A stretch of DNA of 47,616 nucleotides from Candidatus Peregrinibacteria bacterium. GTDB taxonomy: Bacteria; Patescibacteriota; Gracilibacteria; UBA1369; UBA12463. Both the position numbers and the translations under genes were made by a program. Under the pieces are notes generated by a model. It was not told where the DNA came from, did not search any database, and saw only the letters and a program-made list of their open reading frames with translations. How positions within the stretch are numbered: position 1 is the stretch's first letter; every line of letters begins with the position of its first letter. Below are positions 1 to 47,616 of the stretch, one piece after another. The stretch lies in the NCBI GenBank assembly GCA_026395555.1, contig JAPLYO010000022.1, positions 1 through 47,616 on the forward strand, written 5' to 3'.

Positions 1-33
1 ATGTACAAGATCCTTCCAAGCAAGAAGGCGTAA
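1..33 (+). CDS. possible C-terminal end of an upstream gene (partial)
   Basis: Frame 1 is open from base 1 to a TAA stop at 31-33, giving ten residues ending ILPSKKA. A hairpin with a T run follows at 70-91, which fits a plus-strand transcript ending here. Ten codons are too few to identify a product, and the short open frame could also be chance. Confidence 0.25.
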   Translation: MYKILPSKKA

Positions 34-69
34 GTTCGCAAAGCTACAATACGATAAAATCACTCAAAC

Positions 70-91
70 GAGCGGAGAAATTCGCTCTTTT
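70..91 (+). terminator. putative rho-independent terminator
   Basis: GAGCG at 70-74 pairs with CGCTC at 83-87 around an 8-nt loop, followed directly by TTTT. It lies 37 bp after the TAA at 31-33 and just upstream of the promoter of the 139-453 gene, so it probably ends transcription from the left. The stem is only 5 bp. Confidence 0.5.
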
Positions 92-102
92 GAGGTGAGA
101 AT

Positions 103-131
103 TTGCAACAATGCAAAATTTATGTTATAAA
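103..131 (+). promoter_or_regulatory. sigma-70 promoter giving a leaderless mRNA
   Basis: -35 TTGCAA at 103-108, 17-bp spacer, -10 TATAAA at 126-131, then 7 nt to ATG at 139. The expected transcription start falls on or next to the start codon. A possible TTG start at 103 lies inside the -35 box, which argues for ATG 139. Confidence 0.65.
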
Positions 132-138
132 CAGGTCT

Positions 139-453
139 ATGCTCAATACGACAATCAACACATATCGTGAAGTGACGACCGGAACAAACCTCCGCCCAGA
201 TGAGCTCGTTCTCGCAGCGATACTCCTAGCGGGTCCAGCTAAGCGTGCAGCAAGCGTGTTCAAATTACGTCCGGATGAATTAGAATTAAAGGAGCATCTA
301 CGAATATCACAGATCATCATCGAGAGCAGACAACAGATGGGTAACTATAAACCCGACCGAACGGAACAGGTTATACAGGCATGCATTAAAAGAGAAATAC
401 CAAACCTCGCACAACGTTTTGCAAGGGCAGTAAAAAGTGCACTGATAGACTAA
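139..453 (+). CDS. hypothetical protein, 104 aa
   Basis: I recognise no family. The 104-residue product looks mostly helical, with no signal peptide or membrane segment, and has a short internal echo (LRPDELVL and LRPDELEL about 27 residues apart). The start is set at ATG 139 rather than a TTG at 103 because a well-formed -35/-10 pair covers 103-131 and puts the transcription start at this ATG. It converges on pabB with a 2-bp gap between stop codons and no obvious terminator between them. A helix-turn-helix or small regulatory role is possible but unsupported. Confidence 0.6.
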   Translation: MLNTTINTYREVTTGTNLRPDELVLAAILLAGPAKRAASVFKLRPDELELKEHLRISQIIIESRQQMGNYKPDRTEQVIQACIKREIPNLAQRFARAVKSALID

Positions 454-455
454 GC

Positions 456-1892
456 CTAGTCCCCTACCAAGCTCTCCAGCAAGGCCTGAGCCTTGTCTAA
501 GGTCTCATTAAACTCCGCCTCCGCATCAGAGTCCATGACGATACCTCCACCAGAGTGGAAGAAAACTTCTCCAAATCGATACACCATCGTACGAATTAAA
601 ATATTCAGCGCCATATTTCCTGATACGGAAAAATATCCCGCTGATCCACAGTAGAAGTCTCTGTGAAAATCTTCTAACTTCGCAATGATCTCCATCGTGC
701 GCTTCTTCGGACACCCCGTCACGCTTCCGCCGGGAAAAACCGCAGCCACAAGGTCTACGATCGACGTACCTTTTTTCAATTTTCCCTTTATCGTCGTGAC
801 GGTATGCATCACATGAGAAAATTTTTCAATCGTTCGATGACTCAAAACTTTCACCGACTTCGGCTCGCAAATCATTCCGATATCATTACGCATCAGGTCA
901 ACGATCATGGTTAACTCCGCCTCATCTTTTTTTGAATCGAGCAAATCTTTTTCAATAATCTCATCTTCTTCTTCGATTTTTCCACGAGCACGAGTGCCTT
1001 TAATTGGCTTCGTCTCGACCAAACCGTCGGTTGCGGAAATCAACTTTTCCGGCGAAGAACTGATTACGGTGAATTCCGGATGCTCAAAATAACAACTAAA
1101 CGGAGAAGGATTAATTTCTGCCAAACGACAAAAAATATCCCAAGCTTCTTCGGTCGTCTCATAGGAAAATCGGTGAGAAAAATTCACCTGATAACTCTCA
1201 CCGTCTTTCAAATACTGCTTAATATCAGCGATCTTTTTCAGATAATCCGCCTTCGAAAGATACATATTTAATTCCTTCGATCGTTTACGCTTTCCGCCAA
1301 TTTTTTTCTCCTCATGTTCATACTGCAAACCTTTTGTCGCATCTCGAAAAACTTCTTCTGCAATCTGCTGTGCCTGTTCCTTCGTCTCGCCTAAGCCAAA
1401 AAAATATAGATCATTCATGACATGATCGAAGGCGATTACCTTGTCGTAGAGCGCATAAAACATGTCCGGCAATTCCAGATCATCGGTCGTAGTATGAGGA
1501 ATTTTATGCAAGGTCAGACCAAAATCATAACTCATGATTCCCATCGCACCACCTACAAACGGCGGCAAATCTTTATTCGACTTCACCTTCATCTGATCCA
1601 AAATAACTTTGAAAATTTCAAGCGGTTCTCCATCACACATCTGCGCATTACGAGTAACGCCATCAACATCATATTGAATCGATGAAATTTCCTGAATGCC
1701 CCCCTTGCTCTCGAAAAGCATGAAGGGCTCATAGCCAATGTAGGTATATCTCCCGCACGACTCATCGCGCTTGGCCCCCTTTGGCTGACCGCTATACAAA
1801 AGGGCACTATACTCCCCTCGAAGTTTTTCGAATACTACAAGCGGCATCTCCTTTTCAATCTTCTTCTTGCGATACGCGAGATGAAACATCAA
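456..1892 (-). CDS. pabB: aminodeoxychorismate synthase component I (PabB-like)
   Basis: Chorismate-binding enzyme that, with a glutaminase subunit, aminates chorismate to 4-amino-4-deoxychorismate for the p-aminobenzoate branch of folate synthesis. The 478-aa length suits the family. Residues about 1-200 match the anthranilate-synthase N-terminal fold and about 215-475 the chorismate-binding domain, with QVNFSHRF, PIKGTRARG, DLMRNDIG and PGGSVTGCPK in order. The Lys in PIKGT (about residue 298) is the PabB signature; TrpE normally has Ala there, so PabB is preferred over anthranilate synthase. ndk lies 25 bp upstream on the same strand, suggesting co-transcription. No glutaminase subunit, aminodeoxychorismate lyase or folate gene is visible nearby. 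ATG at 1847 (MPLVVFEKL) is an alternative start, and no Shine-Dalgarno marks either. Confidence 0.88.
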   Translation of the reverse strand: MMFHLAYRKKKIEKEMPLVVFEKLRGEYSALLYSGQPKGAKRDESCGRYTYIGYEPFMLFESKGGIQEISSIQYDVDGVTRNAQMCDGEPLEIFKVILDQMKVKSNKDLPPFVGGAMGIMSYDFGLTLHKIPHTTTDDLELPDMFYALYDKVIAFDHVMNDLYFFGLGETKEQAQQIAEEVFRDATKGLQYEHEEKKIGGKRKRSKELNMYLSKADYLKKIADIKQYLKDGESYQVNFSHRFSYETTEEAWDIFCRLAEINPSPFSCYFEHPEFTVISSSPEKLISATDGLVETKPIKGTRARGKIEEEDEIIEKDLLDSKKDEAELTMIVDLMRNDIGMICEPKSVKVLSHRTIEKFSHVMHTVTTIKGKLKKGTSIVDLVAAVFPGGSVTGCPKKRTMEIIAKLEDFHRDFYCGSAGYFSVSGNMALNILIRTMVYRFGEVFFHSGGGIVMDSDAEAEFNETLDKAQALLESLVGD

Positions 1893-1917
1893 GAAAGGGT
1901 GAGGAGGTAAGGACTAA

Positions 1918-2394
1918 TTAGGCCCGTTCGTCTTCGACGTAGACATGCATATACTCAGACTTGTCATAGTTGAAGAGGTCGTCTGGCTTGAAGAATCTCT
2001 TTACCTCGGCCTGTGCGCTCTCAACCGTGTCAGAAGCATGAACAACGTTACAAGCAACGCTCATGGCGAGATCTCCACGAATCGTTCCAGGATTAGCCTC
2101 ACGTGACTTGGTGATACCACAGAGAATACGTACAGCATTGACGACATCAAGTCCCTCCAAGCAGATAGCTACCACAGGAGAGCTACGCATAAAGCTGCTT
2201 ACGCCCGGGAAGAATGGCTTATCGGCGATGTGAGCATAATGTTCACGAAGAATAGCCTCATCGAGAGACATCATCTTGATTCCTACAACCTTGAGACCCT
2301 TCGTCTCAAATCGCGCTAAAACGTTACCAATGAGACCTCTTTGGATCGCATCCGGCTTCACAAGTACTAATGTCTGTTCTTTGATATTACCCAT
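1918..2394 (-). CDS. ndk: nucleoside diphosphate kinase
   Basis: Transfers the gamma-phosphate of ATP to nucleoside diphosphates through a phospho-histidine. At 158 aa it is slightly longer than the usual 130-150. Visible motifs are TLVLVKPDAIQRG (residues about 8-20), PGTIRGDLA, and the active-site NVVHASD with His119; the usual motif is N-x-x-H-G-S-D, so Gly is Ala here. The segment normally reading MGATNP is CGITKS, a clear departure. It precedes pabB and is divergent from the 1351-aa gene at 2520. A second, more divergent NDK-like protein is encoded at 45354-46049. Confidence 0.93.
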   Translation of the reverse strand: MGNIKEQTLVLVKPDAIQRGLIGNVLARFETKGLKVVGIKMMSLDEAILREHYAHIADKPFFPGVSSFMRSSPVVAICLEGLDVVNAVRILCGITKSREANPGTIRGDLAMSVACNVVHASDTVESAQAEVKRFFKPDDLFNYDKSEYMHVYVEDERA

Positions 2395-2464
2395 AAAATG
2401 TTACAAAGCTAAAAAATACTGCGGAAACTATACAACAAATAGAGTAAACGTGCACCCTTTGAGG

Positions 2465-2493
2465 TTGCTTCCAAGGCTAAATTATGATATAAT
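2465..2493 (+). promoter_or_regulatory. sigma-70 promoter of the 1351-aa gene
   Basis: -35 TTGCTT at 2465-2470, 17-bp spacer, consensus -10 TATAAT at 2488-2493. The ATG at 2520 is 26 nt after the -10 box, so the mRNA should carry a 5' leader of about 20 nt with no Shine-Dalgarno. Confidence 0.65.
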
Positions 2494-2519
2494 TACACGA
2501 AATAGTAACCACAAAATAT

Positions 2520-5500
2520 ATGGGCGGCCAAAAACAAACAGCAGAAAAAGTTCAAGGAGCACCAGGTGCAGCACCTGCAGCAAGACCACCGGAAGGAACA
2601 GCCGAAGAGGCAGCTGCCGAAAAAACTGCGAAAAAAAGTGCAGCCGAACTCCAGAGAGAGATGCTGAGTGAGGGGCTAAAGGGGGTTGATCGTGAAACAG
2701 CCGATCTCATTATGCGCGTAGACGTAAACAAAGAAGCCAAGGAGCAGTCAGAAAACGTTCAACGGCTTCAGCTCGTAAGCATGACGCTCTTTGCCAAGAT
2801 ATTTGAGAGCGGAGTACAGGTAAAAGATCTGCAAACACTCGACAGTATATCAAAAATCGATACATCGAAATTATCTCTCAACGCCTGTGAAAAAATAGCA
2901 TTGGATAAATTATTAGAAATTGGAAGTACCCCAGGAAAAAAACTAAACAAAGAAATGGCAAGCATCTGGCCACAAGTTGTCGACAATATGAGAAGTCGAT
3001 ACGAGTCAGGAAGCAACGCAAAAAAAGTCATAACCGGAGAACAAAAAGAAACAAAAGACAAAGATGCAAACGTCATCGTAAAGTTTGCAAAAGAGCATCC
3101 CTATGCCACAGCAGCCATCGCCATTGCGGGAGCGGTTGGAATATACAAATTATTTTTTTCCGGAAGTAAGGAAGAGAAAAAAGAAGAAAAATCCGAGGGA
3201 GGTATTCTCTCGAAACTCTTTTCGAAAACAACACTCATTATCGTCGGCCTCCTCATCGTGGGCGGACTCATCGGTCCGGAGAATATCAAAGATGCCCTCA
3301 TGAAATTCTATAAAATCAGTGGTGAACGCATCTCTAAATGCATCGCACTTTGGAAAGAAGGACGATACAAAGATGCCATCTGGGTCCTCTTCGCGGGTGA
3401 AGACGAACACGCAAAAGAATACGAACAGCTCGCCGGAATTATCTCAAAAGACACCGGAAAAGAGGTGAATGATTCCGCTATTCAGGGAGTAGCTAACGCA
3501 AAATATAGTGAGTTTACCTCACCAGAAAGCAAAGCGAAAAGCTTCATGGCTCAAGCCATGGGCGTAATCCCGGGAATGGGAGGAGCTATCGCCGGACTAT
3601 TCGCAGACAGCAAAGAAAAAATCGACCAAGAGAACGCCATCAGAGATTACTTAGAAAAAAATAGAGACAAAATTATCGCCCTCAATCTGGGAAGAGATGC
3701 CACCGTCTTCGACGTACTCGCAAAATTAAACAACATCAGTACGACAACCACGGACGCAGGAAAAGAAGGAGCCCCTGAAGCCAATAGAAGCGAATCCGGA
3801 GAAGTAGTGGATACCGGTAGTGAGTATGGAATAGCAGCCGCTTCGCAGGAAACCTACCAAGAAATTGTAGAAAATCTCAAAGATAAACCAACAGTCGCCG
3901 CCATGCTCAAGAAATACGACGGGCATCTTTCGGATATCATCTTCCATCCACAGGATTTTTTTAAAGAACTTACCGAAGCGTGCAAACAAGATGGCGTATC
4001 GATCATTCTGGGCGCCGGAAAAATTATTCTCTTGAATGGCGCAACATACATCGAAATTACAAGTTGGGTAGGATTGTATCATAGCGCTCTGGCTCAAATT
4101 AAAGATCCTCTCAGTTTCGAAGGTGTAAAAACTTATGCAGCAGAAGCGGTACCGTTCACGGTAATAGGCGCAGTCGGTGGATTACTCTCTATGGCTGAAC
4201 AAAAAACGATAGCAGGAAAATTACTACACGTAGGGAAGAGCACCGCACGTGGATTCATCTTCCCTGTTGAAATTGCAAAATTCCATGTGGTTGCTGGTAA
4301 ACGAATATACCGAACAGGGAAAGAGATCACTTTCAAGGCGCAAAGAACATTCGGAAGTGCCGAGGCCAGACCACGAATACTCGAGGCGGAGACACAGTAT
4401 CTGGCCGAATTGGCGAAGAAATATGACGATCTCTACATTGCAAAAGGACAAAATGAAATTACCTTGAAAAAAGTATTCGCTAAATTAGATAGCAAGCGCA
4501 TCGCAGCCCTTCGTGAAGAGTATCTCGGAAAGTTTGCCGAATCGTACAATCGACTACACCCTGATGCAAAACTACGAATTAATCCGGGAGATCCTAGTCG
4601 TATGCGCGATGTGGAAGATAAATTAGATGAGTTTCTCAAGCGAGAAAAAACTCCTCCTGCCATACCAGAAACAGCCGCGGAAGCAGCGGTGGCAGAAGAA
4701 GCTATGGTGGAGAGCGGAGCGCCTGAAACGCTGGAAGCATCCGAAGCGCCTGTCGCAGCAGAAACGCTCATCCCAGCCGAACCGGAATGGCTTGGCAAAA
4801 CAGGAACTGGCCCGGAAACCATGCATAGATATAAGTTCCAAAATCAAGAAATCGAAATCAATGAGGGTGACATCGGACGTGCAGCACAAAGAGTTGCTCT
4901 GGAGGAAAAAGCAGCCGGAAGAGTATCCACTCCAAAAGAAAATTGGAACAAAGCCATTAAATTGCTCGCTGAAGATTCATTGAGAAACGCTATTTCGCAA
5001 ACACCAGTGGAGTTTACACCAGCAACAGAGCCGGCATTGGAAGGAGCACCAAAAGCAGAATATCTAGGTGACGTAAGCGCGGAATCACAAGCCGCGGCGA
5101 GATACAGATTAGAGGCCAAAGAGCTCGGACTACCGGAACTATTCACCGGAGCATCCGACGAAGAAGCTATAAGTAGATACAAGTTCAAGGGACAAGAAGT
5201 CGAGTTAAAGGCATCTGACATTCACCAGGTGGCAAAAAAAGTAGCCGCAGAAGAAATTGCCAAAGGAAATGCTCCAGCTCGTGGCGCAGAAAAAGCATGG
5301 AACGACGCAAACTGGGAAAAGGCTGCTCAGAGACTGGTGGAAGAAAAAATGCTCCCAACAGCAACGATCACCGAAACTCGCATTGCCGCAAACGGCACGC
5401 AGGAGTTCAAAATTGGTGATACGTGGGAAGCGGCAGAAGTTCCTACTGATCCGGTAAAATTAGCAACATTCAAACAAAAATTCATCAGCGTACTCGGAAA

Positions 5501-6575
5501 AGAAGGAAAAATTGTAAAAAACGTAGACGCATTCTTCGCAAATGCAAAAACAATAAAGCTCTTCGGCGTCCTGGAAAAAATAGCAGGCCCAACCGTAGCC
5601 GCCCTAACAATTTATCACCTAGAAACAGCACCAGATAAACGAAAAGCAGTAGCAGAAACAGCAGCCGGCTTCGGAACATTCTGGGCAGGTATGAAGCTCG
5701 CCGACTGGACCGTTGGAGGAAAAATCAGCAATCCATTAGCGCGAACCGTCGTAGATCTGATGGGTGGATTTGCTACAGCATTAGGACTTACAGAGCCAAT
5801 CGGATCTGTTGTCGAGTCCTACTTCAAATCAATGCCCGCAGGTTACGGTATCAGCCGAGAGATCGGACATATCATGGAGGTAGGATCAGGATATATGCTC
5901 GGAAAAAGCATCCTCGCTAGTGCCGAAAAGGGTCTTCTCAAAAAAGCCGTCATGAAAATGGGACTCGAGAAAATCGGTGTCGCCTTCGAAAAAAAGATTG
6001 GCGGAGCTCTCCTCAAGAAAATCAGCAGCATGGTGGCCAAATCAGGATTCAAGACACTCCTCAAGGGCCTCGGCTGGAAAGGCGTAGCGGCTACAGGAAT
6101 TCTTGCCGATGATGCATCCGGTTTCGGTGTTATTGATGATCTTCTTCTCATTCCGCTCACCATCATGTCCATAAAAGACATCTACGATATTCGTAAACTA
6201 TTCTTAAACGCCAAGGAAATTGAAGTTCAAATGGCCAGCCGTACCAAAAAACCAATCGAATCCTTCAAAATAAAAGATCGCGCGAGTCGAATGGCTCTTA
6301 CCGAAAAACTCACACCGCTCGGATTGACGCTCGAGACCGCCGCGCAGCAACTCTCCGAAACAGAGTTCTTCGACCTCCTTCGCACACTTCCCATGACCGC
6401 CATCGAAATCAAGCGCGCAGGATTACCAGGCAAGGAGATCTGGACCATGAGCAAGGGTGAGGCAGTGGGCATCTCTGTTCTCGACGCCTCCGGCGAAATT
6501 CTTTGTGAAATCAACGACGAAGACGCCGGCATGATCGACAAATCAATCGACGAGGTTGAGAAGAGCAAGGCCTAA
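2520..6575 (+). CDS. large membrane-associated protein with internal repeat, 1351 aa
   Basis: No family recognised. In order: a low-complexity Ala/Glu/Pro-rich N-terminus (about 1-50); a helical region (about 50-190); two hydrophobic segments at about 193-213 and 237-256 separated by a charged Lys/Glu stretch, likely a membrane hairpin; a long helical region; an Ala/Glu/Pro-rich linker (about 715-760); two copies of a 50-60 residue module beginning RYKFQNQEIE (about 770) and RYKFKGQEVE (about 886), each ending in a WN-x-A helix; then Gly/Ala-rich hydrophobic stretches between about 1030 and 1230. There is no cleavable signal peptide. A promoter with TATAAT sits 26 nt before this ATG. It is convergent with the 6610-7926 gene, whose product also begins MGG. 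A structural or envelope-anchoring role is a guess only. Confidence 0.8.
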   Translation: MGGQKQTAEKVQGAPGAAPAARPPEGTAEEAAAEKTAKKSAAELQREMLSEGLKGVDRETADLIMRVDVNKEAKEQSENVQRLQLVSMTLFAKIFESGVQVKDLQTLDSISKIDTSKLSLNACEKIALDKLLEIGSTPGKKLNKEMASIWPQVVDNMRSRYESGSNAKKVITGEQKETKDKDANVIVKFAKEHPYATAAIAIAGAVGIYKLFFSGSKEEKKEEKSEGGILSKLFSKTTLIIVGLLIVGGLIGPENIKDALMKFYKISGERISKCIALWKEGRYKDAIWVLFAGEDEHAKEYEQLAGIISKDTGKEVNDSAIQGVANAKYSEFTSPESKAKSFMAQAMGVIPGMGGAIAGLFADSKEKIDQENAIRDYLEKNRDKIIALNLGRDATVFDVLAKLNNISTTTTDAGKEGAPEANRSESGEVVDTGSEYGIAAASQETYQEIVENLKDKPTVAAMLKKYDGHLSDIIFHPQDFFKELTEACKQDGVSIILGAGKIILLNGATYIEITSWVGLYHSALAQIKDPLSFEGVKTYAAEAVPFTVIGAVGGLLSMAEQKTIAGKLLHVGKSTARGFIFPVEIAKFHVVAGKRIYRTGKEITFKAQRTFGSAEARPRILEAETQYLAELAKKYDDLYIAKGQNEITLKKVFAKLDSKRIAALREEYLGKFAESYNRLHPDAKLRINPGDPSRMRDVEDKLDEFLKREKTPPAIPETAAEAAVAEEAMVESGAPETLEASEAPVAAETLIPAEPEWLGKTGTGPETMHRYKFQNQEIEINEGDIGRAAQRVALEEKAAGRVSTPKENWNKAIKLLAEDSLRNAISQTPVEFTPATEPALEGAPKAEYLGDVSAESQAAARYRLEAKELGLPELFTGASDEEAISRYKFKGQEVELKASDIHQVAKKVAAEEIAKGNAPARGAEKAWNDANWEKAAQRLVEEKMLPTATITETRIAANGTQEFKIGDTWEAAEVPTDPVKLATFKQKFISVLGKEGKIVKNVDAFFANAKTIKLFGVLEKIAGPTVAALTIYHLETAPDKRKAVAETAAGFGTFWAGMKLADWTVGGKISNPLARTVVDLMGGFATALGLTEPIGSVVESYFKSMPAGYGISREIGHIMEVGSGYMLGKSILASAEKGLLKKAVMKMGLEKIGVAFEKKIGGALLKKISSMVAKSGFKTLLKGLGWKGVAATGILADDASGFGVIDDLLLIPLTIMSIKDIYDIRKLFLNAKEIEVQMASRTKKPIESFKIKDRASRMALTEKLTPLGLTLETAAQQLSETEFFDLLRTLPMTAIEIKRAGLPGKEIWTMSKGEAVGISVLDASGEILCEINDEDAGMIDKSIDEVEKSKA

Positions 6576-6609
6576 AACGCCCTCATTCAAAACAAGAAAG
6601 GAATCAAAT

Positions 6610-7926
6610 TTACTTTGTCTCTCCAGTCGGAGCGGGAGTAGGTGCAGCAGTACCAGTTGGTTTTGCCGCAGCTCCCTCTGTAGAAGGTGGAGTCGATGCA
6701 CCGGCGGCAGCGGCAGGCTCAGGAGCACCAGCAGCAGCCGTAGGTTTTGCTTCAACAGGAGTAGATGCCGGCGTTCCATTGAGAGCCGCCTCAATCGCTT
6801 TCTTATCTCCAATCGTAATATCTGCGAATACCGTTCCGGCTGGAAGTATCGTTTTCGCATCAACGGTAATATTGTCCTGCGCTTGCTCTCGATCGAGACG
6901 AACAAGACTGAACGGACTACCGCCATCTTTGCTTGCCTTCTGAAGCTCCATCTTCGTAGTAGCGCCTTTTGGGAAGACGATCGATCGGAAGGTTGTGACC
7001 GCAGGAAGCTCAATATCGGCCTTCACGACAAATTTCCCCTCTACCGTTTTCAACGTCTTTTCCGGAATATTTTTAAAATACTCATCGAGATCACTCGCCT
7101 TCTCTAAATTAACCGGAGTACGAAAATCCAAAGAGGAGTGCAATTTTGCGAGATAATTTTTCGCCGAATCCACGTACTGTCCAAAAGTCTTATTATTCAT
7201 AAAAGCTCCATAAACCGACTTACCTCCACCATATCCGAGAACGCCCAGGAAAAATCCTAAGAGTCCTTTTCCAGCAAACGCCTCTTTCATCTCTGCCTCA
7301 TCCTTGAAAACAACACTACTCAAGAAGAGAAATGCCTCAGGATGATCCTTCTGAAATCTTCCCATTTCCGCAGGGAGATCCATATTTGCCGCGACTTCTT
7401 TCGCCTTCTCTTCGGCAATCTTCTTGGCTGCATCCACTTTCGGCTGCTCTTTCGTTGTGATCGTTACTTTGCCGTTCTCATCAACATCCACATCGAGAGG
7501 GATATTGCCATCAACACCGTCTGCCAATAAAAAGTAATACTCCGGCAAAAACTTCGCCATAAAATCATCAAATACCGCACCGGCATATAACTTACTCAAT
7601 TTCTCCTTCTTAGCCTCATCCGTTACAGCGCTCAAGCTCTCCTTCGCCTTACTGACGATACTATCCAAAAAAGTCTGCTGACCGTCTCGGGTAAAAGGAA
7701 TACTAAACTTCGGAACTTTAGGGGCAACCTCGCTCGTCTCCGCTCCGGTGGGAGCAGGCAACTTGATACTATCCTTAAGAGCCTGAAGGCTGGACTTCGC
7801 CGAGTTCTTTTGAGCTTCTTTCGCGGCAGTTTGTCTTTTTTCTGCCTCAGCTTTCGCCGCATCTGTGGCCTGTTGTTCAGGAGTTACTACGGGTGCTGTC
7901 TCTTTTGGTGCTTGAGTTCCTCCCAT
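6610..7926 (-). CDS. hypothetical protein with Ala/Pro-rich tails, 438 aa
   Basis: No family recognised. The N-terminus (about 1-60) is Ala/Lys/Gln-rich and probably disordered or coiled; the middle (about 80-280) is helical with one Gly-rich hydrophobic stretch, LLGFFLGVLGYGGG; a beta-looking region follows (about 300-385, including VFPKGATTKMEL and ILPAGTVFADI); the last 60 residues are Ala/Pro/Thr-rich. The start is placed at ATG 7926 (MGGTQAPKE), not the longer frame to 7998, because promoter elements at 7960-7988 lie inside the longer frame. Its MGG start and low-complexity N-terminus echo the 1351-aa protein it converges with, 34 bp apart. Function unknown. Confidence 0.75.
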   Translation of the reverse strand: MGGTQAPKETAPVVTPEQQATDAAKAEAEKRQTAAKEAQKNSAKSSLQALKDSIKLPAPTGAETSEVAPKVPKFSIPFTRDGQQTFLDSIVSKAKESLSAVTDEAKKEKLSKLYAGAVFDDFMAKFLPEYYFLLADGVDGNIPLDVDVDENGKVTITTKEQPKVDAAKKIAEEKAKEVAANMDLPAEMGRFQKDHPEAFLFLSSVVFKDEAEMKEAFAGKGLLGFFLGVLGYGGGKSVYGAFMNNKTFGQYVDSAKNYLAKLHSSLDFRTPVNLEKASDLDEYFKNIPEKTLKTVEGKFVVKADIELPAVTTFRSIVFPKGATTKMELQKASKDGGSPFSLVRLDREQAQDNITVDAKTILPAGTVFADITIGDKKAIEAALNGTPASTPVEAKPTAAAGAPEPAAAAGASTPPSTEGAAAKPTGTAAPTPAPTGETK

Positions 7927-7959
7927 ATAATGTGAGTTAATAATCAAATCTATCATGCC

Positions 7960-7988
7960 ATTATAGCACATTTTGATAGAAATTACAA
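7960..7988 (-). promoter_or_regulatory. sigma-70 promoter of the 438-aa gene
   Basis: Read on the minus strand: -35 TTGTAA (7983-7988), 17-bp spacer, perfect -10 TATAAT (7960-7965). The leader to ATG 7926 is 33 nt, lacks a Shine-Dalgarno and ends in TAACTCACATTAT, which nearly matches the leader of the sigma factor gene. Confidence 0.7.
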
Positions 7989-8000
7989 ACAGAAGCAAAG

Positions 8001-9044
8001 CTAAGATTGAGAATCATCATCTCCAAAATCAAATGCAGCACTTTCATCTTCACTATCGGAACGACGAGGTGGAAGAGGTGCAGGAGGTGCAGGAGGTGGA
8101 GACGGTGCGGGAGCAAAATTTGGAAGATTGCCGGGAGCAAACGGAGGTCGAATCATTCTCGTAGGAGGATTCACTACAGGCGAAGCGGCCGGAGGAAGTT
8201 GAGGAGGTATATAGGTTCCACTTGAGGTCACCTCTTCTTTAGGAGGTAGATCCGCAACCCAAAAGGCATCACTCTCAGCATGTGCCGCTGGCGAATGAGT
8301 CAAATCGACCAAGCCGGAAAGCTCATCTCTCATTTGAGCCGCAGCAAGTTTCACAGTAACAACAGAGGCATAACGATCGAACTGCTCAGCAGGAAGACCG
8401 ATAGCGGCAGCCCCTTTTTTGAACTCGGTAGCAAGAGCATAAAGTGTCGAAACATTCGCACGAGAAATAACCGCAGAGAAAAGCGCATCGATAGATTCCT
8501 CTCTGAAAATATGAGGCCCGAAAGACCGATCGACGTAGCTAGAAAAACGATTGTGAATAAACTCCATAAATACCCGAGAAAGCTGATCGGACGTAGCGGT
8601 AGTTACCATGATATGAATCATGGCTTGTCCTTCTTTCCAGTGACTCAAATGTCCAACCTGCTTAAAAAGCAGATCCATTCGCCCAATTCTGCGCAACTCT
8701 TCGAGGCAACTAATACGAAAAGCAATATCTCCTCCGACAACCGTCTGAAGCGAGTCCATCTGAAGCCGAGAAAGTACGGTTGGATTACTCAAAAGCACAT
8801 GCGCATTAACAATAGAAATCGTAGGAACATTAGCCATGTCATGCTGAAGCCGTGAGATAATGCTCTGGCAAGCATCCTGAAACATCCGATTTTCACCAAT
8901 ATCATCAGCCAAAAGATCGCGTAACGCCTGAATTTTCTGTGGCGCGGTAAGGTTTTTAGACGACAAGGACAACTCTAAATGGGAGACCATATCATCAATA
9001 TTCTCCAAAGGTGACGTCAAGCCGAGATGATGCAAATCGCTCAT
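8001..9044 (-). CDS. hypothetical protein with Pro-rich tail and acidic end, 347 aa
   Basis: No family recognised. Residues about 1-240 look all-helical and soluble. From about 265 the chain becomes Pro-rich (repeated PP, PPP and PAP runs) and ends in an acidic stretch rich in Asp, Glu and Ser (last 17 residues). The start is taken as ATG 9044 (MSDLHHLGL) because TATAAT and a -35 box cover 9076-9104, inside the longer open frame. The 438-aa gene follows 74 bp downstream with its own promoter. The Pro-rich/acidic tail suggests a protein-interaction region, which is inference. Confidence 0.72.
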   Translation of the reverse strand: MSDLHHLGLTSPLENIDDMVSHLELSLSSKNLTAPQKIQALRDLLADDIGENRMFQDACQSIISRLQHDMANVPTISIVNAHVLLSNPTVLSRLQMDSLQTVVGGDIAFRISCLEELRRIGRMDLLFKQVGHLSHWKEGQAMIHIMVTTATSDQLSRVFMEFIHNRFSSYVDRSFGPHIFREESIDALFSAVISRANVSTLYALATEFKKGAAAIGLPAEQFDRYASVVTVKLAAAQMRDELSGLVDLTHSPAAHAESDAFWVADLPPKEEVTSSGTYIPPQLPPAASPVVNPPTRMIRPPFAPGNLPNFAPAPSPPPAPPAPLPPRRSDSEDESAAFDFGDDDSQS

Positions 9045-9075
9045 ATGCCGAGACTCATAATAATACTGCAATGTG

Positions 9076-9104
9076 ATTATACCACAAAACAAGAAAAATG
9101 GCAA
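9076..9104 (-). promoter_or_regulatory. sigma-70 promoter of the 347-aa gene
   Basis: Minus strand: -35 TTGCCA (9099-9104), 17-bp spacer, -10 TATAAT (9076-9081). The leader to ATG 9044 is 31 nt with no Shine-Dalgarno. The -35 box lies inside the recurrent 9-mer TAGCTTTGC. Confidence 0.65.
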
Positions 9105-9155
9105 AGCTATGCTAAAGCCAGCGAATCAATATTTTTATCAAATGTATGGACGGAA

Positions 9156-10421
9156 TTAGACCATCAACTTCTCAAATCTCGTAGGGTCATCGTAGGGACC
9201 GATGACAGCAAGGTACATTTTATCGAGCTGGAAGGTCTGTTCAGCCACTCGGCGAACATCTTCAATCGTTACAGCATCCACGCCAGCCTGGATCTCATCC
9301 GGTTCCTTTGTGAATCCATAGAGAACCTGATACTTACCCAAGAGGTGTGCGTACTCCTCGCTATCCTCCAGTCGCAAGATCATCTTTCCCTTTGTAAACT
9401 CTTTCGTCTTAATAAGTTCCTTTTCCGTAATAGACTCGGTGGCAATTTTTTTGTACTCATCGATAACCGCCTTGATAGCCATATCAATACGAGTGAGATC
9501 AACACCGGCATTCGTAGTGAAGATACCGCTATCCGTGAATCCCTCAGCCGTAGAATTGATATAGTACGCGAGACCCTTGTCCTCACGAACGTTCATGAAC
9601 ATACGGGAACTCATACCGGCACCAAGCGCGACACTGAGAATTTTAGAAACCCAGAAGTCTTTATCTGTCTCGGCAACCTGAGGAAAACCGACGCAGATAT
9701 GTGATTGTTCTGTCTTACGCTCACGGAGAAATACCTTTTTCCCCTGGTTCAGTGGCTCCAAAGCGGCATGGTCACGAGTGGCTTCTACTTGCGGCAATTC
9801 GGCAAAGTATTCCGTAACCTTTTTCACAACCTCCTCGTGATTAATATTTCCGGCAATAGAAATCACAATATTTTTTGGAACATAGAGTGACTGCTTGAAC
9901 GCGACAAACTCATCACGGGGAAGTCCCATAATTACATCACGGGTTCCGACCTGATCCCAACCCATCGGCTGATCTCCGAAAACAAGCTGCTCAAAATCCC
10001 AACCAATCTGGTAGGTCGGCGTGTCCTGATACATATTATACTCCTCCATAATTACTCCCCTCTCTTTATCAATTTCTTTTTCATCAAACGTCGCATGGAT
10101 AAGCATATCCGAGAGAACATCGAGTGATGTATCCAGATGCTTCGCTGCAGACTTCACATAATATCCCACGTATTCTTTTCCCGTGAACGCATTAAAATCC
10201 CCTCCTATATTGTCGATCGTCTCAGAAACTTCCCGAGCGTTCTTGTACTTCTTGGCTCCCTTGAAGAACATATGCTCAAGAAAGTGAGAGATACCATTAA
10301 TCTGTTTCGTCTCGAAACGTGAACCGGCTCGAACCAAAACGAGAACCGTAACGGCCTGTGTATTTTCTAAACGCTTCGTAACCACTCGGAGGCCACTTGG
10401 AAGGGTAGAAAGATTAATCAT
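9156..10421 (-). CDS. M16 family zinc metalloprotease (processing-peptidase-like)
   Basis: Pitrilysin/insulinase-type peptidase with an inverted zinc motif HFLEH (His46, Glu49, His50) and the third ligand Glu126 in ERGVIMEE, the spacing expected of active M16 enzymes. At 421 aa it is a single two-domain half like bacterial YmxG/PqqL-type and mitochondrial processing peptidase beta subunits: catalytic domain about 1-215, second M16 domain about 220-420. There is no signal peptide, so it probably acts in the cytoplasm. Natural substrates of these small bacterial enzymes are poorly known. It is divergent from the penicillin-binding protein gene. No inactive partner subunit is next to it. Confidence 0.9.
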   Translation of the reverse strand: MINLSTLPSGLRVVTKRLENTQAVTVLVLVRAGSRFETKQINGISHFLEHMFFKGAKKYKNAREVSETIDNIGGDFNAFTGKEYVGYYVKSAAKHLDTSLDVLSDMLIHATFDEKEIDKERGVIMEEYNMYQDTPTYQIGWDFEQLVFGDQPMGWDQVGTRDVIMGLPRDEFVAFKQSLYVPKNIVISIAGNINHEEVVKKVTEYFAELPQVEATRDHAALEPLNQGKKVFLRERKTEQSHICVGFPQVAETDKDFWVSKILSVALGAGMSSRMFMNVREDKGLAYYINSTAEGFTDSGIFTTNAGVDLTRIDMAIKAVIDEYKKIATESITEKELIKTKEFTKGKMILRLEDSEEYAHLLGKYQVLYGFTKEPDEIQAGVDAVTIEDVRRVAEQTFQLDKMYLAVIGPYDDPTRFEKLMV

Positions 10422-10591
10422 GGTTGAAATTTGGTTAGATCAGTAAAAGGCTAAAAGCATCGCTCAAAAGTCAAAAAAACAGCTTTATGAAGCCAACATA
10501 GGATACGTGAGGGGTAAGAGGAAGTCAAAGGGATAGAAATGAGACAAACTTCAGCTTCATTTTTTTCCTACTTCTCCTATACTATAAACCC
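10422..10591. promoter_or_regulatory. 170-bp divergent intergenic region
   Basis: Serves the M16 protease (minus) and the PBP gene (plus). On the plus strand TATACT at 10578-10583 lies 8 nt before ATG 10592, with only a weak -35. On the minus strand TTGAGC and TACTGA-like boxes are plausible for the protease but weak. No gene or RNA was seen in it. Confidence 0.4.
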
Positions 10592-13042
10592 ATGGTTGAA
10601 GCACGCCGTCCCAAAACTCCGTTAAACCGTTCCAAGATAATCCTCATTATTCTATATGGAATTATCGGGATCATTATCTTAAAGCTGTTTTGGCTTCAAG
10701 TAATTCGACAAGGTTACTACCAGACCATCGCCACCAAGGAGCATTATGGGTATACCGAGCTGCCCGCACGCCGAGGAGAAATTCTTATTCGGGACTACAA
10801 CTCAAGCGAGCTATATCGTCTGGCTACCAATACCACATTGGACCTCATTTTCGCCGATCCGACCCTCGTCAAAAATCCTGAAAAAATAGTAGACGTCCTA
10901 GCACCACTCTTATTTGATCTCCAAGAGGCAAGAGATGCAGATAATGCCCGCATAGAAGAAGAGCGCAAAAAACTCGAGCCCGTTCTCACGGAAATCGAGC
11001 AGCAACAAAAAGAATTAGCAGATGCAGCTGCCCTAAAGGCAAAAACAGATGCGATATCACAGGCAGCACAAACCAACAAAACCACCACACCGCCGACCAC
11101 TCAACCGAAGCAGCCTGCTGCAACGCCTCCCCCAACACAACTCGCCCTTAACGACGATCAGTCCAAACTCATCCAGCCACTCTCGGATGAACAGCTGAAA
11201 CAAGCCTTCAGAGCCGACATGCTCAACAAGCTCACCTCCAAAAAACGAACACAAATTATATTAGGAACAGATATTGAAGATGGAATTATTGAAGAATTAA
11301 AATTAAAAAATATCCCAGGTATCGATGCACGAGAAGGAACGGTAACGATCTTTCCACTCGACATGACTAATCGAAGTTTTGCATTATCTACCCTAAGTGA
11401 CGCTCTCAAGATCCCGGTAGCACAAATAGAAAAAATCATCGAAACAAAAAACAGGTACGTTATTCTCAAAAGAAAAACTTCGCCAAAAGCCTCGGAAAAA
11501 GTTAAGGAGATCATCAAAAATGACAAGACAGGAGACTACGCCGGTATCAATATACAATCAGAATATTATCGATTTTATCCGGAAAAAACCCTTGCGGCTA
11601 ATATCATTGGATACGTAAACAGCTTAGGCGTCGGCCTCTATGGTATCGAGAGCAAGTTCAATATTCAGCTCCAGGGTGTCAAAGGTATTTTCCAGGCACA
11701 AAAAGACTCTATCGGTCGACAAATTACCGTAGGAGAAAGCACTATTCAGCCAGCAGTAGACGGAGATGATATCGTTCTCACGATCGATCGATCCATTCAG
11801 ATGAAGCTCGACAAAATCATGGAGCGAGGCGTAAAGGACAACAACGCCGATGATGGACTTGGCATTATTTACGATCCACAAACCGGAAAAGTCTTGGCCA
11901 TGTCGCACTATCCAACGTTCGATCCGAACGCATATGGAAAAATATTTGAAAAAGAAACGGTGAACCTCAAGCCGGAAGAAATCGCCCGTCTCGTTCCCGT
12001 AGACGAGAAAACCGGTCACTACACGATGATCACCGATCTCCTCACGGGTGTGAAGATTAATATTTTCAAAGAAGTATACAAGGATGGAACCGTCGCCTAC
12101 AAACGATACAAAAACAAAGTCGGAGCCGAGGCGTATCAGAACAAGGCCGTAGCATGGCCATATGAACCAGGTTCAGTTTTCAAGCCACTCGTGATGTCTG
12201 CCGCAATTGACGACAATGACGTAACTCCCGACACGCAGTACAACGATAACGGTCCAATTAAAACCGATGAGTTCACGATTCAAAATGCGTTAAAAAAATA
12301 CTATGGGGTCATCACGATGACACAAGTTCTGGAAAAATCTCTCAATACCGGTATGGCCTTCATCGCGCGTAAAATCGGCAGAAATTTGCTCTATAACTAC
12401 ATTATGAAATATGGATTCGGAGAGAGAACGGATATTGAATTTGGCGACGAAGCATCAGGAAAAGTCGAACACTTCACGCAGTGGGCGGAATCAGAATTAA
12501 TTACGCACGCATTCGGACAGGGTCTCACGGTTACACCAATACAAATGGTTATGGCGTACGGTGCACTCGCCAACAAGGGCACACTCATGCAGCCATACAT
12601 CGTCGATGAGATTCGACAGCCTGATGGAAAAGTTATTCGCAACGAACCACGCGCCATACGTCAGGTCACCAGTGAGCAAACGGCAAGCGATGTCACAAAA
12701 ATGCTCATTAGCGCCGTTGAACGCGGTGTGGCGACTCACGCTGCCGTTCCTAATCACTTCATCGCAGGCAAGACCGGTACGGCGCAAACGTATTACAAAG
12801 GAAAACCTCTTAGCGGATCCGGAACCACAAATGCCACGGTAATGGGATACGCCCCTATCGACAAACCAAGATTCGTCATGCTGATCAAGCTCACCCGGCC
12901 ACGAAAAAGTGAGTGGGCAGACGCCACCGCAGCGCCGATGTTTTCACAAATGGCCCAGTTCCTCTTCGACTACTACAACATCCCACCGGACAAAAAAGGC
13001 GGCACCGTACCAGGATCTCAATCGGTCGGAGTAGATGCGTAA
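10592..13042 (+). CDS. class B penicillin-binding protein (PBP2/FtsI type transpeptidase)
   Basis: Cross-links peptidoglycan stem peptides at the outer face of the membrane. One N-terminal membrane anchor (about 14-36) is followed by the pedestal/dimerisation domain and the transpeptidase domain (about 395-790). The three catalytic motifs are intact: SVFK with Ser528 and Lys531, SLN at 583-585, and KTG at 727-729. At 816 aa it is longer than typical FtsI (about 590), mainly because of a charged coiled and Thr/Pro/Gln-rich insertion at about 113-200 in the pedestal, plus extra sequence ahead of SVFK. There is no PASTA domain. The start agrees with TATACT 8 nt upstream. The Ser/Thr kinase gene follows on the same strand with its own promoter. 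Whether it serves elongation or division cannot be told. Confidence 0.93.
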   Translation: MVEARRPKTPLNRSKIILIILYGIIGIIILKLFWLQVIRQGYYQTIATKEHYGYTELPARRGEILIRDYNSSELYRLATNTTLDLIFADPTLVKNPEKIVDVLAPLLFDLQEARDADNARIEEERKKLEPVLTEIEQQQKELADAAALKAKTDAISQAAQTNKTTTPPTTQPKQPAATPPPTQLALNDDQSKLIQPLSDEQLKQAFRADMLNKLTSKKRTQIILGTDIEDGIIEELKLKNIPGIDAREGTVTIFPLDMTNRSFALSTLSDALKIPVAQIEKIIETKNRYVILKRKTSPKASEKVKEIIKNDKTGDYAGINIQSEYYRFYPEKTLAANIIGYVNSLGVGLYGIESKFNIQLQGVKGIFQAQKDSIGRQITVGESTIQPAVDGDDIVLTIDRSIQMKLDKIMERGVKDNNADDGLGIIYDPQTGKVLAMSHYPTFDPNAYGKIFEKETVNLKPEEIARLVPVDEKTGHYTMITDLLTGVKINIFKEVYKDGTVAYKRYKNKVGAEAYQNKAVAWPYEPGSVFKPLVMSAAIDDNDVTPDTQYNDNGPIKTDEFTIQNALKKYYGVITMTQVLEKSLNTGMAFIARKIGRNLLYNYIMKYGFGERTDIEFGDEASGKVEHFTQWAESELITHAFGQGLTVTPIQMVMAYGALANKGTLMQPYIVDEIRQPDGKVIRNEPRAIRQVTSEQTASDVTKMLISAVERGVATHAAVPNHFIAGKTGTAQTYYKGKPLSGSGTTNATVMGYAPIDKPRFVMLIKLTRPRKSEWADATAAPMFSQMAQFLFDYYNIPPDKKGGTVPGSQSVGVDA

Positions 13043-13073
13043 TGCACCGAAGAAACTCAAAGAAAGCTGAAAT

Positions 13074-13102
13074 TTGACTAAATAGTAATTTTATACTATA
13101 AG
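13074..13102 (+). promoter_or_regulatory. sigma-70 promoter giving a leaderless mRNA
   Basis: -35 TTGACT (13074-13079), 17-bp spacer, -10 TATAAG (13097-13102), then only 6 nt to ATG 13109. The predicted transcription start coincides with the start codon of the kinase gene. Confidence 0.75.
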
Positions 13103-13108
13103 TTTGTC

Positions 13109-14104
13109 ATGATATTCGAACCGTCATTCGGCAGAGAAGTAGTTCATATAGATGGAAAAAAGTATGACCTCCAGGGAACACTTGGAAAAAACTCCCATGC
13201 CCAGGTGTATCTCGCAGAGACAGAGAATGGAGAGCAGATAGTTATCAAAAGATTCAAACGCAATCACGAAGGAGGTAATATGTTTCAAAAAACATTAGAG
13301 TCGCAGCGGCACATGTTAGCAAATGCAGACGTGATTTCTGCCGCAGGTCTACCACGCACACATTTCGTGAGAGACTTTGTCCAAGTTGCTGATTTTCATG
13401 ATGGAGTCGATATAAACCAAGCATCCGGATTAGTGCGCATTTCTATATCGCAAATTCGCGATCTTATCAAAGCAGCAGCTACCAATATTGAAACCTTGGC
13501 AAAAGCAAACTTGGTACATCGTGATATTAAACCTGAAAATATTATTCTTACGCAAGCCGGAGAGTTCACTCCCCAAACAGTAAAAATAATTGACACCGAA
13601 CTTCTTACGACAACGGATCATACGGAGGATACATACAGCATCGGAACGCCCCTCTTCATTCCTCCCGAGAGTATGCCTATGCGCACAGCTCGATTATTTA
13701 CCGGCGATCCGTCAGTAGACACCCGAGCTGATATTATCGGCAGATATCACACCACCTCTGATTTTTATTCTCTTGGTTTCGTCGCCTACGAACTTCTTCC
13801 TGATGCACTTCATCGAGTTGTATCTCCACTCGATGCTTCAGAAAATTATGATCTCCAGGATCTCTTTTATGCAAAAGTGCATGACCGATTTTTCTATCCG
13901 GATGCCATGCAGCGAATGGAGCAGCACTATATTCCAAAAGTTCAACCTCTCAACCGTCCGGGAGCTCGTGCGGTTCTCGGAACGATTCTCGCAATGACTC
14001 AGGCTGATCCGGAAAAACGTCCGCAATCAGCACAGGAAATTAGCGATATGCTTGAGGAAAAAGGAGGAATCCTCAACTACTACGCACGCTCGTTAGAAGC
14101 TTAA
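13109..14104 (+). CDS. serine/threonine protein kinase, atypical DFG
   Basis: Hanks-type kinase of 331 aa with no membrane segment or sensor domain, so a soluble cytoplasmic enzyme. Visible: Gly-loop LGKNSHAQVYLAE (about 25-37), ATP-anchoring Lys47 in VIKRF, catalytic loop HRDIKPEN (His137, Asp139, Lys141, Asn144), metal-binding Asp162, GTPLFIPPE activation segment, and SDFYSLGFVAYELL (helix F). The DFG motif reads DTE, keeping the Asp but losing Phe and Gly; the Gly-loop also has Asn/Ser/His in place of the usual glycines. It probably still binds Mg-ATP, but activity is uncertain. It follows the PBP gene but has its own leaderless promoter, and its end overlaps the convergent superoxide dismutase gene by 12 bp. 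Substrates unknown. Confidence 0.88.
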   Translation: MIFEPSFGREVVHIDGKKYDLQGTLGKNSHAQVYLAETENGEQIVIKRFKRNHEGGNMFQKTLESQRHMLANADVISAAGLPRTHFVRDFVQVADFHDGVDINQASGLVRISISQIRDLIKAAATNIETLAKANLVHRDIKPENIILTQAGEFTPQTVKIIDTELLTTTDHTEDTYSIGTPLFIPPESMPMRTARLFTGDPSVDTRADIIGRYHTTSDFYSLGFVAYELLPDALHRVVSPLDASENYDLQDLFYAKVHDRFFYPDAMQRMEQHYIPKVQPLNRPGARAVLGTILAMTQADPEKRPQSAQEISDMLEEKGGILNYYARSLEA

Positions 14105-14701
14105 ATTTCTCACTTTGGAATACACCTCTCCGGCCATCTTCCAGTCGAGATTTTTCATGAAGTCTTCGATGTAGGATTTTCGATCGCTTCCATAGTCCAT
14201 GAAGTAGGCATGCTCATAGACATCGAGTACGACAACCGGAATCGCGCCCCACACACCGCCCTGGTTGTGCATGTCACCAATGTAATTGTGTAATCGTCCA
14301 TCGTTTGTATCGTACGCAAGTACCGCCCATCCACGTGCTGACATGCCACATGCCTTGAAGTCTGCGACCCACGCCTCAAGTGATCCGAATTCTGCAACGA
14401 GTGCCTCACCCAACTCTCCGGCATCCGATGAGCTCTGTCCCTCTCCTCCGAGGACGCTAAAATAATCCTCGTGAAGATATACTCCATTTGCGGCAAATGT
14501 TTCTTCTAACTTCAAATCACGGAACTCACTGAACGTTGCATTCGCACCAACACGATCTGCAGTTTTCAGCTTCTCCTCAATCTCATTTTTCTTATTCACA
14601 TATCCGACATACAACTTGTCATGATGAATCTCGAGGGCCTTCTCGGAAATATTTCCGACTCGTCGTAACGTGAATGGAAGTGCTTTGGCGGTATATGCCA
14701 T
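14093..14701 (-). CDS. sod: Fe/Mn superoxide dismutase
   Basis: Dismutates superoxide to oxygen and hydrogen peroxide. At 202 aa it has normal length. Metal ligands are in place: His26 (IHHDKLYVGYV), His77 (VYLHEDYF), Asp160 and His164 (VLDVYEHAY), with gateway Tyr34. Several residues around the site differ from common enzymes: the Asn before the second ligand is Leu, the Trp of DVWEH is Tyr, and the usual second His of HHxxHH is Leu. The metal (Fe, Mn or either) cannot be read safely. No signal peptide, so cytoplasmic. A likely -10 TATCAT at 14741-14746 leaves a 39-nt leader. Its 3' end overlaps the kinase gene tail-to-tail by 12 bp. With the flavo-reductase at 17306 and the FMN reductase at 22079 it suggests real contact with oxygen. 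Confidence 0.93.
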   Translation of the reverse strand: MAYTAKALPFTLRRVGNISEKALEIHHDKLYVGYVNKKNEIEEKLKTADRVGANATFSEFRDLKLEETFAANGVYLHEDYFSVLGGEGQSSSDAGELGEALVAEFGSLEAWVADFKACGMSARGWAVLAYDTNDGRLHNYIGDMHNQGGVWGAIPVVVLDVYEHAYFMDYGSDRKSYIEDFMKNLDWKMAGEVYSKVRNLSF

Positions 14702-14843
14702 AATGGAAAAAATAAAAATATAAATAAACTACCTACGGGAATGATAGCATGTTTTTTCTTGTACGCAGAAAAAAAACATAGTAGTATTGTCTCAAAGCCG
14801 TCCGAAGAGAAAAAGGCACCTCACCACACCCTCACTCTCACGT

Positions 14844-14870
14844 CCCACTTCTTAAAAAAGTGGGATTTTT
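14844..14870 (+). terminator. hairpin with T run overlapping a minus-strand gene end
   Basis: CCCACTT (14844-14850) pairs with AAGTGGG (14858-14864), followed on the plus strand by ATTTTT. It resembles a rho-independent terminator for plus-strand transcripts, though the nearest plus-strand gene ends 740 bp away. It overlaps the last codons and stop of the 14852-15391 gene on the other strand, where no T run follows. Confidence 0.4.
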
Positions 14871-15391
14871 AAAACCGCCAAAAATTTACCACGCATCGCA
14901 CGAAGCTCATCCGTCACCTCAGTCTCCTTAGGTGGTTTTGGAATTTGCACTTTTGCATCACGAATAAGACTCTCAAAAAGAGGCATCATATCTGTGTGTC
15001 CCAAAAAACTCGTAATGAACATTTTCTGTGTCCTTGGATCCTTCTTGGGCTTACGAGCAACGGTGATAGCACCTCTACTGAGATCGATCTCAAATGTCTT
15101 GAACTGACCAAGGGTATCCCTGAAGTTCACAATGCAAAAACCATCGGAAGCCCCATCAGGATTTGGAATGAGCTGAGTATTATTGGTAATCGAAAGGGTT
15201 CCACTTTGTCCATAAAGCTCAAAGCGCGTAATACCACTACTGATAATCTCTTCCAGATCGGCGCTAAGGGTATTCGAAAGCTCAACCTCCCTATCAGGAG
15301 CGTTTTTAGGTGAGTTAACGAAAAAAGGACTACCCCCGCCTGATGACATACCGGAATGTCCGTTCATGATACCGCTTAAAGTCTGTGCCAT
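14852..15391 (-). CDS. hypothetical protein, 179 aa
   Basis: No family recognised. The N-terminus is Gly/Ser-rich (about 1-30), followed by a mixed alpha/beta region (about 40-130, including FELYGQSGTLSI and FKTFEIDLSRGAITVARK) and a Lys/Pro-rich C-terminal part. No signal peptide or membrane segment. The start is set at ATG 15391 (MAQTLSGI), 34 nt downstream of a strong promoter that lies within the longer open frame. Last gene of a minus-strand run, 82 bp after the methyltransferase-like gene. Confidence 0.7.
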   Translation of the reverse strand: MAQTLSGIMNGHSGMSSGGGSPFFVNSPKNAPDREVELSNTLSADLEEIISSGITRFELYGQSGTLSITNNTQLIPNPDGASDGFCIVNFRDTLGQFKTFEIDLSRGAITVARKPKKDPRTQKMFITSFLGHTDMMPLFESLIRDAKVQIPKPPKETEVTDELRAMRGKFLAVLKIPLF

Positions 15392-15425
15392 AGGAGAGTC
15401 AAATAAGATATATTTTTGGAGCGAG

Positions 15426-15454
15426 ACTATAGAGAAAAAAGAGAAAAGTGTCAA
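15426..15454 (-). promoter_or_regulatory. strong sigma-70 promoter
   Basis: Minus strand: consensus -35 TTGACA (15449-15454), 17-bp spacer, -10 TATAGT (15426-15431). The leader to ATG 15391 is 34 nt and has no Shine-Dalgarno. It lies just downstream of the 15474-16412 gene, so the 179-aa gene is transcribed on its own. Confidence 0.75.
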
Positions 15455-15473
15455 ATCATCTCCAAAGCCAAAA

Positions 15474-16412
15474 TTACGCAACACGCTGCGCTAATGTGAC
15501 CACGACGGAGACCTCATCGATGGGATCCGGGATACCACGAAGATGAACATTCATATAATAAGCACTCCCGCCCTGAGAAGGATCTGGAGCTCTTCGTAAT
15601 GCCAAAAACCAATCGCTGACGAGAAGTCGTAAACCATGCTGTTGCTCAATTAATCGACCAAGATTCCTTCTAAATAACTCACCCACGGAAAGTAACCCCT
15701 CTGGTGTCTGATAGACCAAAGGCTCTTCGATATTGGCATTCGATCGGAGTGCATAGGCGCGAAAAGGAGATGCGACACCCATATGTTGAAGTTCGCGTAT
15801 TGGCGTTCCCAGACCGGGGCGTACATCCTGAATATGCAAAAGAAATCCTCCTATCTGCAACTTCTTCCGAATTTCACCTAATGCTTGAGGAACAAATTGC
15901 GTAGCATCAAGTGAAGAAAGTCCGGTGACGATATTCGTCTGCGCGGGCAACTCTCTTGTTTGATCTAAATGGAGATATGATCCGGCAAACACTTTTGCGT
16001 TGGGATGACGACGTTTATTTTCAGCAACAGCCTGAGGATTTACATCAATCTCAGACCAAGTAGATCTATCGATGAGGGGCTTAAGAAATTGATGCACCAT
16101 CGCACCTGTTGCACCACTACCAATATCAATACCTCCGGATCTCGGCAAGTCATATCGGTCAAAAACGGAGCATGCAATGCCCTGGAGAGCTTGCTCTACC
16201 TTCAGGCGATTATTTTCAAAAGTAAGCGAGGCCACGGAAATTCTCTGTCTTGCAATATCCATCTCCTCTTCCCGAGCATCTCGTGGATATCGCTCAACAG
16301 CAACCGATGCTCGCGTAAGCTGCCCTATATCAATACATATTTGAGGAACATCATGAAGCGCCTTCGCTCCACTCGCGATCTCGTAACCATTATATTGTCC
16401 AAAATAATTCAT
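15474..16412 (-). CDS. class I SAM-dependent methyltransferase-like protein
   Basis: 312 aa. The middle of the protein shows a Rossmann methyltransferase pattern: GIDIGSGATGAMVHQF (SAM motif I), SEIDVNPQAVAENKRR with an acidic residue after beta 2, and GLSSLDATQFVPQALGEIRKKLQIGGFLLHIQD (motifs around beta 4 and 5). Substrate not predictable. The start is taken as ATG 16412 (MNYFGQ) because TTGATA-17-TAATAT ends 7 nt upstream, making a leaderless mRNA; the ATG at 16421 overlaps that -10 box. Standalone gene between the polysaccharide deacetylase and the 179-aa gene. Confidence 0.65.
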   Translation of the reverse strand: MNYFGQYNGYEIASGAKALHDVPQICIDIGQLTRASVAVERYPRDAREEEMDIARQRISVASLTFENNRLKVEQALQGIACSVFDRYDLPRSGGIDIGSGATGAMVHQFLKPLIDRSTWSEIDVNPQAVAENKRRHPNAKVFAGSYLHLDQTRELPAQTNIVTGLSSLDATQFVPQALGEIRKKLQIGGFLLHIQDVRPGLGTPIRELQHMGVASPFRAYALRSNANIEEPLVYQTPEGLLSVGELFRRNLGRLIEQQHGLRLLVSDWFLALRRAPDPSQGGSAYYMNVHLRGIPDPIDEVSVVVTLAQRVA

Positions 16413-16419
16413 AGAGGAC

Positions 16420-16448
16420 ATATTACACACTACTTGACAAAATATCAA
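16420..16448 (-). promoter_or_regulatory. sigma-70 promoter giving a leaderless mRNA
   Basis: Minus strand: -35 TTGATA (16443-16448), 17-bp spacer, -10 TAATAT (16420-16425), then 7 nt to ATG 16412. It excludes the in-frame ATG at 16421 as the start if used. Confidence 0.55.
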
Positions 16449-16492
16449 GATATAACAAAACAGGTAGTGCAAAGCTAAAATAAGAGGAAAAT

Positions 16493-17293
16493 TTATAGCT
16501 CCGACACCTTCACAAAGCTGAATCCCTTCTTCCGAAGTCCATCAATGATCGCCTGGAGGGCGTGGACGGTCTGAGGAGCGGTACGGCCGCCGTGCATATG
16601 GAAGACGATAATCGAGCCATTCTGAGCATTCTTGATCGTCTGAGTGATGATCGGTTCGGCGCTATCGCGGATGTAAGCATCGCCGGAGATATCATCCCAG
16701 CCGACGACTTGGAGCCCGAGTTGGCTAACGAGGGCGACATCATCTGGCGCACCACAACCGCCCGGAAATCGAAAATATTTCGGTGCATAACCAATAAGAT
16801 CCTCCAAAATTCTCTGCGTAATATCTATTTCGTCTTTCTTATTTTTTACCTCACCCAAGCCATAGCATGGCATATGGAAACCTCCATGATCATAGCTATG
16901 ATTTCCAATTTCAAAAAGCGGGTTGGCGCCAAGCTCCTTCGTAACATCCGGATATAACTCCGCCCACATGCCGGTCAAAAATAATGTCGCTGGAACCTTA
17001 TTTTTCTCTAAAATATCAATCACTCCCTTCTCATACCAACTTTTCACTACTCCGGTTTTGAGATCATTTTTCATCTTCGGCGTCATATCCGCATCGAAGG
17101 TCAGTGCCACAACTTTTGCCGTACGCGAGCCATGTTCTAGGATACCTGAAGGAGATTTTTCCGTCTGAGTTTGTGTAACCTGTTTTGGTTCAGGCTTTGC
17201 AATTTCTTGAACAGAATTCGTATCCGCCTGACGCGAACATCCACTCACAAAAAGTGAAACAGCAACAAAAGAAATAAAAAATATTCGTCTCAT
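16493..17293 (-). CDS. lipoprotein polysaccharide deacetylase (CE4/NodB)
   Basis: 266 aa with a lipoprotein signal: basic start, hydrophobic core and lipobox VSGC with Cys19, so it should be anchored outside the cytoplasmic membrane. After a polar linker (about 20-58) comes a NodB domain: LTFDADM (catalytic Asp67), NHSYDH (metal-binding His132 and His136), RFPGGCGAPDD, GWDDISGD, and IIVFHMHGG near the end. Motif 1 is FDAD instead of FDDG, so the second metal Asp is displaced by one residue. Such enzymes remove N- or O-acetyl groups from peptidoglycan, chitin-like or exopolysaccharide chains; the substrate here is unknown. The flavo-reductase gene lies 12 bp upstream on the same strand, implying co-transcription. 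Confidence 0.88.
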   Translation of the reverse strand: MRRIFFISFVAVSLFVSGCSRQADTNSVQEIAKPEPKQVTQTQTEKSPSGILEHGSRTAKVVALTFDADMTPKMKNDLKTGVVKSWYEKGVIDILEKNKVPATLFLTGMWAELYPDVTKELGANPLFEIGNHSYDHGGFHMPCYGLGEVKNKKDEIDITQRILEDLIGYAPKYFRFPGGCGAPDDVALVSQLGLQVVGWDDISGDAYIRDSAEPIITQTIKNAQNGSIIVFHMHGGRTAPQTVHALQAIIDGLRKKGFSFVKVSEL

Positions 17294-17305
17294 GGATACA
17301 AAAAA

Positions 17306-18628
17306 CTACATCATAAATAACTCTGAATGAAGTTGAGAGTCAGGAACTCCAGCACCTTTGAGCTGTCCCTCGAGAGAGAGAATCATTGGGGCAGGACCGC
17401 AAATATACGCATCACGCTGAGCAAAATCAGGAACAGATTTTTGTATCCTCTCCAAATCAATTCGTCCATATTCGTATCCGGGAAGTTGATCCTTCTGCTC
17501 AACATCATTGAGAATATAACTACGTTTGCAAGAGAACGCCTCAAGCTCTTGATGGAAAATCAGATCATTTTGAGTACGAGCCGCATACATGAGAACAACA
17601 TCCTTGCCTTCCCTGGAAAGCGCTTCTGCAAGGGCACGTATAGGAGTAATACCGATACCTCCGGCAACGAGTAAATACTTATCCGTCTCAGATTTTTGCT
17701 CCGTAAAGACACCAAGTGGTCCATCGATAATCACACTGGTTCCCGGCTCACACAGACAGACTTTGCACGTAAAGTCTCCGCAATCCTTGATAGAAAAACG
17801 AAGATACTCTCCGTTCGGAGCAGCGGAAAAAGAAAATGGATGAGCAAAAAAATGCTTACGGGAAAGGATAAGAAGATTCACGAACTGTCCCGGTTTAAAA
17901 GAAAATCGATCAAGATTCTTCCCGGTAATATAGAGAGAGGTCACGCCCCCGCCCTCCTGAACAACCTTCTGGATAACAAAACGATGTTTATAGAAAGCCA
18001 ATGCAGGCCTACCGAAACGGTACACAAAAAGCAGCGCAAGTACACTAACGTTCAGAACATTCCAATACATTGCCCACCCTAAATTATCGGCAAAATCTCC
18101 AAACTCAGTCTGATGCCCAAGGGTCAAAAAAATCGCGACATACATACCAAGATGTGCCACATACCAGGTCTCATAACGAACCTTACGACGAATAATCGCA
18201 ATAGAAAACACGGTGAGTCCGAGGAAAAGGATAAGACCGACAAACGCCGCAAAAACATTCTCCCAATTCATCAAAAAGTTGATGAACTGAGCCGTGAACG
18301 AACGGCCTGACTGTGCGTCATATCCCATCACTAATAAAATTGGATGCACAAAGAAAAAACCGAGAAGGAAGTATCCAACCAGTCGGTGAATTTTATTCAT
18401 CTGAAGGTGACCAAACTCCTGTTCAATAAACGTAATTCTTCCAACGAGTATCAACTCAAGAACGATAAAAAGCTGAGCCAATAACCCGCCCAATCGTCCA
18501 TAGGCGATCAAGCTATCACCGGTGGCACCGGAGGTCAGGAGATCAAAAGACCCCTGTCTCCACAACATAAACGTTAGTACAAAATTCAAACCAAGTACTC
18601 CGAAAATAATAGTGCGTCGTATATTCAT
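17306..18628 (-). CDS. membrane ferric-reductase/NADPH-oxidase-like flavoprotein
   Basis: 440 aa. The N-terminal half (about 1-205) has about six hydrophobic segments like the ferric-reductase/cytochrome b domain, with candidate heme ligands in MNKIHRLVGYFLLGFFFVH, YVAHLG and LTLGHQTE. The C-terminal half is a ferredoxin-NADP-reductase module: FKPGQFVNL and HPFSFSAAP (flavin binding), LLVAGGIGITPIRAL (nucleotide binding), and DAYICGPAPMI near the end. It should pass electrons from NAD(P)H through FAD across the membrane to an outside acceptor such as Fe(III) or oxygen; the true acceptor is unknown. ATG 18628 is supported by a promoter ending 6 nt upstream. It heads a likely two-gene unit with the deacetylase. 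Confidence 0.85.
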   Translation of the reverse strand: MNIRRTIIFGVLGLNFVLTFMLWRQGSFDLLTSGATGDSLIAYGRLGGLLAQLFIVLELILVGRITFIEQEFGHLQMNKIHRLVGYFLLGFFFVHPILLVMGYDAQSGRSFTAQFINFLMNWENVFAAFVGLILFLGLTVFSIAIIRRKVRYETWYVAHLGMYVAIFLTLGHQTEFGDFADNLGWAMYWNVLNVSVLALLFVYRFGRPALAFYKHRFVIQKVVQEGGGVTSLYITGKNLDRFSFKPGQFVNLLILSRKHFFAHPFSFSAAPNGEYLRFSIKDCGDFTCKVCLCEPGTSVIIDGPLGVFTEQKSETDKYLLVAGGIGITPIRALAEALSREGKDVVLMYAARTQNDLIFHQELEAFSCKRSYILNDVEQKDQLPGYEYGRIDLERIQKSVPDFAQRDAYICGPAPMILSLEGQLKGAGVPDSQLHSELFMM

Positions 18629-18634
18629 AGAAAT

Positions 18635-18663
18635 ATCATACCGATCTAAAGGATTTTATGCAA
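18635..18663 (-). promoter_or_regulatory. sigma-70 promoter giving a leaderless mRNA
   Basis: Minus strand: -35 TTGCAT (18658-18663), 17-bp spacer, -10 TATGAT (18635-18640), then 6 nt to ATG 18628. Located between the end of the GH18-CE4-GT2 gene and the flavo-reductase gene. Confidence 0.65.
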
Positions 18664-18673
18664 AGGGATGGGG

Positions 18674-21600
18674 CTACTCACGCGGAGAGTTCATGGCTCC
18701 TGTACGGTCAATTTTGTTCCAACCATGTTTCCTGCCACGCAGGATAGCCACCAGCGAACGATAGGTAATAACGTACATAAACTGTCGATAGAAGAATCGC
18801 TGAATGAGAATAAACCACATGAGTTTTTTCGGACGATTTTCAATGACAAACGCGAGAAGTGAGCCGGAAACATCCATCAGGAGAAAGAGGATATAGCCCA
18901 TAAAAATGGCCTGCACATCACCTCGGAAAATAGAGAGTATAAACACCACATCTCCAATCGGGGAAAGTATCGGGAAGATAACCTGGAAAAGAAACATGTT
19001 CGGAAGGGCAACCCAGCCAAGTGCGCCCTGGAAGAAAGAACCACGATGTTTGTAGAGGCACTGGAAGGTACCAAAACTCCATCGGAAGCGTTGTTTGGCA
19101 AGATCGCTGACGGTGGCGGGCGCTTCAGTCCTCGAACGCGCCTCCGGCGCGTACACAATCTTCCCGCCCGCCTGAAGCAATCTCAATGTGAGATCGGCAT
19201 CTTCAGTCAACGTATCATCATAATACCCGCCAAGAGCGATAATCTTTTCCCTACGCCACGCCCCTGTTGCACCGGGAACCACGCTAATGCAGTTCAACTC
19301 ATCGAACGCCCTTCGATCAAAATTCTGGGTCGTAATATACTCAAGCGCCTGGAATGATGTGAGGATATTATGGGTGTTTCCTACCTCAACATTTCCGCAA
19401 ACGGCATCAACGGTAGTATCAGAGAATGGCTGCAACAAGGCCGTAATCGTATGTGGCAAAATAATAGTATCGCCATCGATCGTTACAACATATTCCGCCT
19501 TGCTCTCTCGCATTCCCAGATTTAGTGCGGAAGCCTTTCCTCCATTTTTCTTGGAAACCAAACGGATTCGATCATCTTTTTTCATCCACGTACGGACAAT
19601 ATCGGCCGTTCCATCGGTGCTACCATCGTCCACGACGACAATCTCGAACTTCTTGTGATCGCTTTTGAGCAAGGTCTTCAGCGTCGTCTCAACCGTCTGC
19701 TCTTCATTGAATACCGGGACGATGACACTTACAAAAATATCATCGGTATGAGAACCACGATATCGATGTTGTGCCTTCCAAGAGCGCAAAACCAAAACTC
19801 CAAGAAAAAGAATTCTCACGATAGAAATTCCCGTCGTCAGAAAAAAGAGCCAAACAATCGTCAACCAAACCCAGCGCTGAAGCCATGAGATAAAAGACGT
19901 AATCAGCACGAGAGCCGTCTCGCCGCCGCCCAGCGGCGGCATCAGCTCACTCGTAGGCACACCGGAAACCTTATCCAAACTATCAAAAACATATCCCTTC
20001 GCCTGTAAGGCCGGAATAACCTTATCCAGTGCAGCAAGTGTCTGACTGCGATCACCGCCGGCATCATGAAGCACGATAACATGATTTGCGGGATTCAGGG
20101 CCTTATCCATAATGCGCTGCGCAATAGCATCAACTCCCGGCTTCGCCCAATCATCCGGGTCGATATTTGCACCAGCAATAACGTAGTTATACTTAGAAAT
20201 TCGAGCAATACTCTGAACCTGCTCGGGGGTGCTCGGAGCGGCATCCGTATCAAAAGGAGGCCGGAACATAATGGTCTTCTTCCCATACTCAGACTCGATA
20301 ACTCGCTCAGTTCTATTCACCTCAAACTTCAAACGTTGATCAGATATCTCGGCGATATTCGGATGAAGATAGGTGTGATTTCCTACCAAGAAACCATCTT
20401 TCGCCATTCTCGCTAACAAATCAGGAAATCGCTGCGCCTGATCACCAACCACGAAAAAAGTTCCAGGAACATGATATTTCTCCAAGACGCTCATGATTTT
20501 AGGGGTCCATACCTCATCCGGCCCATCATCAAACGTCAGTATGAGATGCTTCGCCGGAATATCCGCACCATAACGTTCAAAAACATATCCCGAAGGAAGT
20601 TGCGTATACTGAGCATAATCGATACTACCATCACTATCGAACGTAAGACTCAGAGTGCCAGGCATCGCCTCATCCTCCAGACGAAAAAGCTCCCCCTCAT
20701 TTTTATACTCAATCGTAGTAAGTCCCGGAACCGTAGCAAAAGCATCTCCACGTATATGTTGATCATTTACGAAATACCACAAACTCGGATCCTCTGTGCC
20801 CAACTTCCAAAAACCCATGCCAAGAAGACCATTGTTATACGCCACTCTCTCCTGATTCCACGCCGTGATACCATTCAAAAACCACACATGATGTTCGAGA
20901 TTTTTCTCATCAGTATACGCAAAAAACATATTACGGCTCACCTCCTCCATCTCCGGCTGAGCGTATACATCATCAGCTAAAGACACTACCTCGCTGAATT
21001 TCAAATCCTGTGCAGGATTTTTCGAACCGATCGTCCAGTCATATCCATAGGTACCCACAGCCACAATCAATTTATCCGCAGGGACCTGAGTCTGAAGTTC
21101 CTCCAGCGTATCGGTAAACCATGTCTGACTCGCAATAGGACCCGGATCACCACCAGCAAAATGTTCATCATAAGACATGAGAACTACCGCATCAGCAATT
21201 TTGCCGATGTACTCGGCATCAAACGCCTCATTGCGCGGAGGCACATCTACGCTGAGTAATTTATTTTTTGCATGCAACTTACCAGCAATATCACTCAAAA
21301 AATCAAGATAGAGATCCTTGTCCTGAGGCTTCAGCGCCTCGAAATCCACATTAATTCCAGCAACATTCGATTTCACCGCCATATCCACCATCAGCTGCGA
21401 CAAACAGTCCCTCTCGGAAGGGGTACGCAAAATGTTATGGAACTCATCGGAATACCAAACACCATTATCACCATTCGTAATTCGCGGCATAATAAGCGCA
21501 TGACTCGCGGTCAACGCTTTTGTAACATCCGGATCTTCTCGTTCACTAATATTACACATAGACTGCGTGACGAAATACCAATCAGGAAAAACAACATCAA

Positions 21601-22000
21601 TATGGTCCGCATGCTGCTTAAATGAATCAACGCTCGCAACTTCTTTCTGCTGTAAAAATGCCGTTGAGATAAACTTCCCCGGGAAAAGGTTTTTAAAAGT
21701 TACGGCCGTACCCTGCGGTAAGACCACGCGCCGTACCCTCTCGGCAGCCTTCTTCAGCCCGGCAGCTCCGCTGCCGGGCGTCGTCGTATCCGCAGAAGTA
21801 GCCTCTATTCGCTCAATCTTCTTCTGCACTTGTAACGCCTTGGCGTGATTTTGTTGACGTTCTTTTACACTCGGAAGAGGAGGATCAATAGCAATACTGG
21901 CTACCCATAAGCCAAAAAGCCCAATACAAACTACGACGAAAAATATAAATGCCAAACGAACCATGCGCCATCGTTTCTGGGAAGGATCTTCGAAAATCAT
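18674..22000 (-). CDS. GH18-like / polysaccharide deacetylase / GT2 synthase fusion
   Basis: 1108 aa combining three activities. A membrane anchor (about 12-35) precedes a YaaH-type GH18 domain (about 100-430) with GINVDFE at about 213-219, keeping the catalytic Glu. A CE4 deacetylase follows (about 480-680) with TFDDGPDE from 489, NHTYLHP and RPPF. Two hydrophobic segments (about 695-740) lead to a processive GT2 domain (about 755-1000) with DDGSTDGT, DGD, TEDADLT and QRFRW, then C-terminal membrane helices. This amounts to synthase, deacetylase and hydrolase on one chain, the set that PgaC and PgaB share in poly-N-acetylglucosamine systems. The GT2 faces the cytoplasm, while the first two domains should face outside given the anchor. 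Product likely a partly deacetylated amino-sugar polymer, by inference. TATACT at 22035-22040 may be its -10, leaving a 34-nt leader. Confidence 0.9.
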   Translation of the reverse strand: MIFEDPSQKRWRMVRLAFIFFVVVCIGLFGLWVASIAIDPPLPSVKERQQNHAKALQVQKKIERIEATSADTTTPGSGAAGLKKAAERVRRVVLPQGTAVTFKNLFPGKFISTAFLQQKEVASVDSFKQHADHIDVVFPDWYFVTQSMCNISEREDPDVTKALTASHALIMPRITNGDNGVWYSDEFHNILRTPSERDCLSQLMVDMAVKSNVAGINVDFEALKPQDKDLYLDFLSDIAGKLHAKNKLLSVDVPPRNEAFDAEYIGKIADAVVLMSYDEHFAGGDPGPIASQTWFTDTLEELQTQVPADKLIVAVGTYGYDWTIGSKNPAQDLKFSEVVSLADDVYAQPEMEEVSRNMFFAYTDEKNLEHHVWFLNGITAWNQERVAYNNGLLGMGFWKLGTEDPSLWYFVNDQHIRGDAFATVPGLTTIEYKNEGELFRLEDEAMPGTLSLTFDSDGSIDYAQYTQLPSGYVFERYGADIPAKHLILTFDDGPDEVWTPKIMSVLEKYHVPGTFFVVGDQAQRFPDLLARMAKDGFLVGNHTYLHPNIAEISDQRLKFEVNRTERVIESEYGKKTIMFRPPFDTDAAPSTPEQVQSIARISKYNYVIAGANIDPDDWAKPGVDAIAQRIMDKALNPANHVIVLHDAGGDRSQTLAALDKVIPALQAKGYVFDSLDKVSGVPTSELMPPLGGGETALVLITSFISWLQRWVWLTIVWLFFLTTGISIVRILFLGVLVLRSWKAQHRYRGSHTDDIFVSVIVPVFNEEQTVETTLKTLLKSDHKKFEIVVVDDGSTDGTADIVRTWMKKDDRIRLVSKKNGGKASALNLGMRESKAEYVVTIDGDTIILPHTITALLQPFSDTTVDAVCGNVEVGNTHNILTSFQALEYITTQNFDRRAFDELNCISVVPGATGAWRREKIIALGGYYDDTLTEDADLTLRLLQAGGKIVYAPEARSRTEAPATVSDLAKQRFRWSFGTFQCLYKHRGSFFQGALGWVALPNMFLFQVIFPILSPIGDVVFILSIFRGDVQAIFMGYILFLLMDVSGSLLAFVIENRPKKLMWFILIQRFFYRQFMYVITYRSLVAILRGRKHGWNKIDRTGAMNSPRE

Positions 22001-22078
22001 GGAGAAAAATGAGACAAAAATATAAAGCTAGGGCAGTATAACCCACTCTCTAGAGAATACACATATAAAGCAAACTCG

Positions 22079-22624
22079 TTACATGAATTTCATCATGCCA
22101 GCCACCATCGCCTTGAGACTCTTCAAATGTCCCTCGACACCGGCCAAAGCACCGCTCGCATCAAACGCCGCCCATATAGAAGGAATAAGTACCGCATCGC
22201 GCACGGCAATCATATGAAGCTCACGTACTACCTGCGTAAGCTGCTCAGCTGAACGCGCTCCGGCAGCAGCTCCCCCATAGCTTACAAATCCAACCGGCTT
22301 GTTCTGCCACTCAACATAGAGATAATCCAGAGCATTCTTCAAAACGGCAGGATACCCATGATTATATTCCGGCGTCACAATAATATATCCAGCGCCTTCT
22401 TTGATCTTCTCCGACCATCTCTTCGCCTCCTCATGCGTATACTCCCCCGGCTTCGATCCCGGTGATACCGGCTCATCAAAAAACGGTAACGGATAATCCC
22501 TCAAATCCAACAACTCATACTCAGCTCCGGGAATATTTGCCAACTCTTTCATGACCCATGCGGCAACCTTGTCGCCACTTCTTCCTTGTCTTGTACTCCC
22601 CAAAATCACCTGAATTTTTGCCAT
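22079..22624 (-). CDS. NADPH-dependent FMN reductase family protein
   Basis: 181-aa flavodoxin-like protein of the NADPH-dependent FMN/quinone/azo-reductase family. The FMN phosphate loop GSTRQGRSGDKVA is at about 9-21, PEYNHGYPAVLKNALD is at about 87-102, and SYGGAAAGARSAEQL follows. No signal peptide; cytoplasmic. Physiological acceptor unknown. It lies 27 bp downstream of the SDR gene on the same strand, so the two are probably co-transcribed as a small redox unit. Confidence 0.9.
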   Translation of the reverse strand: MAKIQVILGSTRQGRSGDKVAAWVMKELANIPGAEYELLDLRDYPLPFFDEPVSPGSKPGEYTHEEAKRWSEKIKEGAGYIIVTPEYNHGYPAVLKNALDYLYVEWQNKPVGFVSYGGAAAGARSAEQLTQVVRELHMIAVRDAVLIPSIWAAFDASGALAGVEGHLKSLKAMVAGMMKFM

Positions 22625-22651
22625 AAAAAGTTTTGTTATAGTAAAGAATAA

Positions 22652-23461
22652 TTAGGACAACAGATATCCTCCATCCACCACCACCTGCTCACCGGTCATA
22701 TACGACGCCATATCAGATGCCAAAAAGAGCACGGCCTTCGCAATATCGTCTGGATCACCCATGCGACCCATAGGAATTTTTGCGAGAAATGATTTCATCA
22801 CCTGTTCCATATCCACTCCGGCTGCCGGCTTCCCTCCTTCGGACATCGCCGCTACTCCCGGCGTAGCAATTCCACCCGGCGCCACAGCGTTAATCCAAAT
22901 CTTGTGAGGAGCGAGTTCCAAGGCGATATTTTTCGTAAAACCCCATGCTCCATGTTTTGAGGCATCATAATGAGCCAAGCCAATCGACGATGGATGCAAG
23001 GCATCAATCGAAGTAACGTTCACCATCCTTCCACCTCTTCCCTGCTCGATCATCTTCGCCGCAACTTTTTGCGTACACAAAAATACCCCATTCAAATTCA
23101 CACGAATCACCTTCGCAAAATCCTCCAACGACATTTGCATCATCGGCACACTTGGAAAAATTCCGGCATTATTTACTAAAATATCTACGCCACCATACAT
23201 CGCAACGGTTGCATCCACCATCGCAACAACTTGATCTTCCTCCGAAACATCCGTCTTCACGAAACTTGCCTTCCATCCTTTTGCTATCAATTCTGCAACC
23301 GCTTTCTTCGCATCTTCTTCACGCAAATCAGCAATCATCACATTCGCTCCCGCCTCGGCCAAACGAGTAGCAATACCAAAACCAATACCCATAGCGCCAC
23401 CGGTAACTATCGCCGTTTTACCGGAAAAATCCAGTAATTGTTGAAGAGGTAATATATTCAT
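22652..23461 (-). CDS. short-chain dehydrogenase/reductase
   Basis: 269 aa, classical SDR. The cofactor motif TGGAMGIG is at 20-27, NNAG and the Ser...YDASK active-site set follow, with a conventional C-terminal substrate lid. It resembles glucose 1-dehydrogenase and 3-oxoacyl-ACP reductase type SDRs, but the substrate cannot be assigned. The Asp-Leu after beta 2 (IADLRE) points to NAD(H). A TATCAT -10 box lies 6 nt before ATG 23461, predicting a leaderless mRNA, though the -35 is poor. Divergent from the small membrane protein gene; FMN reductase downstream. Confidence 0.9.
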   Translation of the reverse strand: MNILPLQQLLDFSGKTAIVTGGAMGIGFGIATRLAEAGANVMIADLREEDAKKAVAELIAKGWKASFVKTDVSEEDQVVAMVDATVAMYGGVDILVNNAGIFPSVPMMQMSLEDFAKVIRVNLNGVFLCTQKVAAKMIEQGRGGRMVNVTSIDALHPSSIGLAHYDASKHGAWGFTKNIALELAPHKIWINAVAPGGIATPGVAAMSEGGKPAAGVDMEQVMKSFLAKIPMGRMGDPDDIAKAVLFLASDMASYMTGEQVVVDGGYLLS

Positions 23462-23467
23462 GCAGAC

Positions 23468-23473
23468 ATGATA
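23468..23473 (-). promoter_or_regulatory. -10 box close to the SDR start
   Basis: TATCAT on the minus strand ends 6 nt before ATG 23461. Only a T-rich stretch stands at the -35 position, so this rests mainly on the spacing shared with other leaderless genes here. Confidence 0.4.
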
Positions 23474-23523
23474 CGCTGATCCATGGATAAAAAAACTTTT
23501 ATTTCATAGAGCACAAGGGTACC

Positions 23524-23937
23524 ATGATAGACAGTTTATTTTTTATCCCTTTCGCTATGGAAACCTCACTGTTCCTCGCAAAGGCGCTCGGTCTTTATAT
23601 GGCCATCGCCTGTTTTGGTCTGCTCGTAAATAGTAAGGCTCGTAAAGCCATCATTCACGCTTTCGAAGACGAAGGACAAATAGTGTTAAGCGGCATTACG
23701 GCATTGGTATTAGGTATTCTCATCGTTATATCTCACAACGTTTGGGTTTATGACTGGAGAGTAATCATCACGCTTAGTGGTTGGGCAGCTCTCCTAAAAG
23801 GAGTCGCTCGAATTTACTTCGCCGAATACACCAAGAAATGGCTCAAATCAGGAATAACATCATTCTGGTATACATTCGGACTTGTTTTCGCAACAGCACT
23901 CGGAGCCTATCTGACATGCAAGGGATTTGGATATTAA
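23524..23937 (+). CDS. small polytopic membrane protein, 126-137 aa
   Basis: About four predicted membrane helices (about 14-35, 50-72, 78-98, 110-132) with a charged loop at 36-48 containing KARKAIIHAFEDEG. I recognise no family with confidence. ATG 23524 gives 137 aa; ATG 23557 (METSLFLAK) is an equally plausible start, since neither has a Shine-Dalgarno or clear promoter. Its stop codon overlaps that of the convergent sigma factor gene within a shared TTAA at 23934-23937. Confidence 0.7.
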   Translation: MIDSLFFIPFAMETSLFLAKALGLYMAIACFGLLVNSKARKAIIHAFEDEGQIVLSGITALVLGILIVISHNVWVYDWRVIITLSGWAALLKGVARIYFAEYTKKWLKSGITSFWYTFGLVFATALGAYLTCKGFGY

Positions 23938-25064
23938 CGATCCTCCTCGAGCGACTCATCCATGTGCCTATACGATCTCTGAATACGAATTTTCATCTTC
24001 TTCAGGGCGGCGCTTTCGATTTGTCGAATACGTTCGCGAGTCACATTGAATACCTTGCCGACCTCCTCGAGTGTCATATCGCCCTCTCCTGTCAGGCCAA
24101 AGCGCAAAGAGATAACCGCCTCCTCTCTCGGATGAAGTTGACTCAAAATAGCGCGAATACGTCGTCGAAGGTCTTCTTTGATGACATTACCCTCCGGGGA
24201 GAGCTGACCATCTTTCGAGAAAAAATCCAACAGCACCGTCTCTCCATCACCTACAGGGGCATCGAGAGAAAGAGTCTTCAGAAGACGACCGCGAAAGAAA
24301 AGATTTTCAACAGCCGCAGCTTTCATCTCCATCGCATCAGCAATTTCCTGAAACGTAGGTGCACGACCATTGAACTTTTGAGTAAGCTCATCAATCACCT
24401 TTATCATTTTTCGATGCCTATCACTCGAATGAACAGGAATACGAATCGTCGTTCCCTCATCGACCGTAGCACGAAATATAGACTGTCGAATCCACCAGCA
24501 CGCATAGGTAGAGAATTTAAATCCCCTATCCGGATCAAACTTTGTAACAGCCCGAAGCAGTCCTTCATTCCCCTGCTGAATCAAATCCAAGAGGTCAGCA
24601 CCGGGATGGGCGTAATGTTTGGCCACGCTCACAACCAAGCGAAGATTGGCACGTATGAACTGATCACGAGCCTGAGATTTAATTCTATCTTGTCGCGCGA
24701 AATGTGCCTTTCGTAGTTTCTTTCTCGGTTTTCTCGTCTTTGCCCATGGAATCGGGCTTCCATCTCCGTCTCGCATGCGAATAGCCAGTGCCTTTTCCGT
24801 CTCCCTCGTGAGAAGTGGCGTCTTCCCTATCTGACTCAAGTAATGTTGAAATATATCAAAACGAGGACTCATATTGAGCGAGACATTTTGAAGATCCTTG
24901 GCGTCCTTTTCCAAATTCGCCTCGAGCACGGCCAGCTCCTCGGGCGTGGGCTCATCGCCCTCGGACTCAAAGTCCTCAGCCGGAAGCGCCTCATCCCCTT
25001 CGGAAAAATGCTTCGAGGCAAGTGCCTCTAAATCGACCCGATTTTCATCGTGACCATCGAGCAT
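23934..25064 (-). CDS. RNA polymerase sigma-70 family factor
   Basis: 376 aa. An acidic N-terminal region (about 1-60) precedes region 1.2 (FDIFQHYLSQIGKTPLLTRETEKALA), region 2 (LRLVVSVAKHYAHPGADLLDLIQQGNEGLLRAVTKFDP through STYACWWIRQSIFRA), region 3, and region 4 ending in LEEVGKVFNVTRERIRQIESAALKKMK. Possession of 1.2 to 4.2 with RpoD-like wording makes it the likely primary sigma factor, although region 2.4 (RATVDEGTTIRIPVH) departs from the usual RAIADQARTIRIPVH. The promoters found in this window are ordinary TTGACA/TATAAT types, consistent with a housekeeping sigma. The 25080-25796 gene lies 15 bp upstream and may share the transcript. The 13 nt before the ATG closely match the leader of the 438-aa gene. 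Confidence 0.9.
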   Translation of the reverse strand: MLDGHDENRVDLEALASKHFSEGDEALPAEDFESEGDEPTPEELAVLEANLEKDAKDLQNVSLNMSPRFDIFQHYLSQIGKTPLLTRETEKALAIRMRDGDGSPIPWAKTRKPRKKLRKAHFARQDRIKSQARDQFIRANLRLVVSVAKHYAHPGADLLDLIQQGNEGLLRAVTKFDPDRGFKFSTYACWWIRQSIFRATVDEGTTIRIPVHSSDRHRKMIKVIDELTQKFNGRAPTFQEIADAMEMKAAAVENLFFRGRLLKTLSLDAPVGDGETVLLDFFSKDGQLSPEGNVIKEDLRRRIRAILSQLHPREEAVISLRFGLTGEGDMTLEEVGKVFNVTRERIRQIESAALKKMKIRIQRSYRHMDESLEEDR

Positions 25065-25077
25065 ACAATGTGAGTTA
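25062..25077 (-). promoter_or_regulatory. conserved leader element before the sigma factor start
   Basis: Read on the minus strand, TAACTCACATTGTATG; the 438-aa gene has TAACTCACATTATATG at 7924-7939. Fifteen of 16 bases agree at the same distance from the ATG, and neither has a Shine-Dalgarno. A translation-initiation or regulatory element is possible. Confidence 0.4.
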
Positions 25078-25079
25078 CC

Positions 25080-25796
25080 TTACATATTCTTACCCTCGGC
25101 CCAATCTTGAATAAATACAGGCAAGATCTGGCTCAGATTAGTGTCAGCCGGAAGTCTGGATGCAAGTTCTGCGGAAACCGTTCGAGCAAATCTCCTCTTG
25201 TCGGCATCAACAAATCGCATACCAAGAAGGTTTTGAATTTGAAAACAAAGACGCGCACGTGCAGCCTTACGAGCATCCTTGTGTTCAACACCGGTAGGCA
25301 TAGCAGCTACCTGCTGATTAATCTTGAGAAATTCTCCTACCAACCGCTTCTGAACATCATTGCCCCTGAACTCAACGCCCGATGGCAACACCACGGAAAC
25401 GGAATTTGATGGCTGTGCCTGAACCGAAGCAGTCGCTGCTGCCAGCTGGCCCAAAATATCATCACGATGTGCACGAACCGATGCCTGAAAATCTGCCGGA
25501 GCAATTTTCGTAGCAGTAGAAACTGGACGCATGACAGGAGTGCTAGATACCACTCGTCTCGTAGCAGTAGGAGCAGCAGGAGTCTCGGTCAAAGCTTTCG
25601 CTACATTACCAGCCGTTGGGCCAGAAATAGCAGCCACAGCCGCTTGTGTCTCAACACGTGGCGCTGCCGCAGGAGTAGGGCGCAAAGAAGGTCGTCCTCC
25701 GACACCCCCGAGCCTATTGCTTCCTCGATAAATCTCACCAACAGGAACTGATCTTTCACTACGAGCACTCAATCCGCGGCTACCTGGTTGACACAT
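25080..25796 (-). CDS. hypothetical protein, 238 aa
   Basis: No family recognised. The N-terminal half (about 1-105) is Arg/Gly/Pro/Ala-rich and looks disordered; the C-terminal half (about 110-238) looks like a small helical domain. No signal peptide or membrane segment. It lies 15 bp upstream of the sigma factor gene on the same strand, so a link to it (for example as co-expressed partner) is possible but speculative. Confidence 0.7.
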   Translation of the reverse strand: MCQPGSRGLSARSERSVPVGEIYRGSNRLGGVGGRPSLRPTPAAAPRVETQAAVAAISGPTAGNVAKALTETPAAPTATRRVVSSTPVMRPVSTATKIAPADFQASVRAHRDDILGQLAAATASVQAQPSNSVSVVLPSGVEFRGNDVQKRLVGEFLKINQQVAAMPTGVEHKDARKAARARLCFQIQNLLGMRFVDADKRRFARTVSAELASRLPADTNLSQILPVFIQDWAEGKNM

Positions 25797-25856
25797 ATTT
25801 AGTATTGTTTAGTAAACAAGGCTTGATGATAAACGACCGATACCCACCCTTGCAAG

Positions 25857-28800
25857 TTAAAATTTCATTAACTTCTCAAATTCTTCGGGCATCTCCGTGA
25901 TGATACGAGGTTGCTCTGCATGCATACGCTGAGCCATATCCGTAACCAGCTGTCCCATCTCACGAATCACACCATAGTCTACGCGGTGAGAACTCTTCAT
26001 CCACTCAGCACTAAAACGATCAACCATCGCACCATGGAAGGCCAGTGAATCATGTTCGTCAGCATGATTCTCAACCCATGCCGAAGCGTGCAAAGCTCCT
26101 TCGAGTCCGTACCGTCGCAAAACTTCATGATGTCTTCTATTGAACTCAGTAAATAGATGTTCAAACGGTCCGCCAAACTGAAAGTGCGTAGCGAGTGTAC
26201 CGGCCACATGCTGAATATCGATATCCTCAGGCGCACGACGTCCGAGAAGATCCGTCCTACCCTTTGCCGCAGAGACATCAAAAGGAAAACCCTCCTCACG
26301 CACTCCGGCATCAAAAATCGCGATACGACCACCAGTCGCACTATCATGATTCTCCGTAGAGAAGGCATTATCTCCATATCGTCTTCCCACAGGCGTTCCC
26401 AGAAGAACAGTCGTCGCCTCCACGGCCACCTCATGCTCCTCCAGACGTCCGGCCATCGTCGTCTGGAAATCGCGCGTAGCCGGATTGATACCACCAAAAA
26501 ATCCTAACAACGCATCAAGCATTTTCAACTCGGTTGGAGTTGGCATTACCGGCAAGAGAATCCCCTCGCCCAACCCCTTCATACCAAAAGGACTCGATCC
26601 AATACCAAACATCGCAGAAAGCATCGCAAATATCTCCGGGTTCATCGTATCCGGCGTGTGAATTTTGAGACCCTGCGGCATAAATCCAACAGCACTTCGA
26701 CGACTCTGCAAAATCTGCGCCTCCACAAGTGGCATCAACTTCGCAATATTCCGAGCCAACGCATCAAATGATCTTTTCCCTTTTGCCTGAACAACACGTT
26801 CCGAAAGAGCAGCACCATTCACTCCCATCAATGCAGGCAACATCTCAAGCCCCAAGCCCTTGGCATGCCTACCCGCCGGCCCCTGAAGCGCCATCATCAT
26901 ACTCGTTCCCACAATCGCCAGTTTTGTACCAGGATTTGTACCATTGAAAAACTCCGATCCCTCCAACCCCTTCATCGCATCGGTCCGTATATTAAACTGA
27001 AGAAGCTCGCTAACCTTCGCCGCATTCAAGGCAGTCGTAATATCCTCCTCAATCTCCTTGAAATTATACACTCGCGCAAATCGAGGATCGGTACTTAAGC
27101 GTTTAAGCTCTTTCAGTCGTGTCTCGAAATCATGCTGACGAACCAGTTTTCCGACGATGGCTCGCTGCTGTAGTTCATATCTACTAGGAGGATTACTGTG
27201 ATATATCTGTCGCTGCCATATTCCACCCTCATCTAAAACTTTTCTCGAAAGATCGCGCGTCTCCTTCATAAACACGGCAATTTTCTGACCCGCCTTCACA
27301 TCATCCAAGAGCTCTTCCGGAACAGGAAGCTTCATAAGATCCACTCCGGCAAGCGCATGACTCGCACGACTCGAAATCACCATAACCATAGCGACATAAG
27401 GATCCATACTCTTATCATCAAATAAAAGTTTTCCGTAGTCATGGATCAAACTGCCTGACCCATCACGCAGATCCAGAGAAAGAAAAATCACATATCGAGC
27501 CATCTCCTCGAAAGACGGGAACTTTCTCCCATTAGTATCTTCTTCACATATGCGCTCAATATAACTTCGAATTTTCTCGAAAGCCTCAAGTACATGATTA
27601 AGGTCGCTAGCAATACTCCACACCTCACGATGACGTGATTTTTCCTGTGTATCGGGATACGCCAGCCACGCCTCCTTGAAGAGCGCAATCGCCTTTTCAA
27701 AATCCTGCGGACTACCATCCTTCGTTTTGAAACGCAGCAACCACTCAAAAATTTTGCCCCTTCCACCTACACTTCCATCAACATTTTGAGGAAAGTCAGC
27801 CGCAATTTTCGAAGCAGCACGAACACGTCGCATACTATCTTTTGATTTGAGTATCTCTTCTGGACTATTGGGATCGATAGGATTTTCACCCTTGTCATCA
27901 TGATATTTCCACTCATCATTGCGGAACATTTTATCTCGGAAAAAAACCTCCGCTGCATTTCCAAGCCGTTTCACGAGAGCAACTCCCGTCGTAAATACCG
28001 GCGCATCGATTGAGGATGGTATCAGTGAGAATCCGGATGTCGCTGCCCATAAACATTGCCTGATGCACTGCCTAGCCGGCACCAACTGCTTGAGATACTG
28101 AATCATTCCCTCAGCTCCGCCCGGAAATTTTCCCTCTAGCTCAAGCCATGAACCGATAAGTCGAGAAGCATTATTACCAAGCCATGGATGCTCTTCTCCT
28201 ATATGAATAATTGAACGAATCTTTTCCGGCGTATACCCTGCTTCCTGAAAGGCATGTATCTTATCCACCAAATTATCCGTAAGAGAACGGTGATACCTTT
28301 TGACAACATCCTCATCATCCTGCGTCTCAGAAGTACGTATGAAAGAAACCGGTGACGAACCTATCGATCGACGATCATTAGCTATTAGACGAGTCCAGGC
28401 AAGAAGATCCTCGCGTAGAGGATGCGCGATGAATGCCTCTATCTCGTTGATCATCGCCACAGGATTAAAAAACGGCATCACATAATTATAACTATCTCCG
28501 GGATTATCATGAAAGCCTATAGCATCAACAAGATCCATAAGTACCGGAATAAGATGTTCCTTCCCGGCATCACGAAAAGCCAACAATGTGGGCGCAAATT
28601 CCTGAATAAACGACTCTCCCCAATAATGGTTCGAACGACAAACATTCATATAAATCCGCATGAGTTGATCATGATATGCGGGCGGGCAGGCCTCTCGAAC
28701 ATTCTTAAACTTGTCCTCAATCCGATAACCACTAATACAATAACTACTGCCACCTTCGTAATGTTCATCCGCCAACCAACCCTGAAGTTGTGCTACGGCA

Positions 28801-29450
28801 AGCGCATACGACGATCCATACTTCTTGTAATAATGAGCAAACTGACCAGCGCAATTCCCTATGCCATAACCCTCAGCAGCATCCGATGTATCGAAAAAGC
28901 TCTCCATTACATGGGAATTACACCATCCACTATGATGCCCTGTGAAATTCCATGTCAAAATCCTCTCGAGCGCATCGAACGCAACATGGGTTGCACGCTG
29001 TATCTCCTCAGGAGTTTGTGTCACCATACAGATCGCCGGCAACATCTTGTCCAAGAAAAATCGCTGATTTGGAACGGCCGGACCGCCATATCTACTACCT
29101 TTCCCTGTAGCCGTTTCCGCCACAAATTTCGTAGACTTTTCCGCAAATTCTTCTTTCGTGAGAGAAATCCTATTTTTTGCCGAAAATGTATTGAGGGCTA
29201 ACTTCTCCCGCAATACCTGAAACTCTCGATCCAATCCGGTGATAATTTCTCGTCCCGCCTCCATCTGTACCGCTACCGCATCGTAACGAACCATATCACC
29301 CTGCTCCTGAGCCTCAAATAACCCCTGAAGCATACTATCAAAAATCGGATCATGCTTCATGCCATCCAATACCGGAATCCCATGCCGATCTACCTGAAAC
29401 GGTTGAGCTTTTCTCGCGGGTCCATCCGATTTGTCGCCAGGTTTATCCAT
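25857..29450 (-). CDS. giant unknown cytoplasmic protein, 1197 aa
   Basis: No family recognised. The chain has no signal peptide, no membrane segment and little low complexity, so it is probably a large soluble multidomain protein. Conserved-looking spots include WCNSHVMESFFDTSDAAEGY and GNCAGQFAHYY (about 175-210, with Cys and His residues), a long helical middle that could be a helical-repeat scaffold, and GRRYGDNAFSTENHDSATGG (about 1020-1040). It is preceded by one of the best promoters in the window (TTGACA-16-TATAAT) ending 8 nt before the ATG, so it should be strongly transcribed as a leaderless mRNA. The polysaccharide operon ends 56 bp upstream. Confidence 0.8.
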   Translation of the reverse strand: MDKPGDKSDGPARKAQPFQVDRHGIPVLDGMKHDPIFDSMLQGLFEAQEQGDMVRYDAVAVQMEAGREIITGLDREFQVLREKLALNTFSAKNRISLTKEEFAEKSTKFVAETATGKGSRYGGPAVPNQRFFLDKMLPAICMVTQTPEEIQRATHVAFDALERILTWNFTGHHSGWCNSHVMESFFDTSDAAEGYGIGNCAGQFAHYYKKYGSSYALAVAQLQGWLADEHYEGGSSYCISGYRIEDKFKNVREACPPAYHDQLMRIYMNVCRSNHYWGESFIQEFAPTLLAFRDAGKEHLIPVLMDLVDAIGFHDNPGDSYNYVMPFFNPVAMINEIEAFIAHPLREDLLAWTRLIANDRRSIGSSPVSFIRTSETQDDEDVVKRYHRSLTDNLVDKIHAFQEAGYTPEKIRSIIHIGEEHPWLGNNASRLIGSWLELEGKFPGGAEGMIQYLKQLVPARQCIRQCLWAATSGFSLIPSSIDAPVFTTGVALVKRLGNAAEVFFRDKMFRNDEWKYHDDKGENPIDPNSPEEILKSKDSMRRVRAASKIAADFPQNVDGSVGGRGKIFEWLLRFKTKDGSPQDFEKAIALFKEAWLAYPDTQEKSRHREVWSIASDLNHVLEAFEKIRSYIERICEEDTNGRKFPSFEEMARYVIFLSLDLRDGSGSLIHDYGKLLFDDKSMDPYVAMVMVISSRASHALAGVDLMKLPVPEELLDDVKAGQKIAVFMKETRDLSRKVLDEGGIWQRQIYHSNPPSRYELQQRAIVGKLVRQHDFETRLKELKRLSTDPRFARVYNFKEIEEDITTALNAAKVSELLQFNIRTDAMKGLEGSEFFNGTNPGTKLAIVGTSMMMALQGPAGRHAKGLGLEMLPALMGVNGAALSERVVQAKGKRSFDALARNIAKLMPLVEAQILQSRRSAVGFMPQGLKIHTPDTMNPEIFAMLSAMFGIGSSPFGMKGLGEGILLPVMPTPTELKMLDALLGFFGGINPATRDFQTTMAGRLEEHEVAVEATTVLLGTPVGRRYGDNAFSTENHDSATGGRIAIFDAGVREEGFPFDVSAAKGRTDLLGRRAPEDIDIQHVAGTLATHFQFGGPFEHLFTEFNRRHHEVLRRYGLEGALHASAWVENHADEHDSLAFHGAMVDRFSAEWMKSSHRVDYGVIREMGQLVTDMAQRMHAEQPRIITEMPEEFEKLMKF

Positions 29451-29458
29451 GGCGATGA

Positions 29459-29486
29459 ATTATAGCTATTTTGAGGAACCTGTCAA
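29459..29486 (-). promoter_or_regulatory. near-consensus promoter giving a leaderless mRNA
   Basis: Minus strand: perfect -35 TTGACA (29481-29486), 16-bp spacer, perfect -10 TATAAT (29459-29464), 8 nt to ATG 29450. It occupies the gap after the SGNH gene of the polysaccharide operon. Confidence 0.85.
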
Positions 29487-29506
29487 ATATGAAGCTGAAA
29501 TTTTAC

Positions 29507-30910
29507 TCACTTATCACACCGATTCATATCAACGCCCATCACGGGCTCCAATGTATCAACATCGATCCCCAAACTTCTCGTGTCATTATTCATCCCAAAA
29601 TCCTTTGGTACAAAAGTATTGGAATTTATTCGAACATTTTGTATCTCCTTCATCCCCAGAGGTAACTTGAAATAAAAAGACGCGTCAACTCTGCAAACAT
29701 ATTCCAATGGAGTTTCGTTTGCAGATAGACGTAGATCCAACTTAGCAGGATCTCTGAAATATGGACTCCCCCCATAGGTATTCAACTTGAGGTATCTCTG
29801 ATCATGCAGTTTCAGAGAGAACCATCCCAAATAACCGTGGCCATCGGTCCACGTCAGCTCACCAAAAAAATATCCTATATAAGAAATCTTCCGAGGATTT
29901 ATAACTCCATCGGTAATCTCTTGTAAAGGATCAGTCCTCTCAATCGCAGGCAGATCAACCTTTTTTCCTTTCTTCAAATAATCCACGAGGAAGTTATTGA
30001 TCATATCAGTCCTAAACGTTCGCCCCTCATGTCCTAAATGATTAGCGGTATCAAAAAAATAACGAATAGAAAGAACAAAATCCGATGGCTCCCCCAAGAC
30101 GGGAACTTTCAACAAAGTTTTAATTTGCTGATGGATCGTATCAATAAGCCTACTAGATCTAGCGAACTCAGTATAGGGAAATGGTTGATACGTCAAAACA
30201 ACATCTACACCCTTCGCGGACATTTCTTTATAAAAGGCATTCATTCGATCGATGGACCGAGCAACCTCACCTGAATCAGGAAAACCATATTCTTTTGCAA
30301 CATCTTCATGCTCACGTAAGGGAATTGGCGGAGGAAAACTTTCGAAATTAAGAGCTCCACTATGGTCAAAATGCGCCGTATAACCTCTATATCCGCTCTT
30401 GTCCGCAATACCATTCATTATCAGCATCTTCACTCTCTCCTGCAGGGCGGTAAGGGCACTCTTTGCGAAAAGAACGGGATCCTTCATCGCGACTAACTTG
30501 GCATATACATAAGGATCCTCATAAAAAAGCCACTTACCAGCCTTCCTATCGGGTAGCTTTTTCTCACTAAAAAGACCGTACTCGGGCATCAATACAACAA
30601 CATCCCCCTTCTGTAGGTATTGAGGTAGTGTTTCGAAATAAAAATCCAAACCGGTGCCCACGTAGTAGCCAAGACTGACGACGTGGTACGGAAGATTCTC
30701 AGAAAGAATACCCGGATCGATTCCATACATCACACTACTTCCTCCCACAAATACCATGAGAGGATGTTTTGAGGTTTTCAATATACTAAATTTATCAAGT
30801 CCCACAGCCATAATATCCTCATACTTAGCAGGAATCGACAAAATCAGAACGAGTGAAAAAATCACCGAGAGAAAAAATAACACGAATATAAGAGGATTTC
30901 TCAACTTCAT
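29507..30910 (-). CDS. SGNH-hydrolase-like partner of an MBOAT acyltransferase
   Basis: 467 aa. An N-terminal membrane anchor (about 7-27) puts the rest outside. GGSSVMYGIDP (about 54-64) resembles SGNH block I and FFDTANHLGHEG (about 295-306) the Asp-x-x-x-His block V. This is the pattern of DltD/AlgJ/AlgX-type proteins that complete the transfer of acyl groups begun by an MBOAT protein. Residues after about 345 (IGYFFGELTWTDGHGYLGWF onward) look like a beta-rich appended domain, perhaps carbohydrate-binding. The MBOAT gene ends 3 bp upstream, so the two are translated from one mRNA. It is the last gene of the operon. The exact catalytic Ser is not certain. Confidence 0.75.
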   Translation of the reverse strand: MKLRNPLIFVLFFLSVIFSLVLILSIPAKYEDIMAVGLDKFSILKTSKHPLMVFVGGSSVMYGIDPGILSENLPYHVVSLGYYVGTGLDFYFETLPQYLQKGDVVVLMPEYGLFSEKKLPDRKAGKWLFYEDPYVYAKLVAMKDPVLFAKSALTALQERVKMLIMNGIADKSGYRGYTAHFDHSGALNFESFPPPIPLREHEDVAKEYGFPDSGEVARSIDRMNAFYKEMSAKGVDVVLTYQPFPYTEFARSSRLIDTIHQQIKTLLKVPVLGEPSDFVLSIRYFFDTANHLGHEGRTFRTDMINNFLVDYLKKGKKVDLPAIERTDPLQEITDGVINPRKISYIGYFFGELTWTDGHGYLGWFSLKLHDQRYLKLNTYGGSPYFRDPAKLDLRLSANETPLEYVCRVDASFYFKLPLGMKEIQNVRINSNTFVPKDFGMNNDTRSLGIDVDTLEPVMGVDMNRCDK

Positions 30911-30913
30911 CCT

Positions 30914-32359
30914 TTAAAATTGAAAATAAATAAATTCCACCTGCGTATCAAAAACTCCAAAAGCCAGCAACGAAATAACCAATAAAAAGCTCAAGAAAGC
31001 CAAAAAATAAGAATTACGCAAAAATGCATGCGTGATAGTTCTCGTAATAAATTCATACACAATTAGAACCAAAACTGCCACACCACTAACCCCGAGAGAA
31101 TACTGATCGTTGAACACTGAGTTCATCTGCGCGAAAAAATGGCCATAGGTAGAGATATCAAACATATGCCTCAGTATATACATCGCACCGGCAAGAGTCT
31201 TCGCCCGGAAGAATACCCATGCGATATTGACCAACGCAAAGGTGACGATCAGACCGAGGACATCGGAGAAAAATGTCGGAAACGAAAACCTAAAATACTT
31301 ACTAATGTAGAACCTCATTCGGCGGAACATATCCTCAAAAATCAAATACACTCCATGCAAAAATCCCCATATTACAAAATTCCATGATGCCCCGTGCCAT
31401 AGGCCACTAACCAGAAATACGATCAATATATTCACATAATTTCGCACCTTCGACACTCGATTCCCTCCCAAGGGAATGTAAATATAATCCTTGAACCACG
31501 AGGACAAAGATATATGCCAACGCCTCCAAAACTCCGATATAGATCTGGAAAAGTAGGGGCTATCAAAATTTCTCGTGAGCTCGAAGCCCATGATTTTAGC
31601 TGAACCTATAGCGATATCCGAATATCCTGAAAAATCGCAGTAAATCTGAAATCCAAAAAACACCGTAGCCACCAAAAAAATAAAACCATTATACGCAGGG
31701 TAGTTGTCATATACGAGATTCACGAAAACACTCAGCCGATCAGCAATAACCATCTTCTTGAAAAACCCCCATCCCATAAGCCTCAATCCGCTAACAAATC
31801 TCTCAAAATGAAAAACATGCTCCTCGTGAAACTGGTGAAGCATATGCTGCGGTCTCTCGATGGGACCAGCTACCAGCTGCGGATAAAACATGACATAGAG
31901 GGCATAAATACCCAAGTTTCTCTCTGCTTTCTGCCTCCCTCTATAGACCTCTATGACATAACTCAGACTCTGAAATGTGTGGAAGGATAAGCCAATAGGC
32001 AGCATTAACTTCAACGTGCTTATCGGATAGTTCAAATGAAAAAAATGAGCAATCGCAGAAACATTATCATTAAAAAAATTGAAATATTTAAATACAAACA
32101 AAACCAAACAGGTGGAAAGAATACTGAGCCATAAGAACATTTTCCTCTTTCTACCTTCAGATGTTTCAATAAACAAACCCGCGGAATAATCGATCAGAAT
32201 CAAGACAAACAATATGAGTATATAGACCGGAACGAAATACATATAAAAAACACAACTCGCCAAAAACAGCAGCAACCACCTAAATCTATGCGGCAAAACA
32301 AAATACAGAGAGGTAACTATCGGAAAATATGCCAAGAACGCAAGTGAGTTGAAAATCAT
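30914..32359 (-). CDS. MBOAT family O-acyltransferase (AlgI/DltB-like)
   Basis: 481-aa polytopic membrane protein of the membrane-bound O-acyltransferase family. Diagnostic stretches are LPIGLSFHTFQSLSY, FYPQLVAGPIERP, YCDFSGYSDIAIG, FWRRWHISLSSWF and SGLWHGASWNF with the catalytic His322. These proteins carry acyl groups from a cytoplasmic donor to extracytoplasmic polymers. Its neighbours (SGNH partner downstream, glycosyltransferase upstream with ATGA overlap) make O-acylation, probably O-acetylation, of the operon's polysaccharide the most likely role. Confidence 0.93.
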   Translation of the reverse strand: MIFNSLAFLAYFPIVTSLYFVLPHRFRWLLLFLASCVFYMYFVPVYILILFVLILIDYSAGLFIETSEGRKRKMFLWLSILSTCLVLFVFKYFNFFNDNVSAIAHFFHLNYPISTLKLMLPIGLSFHTFQSLSYVIEVYRGRQKAERNLGIYALYVMFYPQLVAGPIERPQHMLHQFHEEHVFHFERFVSGLRLMGWGFFKKMVIADRLSVFVNLVYDNYPAYNGFIFLVATVFFGFQIYCDFSGYSDIAIGSAKIMGFELTRNFDSPYFSRSISEFWRRWHISLSSWFKDYIYIPLGGNRVSKVRNYVNILIVFLVSGLWHGASWNFVIWGFLHGVYLIFEDMFRRMRFYISKYFRFSFPTFFSDVLGLIVTFALVNIAWVFFRAKTLAGAMYILRHMFDISTYGHFFAQMNSVFNDQYSLGVSGVAVLVLIVYEFITRTITHAFLRNSYFLAFLSFLLVISLLAFGVFDTQVEFIYFQF

Positions 32360-33522
32360 ATATAACGGTCAATTATCTCTTTATAACGGGCTGCAACGAT
32401 ATCCATCGAGTGGTTTTTTTGAAAATAATCTCTCGCGTTTTCACCTAATGCCCTCCTGAAATCTTCATCTATAATAAGTTTTTCGAGATAAGAATACAGT
32501 ACATTTTTTTCGTACAAATCGAGAGGCACTTTCAGGACAACATCATCAGGATACTCATCGAACTGACGATACTTCGAAACAATCGTCGGAATACCGTGTG
32601 CAAGAGCCATAACAAGCGTAGCCGATGTCTCGCCGGCAGAAGGATATCTCAAGTTCACGCAAATATCCGAATTCGCCAAATACTCGGACATCTCCTCATC
32701 TGAGCAAAATCCGGTAAATTTCACCATATCCCTCAAACCATTTTCTGTAATAAAATCCAACAGCTTATTCATCTCTGGATTCATCTCGCCAACAAAATTC
32801 AGCTTTATATGTTGATATTTTTCCGTAAGTTTCTGGAAAACGCTCAAGATAATATGCGCCCTCTTGTACATCGCGATAAATCCAAAACAGGATATCTCGA
32901 TATCGGAATGCTCAACGATACGTACCGGTTCTTTCGAAGATACATCGGATATATCCAGAAGAGGCACAAAATACGTATCAACATTAAATTTTTTATCCAA
33001 AACACTTTTGGCATAATAATTATGCACTATCACACCCAAAGAACTATTTACTATTTCATCATGAAAAGGATAATCAAAATAGAGAGGAGCAAGATTATTT
33101 TTCACAATATTTTTCGCCTTTTCCAGGTATTCCGGATAACATTTCGCAACCTTCGAAAGATATAGATCAGGCTTATTCTGGCCAAAAGTAAGAAACGTGA
33201 CCAGATGATGCAAAACCAAATCATGCAAAACAACTATGCCCGGAACCCTGAGGGCAATATCGTACATATAGGCATGATACGGATTGTTACCAAAGTGATA
33301 GATAACAGCATCAAACTCTTTCAATTTTTCAACAGTTTTATCCGCATCAACTACCTTATACATCGCACCATATTGCCGCAAATCACTCTTTGGCTCATAG
33401 GAACTATCCGTAAAGAAAGTAATGGTATAAAACTTGCTCAAAGCCTTGGCCAACACTTCGTTATAAAACGAAATGCCTGATTTGATGGGAGGAAGCGAGG
33501 TAAAAACGGCGATAGAATACAT
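32356..33522 (-). CDS. glycosyltransferase family 4
   Basis: 388 aa, GT-B fold. The N-terminal acceptor domain begins with VFTSLPPIKSGISFYNEVLAKAL; the C-terminal donor domain has a CFGFIAMYKRAH segment, FVGEMNPEMN and GETSATLVMALAHGIPTIVS, matching the E-x7-E-like region of GT4 enzymes. It is a retaining glycosyltransferase likely using a GDP- or UDP-sugar, plausibly GDP-rhamnose from the fused enzyme in the same operon. It is the only glycosyltransferase inside the operon itself. It overlaps the MBOAT gene by 4 bp. Confidence 0.88.
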   Translation of the reverse strand: MYSIAVFTSLPPIKSGISFYNEVLAKALSKFYTITFFTDSSYEPKSDLRQYGAMYKVVDADKTVEKLKEFDAVIYHFGNNPYHAYMYDIALRVPGIVVLHDLVLHHLVTFLTFGQNKPDLYLSKVAKCYPEYLEKAKNIVKNNLAPLYFDYPFHDEIVNSSLGVIVHNYYAKSVLDKKFNVDTYFVPLLDISDVSSKEPVRIVEHSDIEISCFGFIAMYKRAHIILSVFQKLTEKYQHIKLNFVGEMNPEMNKLLDFITENGLRDMVKFTGFCSDEEMSEYLANSDICVNLRYPSAGETSATLVMALAHGIPTIVSKYRQFDEYPDDVVLKVPLDLYEKNVLYSYLEKLIIDEDFRRALGENARDYFQKNHSMDIVAARYKEIIDRYI

Positions 33523-33546
33523 GTATCGTTTTAGAAGTTACAACAA

Positions 33547-34737
33547 TTATTTTCTGGCAATAATAGCAAAATCAGCAGGAGCCATAAGCAGTTTTTCCGT
33601 GTCGTTCATTTTTTCATAATCTTGGTAATCCACTCGCAAAATCTCAACATGGGAGAAGCCCTGCTCCTTAAACAAAAACTCCAACGTTAACGGATGAAGT
33701 GGCTTTCTATGCGTCAAATCCATATAAAACCAATGCGACAGTCCATACAAACTCTCAGCATTTGGAGTCTCTATAACGCAAAATGAACCAGGTGCTAATT
33801 TTTCATAAAAGAGCGATATAGCCCTGACGAGATCTTTTTCAGTAAGGTGCTCCAGTACGTGCGCAGCAAAAACACCATCCAAACTTTCACCCTCAACTTT
33901 ATTGAGGTACTGGAAAGCATCCTCGCAAACAACTTCATTGCCCTTCGATGCCACATATTCACAAAACTGTTTATTCGTATCCAGACCCACGGCATGTATC
34001 CAATTATCCTTACAGAGATCCAAAAACTCACCCCTGCCACACCCAACATCCAAAACATTTTTTCGATTTTCAAAATATTTTATATACTTCTGTATCCTCT
34101 GGCGTATTTCCGATTCCGGTCCTCTAAATCGATTCTCAAATTTAAAATAATCAATATCCAAAGAAGGATATTGAACCTCCTGCAACTCCGTATGAAAGCT
34201 CCTCTCAAGAAGACTCATCTGACCCTCCTTCTCGGCAATCTGCTTTTTCACATCATCAATCGAAGCCGCCAAAGCGTTGGCGCGATACTCCTTTTCGAGC
34301 AGACTCGCCCGCAAATCTTCCACTGACATTTCTGCGCTGCCCTGAGCCGATCGCAGCTCATCCACCGATACCTTTAGAATCTTCAAGGACTCAATCGCAT
34401 GAATGTTAAAGGCCTGCTGATTTTCAAACATCAAACCATATCGAAAATCCATCTCTCGAAAAAGATACTTTCTCAACTTGCCAATAATCCATCGAGAAAA
34501 AATATTCTTCGTTTCGTACGATCTATGGGACTCGGAAATACGCGCAAGCGTAGACAAACTATCAACCTGATACTCGAAATAAGCATCGCGAGAAACAGCG
34601 TCCACGGAGGAAGACATCTCGGCATCACCACCATCCGGATAGGTCTCCGGATATCCAACACTCTTAAAAGATATTTTTGAATCCCTCGAGTGCTCAAGAA
34701 TTTTCTTTATAACGCTCATGACATCGTATGTAGGCAT
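33547..34737 (-). CDS. coiled-coil SAM methyltransferase, possible chain-capping enzyme
   Basis: 396 aa. A helical/coiled-coil segment (about 105-185, rich in Leu, Glu and Arg) precedes a class I methyltransferase domain (about 210-396): LDVGCGRGEFLDL (SAM binding), GLDTNKQFCEYV, AAHVLEHL, and the distinctive WFYMDLTHRKPLHPLTLEFLF. That last segment and the GRGEFL motif resemble methyltransferases of ABC-exported O-antigen systems, in which methylation ends chain growth and a coiled coil sets chain length. Inference: it caps or decorates the exported polymer. The start is taken at ATG 34737, directly after the RMD-GMD stop (1-bp gap), rather than 34773, which would overlap it. Confidence 0.82.
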   Translation of the reverse strand: MPTYDVMSVIKKILEHSRDSKISFKSVGYPETYPDGGDAEMSSSVDAVSRDAYFEYQVDSLSTLARISESHRSYETKNIFSRWIIGKLRKYLFREMDFRYGLMFENQQAFNIHAIESLKILKVSVDELRSAQGSAEMSVEDLRASLLEKEYRANALAASIDDVKKQIAEKEGQMSLLERSFHTELQEVQYPSLDIDYFKFENRFRGPESEIRQRIQKYIKYFENRKNVLDVGCGRGEFLDLCKDNWIHAVGLDTNKQFCEYVASKGNEVVCEDAFQYLNKVEGESLDGVFAAHVLEHLTEKDLVRAISLFYEKLAPGSFCVIETPNAESLYGLSHWFYMDLTHRKPLHPLTLEFLFKEQGFSHVEILRVDYQDYEKMNDTEKLLMAPADFAIIARK

Positions 34738-34738
34738 A

Positions 34739-36622
34739 CTATTTCGATTGTAATCGATGTACATCCGCCTCAACCATCATCTTCACTAACTCCTCAAAAG
34801 CAATTTTTGGCTTCCAGCCGAGAACTCTCTCCGCCTTGTCGCTCCCGCCCTGGAGAACGTGCAACTCCGAAGGCCTGAGATGTTTTTCATTCACAGCAAC
34901 GTACTTCTCCCAATCGGATATACCCGCTGCGGCAAAAGCCTCCTTACAAAACTCTCTCACCGAGTGATTTTTCCCGGTAGAAATAACATAATTATCGGGC
35001 TTTTCTTGCTGGAGCATGAGCCACATCGCCTCAACATAATCCCCCGCGAATCCCCAATCTCTCATCGCGTCCAGATTTCCCAAATGCAGTTTATCCGCTA
35101 ATCCAACCTTAATTCTCGCCACACCATCCGTAATTTTTCGCGTCACAAACTCAATACCTCTCAGAGGCGACTCATGATTAAACAAAATTCCACAACAAAC
35201 AAACATGCCATAACTATCCTTGTAATTCACAGCGATCCAATGCGCAAAAAGCTTGGAAATCGCATAAGGACTTGTTGGGTGCAATGGCGTGTCCTCGTCT
35301 TTCACCTCATGCTCTTTGCTATTTCCATACATTTCCGAGCTCGAAGCCTGATAAAATTTCGCCTTTGGAGCAAAATCTTTCACCGCATTCAAAATACGTA
35401 TCACGCCCACGGCATCAATTTCAGCAGTGAGAACGGGCTGTTTCCATGAAGTAGCCACAAAACTTTGTGCCGCCAAATTATAGACCTCATCGGGCTGAGA
35501 CTGTTTCACGGCATTATTCAGAGACTCCTGATCCATGAGATCTCCATCGATATATTCAATTTGATCCTCTATTCCCAGCTCCTCCAATCTCCAAAAATTC
35601 GGAGTAGAAAGCCTTCGCACTAGCCCAAAAACCTCATATCCTTTTTCCAATAAAAATTTCGCCAAGTAGGCACCATCCTGTCCGGTAACGCCAGTAATGA
35701 GTGCTTTTTTCATAGTTTTTTTCGCATGAGAACGCCAGCAGTCTAGTAAATCCTCGATAGTCTTGTCTATAGAATAAACCGGAGTCCATCCCGTATCCGA
35801 CGTTATCTTCGAAATATCGGCTACCAACGCGGCAATATCGATCGGTCGCATTTTTTGAGGATCTTTCTGTATAGAAATTTTTACACGGGCTAATGCGACA
35901 ATTTTGGCCAGCAGATCACTCAAACTATGTCCGATACCGCTACCGACATTATAGAGTTCACTTTTTTTTCCTTTCTGAAGTAAGAGATAATACGCCTTCA
36001 CGACATCCCTCACATCTGAAAAATCGCGAATAATATCCAGATTCCCCGTGTATATAATTGGCTCCATAATGCCATTCTCTATATCCACAACTTGTTTCGT
36101 GAAGTCAGCCAACACGAACGTAGCGGTCTGTCCCGGACCGGTATGGTTAAAACTTCTCGCCATAACCACATACAAATCCGGAAAATCTTGCACCAACTTC
36201 TCCTGAGCAATACGCGAGGCGGAGTAAGGCGAGGTCACTTGCACGGGCTCTTTTTCGCTTATTGGTATCATTTTTGGAGCACCGTACACATCCGCAGAGC
36301 TCACGAGTAATACCTTTGCATGAGGACAAAACTTCCTCGTAGCCGACAAAATATTTCTCGTTCCCTCGACATTCACCTTCATTGCTCTATCTGGCTCTTC
36401 AAAACTTTTCTTAACAGAACTGAACCCCGCCAAATGATAGATCTCATCAGGCATAACTTCCTTCATAACTCTTTCAACAAAATCAGAATCAGTAATATCG
36501 CCCAGATACATACTATCTTCCTGATCCAAACCAAAAACCCGGTACCCACGCGACACCAACTCCCTCTCGAGATAAGGCCCCACGAAACCATGTATTCCTG
36601 TTATGAGTGCTTTTTTATTCAT
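34739..36622 (-). CDS. rmd-gmd: fused GDP-D-rhamnose synthase: RMD-like + GDP-mannose 4,6-dehydratase
   Basis: 627 aa, two extended SDR domains in one frame. Residues 1-303 resemble GDP-4-keto-6-deoxymannose reductase: TGIHGFVGPYL, SSADVYGAP, Tyr133 in SPYSASR, and RSFNHTGPGQTATFVLADFT. Residues 304-627 are GMD: TGVTGQDGAYLAKFLL, SSSEMYGNS, YAISK, and GILFNHESPLRG. GMD makes GDP-4-keto-6-deoxymannose from GDP-mannose; RMD reduces it to GDP-D-rhamnose. In the reductase half the catalytic Lys of Y-x-x-x-K is Arg137. The junction runs through an A7 tract (35716-35722, minus strand) just before an internal ATG; one base fewer would give two genes overlapping as ATGA. It overlaps wzt by 8 bp. Confidence 0.9.
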   Translation of the reverse strand: MNKKALITGIHGFVGPYLERELVSRGYRVFGLDQEDSMYLGDITDSDFVERVMKEVMPDEIYHLAGFSSVKKSFEEPDRAMKVNVEGTRNILSATRKFCPHAKVLLVSSADVYGAPKMIPISEKEPVQVTSPYSASRIAQEKLVQDFPDLYVVMARSFNHTGPGQTATFVLADFTKQVVDIENGIMEPIIYTGNLDIIRDFSDVRDVVKAYYLLLQKGKKSELYNVGSGIGHSLSDLLAKIVALARVKISIQKDPQKMRPIDIAALVADISKITSDTGWTPVYSIDKTIEDLLDCWRSHAKKTMKKALITGVTGQDGAYLAKFLLEKGYEVFGLVRRLSTPNFWRLEELGIEDQIEYIDGDLMDQESLNNAVKQSQPDEVYNLAAQSFVATSWKQPVLTAEIDAVGVIRILNAVKDFAPKAKFYQASSSEMYGNSKEHEVKDEDTPLHPTSPYAISKLFAHWIAVNYKDSYGMFVCCGILFNHESPLRGIEFVTRKITDGVARIKVGLADKLHLGNLDAMRDWGFAGDYVEAMWLMLQQEKPDNYVISTGKNHSVREFCKEAFAAAGISDWEKYVAVNEKHLRPSELHVLQGGSDKAERVLGWKPKIAFEELVKMMVEADVHRLQSK

Positions 36623-37790
36623 GGGTAAATCTAAAATCTAAAGCGACAATACCCTCATCTTTGGATAAATTCACCACCTGAAAAAGATAATCCTTATCTC
36701 TCCAGTCATAGGGCGTGCCATTTTTGTGATGAAATGCGACCGTCATGGCATAACTTCCGGAAAGCAATTTCAAAGAATCGGTCTTGAAATCAACATAGCC
36801 GGATTTTTTCAGAACAATCTCCTCTACCTGCAAATACGAGTTTGTCCCATACACATGCAGTCCGTCAGCTCTATAGATAGCAATTCCACACACCGCCGAG
36901 TCGACTTCTTTGTTTTTTCTGTAGTGAACTCGCAGCGTTAACGGATCTCCGGAAATAAACTTTCCATTATTCTCACCATTCTTATCCAGATACTCTACTT
37001 TCGTTATTTCAACCTCCTTTTCGCCATGGGTTTTGATAGTCTGGGAGCTCGTAATCTCATATACCTTATCGGTATATATATACTGGCTAATCACATCATC
37101 GACGAGTCCGCTCGCCACCATTTTTCCATTTTTTACATATATCGCTTTGTTGCAAAACTCTCTCACCGCCCCCAAATCATGTGTCACAAAGACGATCGTC
37201 TTCCCCATTTTTTTAAACTCTCGAAACTTATCAAAACACTTCTGCTGGAAATCGCTGTCCCCTACCGCCAAAACCTCATCAAGCAACAAAATATCCGCAT
37301 CAGCCTGAATCGCCACAGAAAAAGCCAATCTCACAAACATACCCGAAGAATAGTTCTTCAACTTCTGATCCATAAACTTCTCCAAACCCGCAAATGCAAC
37401 AATGTCGTGATATTTCGACCGCACCTGACGTTCAGAAAGGCCTAAAATAGTGCCATTGAGGTAGACATTCTCCTTTCCGGTCAGTTCCGGATTGAACCCC
37501 ACTCCTAGCTCAAGAAACGGGGCAATTTTGCCATGCACCTCGATCGTGCCCTTCGTCGAACCATACACTCCGGCCAGAAGTTTCAAAAGCGTAGACTTGC
37601 CGCTGCCATTTCTTCCAATAATACCGACAAAATCACCCTTCTCTACCGAAAAAGAAAAATCATCGACCGCATGGAAAACTTCATACGTGACCGGTCGAAA
37701 AAAATTCACAAAATGCTCGCGAAGCGAGTCCCTCCTCTCATGAGGAATTTTAAATGTTTTATATAAATTTTTTACCTCAATAACAGCCAT
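36615..37790 (-). CDS. wzt: polysaccharide ABC exporter ATPase with C-terminal binding domain (Wzt)
   Basis: 391 aa. The nucleotide-binding domain (about 1-235) has Walker A GRNGSGKST at 59-67, the FLELGVGFNPELTGKENVYLNG stretch typical of O-antigen/teichoic exporters, signature YSSGM at 147-151, Walker B LLLDE ending at 172, and the H-loop THD. Residues about 245-391 form an extra beta-rich domain like the Wzt-C carbohydrate-binding domains that recognise a modified chain end. Together with the methyltransferase downstream, this suggests that export depends on a capped polymer. It overlaps the Wzm stop by one base (TAATG), a sign of translational coupling. Confidence 0.93.
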   Translation of the reverse strand: MAVIEVKNLYKTFKIPHERRDSLREHFVNFFRPVTYEVFHAVDDFSFSVEKGDFVGIIGRNGSGKSTLLKLLAGVYGSTKGTIEVHGKIAPFLELGVGFNPELTGKENVYLNGTILGLSERQVRSKYHDIVAFAGLEKFMDQKLKNYSSGMFVRLAFSVAIQADADILLLDEVLAVGDSDFQQKCFDKFREFKKMGKTIVFVTHDLGAVREFCNKAIYVKNGKMVASGLVDDVISQYIYTDKVYEITSSQTIKTHGEKEVEITKVEYLDKNGENNGKFISGDPLTLRVHYRKNKEVDSAVCGIAIYRADGLHVYGTNSYLQVEEIVLKKSGYVDFKTDSLKLLSGSYAMTVAFHHKNGTPYDWRDKDYLFQVVNLSKDEGIVALDFRFTHE

Positions 37791-38542
37791 TATATTTTTT
37801 CTGCAATATTACGGGATAGACGTCTGAAGAGAAAAAAACCTGACAAGCAAGCCACGAAAACAAACACAAACGTATACGAAATAATAGGAAGCGGAAGAAT
37901 TTGCCGATCCAAAACAGCCATTCTCGCAAACTGCATAATGCCCGCCATCGGGTTCAGATAGAGATAAAGATGATACTTCTCCGGCACGAGCGTAAGAGGA
38001 TAAATAATCGGAGTCAGGAAAAATCCGGCCTGCAGCAGCACCTCCCAAATTTGAACAATGTCTCGATACTGAACCTGTAACACGCTCAAAAAAAGCGAAA
38101 CACCCAGCACCAGGGCATATACCAGCAAGAGCGCGAGCGGTAACAAGAAAAGATACCAATGGAACCCAAGTCCCATGAAAAAATAAAAGACAAAAAATAC
38201 GACGATATTCAGAAGCAACGTCATAAAAGCCGTGAGTGTACAGGCGATAACCACGAGGATTCGCGGAAAATAGATCTTTTTAATCAAATCTCCTTTACCG
38301 AGGAGCGAATAAATTCCCGCCATCGTCCCTTCGGCAAAAAAATTCCAAATCATAATTCCCAAAAATAAATACAACTGATAGTTCGGCATGTTCCACTTCA
38401 TCAACACCGAAAACACAACATACATAACCAAAAAGAGAAGCATCGGCTTGAGAAAAGCCCACACATACCCAAGCATGGAACCATTATACCGAAGTTTGAA
38501 ATCGGTTTTCGCGATAACCCAGAGTAAATGCCAATAGTTCAT
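37790..38542 (-). CDS. wzm: ABC-2 type polysaccharide export permease (Wzm)
   Basis: 250 aa with six predicted membrane helices, of the ABC-2/TagG/Wzm family. The start NYWHLLWVIAKTDFKLRYNGSMLGYVWAFLKP contains the amphipathic interface helix and the R-Y-x-x-S-x-L-G-x-x-W motif typical of these permeases. It forms the channel through which a lipid-linked polysaccharide is exported with the Wzt ATPase. First gene of the seven-gene minus-strand operon. A TATAGA box about 39 nt upstream is a possible -10, without a clear -35. Confidence 0.93.
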   Translation of the reverse strand: MNYWHLLWVIAKTDFKLRYNGSMLGYVWAFLKPMLLFLVMYVVFSVLMKWNMPNYQLYLFLGIMIWNFFAEGTMAGIYSLLGKGDLIKKIYFPRILVVIACTLTAFMTLLLNIVVFFVFYFFMGLGFHWYLFLLPLALLLVYALVLGVSLFLSVLQVQYRDIVQIWEVLLQAGFFLTPIIYPLTLVPEKYHLYLYLNPMAGIMQFARMAVLDRQILPLPIISYTFVFVFVACLSGFFLFRRLSRNIAEKI

Positions 38543-38657
38543 ATTGCCTTCAAAAGGTCAAAAACACCGACATTCTATAGGGAAATGATTCAAAAACATA
38601 CTCAAAAAAACTACACAATTATTTACTTTTTATTCAACAACCGTATAGTAATTTCAC
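38543..38657. promoter_or_regulatory. divergent promoter region, wzm operon and GT4 gene
   Basis: 115 AT-rich base pairs. On the plus strand TATAGT at 38644-38649 is 8 nt before ATG 38658 (weak -35). On the minus strand TATAGA/TAGAAT is a candidate -10 for wzm. No gene or convincing repeat was seen. Confidence 0.4.
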
Positions 38658-39749
38658 ATGCATATCGTTTTTCTAGCAGACGTCATCGACAATCAGAATG
38701 CCGGCATACATTTCTATACAAGCAACCTCATCAAGTCGCTTGTGGATGCCGACAAAGAGAATACCTATTCTTTTATTCACCAGAGAGAAAACTCATTTTT
38801 CGACGAGCTCAAAAACTACATCATCCCATCCAGGAAAAATTTGGGGTACGAAAGCTTCAGAAAATTATATCTCATCCCCAAATTACTGAAGAAAATAAAG
38901 GCGGATATCGTGATAGAGCCATGCCATATAGGCCCATTCCACGTACCAAAAAACATCAAAAAAATTACAATCATCCACGACCTAACGCCTCTTCTTTTTC
39001 CGCAATTTCACACGCGAATAAGCGTCTTTACCCATAGGCTTCTCCTTGGAAAAACGATCAAAAATGCAAATCTGATTCTAGTTCCATCGGAAACAACAAA
39101 ACAAGATATTCTCACTCGATACAAAACCTCCGCAGAAATCGTAGTGACGTCCGAGGGCGTGTCTTCGCAACCAAACGGGGATAACCCGCAAGAAAAACCA
39201 GCAAACCTAGCGCACATACACGCCCCCTATATTCTTTTCATTGGCACCATTGAGCCAAGAAAAAATCTTTCTACATTGATAGATTCATTTTCTGAGTTGA
39301 AAAAATCTCATAAAATTCCGCACAAACTCATCCTCGGAGGTGGCATCGGCTGGAGAAATACAGAAACGTTAGAAAAGGCAAAACAGAGTAAGGATGTAGT
39401 ACTGACCGGCTATCTCACCGAACAAGAAAAAAAATATCTCTACCAAAATGCCGACATGTTTGTCTATCCGTCCATCTACGAAGGATTCGGATTGCCGCCA
39501 CTGGAAGCCATGAATTATGACATTCCTGTAATTTGTTCCACGGGAGGAAGTTTGAAAGAAATCTTTAGTGGCCACTCATTGAGTTTCAATCCTTTCTATA
39601 AAGAAAAACTAAAACGTCATATACTCACACTCATTGATAATCCTGAATTGCGGGATAGCCTCGCGAAAGAAGGCCAGAAATACGCCGCAACATTCACCTG
39701 GGAACGCACGGCAAAAAGAGTCATGGAAGCAATGGAAAAATTACGGTGA
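38658..39749 (+). CDS. glycosyltransferase family 4
   Basis: 363 aa, GT-B fold. Acceptor domain about 1-170; donor domain has ILFIGTIEPRKNLSTLIDSF, LGGGIGWRN, VVLTGYLTEQEKKYLYQNA and the E-x7-E region YPSIYEGFGLPPLEAM. This resembles mannosyl- or rhamnosyltransferases of surface-polysaccharide loci. It is divergent from the wzm operon and probably contributes to the same polymer, since the operon itself carries only one glycosyltransferase. TGA is its stop codon, showing that UGA is not reassigned here. Confidence 0.92.
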   Translation: MHIVFLADVIDNQNAGIHFYTSNLIKSLVDADKENTYSFIHQRENSFFDELKNYIIPSRKNLGYESFRKLYLIPKLLKKIKADIVIEPCHIGPFHVPKNIKKITIIHDLTPLLFPQFHTRISVFTHRLLLGKTIKNANLILVPSETTKQDILTRYKTSAEIVVTSEGVSSQPNGDNPQEKPANLAHIHAPYILFIGTIEPRKNLSTLIDSFSELKKSHKIPHKLILGGGIGWRNTETLEKAKQSKDVVLTGYLTEQEKKYLYQNADMFVYPSIYEGFGLPPLEAMNYDIPVICSTGGSLKEIFSGHSLSFNPFYKEKLKRHILTLIDNPELRDSLAKEGQKYAATFTWERTAKRVMEAMEKLR

Positions 39750-39829
39750 TATCTATTCGAGGACCTTTCCCTCTTCTCTTCACTCTACTTTTGAAATGCT
39801 ATCACCTACTATGCAAATCCTTAGCATTT

Positions 39830-39859
39830 TGCTATCAAATAGCTAGCAATTTGATAGCA
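39830..39859. repeat. perfect 11-bp inverted repeat between convergent genes
   Basis: TGCTATCAAAT (39830-39840) and ATTTGATAGCA (39849-39859) flank the 8-nt spacer AGCTAGCA. It lies between two converging GT4 genes, 3 bp before the stop of the second. No T run follows on either strand, so it is not a textbook terminator. A further copy of TGCTATCA lies about 30 bp upstream. Confidence 0.75.
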
Positions 39860-39861
39860 TA

Positions 39862-41013
39862 TCAAAAACACCGCCAGGAGACTATTGCCCCCCTCAGCAC
39901 CTCCCGAAACGATTCCGCCGAAAATCCCCCCAGCGTTACGCCGCACCTATTCCGAAACGCCTCATACTCCCCAAGAATCCTCAAACAACCATCCGCCAAA
40001 GCCTCCATATTTCCTACTTCAGCTAACATGGAGTTCTCACCATCGATCAACATCCCCTCATAAGCATCCAAATCATAAGCAACAACCGGCGTGCCGCTCG
40101 CGAGTGACTCCAACACAACAATCCCCTGACCCTCTATGTATGATGGCTGCACCAGGACTTTCGCACGAGCGTAGAGACCTCTCAGCTCCTCCACACTTAC
40201 AAAATTTTTCACCTCAAGATTCTCACCAATTTTATACTGATGGACGAGTCTATAAAAATCATCCATAAATGCATTTTCCGCTCTCGGAACCACAAAAACA
40301 GCTTTAAAATTCGGATACACCTCCATCACTCTCCTCAAGACATACAAAACATGGGAGGGATGTTTATAATCAACAAATCTACCAACAAAGAGTAAAAAAT
40401 CCTCCTTCGTTCGATCAGAGATATACTCGCCCGCGTCTATTGGAAAGGGGTCAACTACGATCTTTTTTTCGCTACTTGGACCGATAAACCGCAGTATTTT
40501 CTTTCTGCTACTTTCCGAAACAGTAAAAATAACATCAGAATATACTCTATCAAAAAACAACTGCGCCCTCTCTATAAGTGCCCCTGCTAATCCTCTAAAA
40601 AAACCATAATTCGTCATCCAAAACGACACGCCATTTCCCACATACACATCATGAATAACGGCAACTTTCCTCGCCTTGATAAAAGGAAGAATCAAATGTG
40701 GCGTAAACTGATTCAGAAAAATAGTATCGAACTCCCTACACTTCTCGAGAGCAGTTCTCAAATACGAAAAAATCTTCAAAGAAGACCGAGAATGGATCGG
40801 AAATCTCTTATACAAAACTCCACCTATTATCTCTTCATCACGTTGATCGATATATTCCTGTATACCAAAAACCTCTACCTCAATTCCCAGCTCCAGAAGC
40901 GACACCGCAAGATTATGGATACAAGTTTCCCCACCACCGCGCGAAACAAAATCACCATGCGCATCGGTATACACGGTCGATTCGGAGATAATGAGAGCCC
41001 TTTCTTTCGGCAT
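39862..41013 (-). CDS. glycosyltransferase family 4
   Basis: 383 aa, GT-B fold. The acceptor domain contains RGGGETCIHNLAVSLLELG; the donor domain has FLLFVGRFVDYKHPSHVLYVL, NFVSVEELRGLYARAKVLVQPSYIEGQGIVVLESLASGTPVVAYD, covering the E-x7-E site. The start is put at ATG 41013 (MPKERALI), 9 nt after a TATCAT -10 box at 41023-41028, rather than the longer frame to 41046. Sugar specificity unknown. Convergent with the other GT4 and divergent from the GT2 gene. Confidence 0.9.
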   Translation of the reverse strand: MPKERALIISESTVYTDAHGDFVSRGGGETCIHNLAVSLLELGIEVEVFGIQEYIDQRDEEIIGGVLYKRFPIHSRSSLKIFSYLRTALEKCREFDTIFLNQFTPHLILPFIKARKVAVIHDVYVGNGVSFWMTNYGFFRGLAGALIERAQLFFDRVYSDVIFTVSESSRKKILRFIGPSSEKKIVVDPFPIDAGEYISDRTKEDFLLFVGRFVDYKHPSHVLYVLRRVMEVYPNFKAVFVVPRAENAFMDDFYRLVHQYKIGENLEVKNFVSVEELRGLYARAKVLVQPSYIEGQGIVVLESLASGTPVVAYDLDAYEGMLIDGENSMLAEVGNMEALADGCLRILGEYEAFRNRCGVTLGGFSAESFREVLRGAIVSWRCF

Positions 41014-41070
41014 TTTACTGTAATGATAGGACAAAATATCGTACACTCACTCTAGCAAACCCTTCTGCAA

Positions 41071-41754
41071 ATGCCAAAAGCTATGACATATCGCATTATC
41101 ATTCCGATCTATAACGAAGAAAAGTACATTCAAAAACTTCTTGATACGTTTCCAGAAAAACATCGAAGCTCTATAATTTTAGTTGATGATGGATCATCCG
41201 ATAATACAAAAAAAATCATACAAAACGGATATCCAGACATTACCTATATCCGGCATGACATCAATCTCGGAAAGGGGAAAAGCATGGAGACTGGAGCGAA
41301 AAAGGCAATGCAGGACAAAGCGGATATTCTCATCTTCATGGATGGAGATCTTCAGCACAAACCATCTGATATCGATAGATTTCTCGAGGTATTCGAGCAA
41401 GATCCGGAAGTGGAAATCGTATTCGGAGCGAGAAAAATTGGTACGAATATGAAGCTCTTACCATTTCTGGGAAATAAGCACCTAACCGTCATTACCAACC
41501 TCTTATTCCGATACTTCTTAAATGATACTCAGTGTGGATTTCGCGCTATCCGTAGCCACGCATTCGAGAAGCTACAGTGGAAAAGTCATGGATACTCCGT
41601 TGAAACGGAAATGATCATTCATGCAGCGAAACATAAGCTACAGTACAAAGAGCTCCCCATTGACACGATATATCTGGACCACTATAAGGGTACTGGTATT
41701 CTCGATGGCATCATCATCACGTTCAAACTGCTCTTCTGGAAAATAATAACGTAG
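41071..41754 (+). CDS. GT2 glycosyltransferase, polyprenyl-phosphate sugar synthase type
   Basis: 227 aa, GT-A fold: RIIIPIYNEEKYIQKLL, LVDDGSSDNT, LGKGKSMETG, FMDGDLQHKP (D-x-D) and DTQCGFRAIRSHAFEKL, which is typical of dolichyl/undecaprenyl-phosphate mannose or glucose synthases without membrane helices. It would make a polyprenyl-phosphate sugar donor for extracytoplasmic GT-C enzymes. The DUF2304 gene follows 3 bp downstream, a common pairing, and a GT-C-like protein is encoded next to it. The start could also be ATG 41083 (MTYRIIIP). Confidence 0.9.
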   Translation: MPKAMTYRIIIPIYNEEKYIQKLLDTFPEKHRSSIILVDDGSSDNTKKIIQNGYPDITYIRHDINLGKGKSMETGAKKAMQDKADILIFMDGDLQHKPSDIDRFLEVFEQDPEVEIVFGARKIGTNMKLLPFLGNKHLTVITNLLFRYFLNDTQCGFRAIRSHAFEKLQWKSHGYSVETEMIIHAAKHKLQYKELPIDTIYLDHYKGTGILDGIIITFKLLFWKIIT

Positions 41755-41757
41755 CAT

Positions 41758-42102
41758 ATGGAAATAAACGGACTACAGCTCATATCGCTCGCATTCAGCA
41801 TATTCATGGCCTATTTCGCCTATGTGGAGTATCGCAGGAAACAATTTTCGCTTGCCGGTCTCTGTTTTTGGATATGTATCTTCGCAGGAGTCATGGCTGC
41901 CGCGCTCTTCCCAAACACATTTTTACCATTCACGAGATTACTAAACATTGCGAGAGTATTCGATCTTTTCACGATCGTCGGATTTTTCTTCCTCATCACC
42001 GTAACATTCATAAACTTCCTGCACATCAATAGACTCAATATAAAAATCAGCAAAATGGTGCAGTCAAAGGCACTCGAAGACGAAGAAAAGAAGAAGTCTT
42101 AA
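41758..42102 (+). CDS. DUF2304 family small membrane protein
   Basis: 114 aa with three likely membrane helices (about 6-22, 34-53, 66-91) and a charged C-terminal tail. The pattern FSLAGLCFWICIFAGVMAAALFP, then LLNIARVFDLFTIVGFFFL, matches the DUF2304 family, small proteins usually encoded next to polyprenyl-phosphate GT2 enzymes and thought to assist them. It starts 3 bp after the GT2 gene and its stop overlaps that of the convergent GT-C-like gene in a shared TTAA. Confidence 0.82.
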   Translation: MEINGLQLISLAFSIFMAYFAYVEYRRKQFSLAGLCFWICIFAGVMAAALFPNTFLPFTRLLNIARVFDLFTIVGFFFLITVTFINFLHINRLNIKISKMVQSKALEDEEKKKS

Positions 42103-43535
42103 TGTTGTAAATCCGGATTGGATACCGTGAAAAGTCTCGCCTTACCAAGCTGGAGTATTTCAACGATAAAAGGGCTACTACCCGTCAAATTATCGGACTC
42201 CTGTCGCTCTCCCTCGAAGTAGTAATACGGGCCATATTTTCTCGCAAGATTGAGCAACTTTTGTGTTTTTTCAACTTTTGAAGACTGCTGATAGGCGAGA
42301 AACTCTCCAAAATTCCATACGCTATTAAAAATGCCGGGGGCCAAAACCTCCTTACCGGAAAACCCATACATCCAAGGCGCATACGTCGTATTCGTGACAA
42401 AAACATACGGAATATCATGCTTGTCCTGGAGTATCTTCACGGCCGTAACCTCATTTCTGGTTAAGGCAGGATAGGTGGTAGAAACATAAAAGAGCGTATA
42501 AATACTCACAAAAAAGACAATCAAAATAACGGAAACAATCTTCATATATTTCCTCACAAAAATTTTTCCAAAAGTCTTCACGATCATAAAAGCCGCAAAC
42601 GGAGTAAGCAACAGCTCCATCTCCATCACAAATCTATTCTCAAAAAACACCTTCCCGATAACCACAGACGAAACAAAAATCAAAGCTGCAATGAGGGGTA
42701 AAACCTCCTTTCTTCTCACGGAAAAAGCAACACCCAAAACACCGAAAATTACGAGGAGGAACTCTCGAACAAAAAATTCTCTAAAGGGCATAAATAATCC
42801 TGCCTGATGGGCATCGAAGGATATCTTTCCGGACAATCTCGCCATGACAACATCCCAACCCTCAGTTATCTGTTGCGGAGCCAAAACGAAAATAAGTAGC
42901 AGTGCACATATCACAACCCAAAATCCAATCAAATTAAATTTGAGATTCTTTTTCCAATCAACCAGACTCGCCACCGCAATACCGAAAACGAGTAAGACCA
43001 GCTGGGGAAGCTGCGTAAGTGCCAAAAGTCCCGCAAACAAATAAAACAGATTCGATTTTCTCGTAAAATACAAAAAGGCATAGAGCATGAATACCGCACC
43101 CATAACCGCTTTGAAAAGATAAAACTCGGAAGCAAAAACCTGTACATAGGAAACGGTAAAAAGAGCAACAGCAAGCACTCCAGCATGTCTTCCAAAATAT
43201 TGCTTCGTCAAAAGATAAAGAGGAATAGCAATAAAAATACTCATAAAAATATGTACTCCATAGAGCAAAAAACCCATGGGAATATGCAAGACGTTCATGA
43301 GATACGCGAGAAATGAAGGAAAAAGATATACCTGAGAACGAAAAATATCAGAAAAATTCTTGATATCCTCAAAACTCTTTTTATAAATTCCCGTATCGTA
43401 TCCAAAACCAAAAGGGCCGTGCAAAAAATATGGTACAGACCTTACTATAGCCAAAAAAAGAAGCAAAAATGCAAACAAGATAGCAAACCCCCTATTCGCA
43501 GAAAACCAATCGATTATTTTTTCTCTTTTCGTCAT
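42099..43535 (-). CDS. polytopic GT-C-like membrane glycosyltransferase (tentative)
   Basis: 478 aa with about ten or more hydrophobic segments. After the first helix a short loop carries GPFGFGYDTGIY with Asp47, in the position where GT-C glycosyltransferases place a catalytic acidic residue; the C-terminal 110 residues look soluble and extracytoplasmic (ILQDKHDIPYVFVTNTTYAPWMYGF). This fits an enzyme using polyprenyl-phosphate sugars made by the neighbouring GT2, but sequence similarity is not strong enough to be sure. The start is ATG 43535 (MTKREKII), 8 nt after TTGCTA-17-TACACT, rather than the longer frame to 43595. Confidence 0.7.
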   Translation of the reverse strand: MTKREKIIDWFSANRGFAILFAFLLLFLAIVRSVPYFLHGPFGFGYDTGIYKKSFEDIKNFSDIFRSQVYLFPSFLAYLMNVLHIPMGFLLYGVHIFMSIFIAIPLYLLTKQYFGRHAGVLAVALFTVSYVQVFASEFYLFKAVMGAVFMLYAFLYFTRKSNLFYLFAGLLALTQLPQLVLLVFGIAVASLVDWKKNLKFNLIGFWVVICALLLIFVLAPQQITEGWDVVMARLSGKISFDAHQAGLFMPFREFFVREFLLVIFGVLGVAFSVRRKEVLPLIAALIFVSSVVIGKVFFENRFVMEMELLLTPFAAFMIVKTFGKIFVRKYMKIVSVILIVFFVSIYTLFYVSTTYPALTRNEVTAVKILQDKHDIPYVFVTNTTYAPWMYGFSGKEVLAPGIFNSVWNFGEFLAYQQSSKVEKTQKLLNLARKYGPYYYFEGERQESDNLTGSSPFIVEILQLGKARLFTVSNPDLQH

Positions 43536-43543
43536 GAAAGTAT

Positions 43544-43572
43544 AGTGTAATAAAACAAAATCAATATAGCAA
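43544..43572 (-). promoter_or_regulatory. sigma-70 promoter giving a leaderless mRNA
   Basis: Minus strand: -35 TTGCTA (43567-43572), 17-bp spacer, -10 TACACT (43544-43549), 8 nt to ATG 43535. A second TATACT overlaps only 3 nt from the ATG and is too close to serve. Confidence 0.5.
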
Positions 43573-43609
43573 ATAAGCAAAATAGCTTCAATCAAAGTAA
43601 AATATGCGT

Positions 43610-43615
43610 TAAAAT
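43610..43615 (+). promoter_or_regulatory. -10 box of the PAP2 gene
   Basis: TAAAAT ends 9 nt before ATG 43625; TTCAAT stands 17 bp upstream at 43587-43592 as a weak -35. The arrangement again predicts no or almost no 5' leader. Confidence 0.4.
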
Positions 43616-43624
43616 AAACTCGCC

Positions 43625-44320
43625 ATGCAAAACATCTTCTACAAATTCAAAGCGAACTTCATCGGAATCTTCTCCGGAAAGAATCTCTACGTTCACCTCC
43701 TCGCGATATTGCTCACTGTGATCGTGGTGAATACCGGACTCGATAGTTGGTACTTCTCTGCAACGAGAGATCCGGCACTGCAGGCACTCCTCATACCCGC
43801 CGCGATGATCGGCGGCCTGCTGCCAATTCTTCTTCCTCTCTATCTCTATTTCATCGGGAAAATTACAAAAAACAAAACATTTATACATACGGCATATGCT
43901 GTCATCCAAGCGGTAATGATGGGCTGGATTATCTCATCGTCGTACAAAGCATTCACTGGAAGAGCTCATCCAAATATCCACAATAGCGCGCTCTTCAGCA
44001 ACATCGCCAACAACCAAATTATCAACGTAGACACCCTCAGCAGGGAGTTTCACTTCGGCATTCTGGACGGTGGAATCTTTTGGGGCTGGCCATCAAGTCA
44101 CACGGCTGTCGCCTTCTCTATCGCACTCACACTCTGGATGCTCTTCAGGAAAAACCGAGCCGTAAAATTCATCGCCATCGCCATAGCCGCCTACATCGGC
44201 ATCAGCGTCTCCACCAACATCCACTGGCTCTCCGACGGCATCGCCGGTGCCCTCATCGGCTCCATCATCGGCATCCAGATTGGAAAAAGCTACTTAGAAA
44301 GAGCTAAAGGGCAGCAATAG
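43625..44320 (+). CDS. PAP2 family membrane phosphatase
   Basis: 231 aa with about five to six membrane helices. The phosphatase signature is present in three parts: KAFTGRAHP (K-x6-R-P-like, with an extra residue), WPSSHTAVAF (P-S-G/S-H) and NIHWLSDGIAG (H-x3-D). Such enzymes dephosphorylate lipid phosphates, for example undecaprenyl diphosphate recycling after export of sugar polymers, or phosphatidic acid. Its place beside glycosyltransferases favours carrier-lipid recycling, by inference. It overlaps the convergent 332-aa gene by 17 bp. Confidence 0.9.
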   Translation: MQNIFYKFKANFIGIFSGKNLYVHLLAILLTVIVVNTGLDSWYFSATRDPALQALLIPAAMIGGLLPILLPLYLYFIGKITKNKTFIHTAYAVIQAVMMGWIISSSYKAFTGRAHPNIHNSALFSNIANNQIINVDTLSREFHFGILDGGIFWGWPSSHTAVAFSIALTLWMLFRKNRAVKFIAIAIAAYIGISVSTNIHWLSDGIAGALIGSIIGIQIGKSYLERAKGQQ

Positions 44321-45302
44321 ATTCTCCTCCATGAAGAGTATCTTTCAGCGTCGAGTTCACTCTCGCCTGTTCCGCTGAAACAGCACCCTTCTCTTCATAC
44401 AGTTTTGTAATAAAATCAGCATTCTGAGGAAATGTCCTGATTAACTCCTTTAAACCGGGACGAGAACCATCATTCACGCTACCCGGCTGCCCCAAATCAG
44501 AACCTGTATCCAAATAGACAAATGTATTCGTTACGGGATCATGAATAAGATCCGAAATAAAACCGAGAATACCATAACCATGAGAATCAAGCTTATGGGC
44601 AATATCAATGAGTTCAGGAAGGTATTGCTCCGCCAAAACAGGATCTCGTTTCATTGATTCAAGAACAGATGCCTTATCATTCAAGTAGAGCTTCTCATAT
44701 ACAACAGCACCGTCCACCTCATCTCCATGAAAATGAATAGTCGGTATGCCAATTTCTTTGAGCATCTCAGCGTTAGCAAGTCGTTTTTTCGTAGCACGAG
44801 CAAGCCCGCCCGGAGCAGAATCCCCTCCTGCTATAATAGCCTTCTTCACCACGGGACATGTTTGGATGACACCATGCTGGTCGAGATACATCACCAAATC
44901 AACCGCCGTATAAGACTCATGACCCGTTCGATCATAATCTTTCACACGAAAACTCGCGAGAAATGTCGCACCATCTTTGGCGATATCCAAAAGAGCAAAT
45001 TGTGGAGCATCAGTAAGATCAGCCTGATAAAGGTAGGGTCGTTCTATAAGATCCAGAAGCCATTTTACATCTGGTGACATTTGAGTTAAATCATAAGAAA
45101 GCAGTGCTGTTTTGAGCTGGGGAGCGAGAGCAAGAGGCGCATATGGAACTTTTTTTCTCATCCCCTCTTCTACAAATGGATTTTGATGAAGTCGTGCGAG
45201 CTCATTACTAAGTGCATGATCAAATTCACGAAGAAAAGGAGTATCAATGACATCCATAGATTGCGAAGCGGTATCAACAACATGTGGAACAAGATCACCC
45301 AT
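44304..45302 (-). CDS. unknown protein with kinase-like traits, 332 aa
   Basis: No family is recognised with confidence. The order of some features recalls a degenerate protein/small-molecule kinase: VVKKAIIAGG (Lys region), RLANAEMLKEIGIPTIHFHGDEVDGAVVYEKLY (helix C to hinge), HGYGILGFISDLIHDPVTNTFVYLDTGSDLG, where DTG would stand for DFG. The catalytic HRD-x-K-x-x-N is not recognisable, so if related it would be a pseudokinase or a distant fold relative. Start ATG 45302 (MGDLVPHVV) is fixed by TTGTGA-17-TATAAT ending 6 nt upstream; the longer frame to 45335 runs into the promoter. The NDK-like gene lies 51 bp upstream. Confidence 0.65.
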   Translation of the reverse strand: MGDLVPHVVDTASQSMDVIDTPFLREFDHALSNELARLHQNPFVEEGMRKKVPYAPLALAPQLKTALLSYDLTQMSPDVKWLLDLIERPYLYQADLTDAPQFALLDIAKDGATFLASFRVKDYDRTGHESYTAVDLVMYLDQHGVIQTCPVVKKAIIAGGDSAPGGLARATKKRLANAEMLKEIGIPTIHFHGDEVDGAVVYEKLYLNDKASVLESMKRDPVLAEQYLPELIDIAHKLDSHGYGILGFISDLIHDPVTNTFVYLDTGSDLGQPGSVNDGSRPGLKELIRTFPQNADFITKLYEEKGAVSAEQARVNSTLKDTLHGGESIAAL

Positions 45303-45308
45303 AAAAAC

Positions 45309-45337
45309 ATTATAGCATAAATCAGCCATAATCACAA
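45309..45337 (-). promoter_or_regulatory. sigma-70 promoter giving a leaderless mRNA
   Basis: Minus strand: -35 TTGTGA (45332-45337), 17-bp spacer, perfect -10 TATAAT (45309-45314), 6 nt to ATG 45302. Confidence 0.75.
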
Positions 45338-45353
45338 CGCACTACCGCATGAA

Positions 45354-46049
45354 CTAAAGCATTTTTCGAAGCTGATCGGCCAAGAAGGCGAGCTCAACTT
45401 TCACGTTATCAATACTGTCAGAACCATGAACGACATTGTTTTCCATCGTGTCGGCAAAACGATGACGAAGAGTATTTCTCGTACCATCCTCGGATGATCT
45501 CGTAGGATTTGTCGGACCCATCTGCTGACGCCACTGCTGGACGGCATCATTATTGGAAGAATAAAGAACAAGTCCCGTTATGGCTCCGCTGGCCATAAAA
45601 CCGGCTACGCGGTCAAAGATTTCAGGACGATTTTTGAGATGAGCATAAAATTCTCCCGCCTCCTCCTTGGAAATCAAAAATGGCTGAGAAGCTAAAACCC
45701 TCAAAGGTGGCTCTACGGCATCGTGAACTTGCTGAGCAATTTCCTCATCGGTAGCAATCGTACCGGCCTTCGCCTCATGAGTTCGCGGCTTAATCATGCC
45801 AAACGTCACATGTCCTTCGTCGACAAGTCGTAAAAGATCGGGGCTTTCGAGAAAATCAATCATCTGCTGAAGTCGAGCCCGATCCTGTTCATGCAAAGAA
45901 GGCATCGCATGACGTACTTTTTGACTGGTAGATTGCTCAATATGGACAATCTGCTCGAGAACAGCATTGAGATGTTCACGCTTGAGTTTCGCTGTCGGCA
46001 AAGCTGCGGCAGCTTCAGTAACCGTAATGTGTAGATCTTTATCGGACAT
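45354..46049 (-). CDS. divergent nucleoside-diphosphate-kinase-like protein with N-terminal extension
   Basis: 231 aa. Residues about 1-75 are a helical extension absent from ordinary NDK. The rest follows the NDK order: VTFGMIKPRTHEAK (matching the LVKPDAxxRG strand and active-site Lys), ISKEEAGEFYAHLKNRPEIFDRVAGFMASGAITGLVLYS, MGPTNPTRSSEDGTRNTLRHRFAD (matching MGATNP...GTIRGDF) and NVVHGSDS with the phospho-acceptor His208. The His motif is canonical, more so than in the ndk gene at 1918, but the ATP-loop region has insertions. It may be an active NDK-like enzyme, or a regulatory or substrate-shifted relative. The start is ATG 46049 (MSDKDLHI); tRNA-Trp lies upstream on the same strand. 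Confidence 0.78.
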   Translation of the reverse strand: MSDKDLHITVTEAAAALPTAKLKREHLNAVLEQIVHIEQSTSQKVRHAMPSLHEQDRARLQQMIDFLESPDLLRLVDEGHVTFGMIKPRTHEAKAGTIATDEEIAQQVHDAVEPPLRVLASQPFLISKEEAGEFYAHLKNRPEIFDRVAGFMASGAITGLVLYSSNNDAVQQWRQQMGPTNPTRSSEDGTRNTLRHRFADTMENNVVHGSDSIDNVKVELAFLADQLRKML

Positions 46050-46138
46050 AACGTGAGGATAAAATATCAGTACCCGAGTATAGAAGTTTAACAAGAAAAA
46101 GGATTTATGTCAAATAAATCCGTTGGAGCTATACATAC

Positions 46139-46212
46139 TGGCAGGGGCGGAGGGAATCGAACCCACAACTGCGGTTTTGGAGACCGACGTGATACCACTT
46201 CACCACGCCCCT
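46139..46212 (-). tRNA. tRNA-Trp (anticodon CCA)
   Basis: A cloverleaf folds on the minus strand: acceptor AGGGGCG/CGCCCCT, D-arm GTGA-AGTGGTA-TCAC, anticodon loop CTCCAAA with CCA, T-loop TTCGATT, discriminator G and an encoded 3' CCA. G73 and CCA anticodon fit tRNA-Trp. Mismatches are seen at 27-43 (U-C) and 50-64 (U-U), which is a little unusual but does not break the fold. Confidence 0.95.
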
Positions 46213-46262
46213 ACATCGAGAAAGCCCGCCCAGCATATCACAAGAAGCCTATACCGAAAAGT

Positions 46263-47195
46263 TTACTTTTGAAGCCGATTTTTACCATCAACCTGAGTTT
46301 GAGGCTCCCCCCACTCTCGTCCCGCCCGGTGTTTATGAGACCAAGCGCCCTGCAACGCCGCCTTGATAGTACTAACCACGCCATCAACATCATGCGCACG
46401 AACCACTGGGTTCATGACCCGCTCATTCGTCACTCTTACATCGACTGCATGAATAGCTCGGAAAAGATCATCTCTATCGGTACGCATTCCCTCCAACTGC
46501 TTGAAAAAGATCTCTTTATGCGCACTTGCCCCTAAACTTCCCCTGGAGGCGCAAATACTCGCCCACCTTCTCATCATCTGATTCCCCTCTGCCGCCACAG
46601 AAGCAGCGATAACCTCTTCTGCCTTCGGCACTAATCGGTTCCGAACAAAACGAGTATAGGTAGGATGCTGCGAGGTCAAAGGCGGATGTGCCGTGAGATG
46701 AAGATAATCTCCCAGTTTTTCGATGCGTGATCGCACATCAAGCGTACTCGCATTAAAATCAAATTCAGGAAGCTCTTCCTGCAAGAAAGGAAGAATATTC
46801 TGATCCGTACCGGCGGTTTCAGCAATCTCTCCGGGCACAAATGGCTTACCTACATAATCAAGATGAGGATGACCTGACGGAATCATACCGCTATCAATAT
46901 CATGCTCCAATGTACGCAACTGTCCGAGGGCTCCAATCCAACCGGTATTACTCCAATGCATGAAATCCATTCCATCAAAAAAATCAATTCCATGCTCGCG
47001 CAAAAAGGTAAATACCTGCTGACCACGTGTAATGAAATCAATATTTCTCGGATTCGGCCCATCAATCTCCTGCATCATCGTAATCAACACTCCCAACATC
47101 TCACGGGTACACACTTCGGCATCGAGGTCGGTAACTAGTTCACGTTGGTTACTATCCAATCCTTGCGTATCTGCAACCCTTAGTGACGTATACAT
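46263..47195 (-). CDS. hypothetical protein, 310 aa
   Basis: No family recognised. It appears soluble and mostly helical, with no signal peptide or membrane segment. The N-terminal part includes LVTDLDAEVCTREMLGVLITMMQEI and the C-terminal part is Arg-rich. The start is ATG 47195 (MYTSLRVAD); the frame extends six bases further to a TTG, which has no support. A TTGACA promoter lies about 29 nt upstream. tRNA-Trp follows 50 bp downstream on the same strand and could be in the same transcript. Confidence 0.7.
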   Translation of the reverse strand: MYTSLRVADTQGLDSNQRELVTDLDAEVCTREMLGVLITMMQEIDGPNPRNIDFITRGQQVFTFLREHGIDFFDGMDFMHWSNTGWIGALGQLRTLEHDIDSGMIPSGHPHLDYVGKPFVPGEIAETAGTDQNILPFLQEELPEFDFNASTLDVRSRIEKLGDYLHLTAHPPLTSQHPTYTRFVRNRLVPKAEEVIAASVAAEGNQMMRRWASICASRGSLGASAHKEIFFKQLEGMRTDRDDLFRAIHAVDVRVTNERVMNPVVRAHDVDGVVSTIKAALQGAWSHKHRAGREWGEPQTQVDGKNRLQK

Positions 47196-47223
47196 ACTCA
47201 AAAAGTAAAACTATCGTGAAATT

Positions 47224-47252
47224 AACTATGCTCCGAATTTTGCAATTGTCAA
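47224..47252 (-). promoter_or_regulatory. sigma-70 promoter of the 310-aa gene
   Basis: Minus strand: consensus -35 TTGACA (47247-47252), then CATAGT with a 16-bp spacer or ATAGTT with 17 bp as -10. The leader to ATG 47195 is about 29 nt, with no Shine-Dalgarno. Confidence 0.5.
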
Positions 47253-47298
47253 ATCCCAGCTTCATAATACTTTTACCAGCTTCGCCCAAAAACCACCT

Positions 47299-47326
47299 TT
47301 TACCTCCTGTCTTTTTTTGCTACACT
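47299..47326 (+). promoter_or_regulatory. promoter of tRNA-Thr
   Basis: -35 TTTACC (47299-47304), 16-bp spacer, -10 TACACT (47321-47326), about 49 nt before the tRNA 5' end. No other gene lies between. Confidence 0.5.
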
Positions 47327-47375
47327 CCGAAGCGTTGCCCCGGCCCTCAAAAAGCCCCTGCACAACCCCATCCGC

Positions 47376-47450
47376 GCCGTCGTAGCTCAGTGATAGAGCA
47401 CCCCCTTGGTAAGGGGGAGGTCGGGAGTTTGACTCTCCTCGACGGCTCCA
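47376..47450 (+). tRNA. tRNA-Thr (anticodon GGT), with A19 and U56
   Basis: Perfect cloverleaf: acceptor GCCGTCG/CGACGGC, D-stem GCTC/GAGC, anticodon stem CCCCC/GGGGG with loop TTGGTAA, T-stem GGGAG/CTCCT (one G-U), discriminator T and encoded CCA. The D-loop reads AGTGATA (G18 A19) and the T-loop TTTGACT (U56), so the near-universal G19-C56 elbow pair is replaced by A19-U56. Confidence 0.95.
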
Positions 47451-47463
47451 GTAAGCCATTTCA

Positions 47464-47616
47464 TCACCTCTCCAGCCACATCTTTTCAACCTTCTCTCTC
47501 GCCCATGGGGTACGTCTGAGAAATTTGAGACTTGAGGTCATGGTTGGGTCGAACATGAAACATCGTATCTGAATTCTTTCCGCTAGATACTTCCACCCGT
47601 ACCGCTCGACAAGATC
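47464..47616 (-). CDS. VF530-family (DUF2132) DNA-binding protein, C-terminal part
   Basis: A minus-strand frame enters at the window edge and runs 50 codons to TGA at 47464-47466. It reads LVERYGWKYLAERIQIRCF, then SSLKFLRRTPWAREKVEKMW, which is the hallmark of the small VF530/DUF2132 family (about 70-75 aa), whose founding member has a double-stranded-DNA-binding fold. Only the N-terminal 20 or so residues should be missing. It is tail-to-tail with tRNA-Thr, ending 13 bp beyond the tRNA. Confidence 0.85.
   Translation of the reverse strand, partial: DLVERYGWKYLAERIQIRCFMFDPTMTSSLKFLRRTPWAREKVEKMWLER

Follow-up and report, generated by a model that had tools for sequence, protein, structure and literature searches.

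Compensated A19–U56 elbow pair in a conserved tRNA-Thr(GGU) of a Peregrinibacteria genome, and its recurrence in other bacterial and archaeal tRNAs

The tRNA-Thr(GGU) gene close to the end of a 47,616-nucleotide stretch of Candidatus Peregrinibacteria DNA (the window; contig C19 of its assembly) very probably encodes an ordinary, functional tRNA whose tertiary pair 19–56 has switched from G–C to A–U by compensated substitution. Judging from sequence comparison, A19–U56 is an infrequent natural variant that evolved repeatedly in bacteria and archaea, and in tRNA-Thr(GGU) it is apparently retained by selection.

In the sequence and its Rfam alignment, the D-loop of the gene reads A14 G15 U16 G18 A19 U20 A21 and the T-loop reads U54 U55 U56 G57 A58 C59 U60 (Table 1). 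The rest of the elbow is normal, with G18–U55, U54–A58 and the closing pair G53–C61. The gene matched the whole of the tRNA model RF00005 (positions 1–71 of 71) at 65.4 bits (cut-off 29) with zero stem mispairs, and both the threonine anticodon and the CCA end are present. It therefore fits the canonical class I tRNA (RF00005) on cloverleaf, gathering cut-off and T-loop motif, and also, with an A–U pair that presumably forms, on a Watson–Crick 19–56 contact; the typical G–C at 19–56 is absent, a near-invariant trait that is not taken here as defining the class. As it combines A19 and U56 with an otherwise normal structure and is retained in relatives, the gene can be counted among natural A19–U56 tRNAs. 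The tRNA-Trp(CCA) of the window, used as control, carries GG in its D-loop and TTCGA in its T-loop and thus has a normal elbow. Both the paired change in tRNA-Thr and the normal G19/C56 of the nearby tRNA-Trp had been described in the first-pass annotation, and both descriptions are correct.

Table 1. Positions of the tRNA genes of the window, the elbow residues of tRNA-Thr(GGU) and the tRNA-like elements elsewhere in the same genome (G000)
Feature	Location	Strand	Basis
tRNA-Thr(GGU) gene	window:47376-47450	+	ARAGORN; Rfam RF00005, 65.4 bits across 47376-47447
Encoded CCA of tRNA-Thr(GGU)	window:47448-47450	+	sequence
Anticodon GGT of tRNA-Thr(GGU)	window:47408-47410	+	ARAGORN
A19 (canonical G19), D-loop partner of the elbow pair	window:47393	+	sequence; D-loop 47389-47395 AGTGATA
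U56 (canonical C56), T-loop partner of the elbow pair	window:47430	+	sequence; T-loop 47428-47434 TTTGACT
G18, usual partner of U55 (47429)	window:47392	+	sequence
tRNA-Trp(CCA), in-window control	window:46139-46212	-	ARAGORN and Rfam
tRNA-like element	C21:19756-19907	+	
tRNA-like element	C16:27859-28008	-	
tRNA-like element	C8:118449-118608	+	
tRNA-like element	C18:3263-3411	-	
tRNA-like element, cut by contig end	C23:18-81	-	

The assembly of the window genome (1.20 Mb in 32 contigs) is 90% complete. A search with the Rfam tRNA model gave 39 matches at E 0.001, 38 of them above the gathering score, and when these loci were passed to ARAGORN, 39 distinct tRNA genes were called. Their T-loops were TTCGA in 26, TTCAA in nine, TCCGA in three and TTTGA solely in tRNA-Thr(GGU). 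U56 was thus found in one of the 39 tRNAs and C56 in the other 38, in line with the first-pass claim that the elbow change is specific to this tRNA. That annotation had also proposed a check for another Thr(GGU) gene; none was found among the 39, in an assembly from which, at 90% completeness, a copy could be missing. The other threonine tRNA of the genome is Thr(CGU), with GG and TTCAA. Going by the present assembly, ACC and ACU would have no reader other than tRNA-Thr(GGU). These codons occur 185 and 134 times, respectively, among the 14,863 codons of window open reading frames of at least 450 bases, so the cell depends on this tRNA, barring another copy in the missing part of the assembly. 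That the gene is a pseudo-tRNA or a decaying duplicate is very improbable: one near-invariant pair is altered and 166 bases are left between the gene and the window end, but the stems are without mispairs, CCA is retained, the congeners are identical and the assembly holds no second copy.

Two further features of this tRNA set were observed. No tRNA-Pro, tRNA-Tyr or tRNA-Thr(UGU) was found among the 39 genes of the 90% complete assembly, and these either lie in the missing 10% or are disguised by introns. Moreover, three of the 39 genes, tRNA-Cys(GCA) (L019), tRNA-Gly(GCC) (L029) and tRNA-Gly(UCC) (L022), have the T-loop UCCGA, in which C55 replaces the near-universal U55; pseudouridine 55 is therefore impossible there, and G18 could pair with C55 in all three.

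The relatives of the gene were searched for with tRNA-Thr(GGU) in 59 related genomes. Identical 75 bases were found in the congeners G001 and G002, and in a third (G003) the gene is split over two contig ends (bases 30–75 and bases 1–40), each part being 100% identical; it was not found in the fourth (G004), a poorer genome. Genomes of another family (G020, G031, G045 and G050) hold genes 92–95% identical with the same A19 and U56. A sequencing or assembly error is scarcely credible: the gene does lie close to a contig end, where locus L017 is cut, but the same double state is present in congeners as well as in other families, and a sequencing error is ruled out by the same 75 bases in two congeners plus the split copy in a third. 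The first-pass argument that a double change speaks against such an error is thereby borne out.

In three genomes of the genus contigs end near this gene: 166 bases past it in the window genome, 103 bases past it in G002 and inside it in G003. Furthermore, a conserved downstream gene is ~700 bases farther from tRNA-Thr in G001 than in G050. The 3′ side of tRNA-Thr (window:47451-47616; L041, L042, L047 and L058) may be an insertion or a strain-variable site.

Covariation of the two positions was surveyed in 89 genomes of the order, using a Thr(GGU) pattern that allowed A or G at 19 and C or U at 56. Among the 69 genes found (from 67 genomes), 56 are G19–C56 and 13 are A19–U56, with no A–C and no G–U (Fisher P value 2.6e-14, a figure that ignores relatedness), so that in related Thr(GGU) genes, which the first-pass annotation had suggested comparing, the two positions never disagree. 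The 13 A–U genes belong to genera g1 (3), g15 (4), g30 (3), g19 (1) and g26 (2), and they have three different D-loops, ten sharing one common 7-base D-loop; sister genera and one g30 member (G038) have G–C. In a tree of the Thr(GGU) stretches built without columns 19 and 56, and resting on 48 columns, the minimum is three joint changes. One independent pair was found on well-supported branches and three on all branches, the covariation being non-significant once relatedness is counted. With one well-supported independent pair, the test within Thr(GGU) alone is without power; the argument depends on the way the change recurs in different isotypes and phyla. Within g30, G038 (G–C) and G045/G050 (A–U) have a common upstream gene beside the tRNA, which places the switch there at an orthologous locus. 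The first-pass reading, in which a genuine single-copy tRNA-Thr(GGU) carries a compensated A19–U56 pair, is supported by the 39-gene set, by conservation in the genus and by covariation in the order.

Transfer of an A–U gene between families was also considered. The f1 and f14 A–U genes are 92–95% identical, yet in genus g2, from the same family, the gene is a different one with G–C. One downstream gene is common to G001 (L041) and G050 (L043), and one upstream gene is common to L043, L046 and L053; the flanking genes tentatively favour an old shared locus. In G071, an 87% complete genome of genus g15, a G19–C56 and an A19–U56 Thr(GGU) are both present, at C2:18-66 and C77:1055-1102, which is either a second gene or contamination.

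Across the phylum, an even sample of 332 genomes was searched with one pattern for A19 with any base at 56 and another for U56 with any base at 19. Each gave 30 matches: the former comprised 28 with U56 and two with C56 (G194 and G327), the latter 28 with A19 and two with G19 (G159 and G236). By eye, three of the four mixed-state matches seem odd or doubtful genes, G194 and G327 having odd anticodon loops and G159 being a doubtful gene. The rare mixed states (two A–C, two G–U) indicate that a Watson–Crick pair is not absolutely required. Read by eye, the anticodons of the 28 A–U genes of the phylum are GCC (11), CGC (9), GGT (7) and GTG (1).

Beyond the phylum, a collection of species genomes was scanned with a pattern demanding A19 and U56 together, which therefore shows spread and not covariation. 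At least 119 stretches were found; 117 remain among the matches listed after two (L065 and L152) whose D-loop is readable with G19 were dropped. Among these 117 listed matches are 73 Gly(UCC), 18 Ala(CGC), 13 Gly(GCC), five Thr(UGU), two Thr(AGU), one each of Lys(UUU), Gly(CCC), Thr(GGU) and Thr(CGU), and two without a type. By named origin, all 73 listed Gly(UCC) matches are from Bacteroidia; the listed Ala(CGC) matches are from Saccharibacteria, Opitutia and Alphaproteobacteria or unclassed proteobacteria, and the listed Gly(GCC) matches are mostly from Clostridia (8 of 13). Five of the seven listed Thr(UGU), Thr(GGU) and Thr(CGU) matches are archaeal, the named ones being nanoarchaea or Pacearchaeota. 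In addition, four U56 tRNAs outside the scan pattern were seen among the at least 119 loci (three Arg(ACG) and one Ala(GGC)), all with A19. The rarity of the elbow change implied by the first-pass annotation is therefore overstated, since numerous bacteria and some archaea also have A–U, chiefly in tRNA-Gly, tRNA-Ala and tRNA-Thr. No description of a natural bacterial A19–U56 pair was found in the openly licensed literature; older comparative tRNA surveys may well list it, and the pair is not claimed here as unreported.

The literature covered describes the 19–56 pair as conserved or invariant. According to excerpts of a review (PMC4810234), the elbow ends in the flat outer face of the pair between residues 19 and 56; RNase P, the L1 stalk and T-boxes stack on this face, while L5, LeuRS, ValRS and others contact the elbow via hydrogen bonds and van der Waals contacts. 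At the L1 stalk it is G2112–A2169 that stacks on the pair (PMC5309774, in excerpt). The minimal T-arm target of TruB is given as GUUYRANYC in an excerpt of PMC7912444, so that U56, as Y56, is allowed. The ‘C56' in the excerpt of PMC6197855 is a T-box residue unrelated to C56 of tRNA. An A–U pair would keep Watson–Crick geometry with one hydrogen bond fewer than G–C, and A19–U56 should still cap the elbow stack A58–G18–R57–19–56 and offer a flat face, on which RNase P, the ribosomal L1 stalk and similar readers could stack. We infer that 19 and 56 do pair, that the tRNA is aminoacylated and takes part in translation, and that the switch is near-neutral. The first-pass annotation had suggested looking at the RNase P RNA and at proteins that recognise the L-shape; the window genome has an RNase P RNA of type A (full-model match, 132 bits), a ribosomal protein L1 gene and a TruB-like protein. 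Since, in the excerpts cited, the readers mainly stack or make general contacts and TruB allows Y56, ordinary function is to be expected, and with it normal maturation and use of tRNA-Thr(GGU).

It is also conceivable that the RNase P, ribosome or ThrRS of this group has been altered to read A19–U56. Such lineage-specific co-adaptation would agree with the A–U state in all four genomes of the genus where the gene or its fragments were found, and with the 7-base D-loop shared by ten of the 13 A–U cases of the order. Yet C56 is kept by 38 of the 39 tRNAs of the window genome, so the general readers must handle both pairs; in addition, sister genera and G038 have G–C and unrelated phyla have A–U. 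As the same pair is found in many bacteria and some archaea, nothing peculiar in the RNase P or ribosome of the lineage is needed, and this alternative is unlikely.

A further possibility, which we regard as tentative and somewhat doubtful, is that the A–U elbow is accepted, or preferred, in a restricted set of isotypes (mainly Gly, Ala and Thr), whose synthetases and other readers do not grip 19–56, while others, such as Leu and Val, keep a directly read G–C. Anticodon GCC, CGC or GGT is carried by 27 of the 28 A–U tRNAs of the phylum, or 15 of 16 once family-by-isotype combinations are counted instead of genes (binomial P value 7.7e-7 for 15 of 16), against a background of three Ala or Thr among nine pattern-compatible tRNAs of the window genome; an alternative, wider background of 5 of 19 is less apt. 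Gly, Ala or Thr also account for 114 of the 115 typed tRNAs among the wide-scan matches listed. In the excerpted table of elbow readers (PMC4810234), which gives selected examples, LeuRS and ValRS are named and no Ala, Gly or Thr enzymes. However, the pattern admits a single base between 19 and A21 and so excludes many tRNAs (those with extra 20a/20b bases), the wide-scan matches listed are mostly from Bacteroidia, and the background is one genome. A19–U56 was found outside the pattern in Arg(ACG) at three Bacteroidia loci and in Ala(GGC) at one Saccharibacteria locus, and with Arg(ACG) the bias clearly has exceptions. The Gly/Ala/Thr bias of the A–U state is thus a lead. In its fuller form, likewise put forward with clear reservation, 19–56 might be a two-state switch (G–C or A–U) that was thrown on many occasions and left hardly any intermediates, A–U being largely confined to isotypes (Gly, Ala, Thr and some Arg) whose synthetases and partner RNAs do not read the edge of the pair.

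A separate family of tRNA-like elements was observed in the same genome (Table 1) and in relatives (L225, L226/L245, L229, L230 and L244). Each has a 7-bp acceptor, a 5-base D-loop (often ATGGT), a 6–7 bp ‘anticodon' stem with a variable loop, a normal TTCGATT T-arm and CCA; in all five copies of the window genome the D-arm to CCA spans 64 bases. On the 3′ side of each lies a terminator hairpin, in most cases flanked on both sides by A- and T-runs, followed by a direct repeat of the variable stem-loop. This repeat is exact over 10–19 nt in eight of ten elements, over 9 nt in G072, and is lacking in the cut C23 copy; in those nine elements an opposite-strand −10-like box (TATAAT, TACAAT, TATCAT or TACGAT) lies 4–7 bases past it. 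For G004 and G072, the best of 200 shuffles gives a repeat at least as long, and the tRNA-like matches of G005 and G007 are without this downstream repeat and −10-like arrangement. From sequence features, a short convergent RNA is predicted whose 5′ end would be complementary to the loop of its own partner, like an antisense pair with private specificity. Rfam gave sub-threshold tRNA/tmRNA matches only, and a strict pattern for the element was found in three of 379 genomes of the phylum, all within the order of the window genome. The C8 copy lies, by eye, between purC-like and purE-like genes. In the congener G003 (C7:9621-9666; L237) a truncated copy has its variable loop running directly into other sequence, as if the T-arm and terminator had been lost when the loop recombined with the downstream repeat. 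Nothing to the point on such a tRNA-like/antisense element was found in openly licensed papers.

For the window genome itself nothing unusual follows from the A19–U56 pair. Natural A–U tRNAs, notably G038 versus G045/G050 at the same locus of one genus, are matched pairs for telling readers that need G–C from those that need a flat Watson–Crick pair. Were the two-state, isotype-dependent reading true, A–U tRNAs would be a natural test set for readers that stack on the elbow versus those that hydrogen-bond to G19–C56.

Compared with the canonical bacterial elongator tRNA-Thr(GGU), the window gene has the same cloverleaf, anticodon, G18–U55, U54–A58 and CCA end, and some of its G–C relatives have the matching 7-base D-loop AGTGGTA; it differs in having A–U in place of G–C at 19–56. 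The tRNA-Gly(UCC) of Bacteroidia (at least 73 loci) likewise combines A19–U56 with otherwise normal D- and T-loops, but is of another isotype and phylum and mostly has an 8-base D-loop; its origin is presumably independent. The compensated pair is also shared, in other isotypes, by tRNA-Ala(CGC) of Saccharibacteria, Opitutia and Alphaproteobacteria (at least 18 loci) and by tRNA-Gly(GCC) and tRNA-Ala(CGC) in the phylum of the window (20 of its 28 A–U genes). Finally, nanoarchaeal tRNA-Thr (L083, L105, L123 and L135) accepts the same amino acid and has A19–U56, in L083 and L135 even with the identical D-loop AGTGATA, yet these genes are archaeal and their anticodons are UGU, GGU and CGU.
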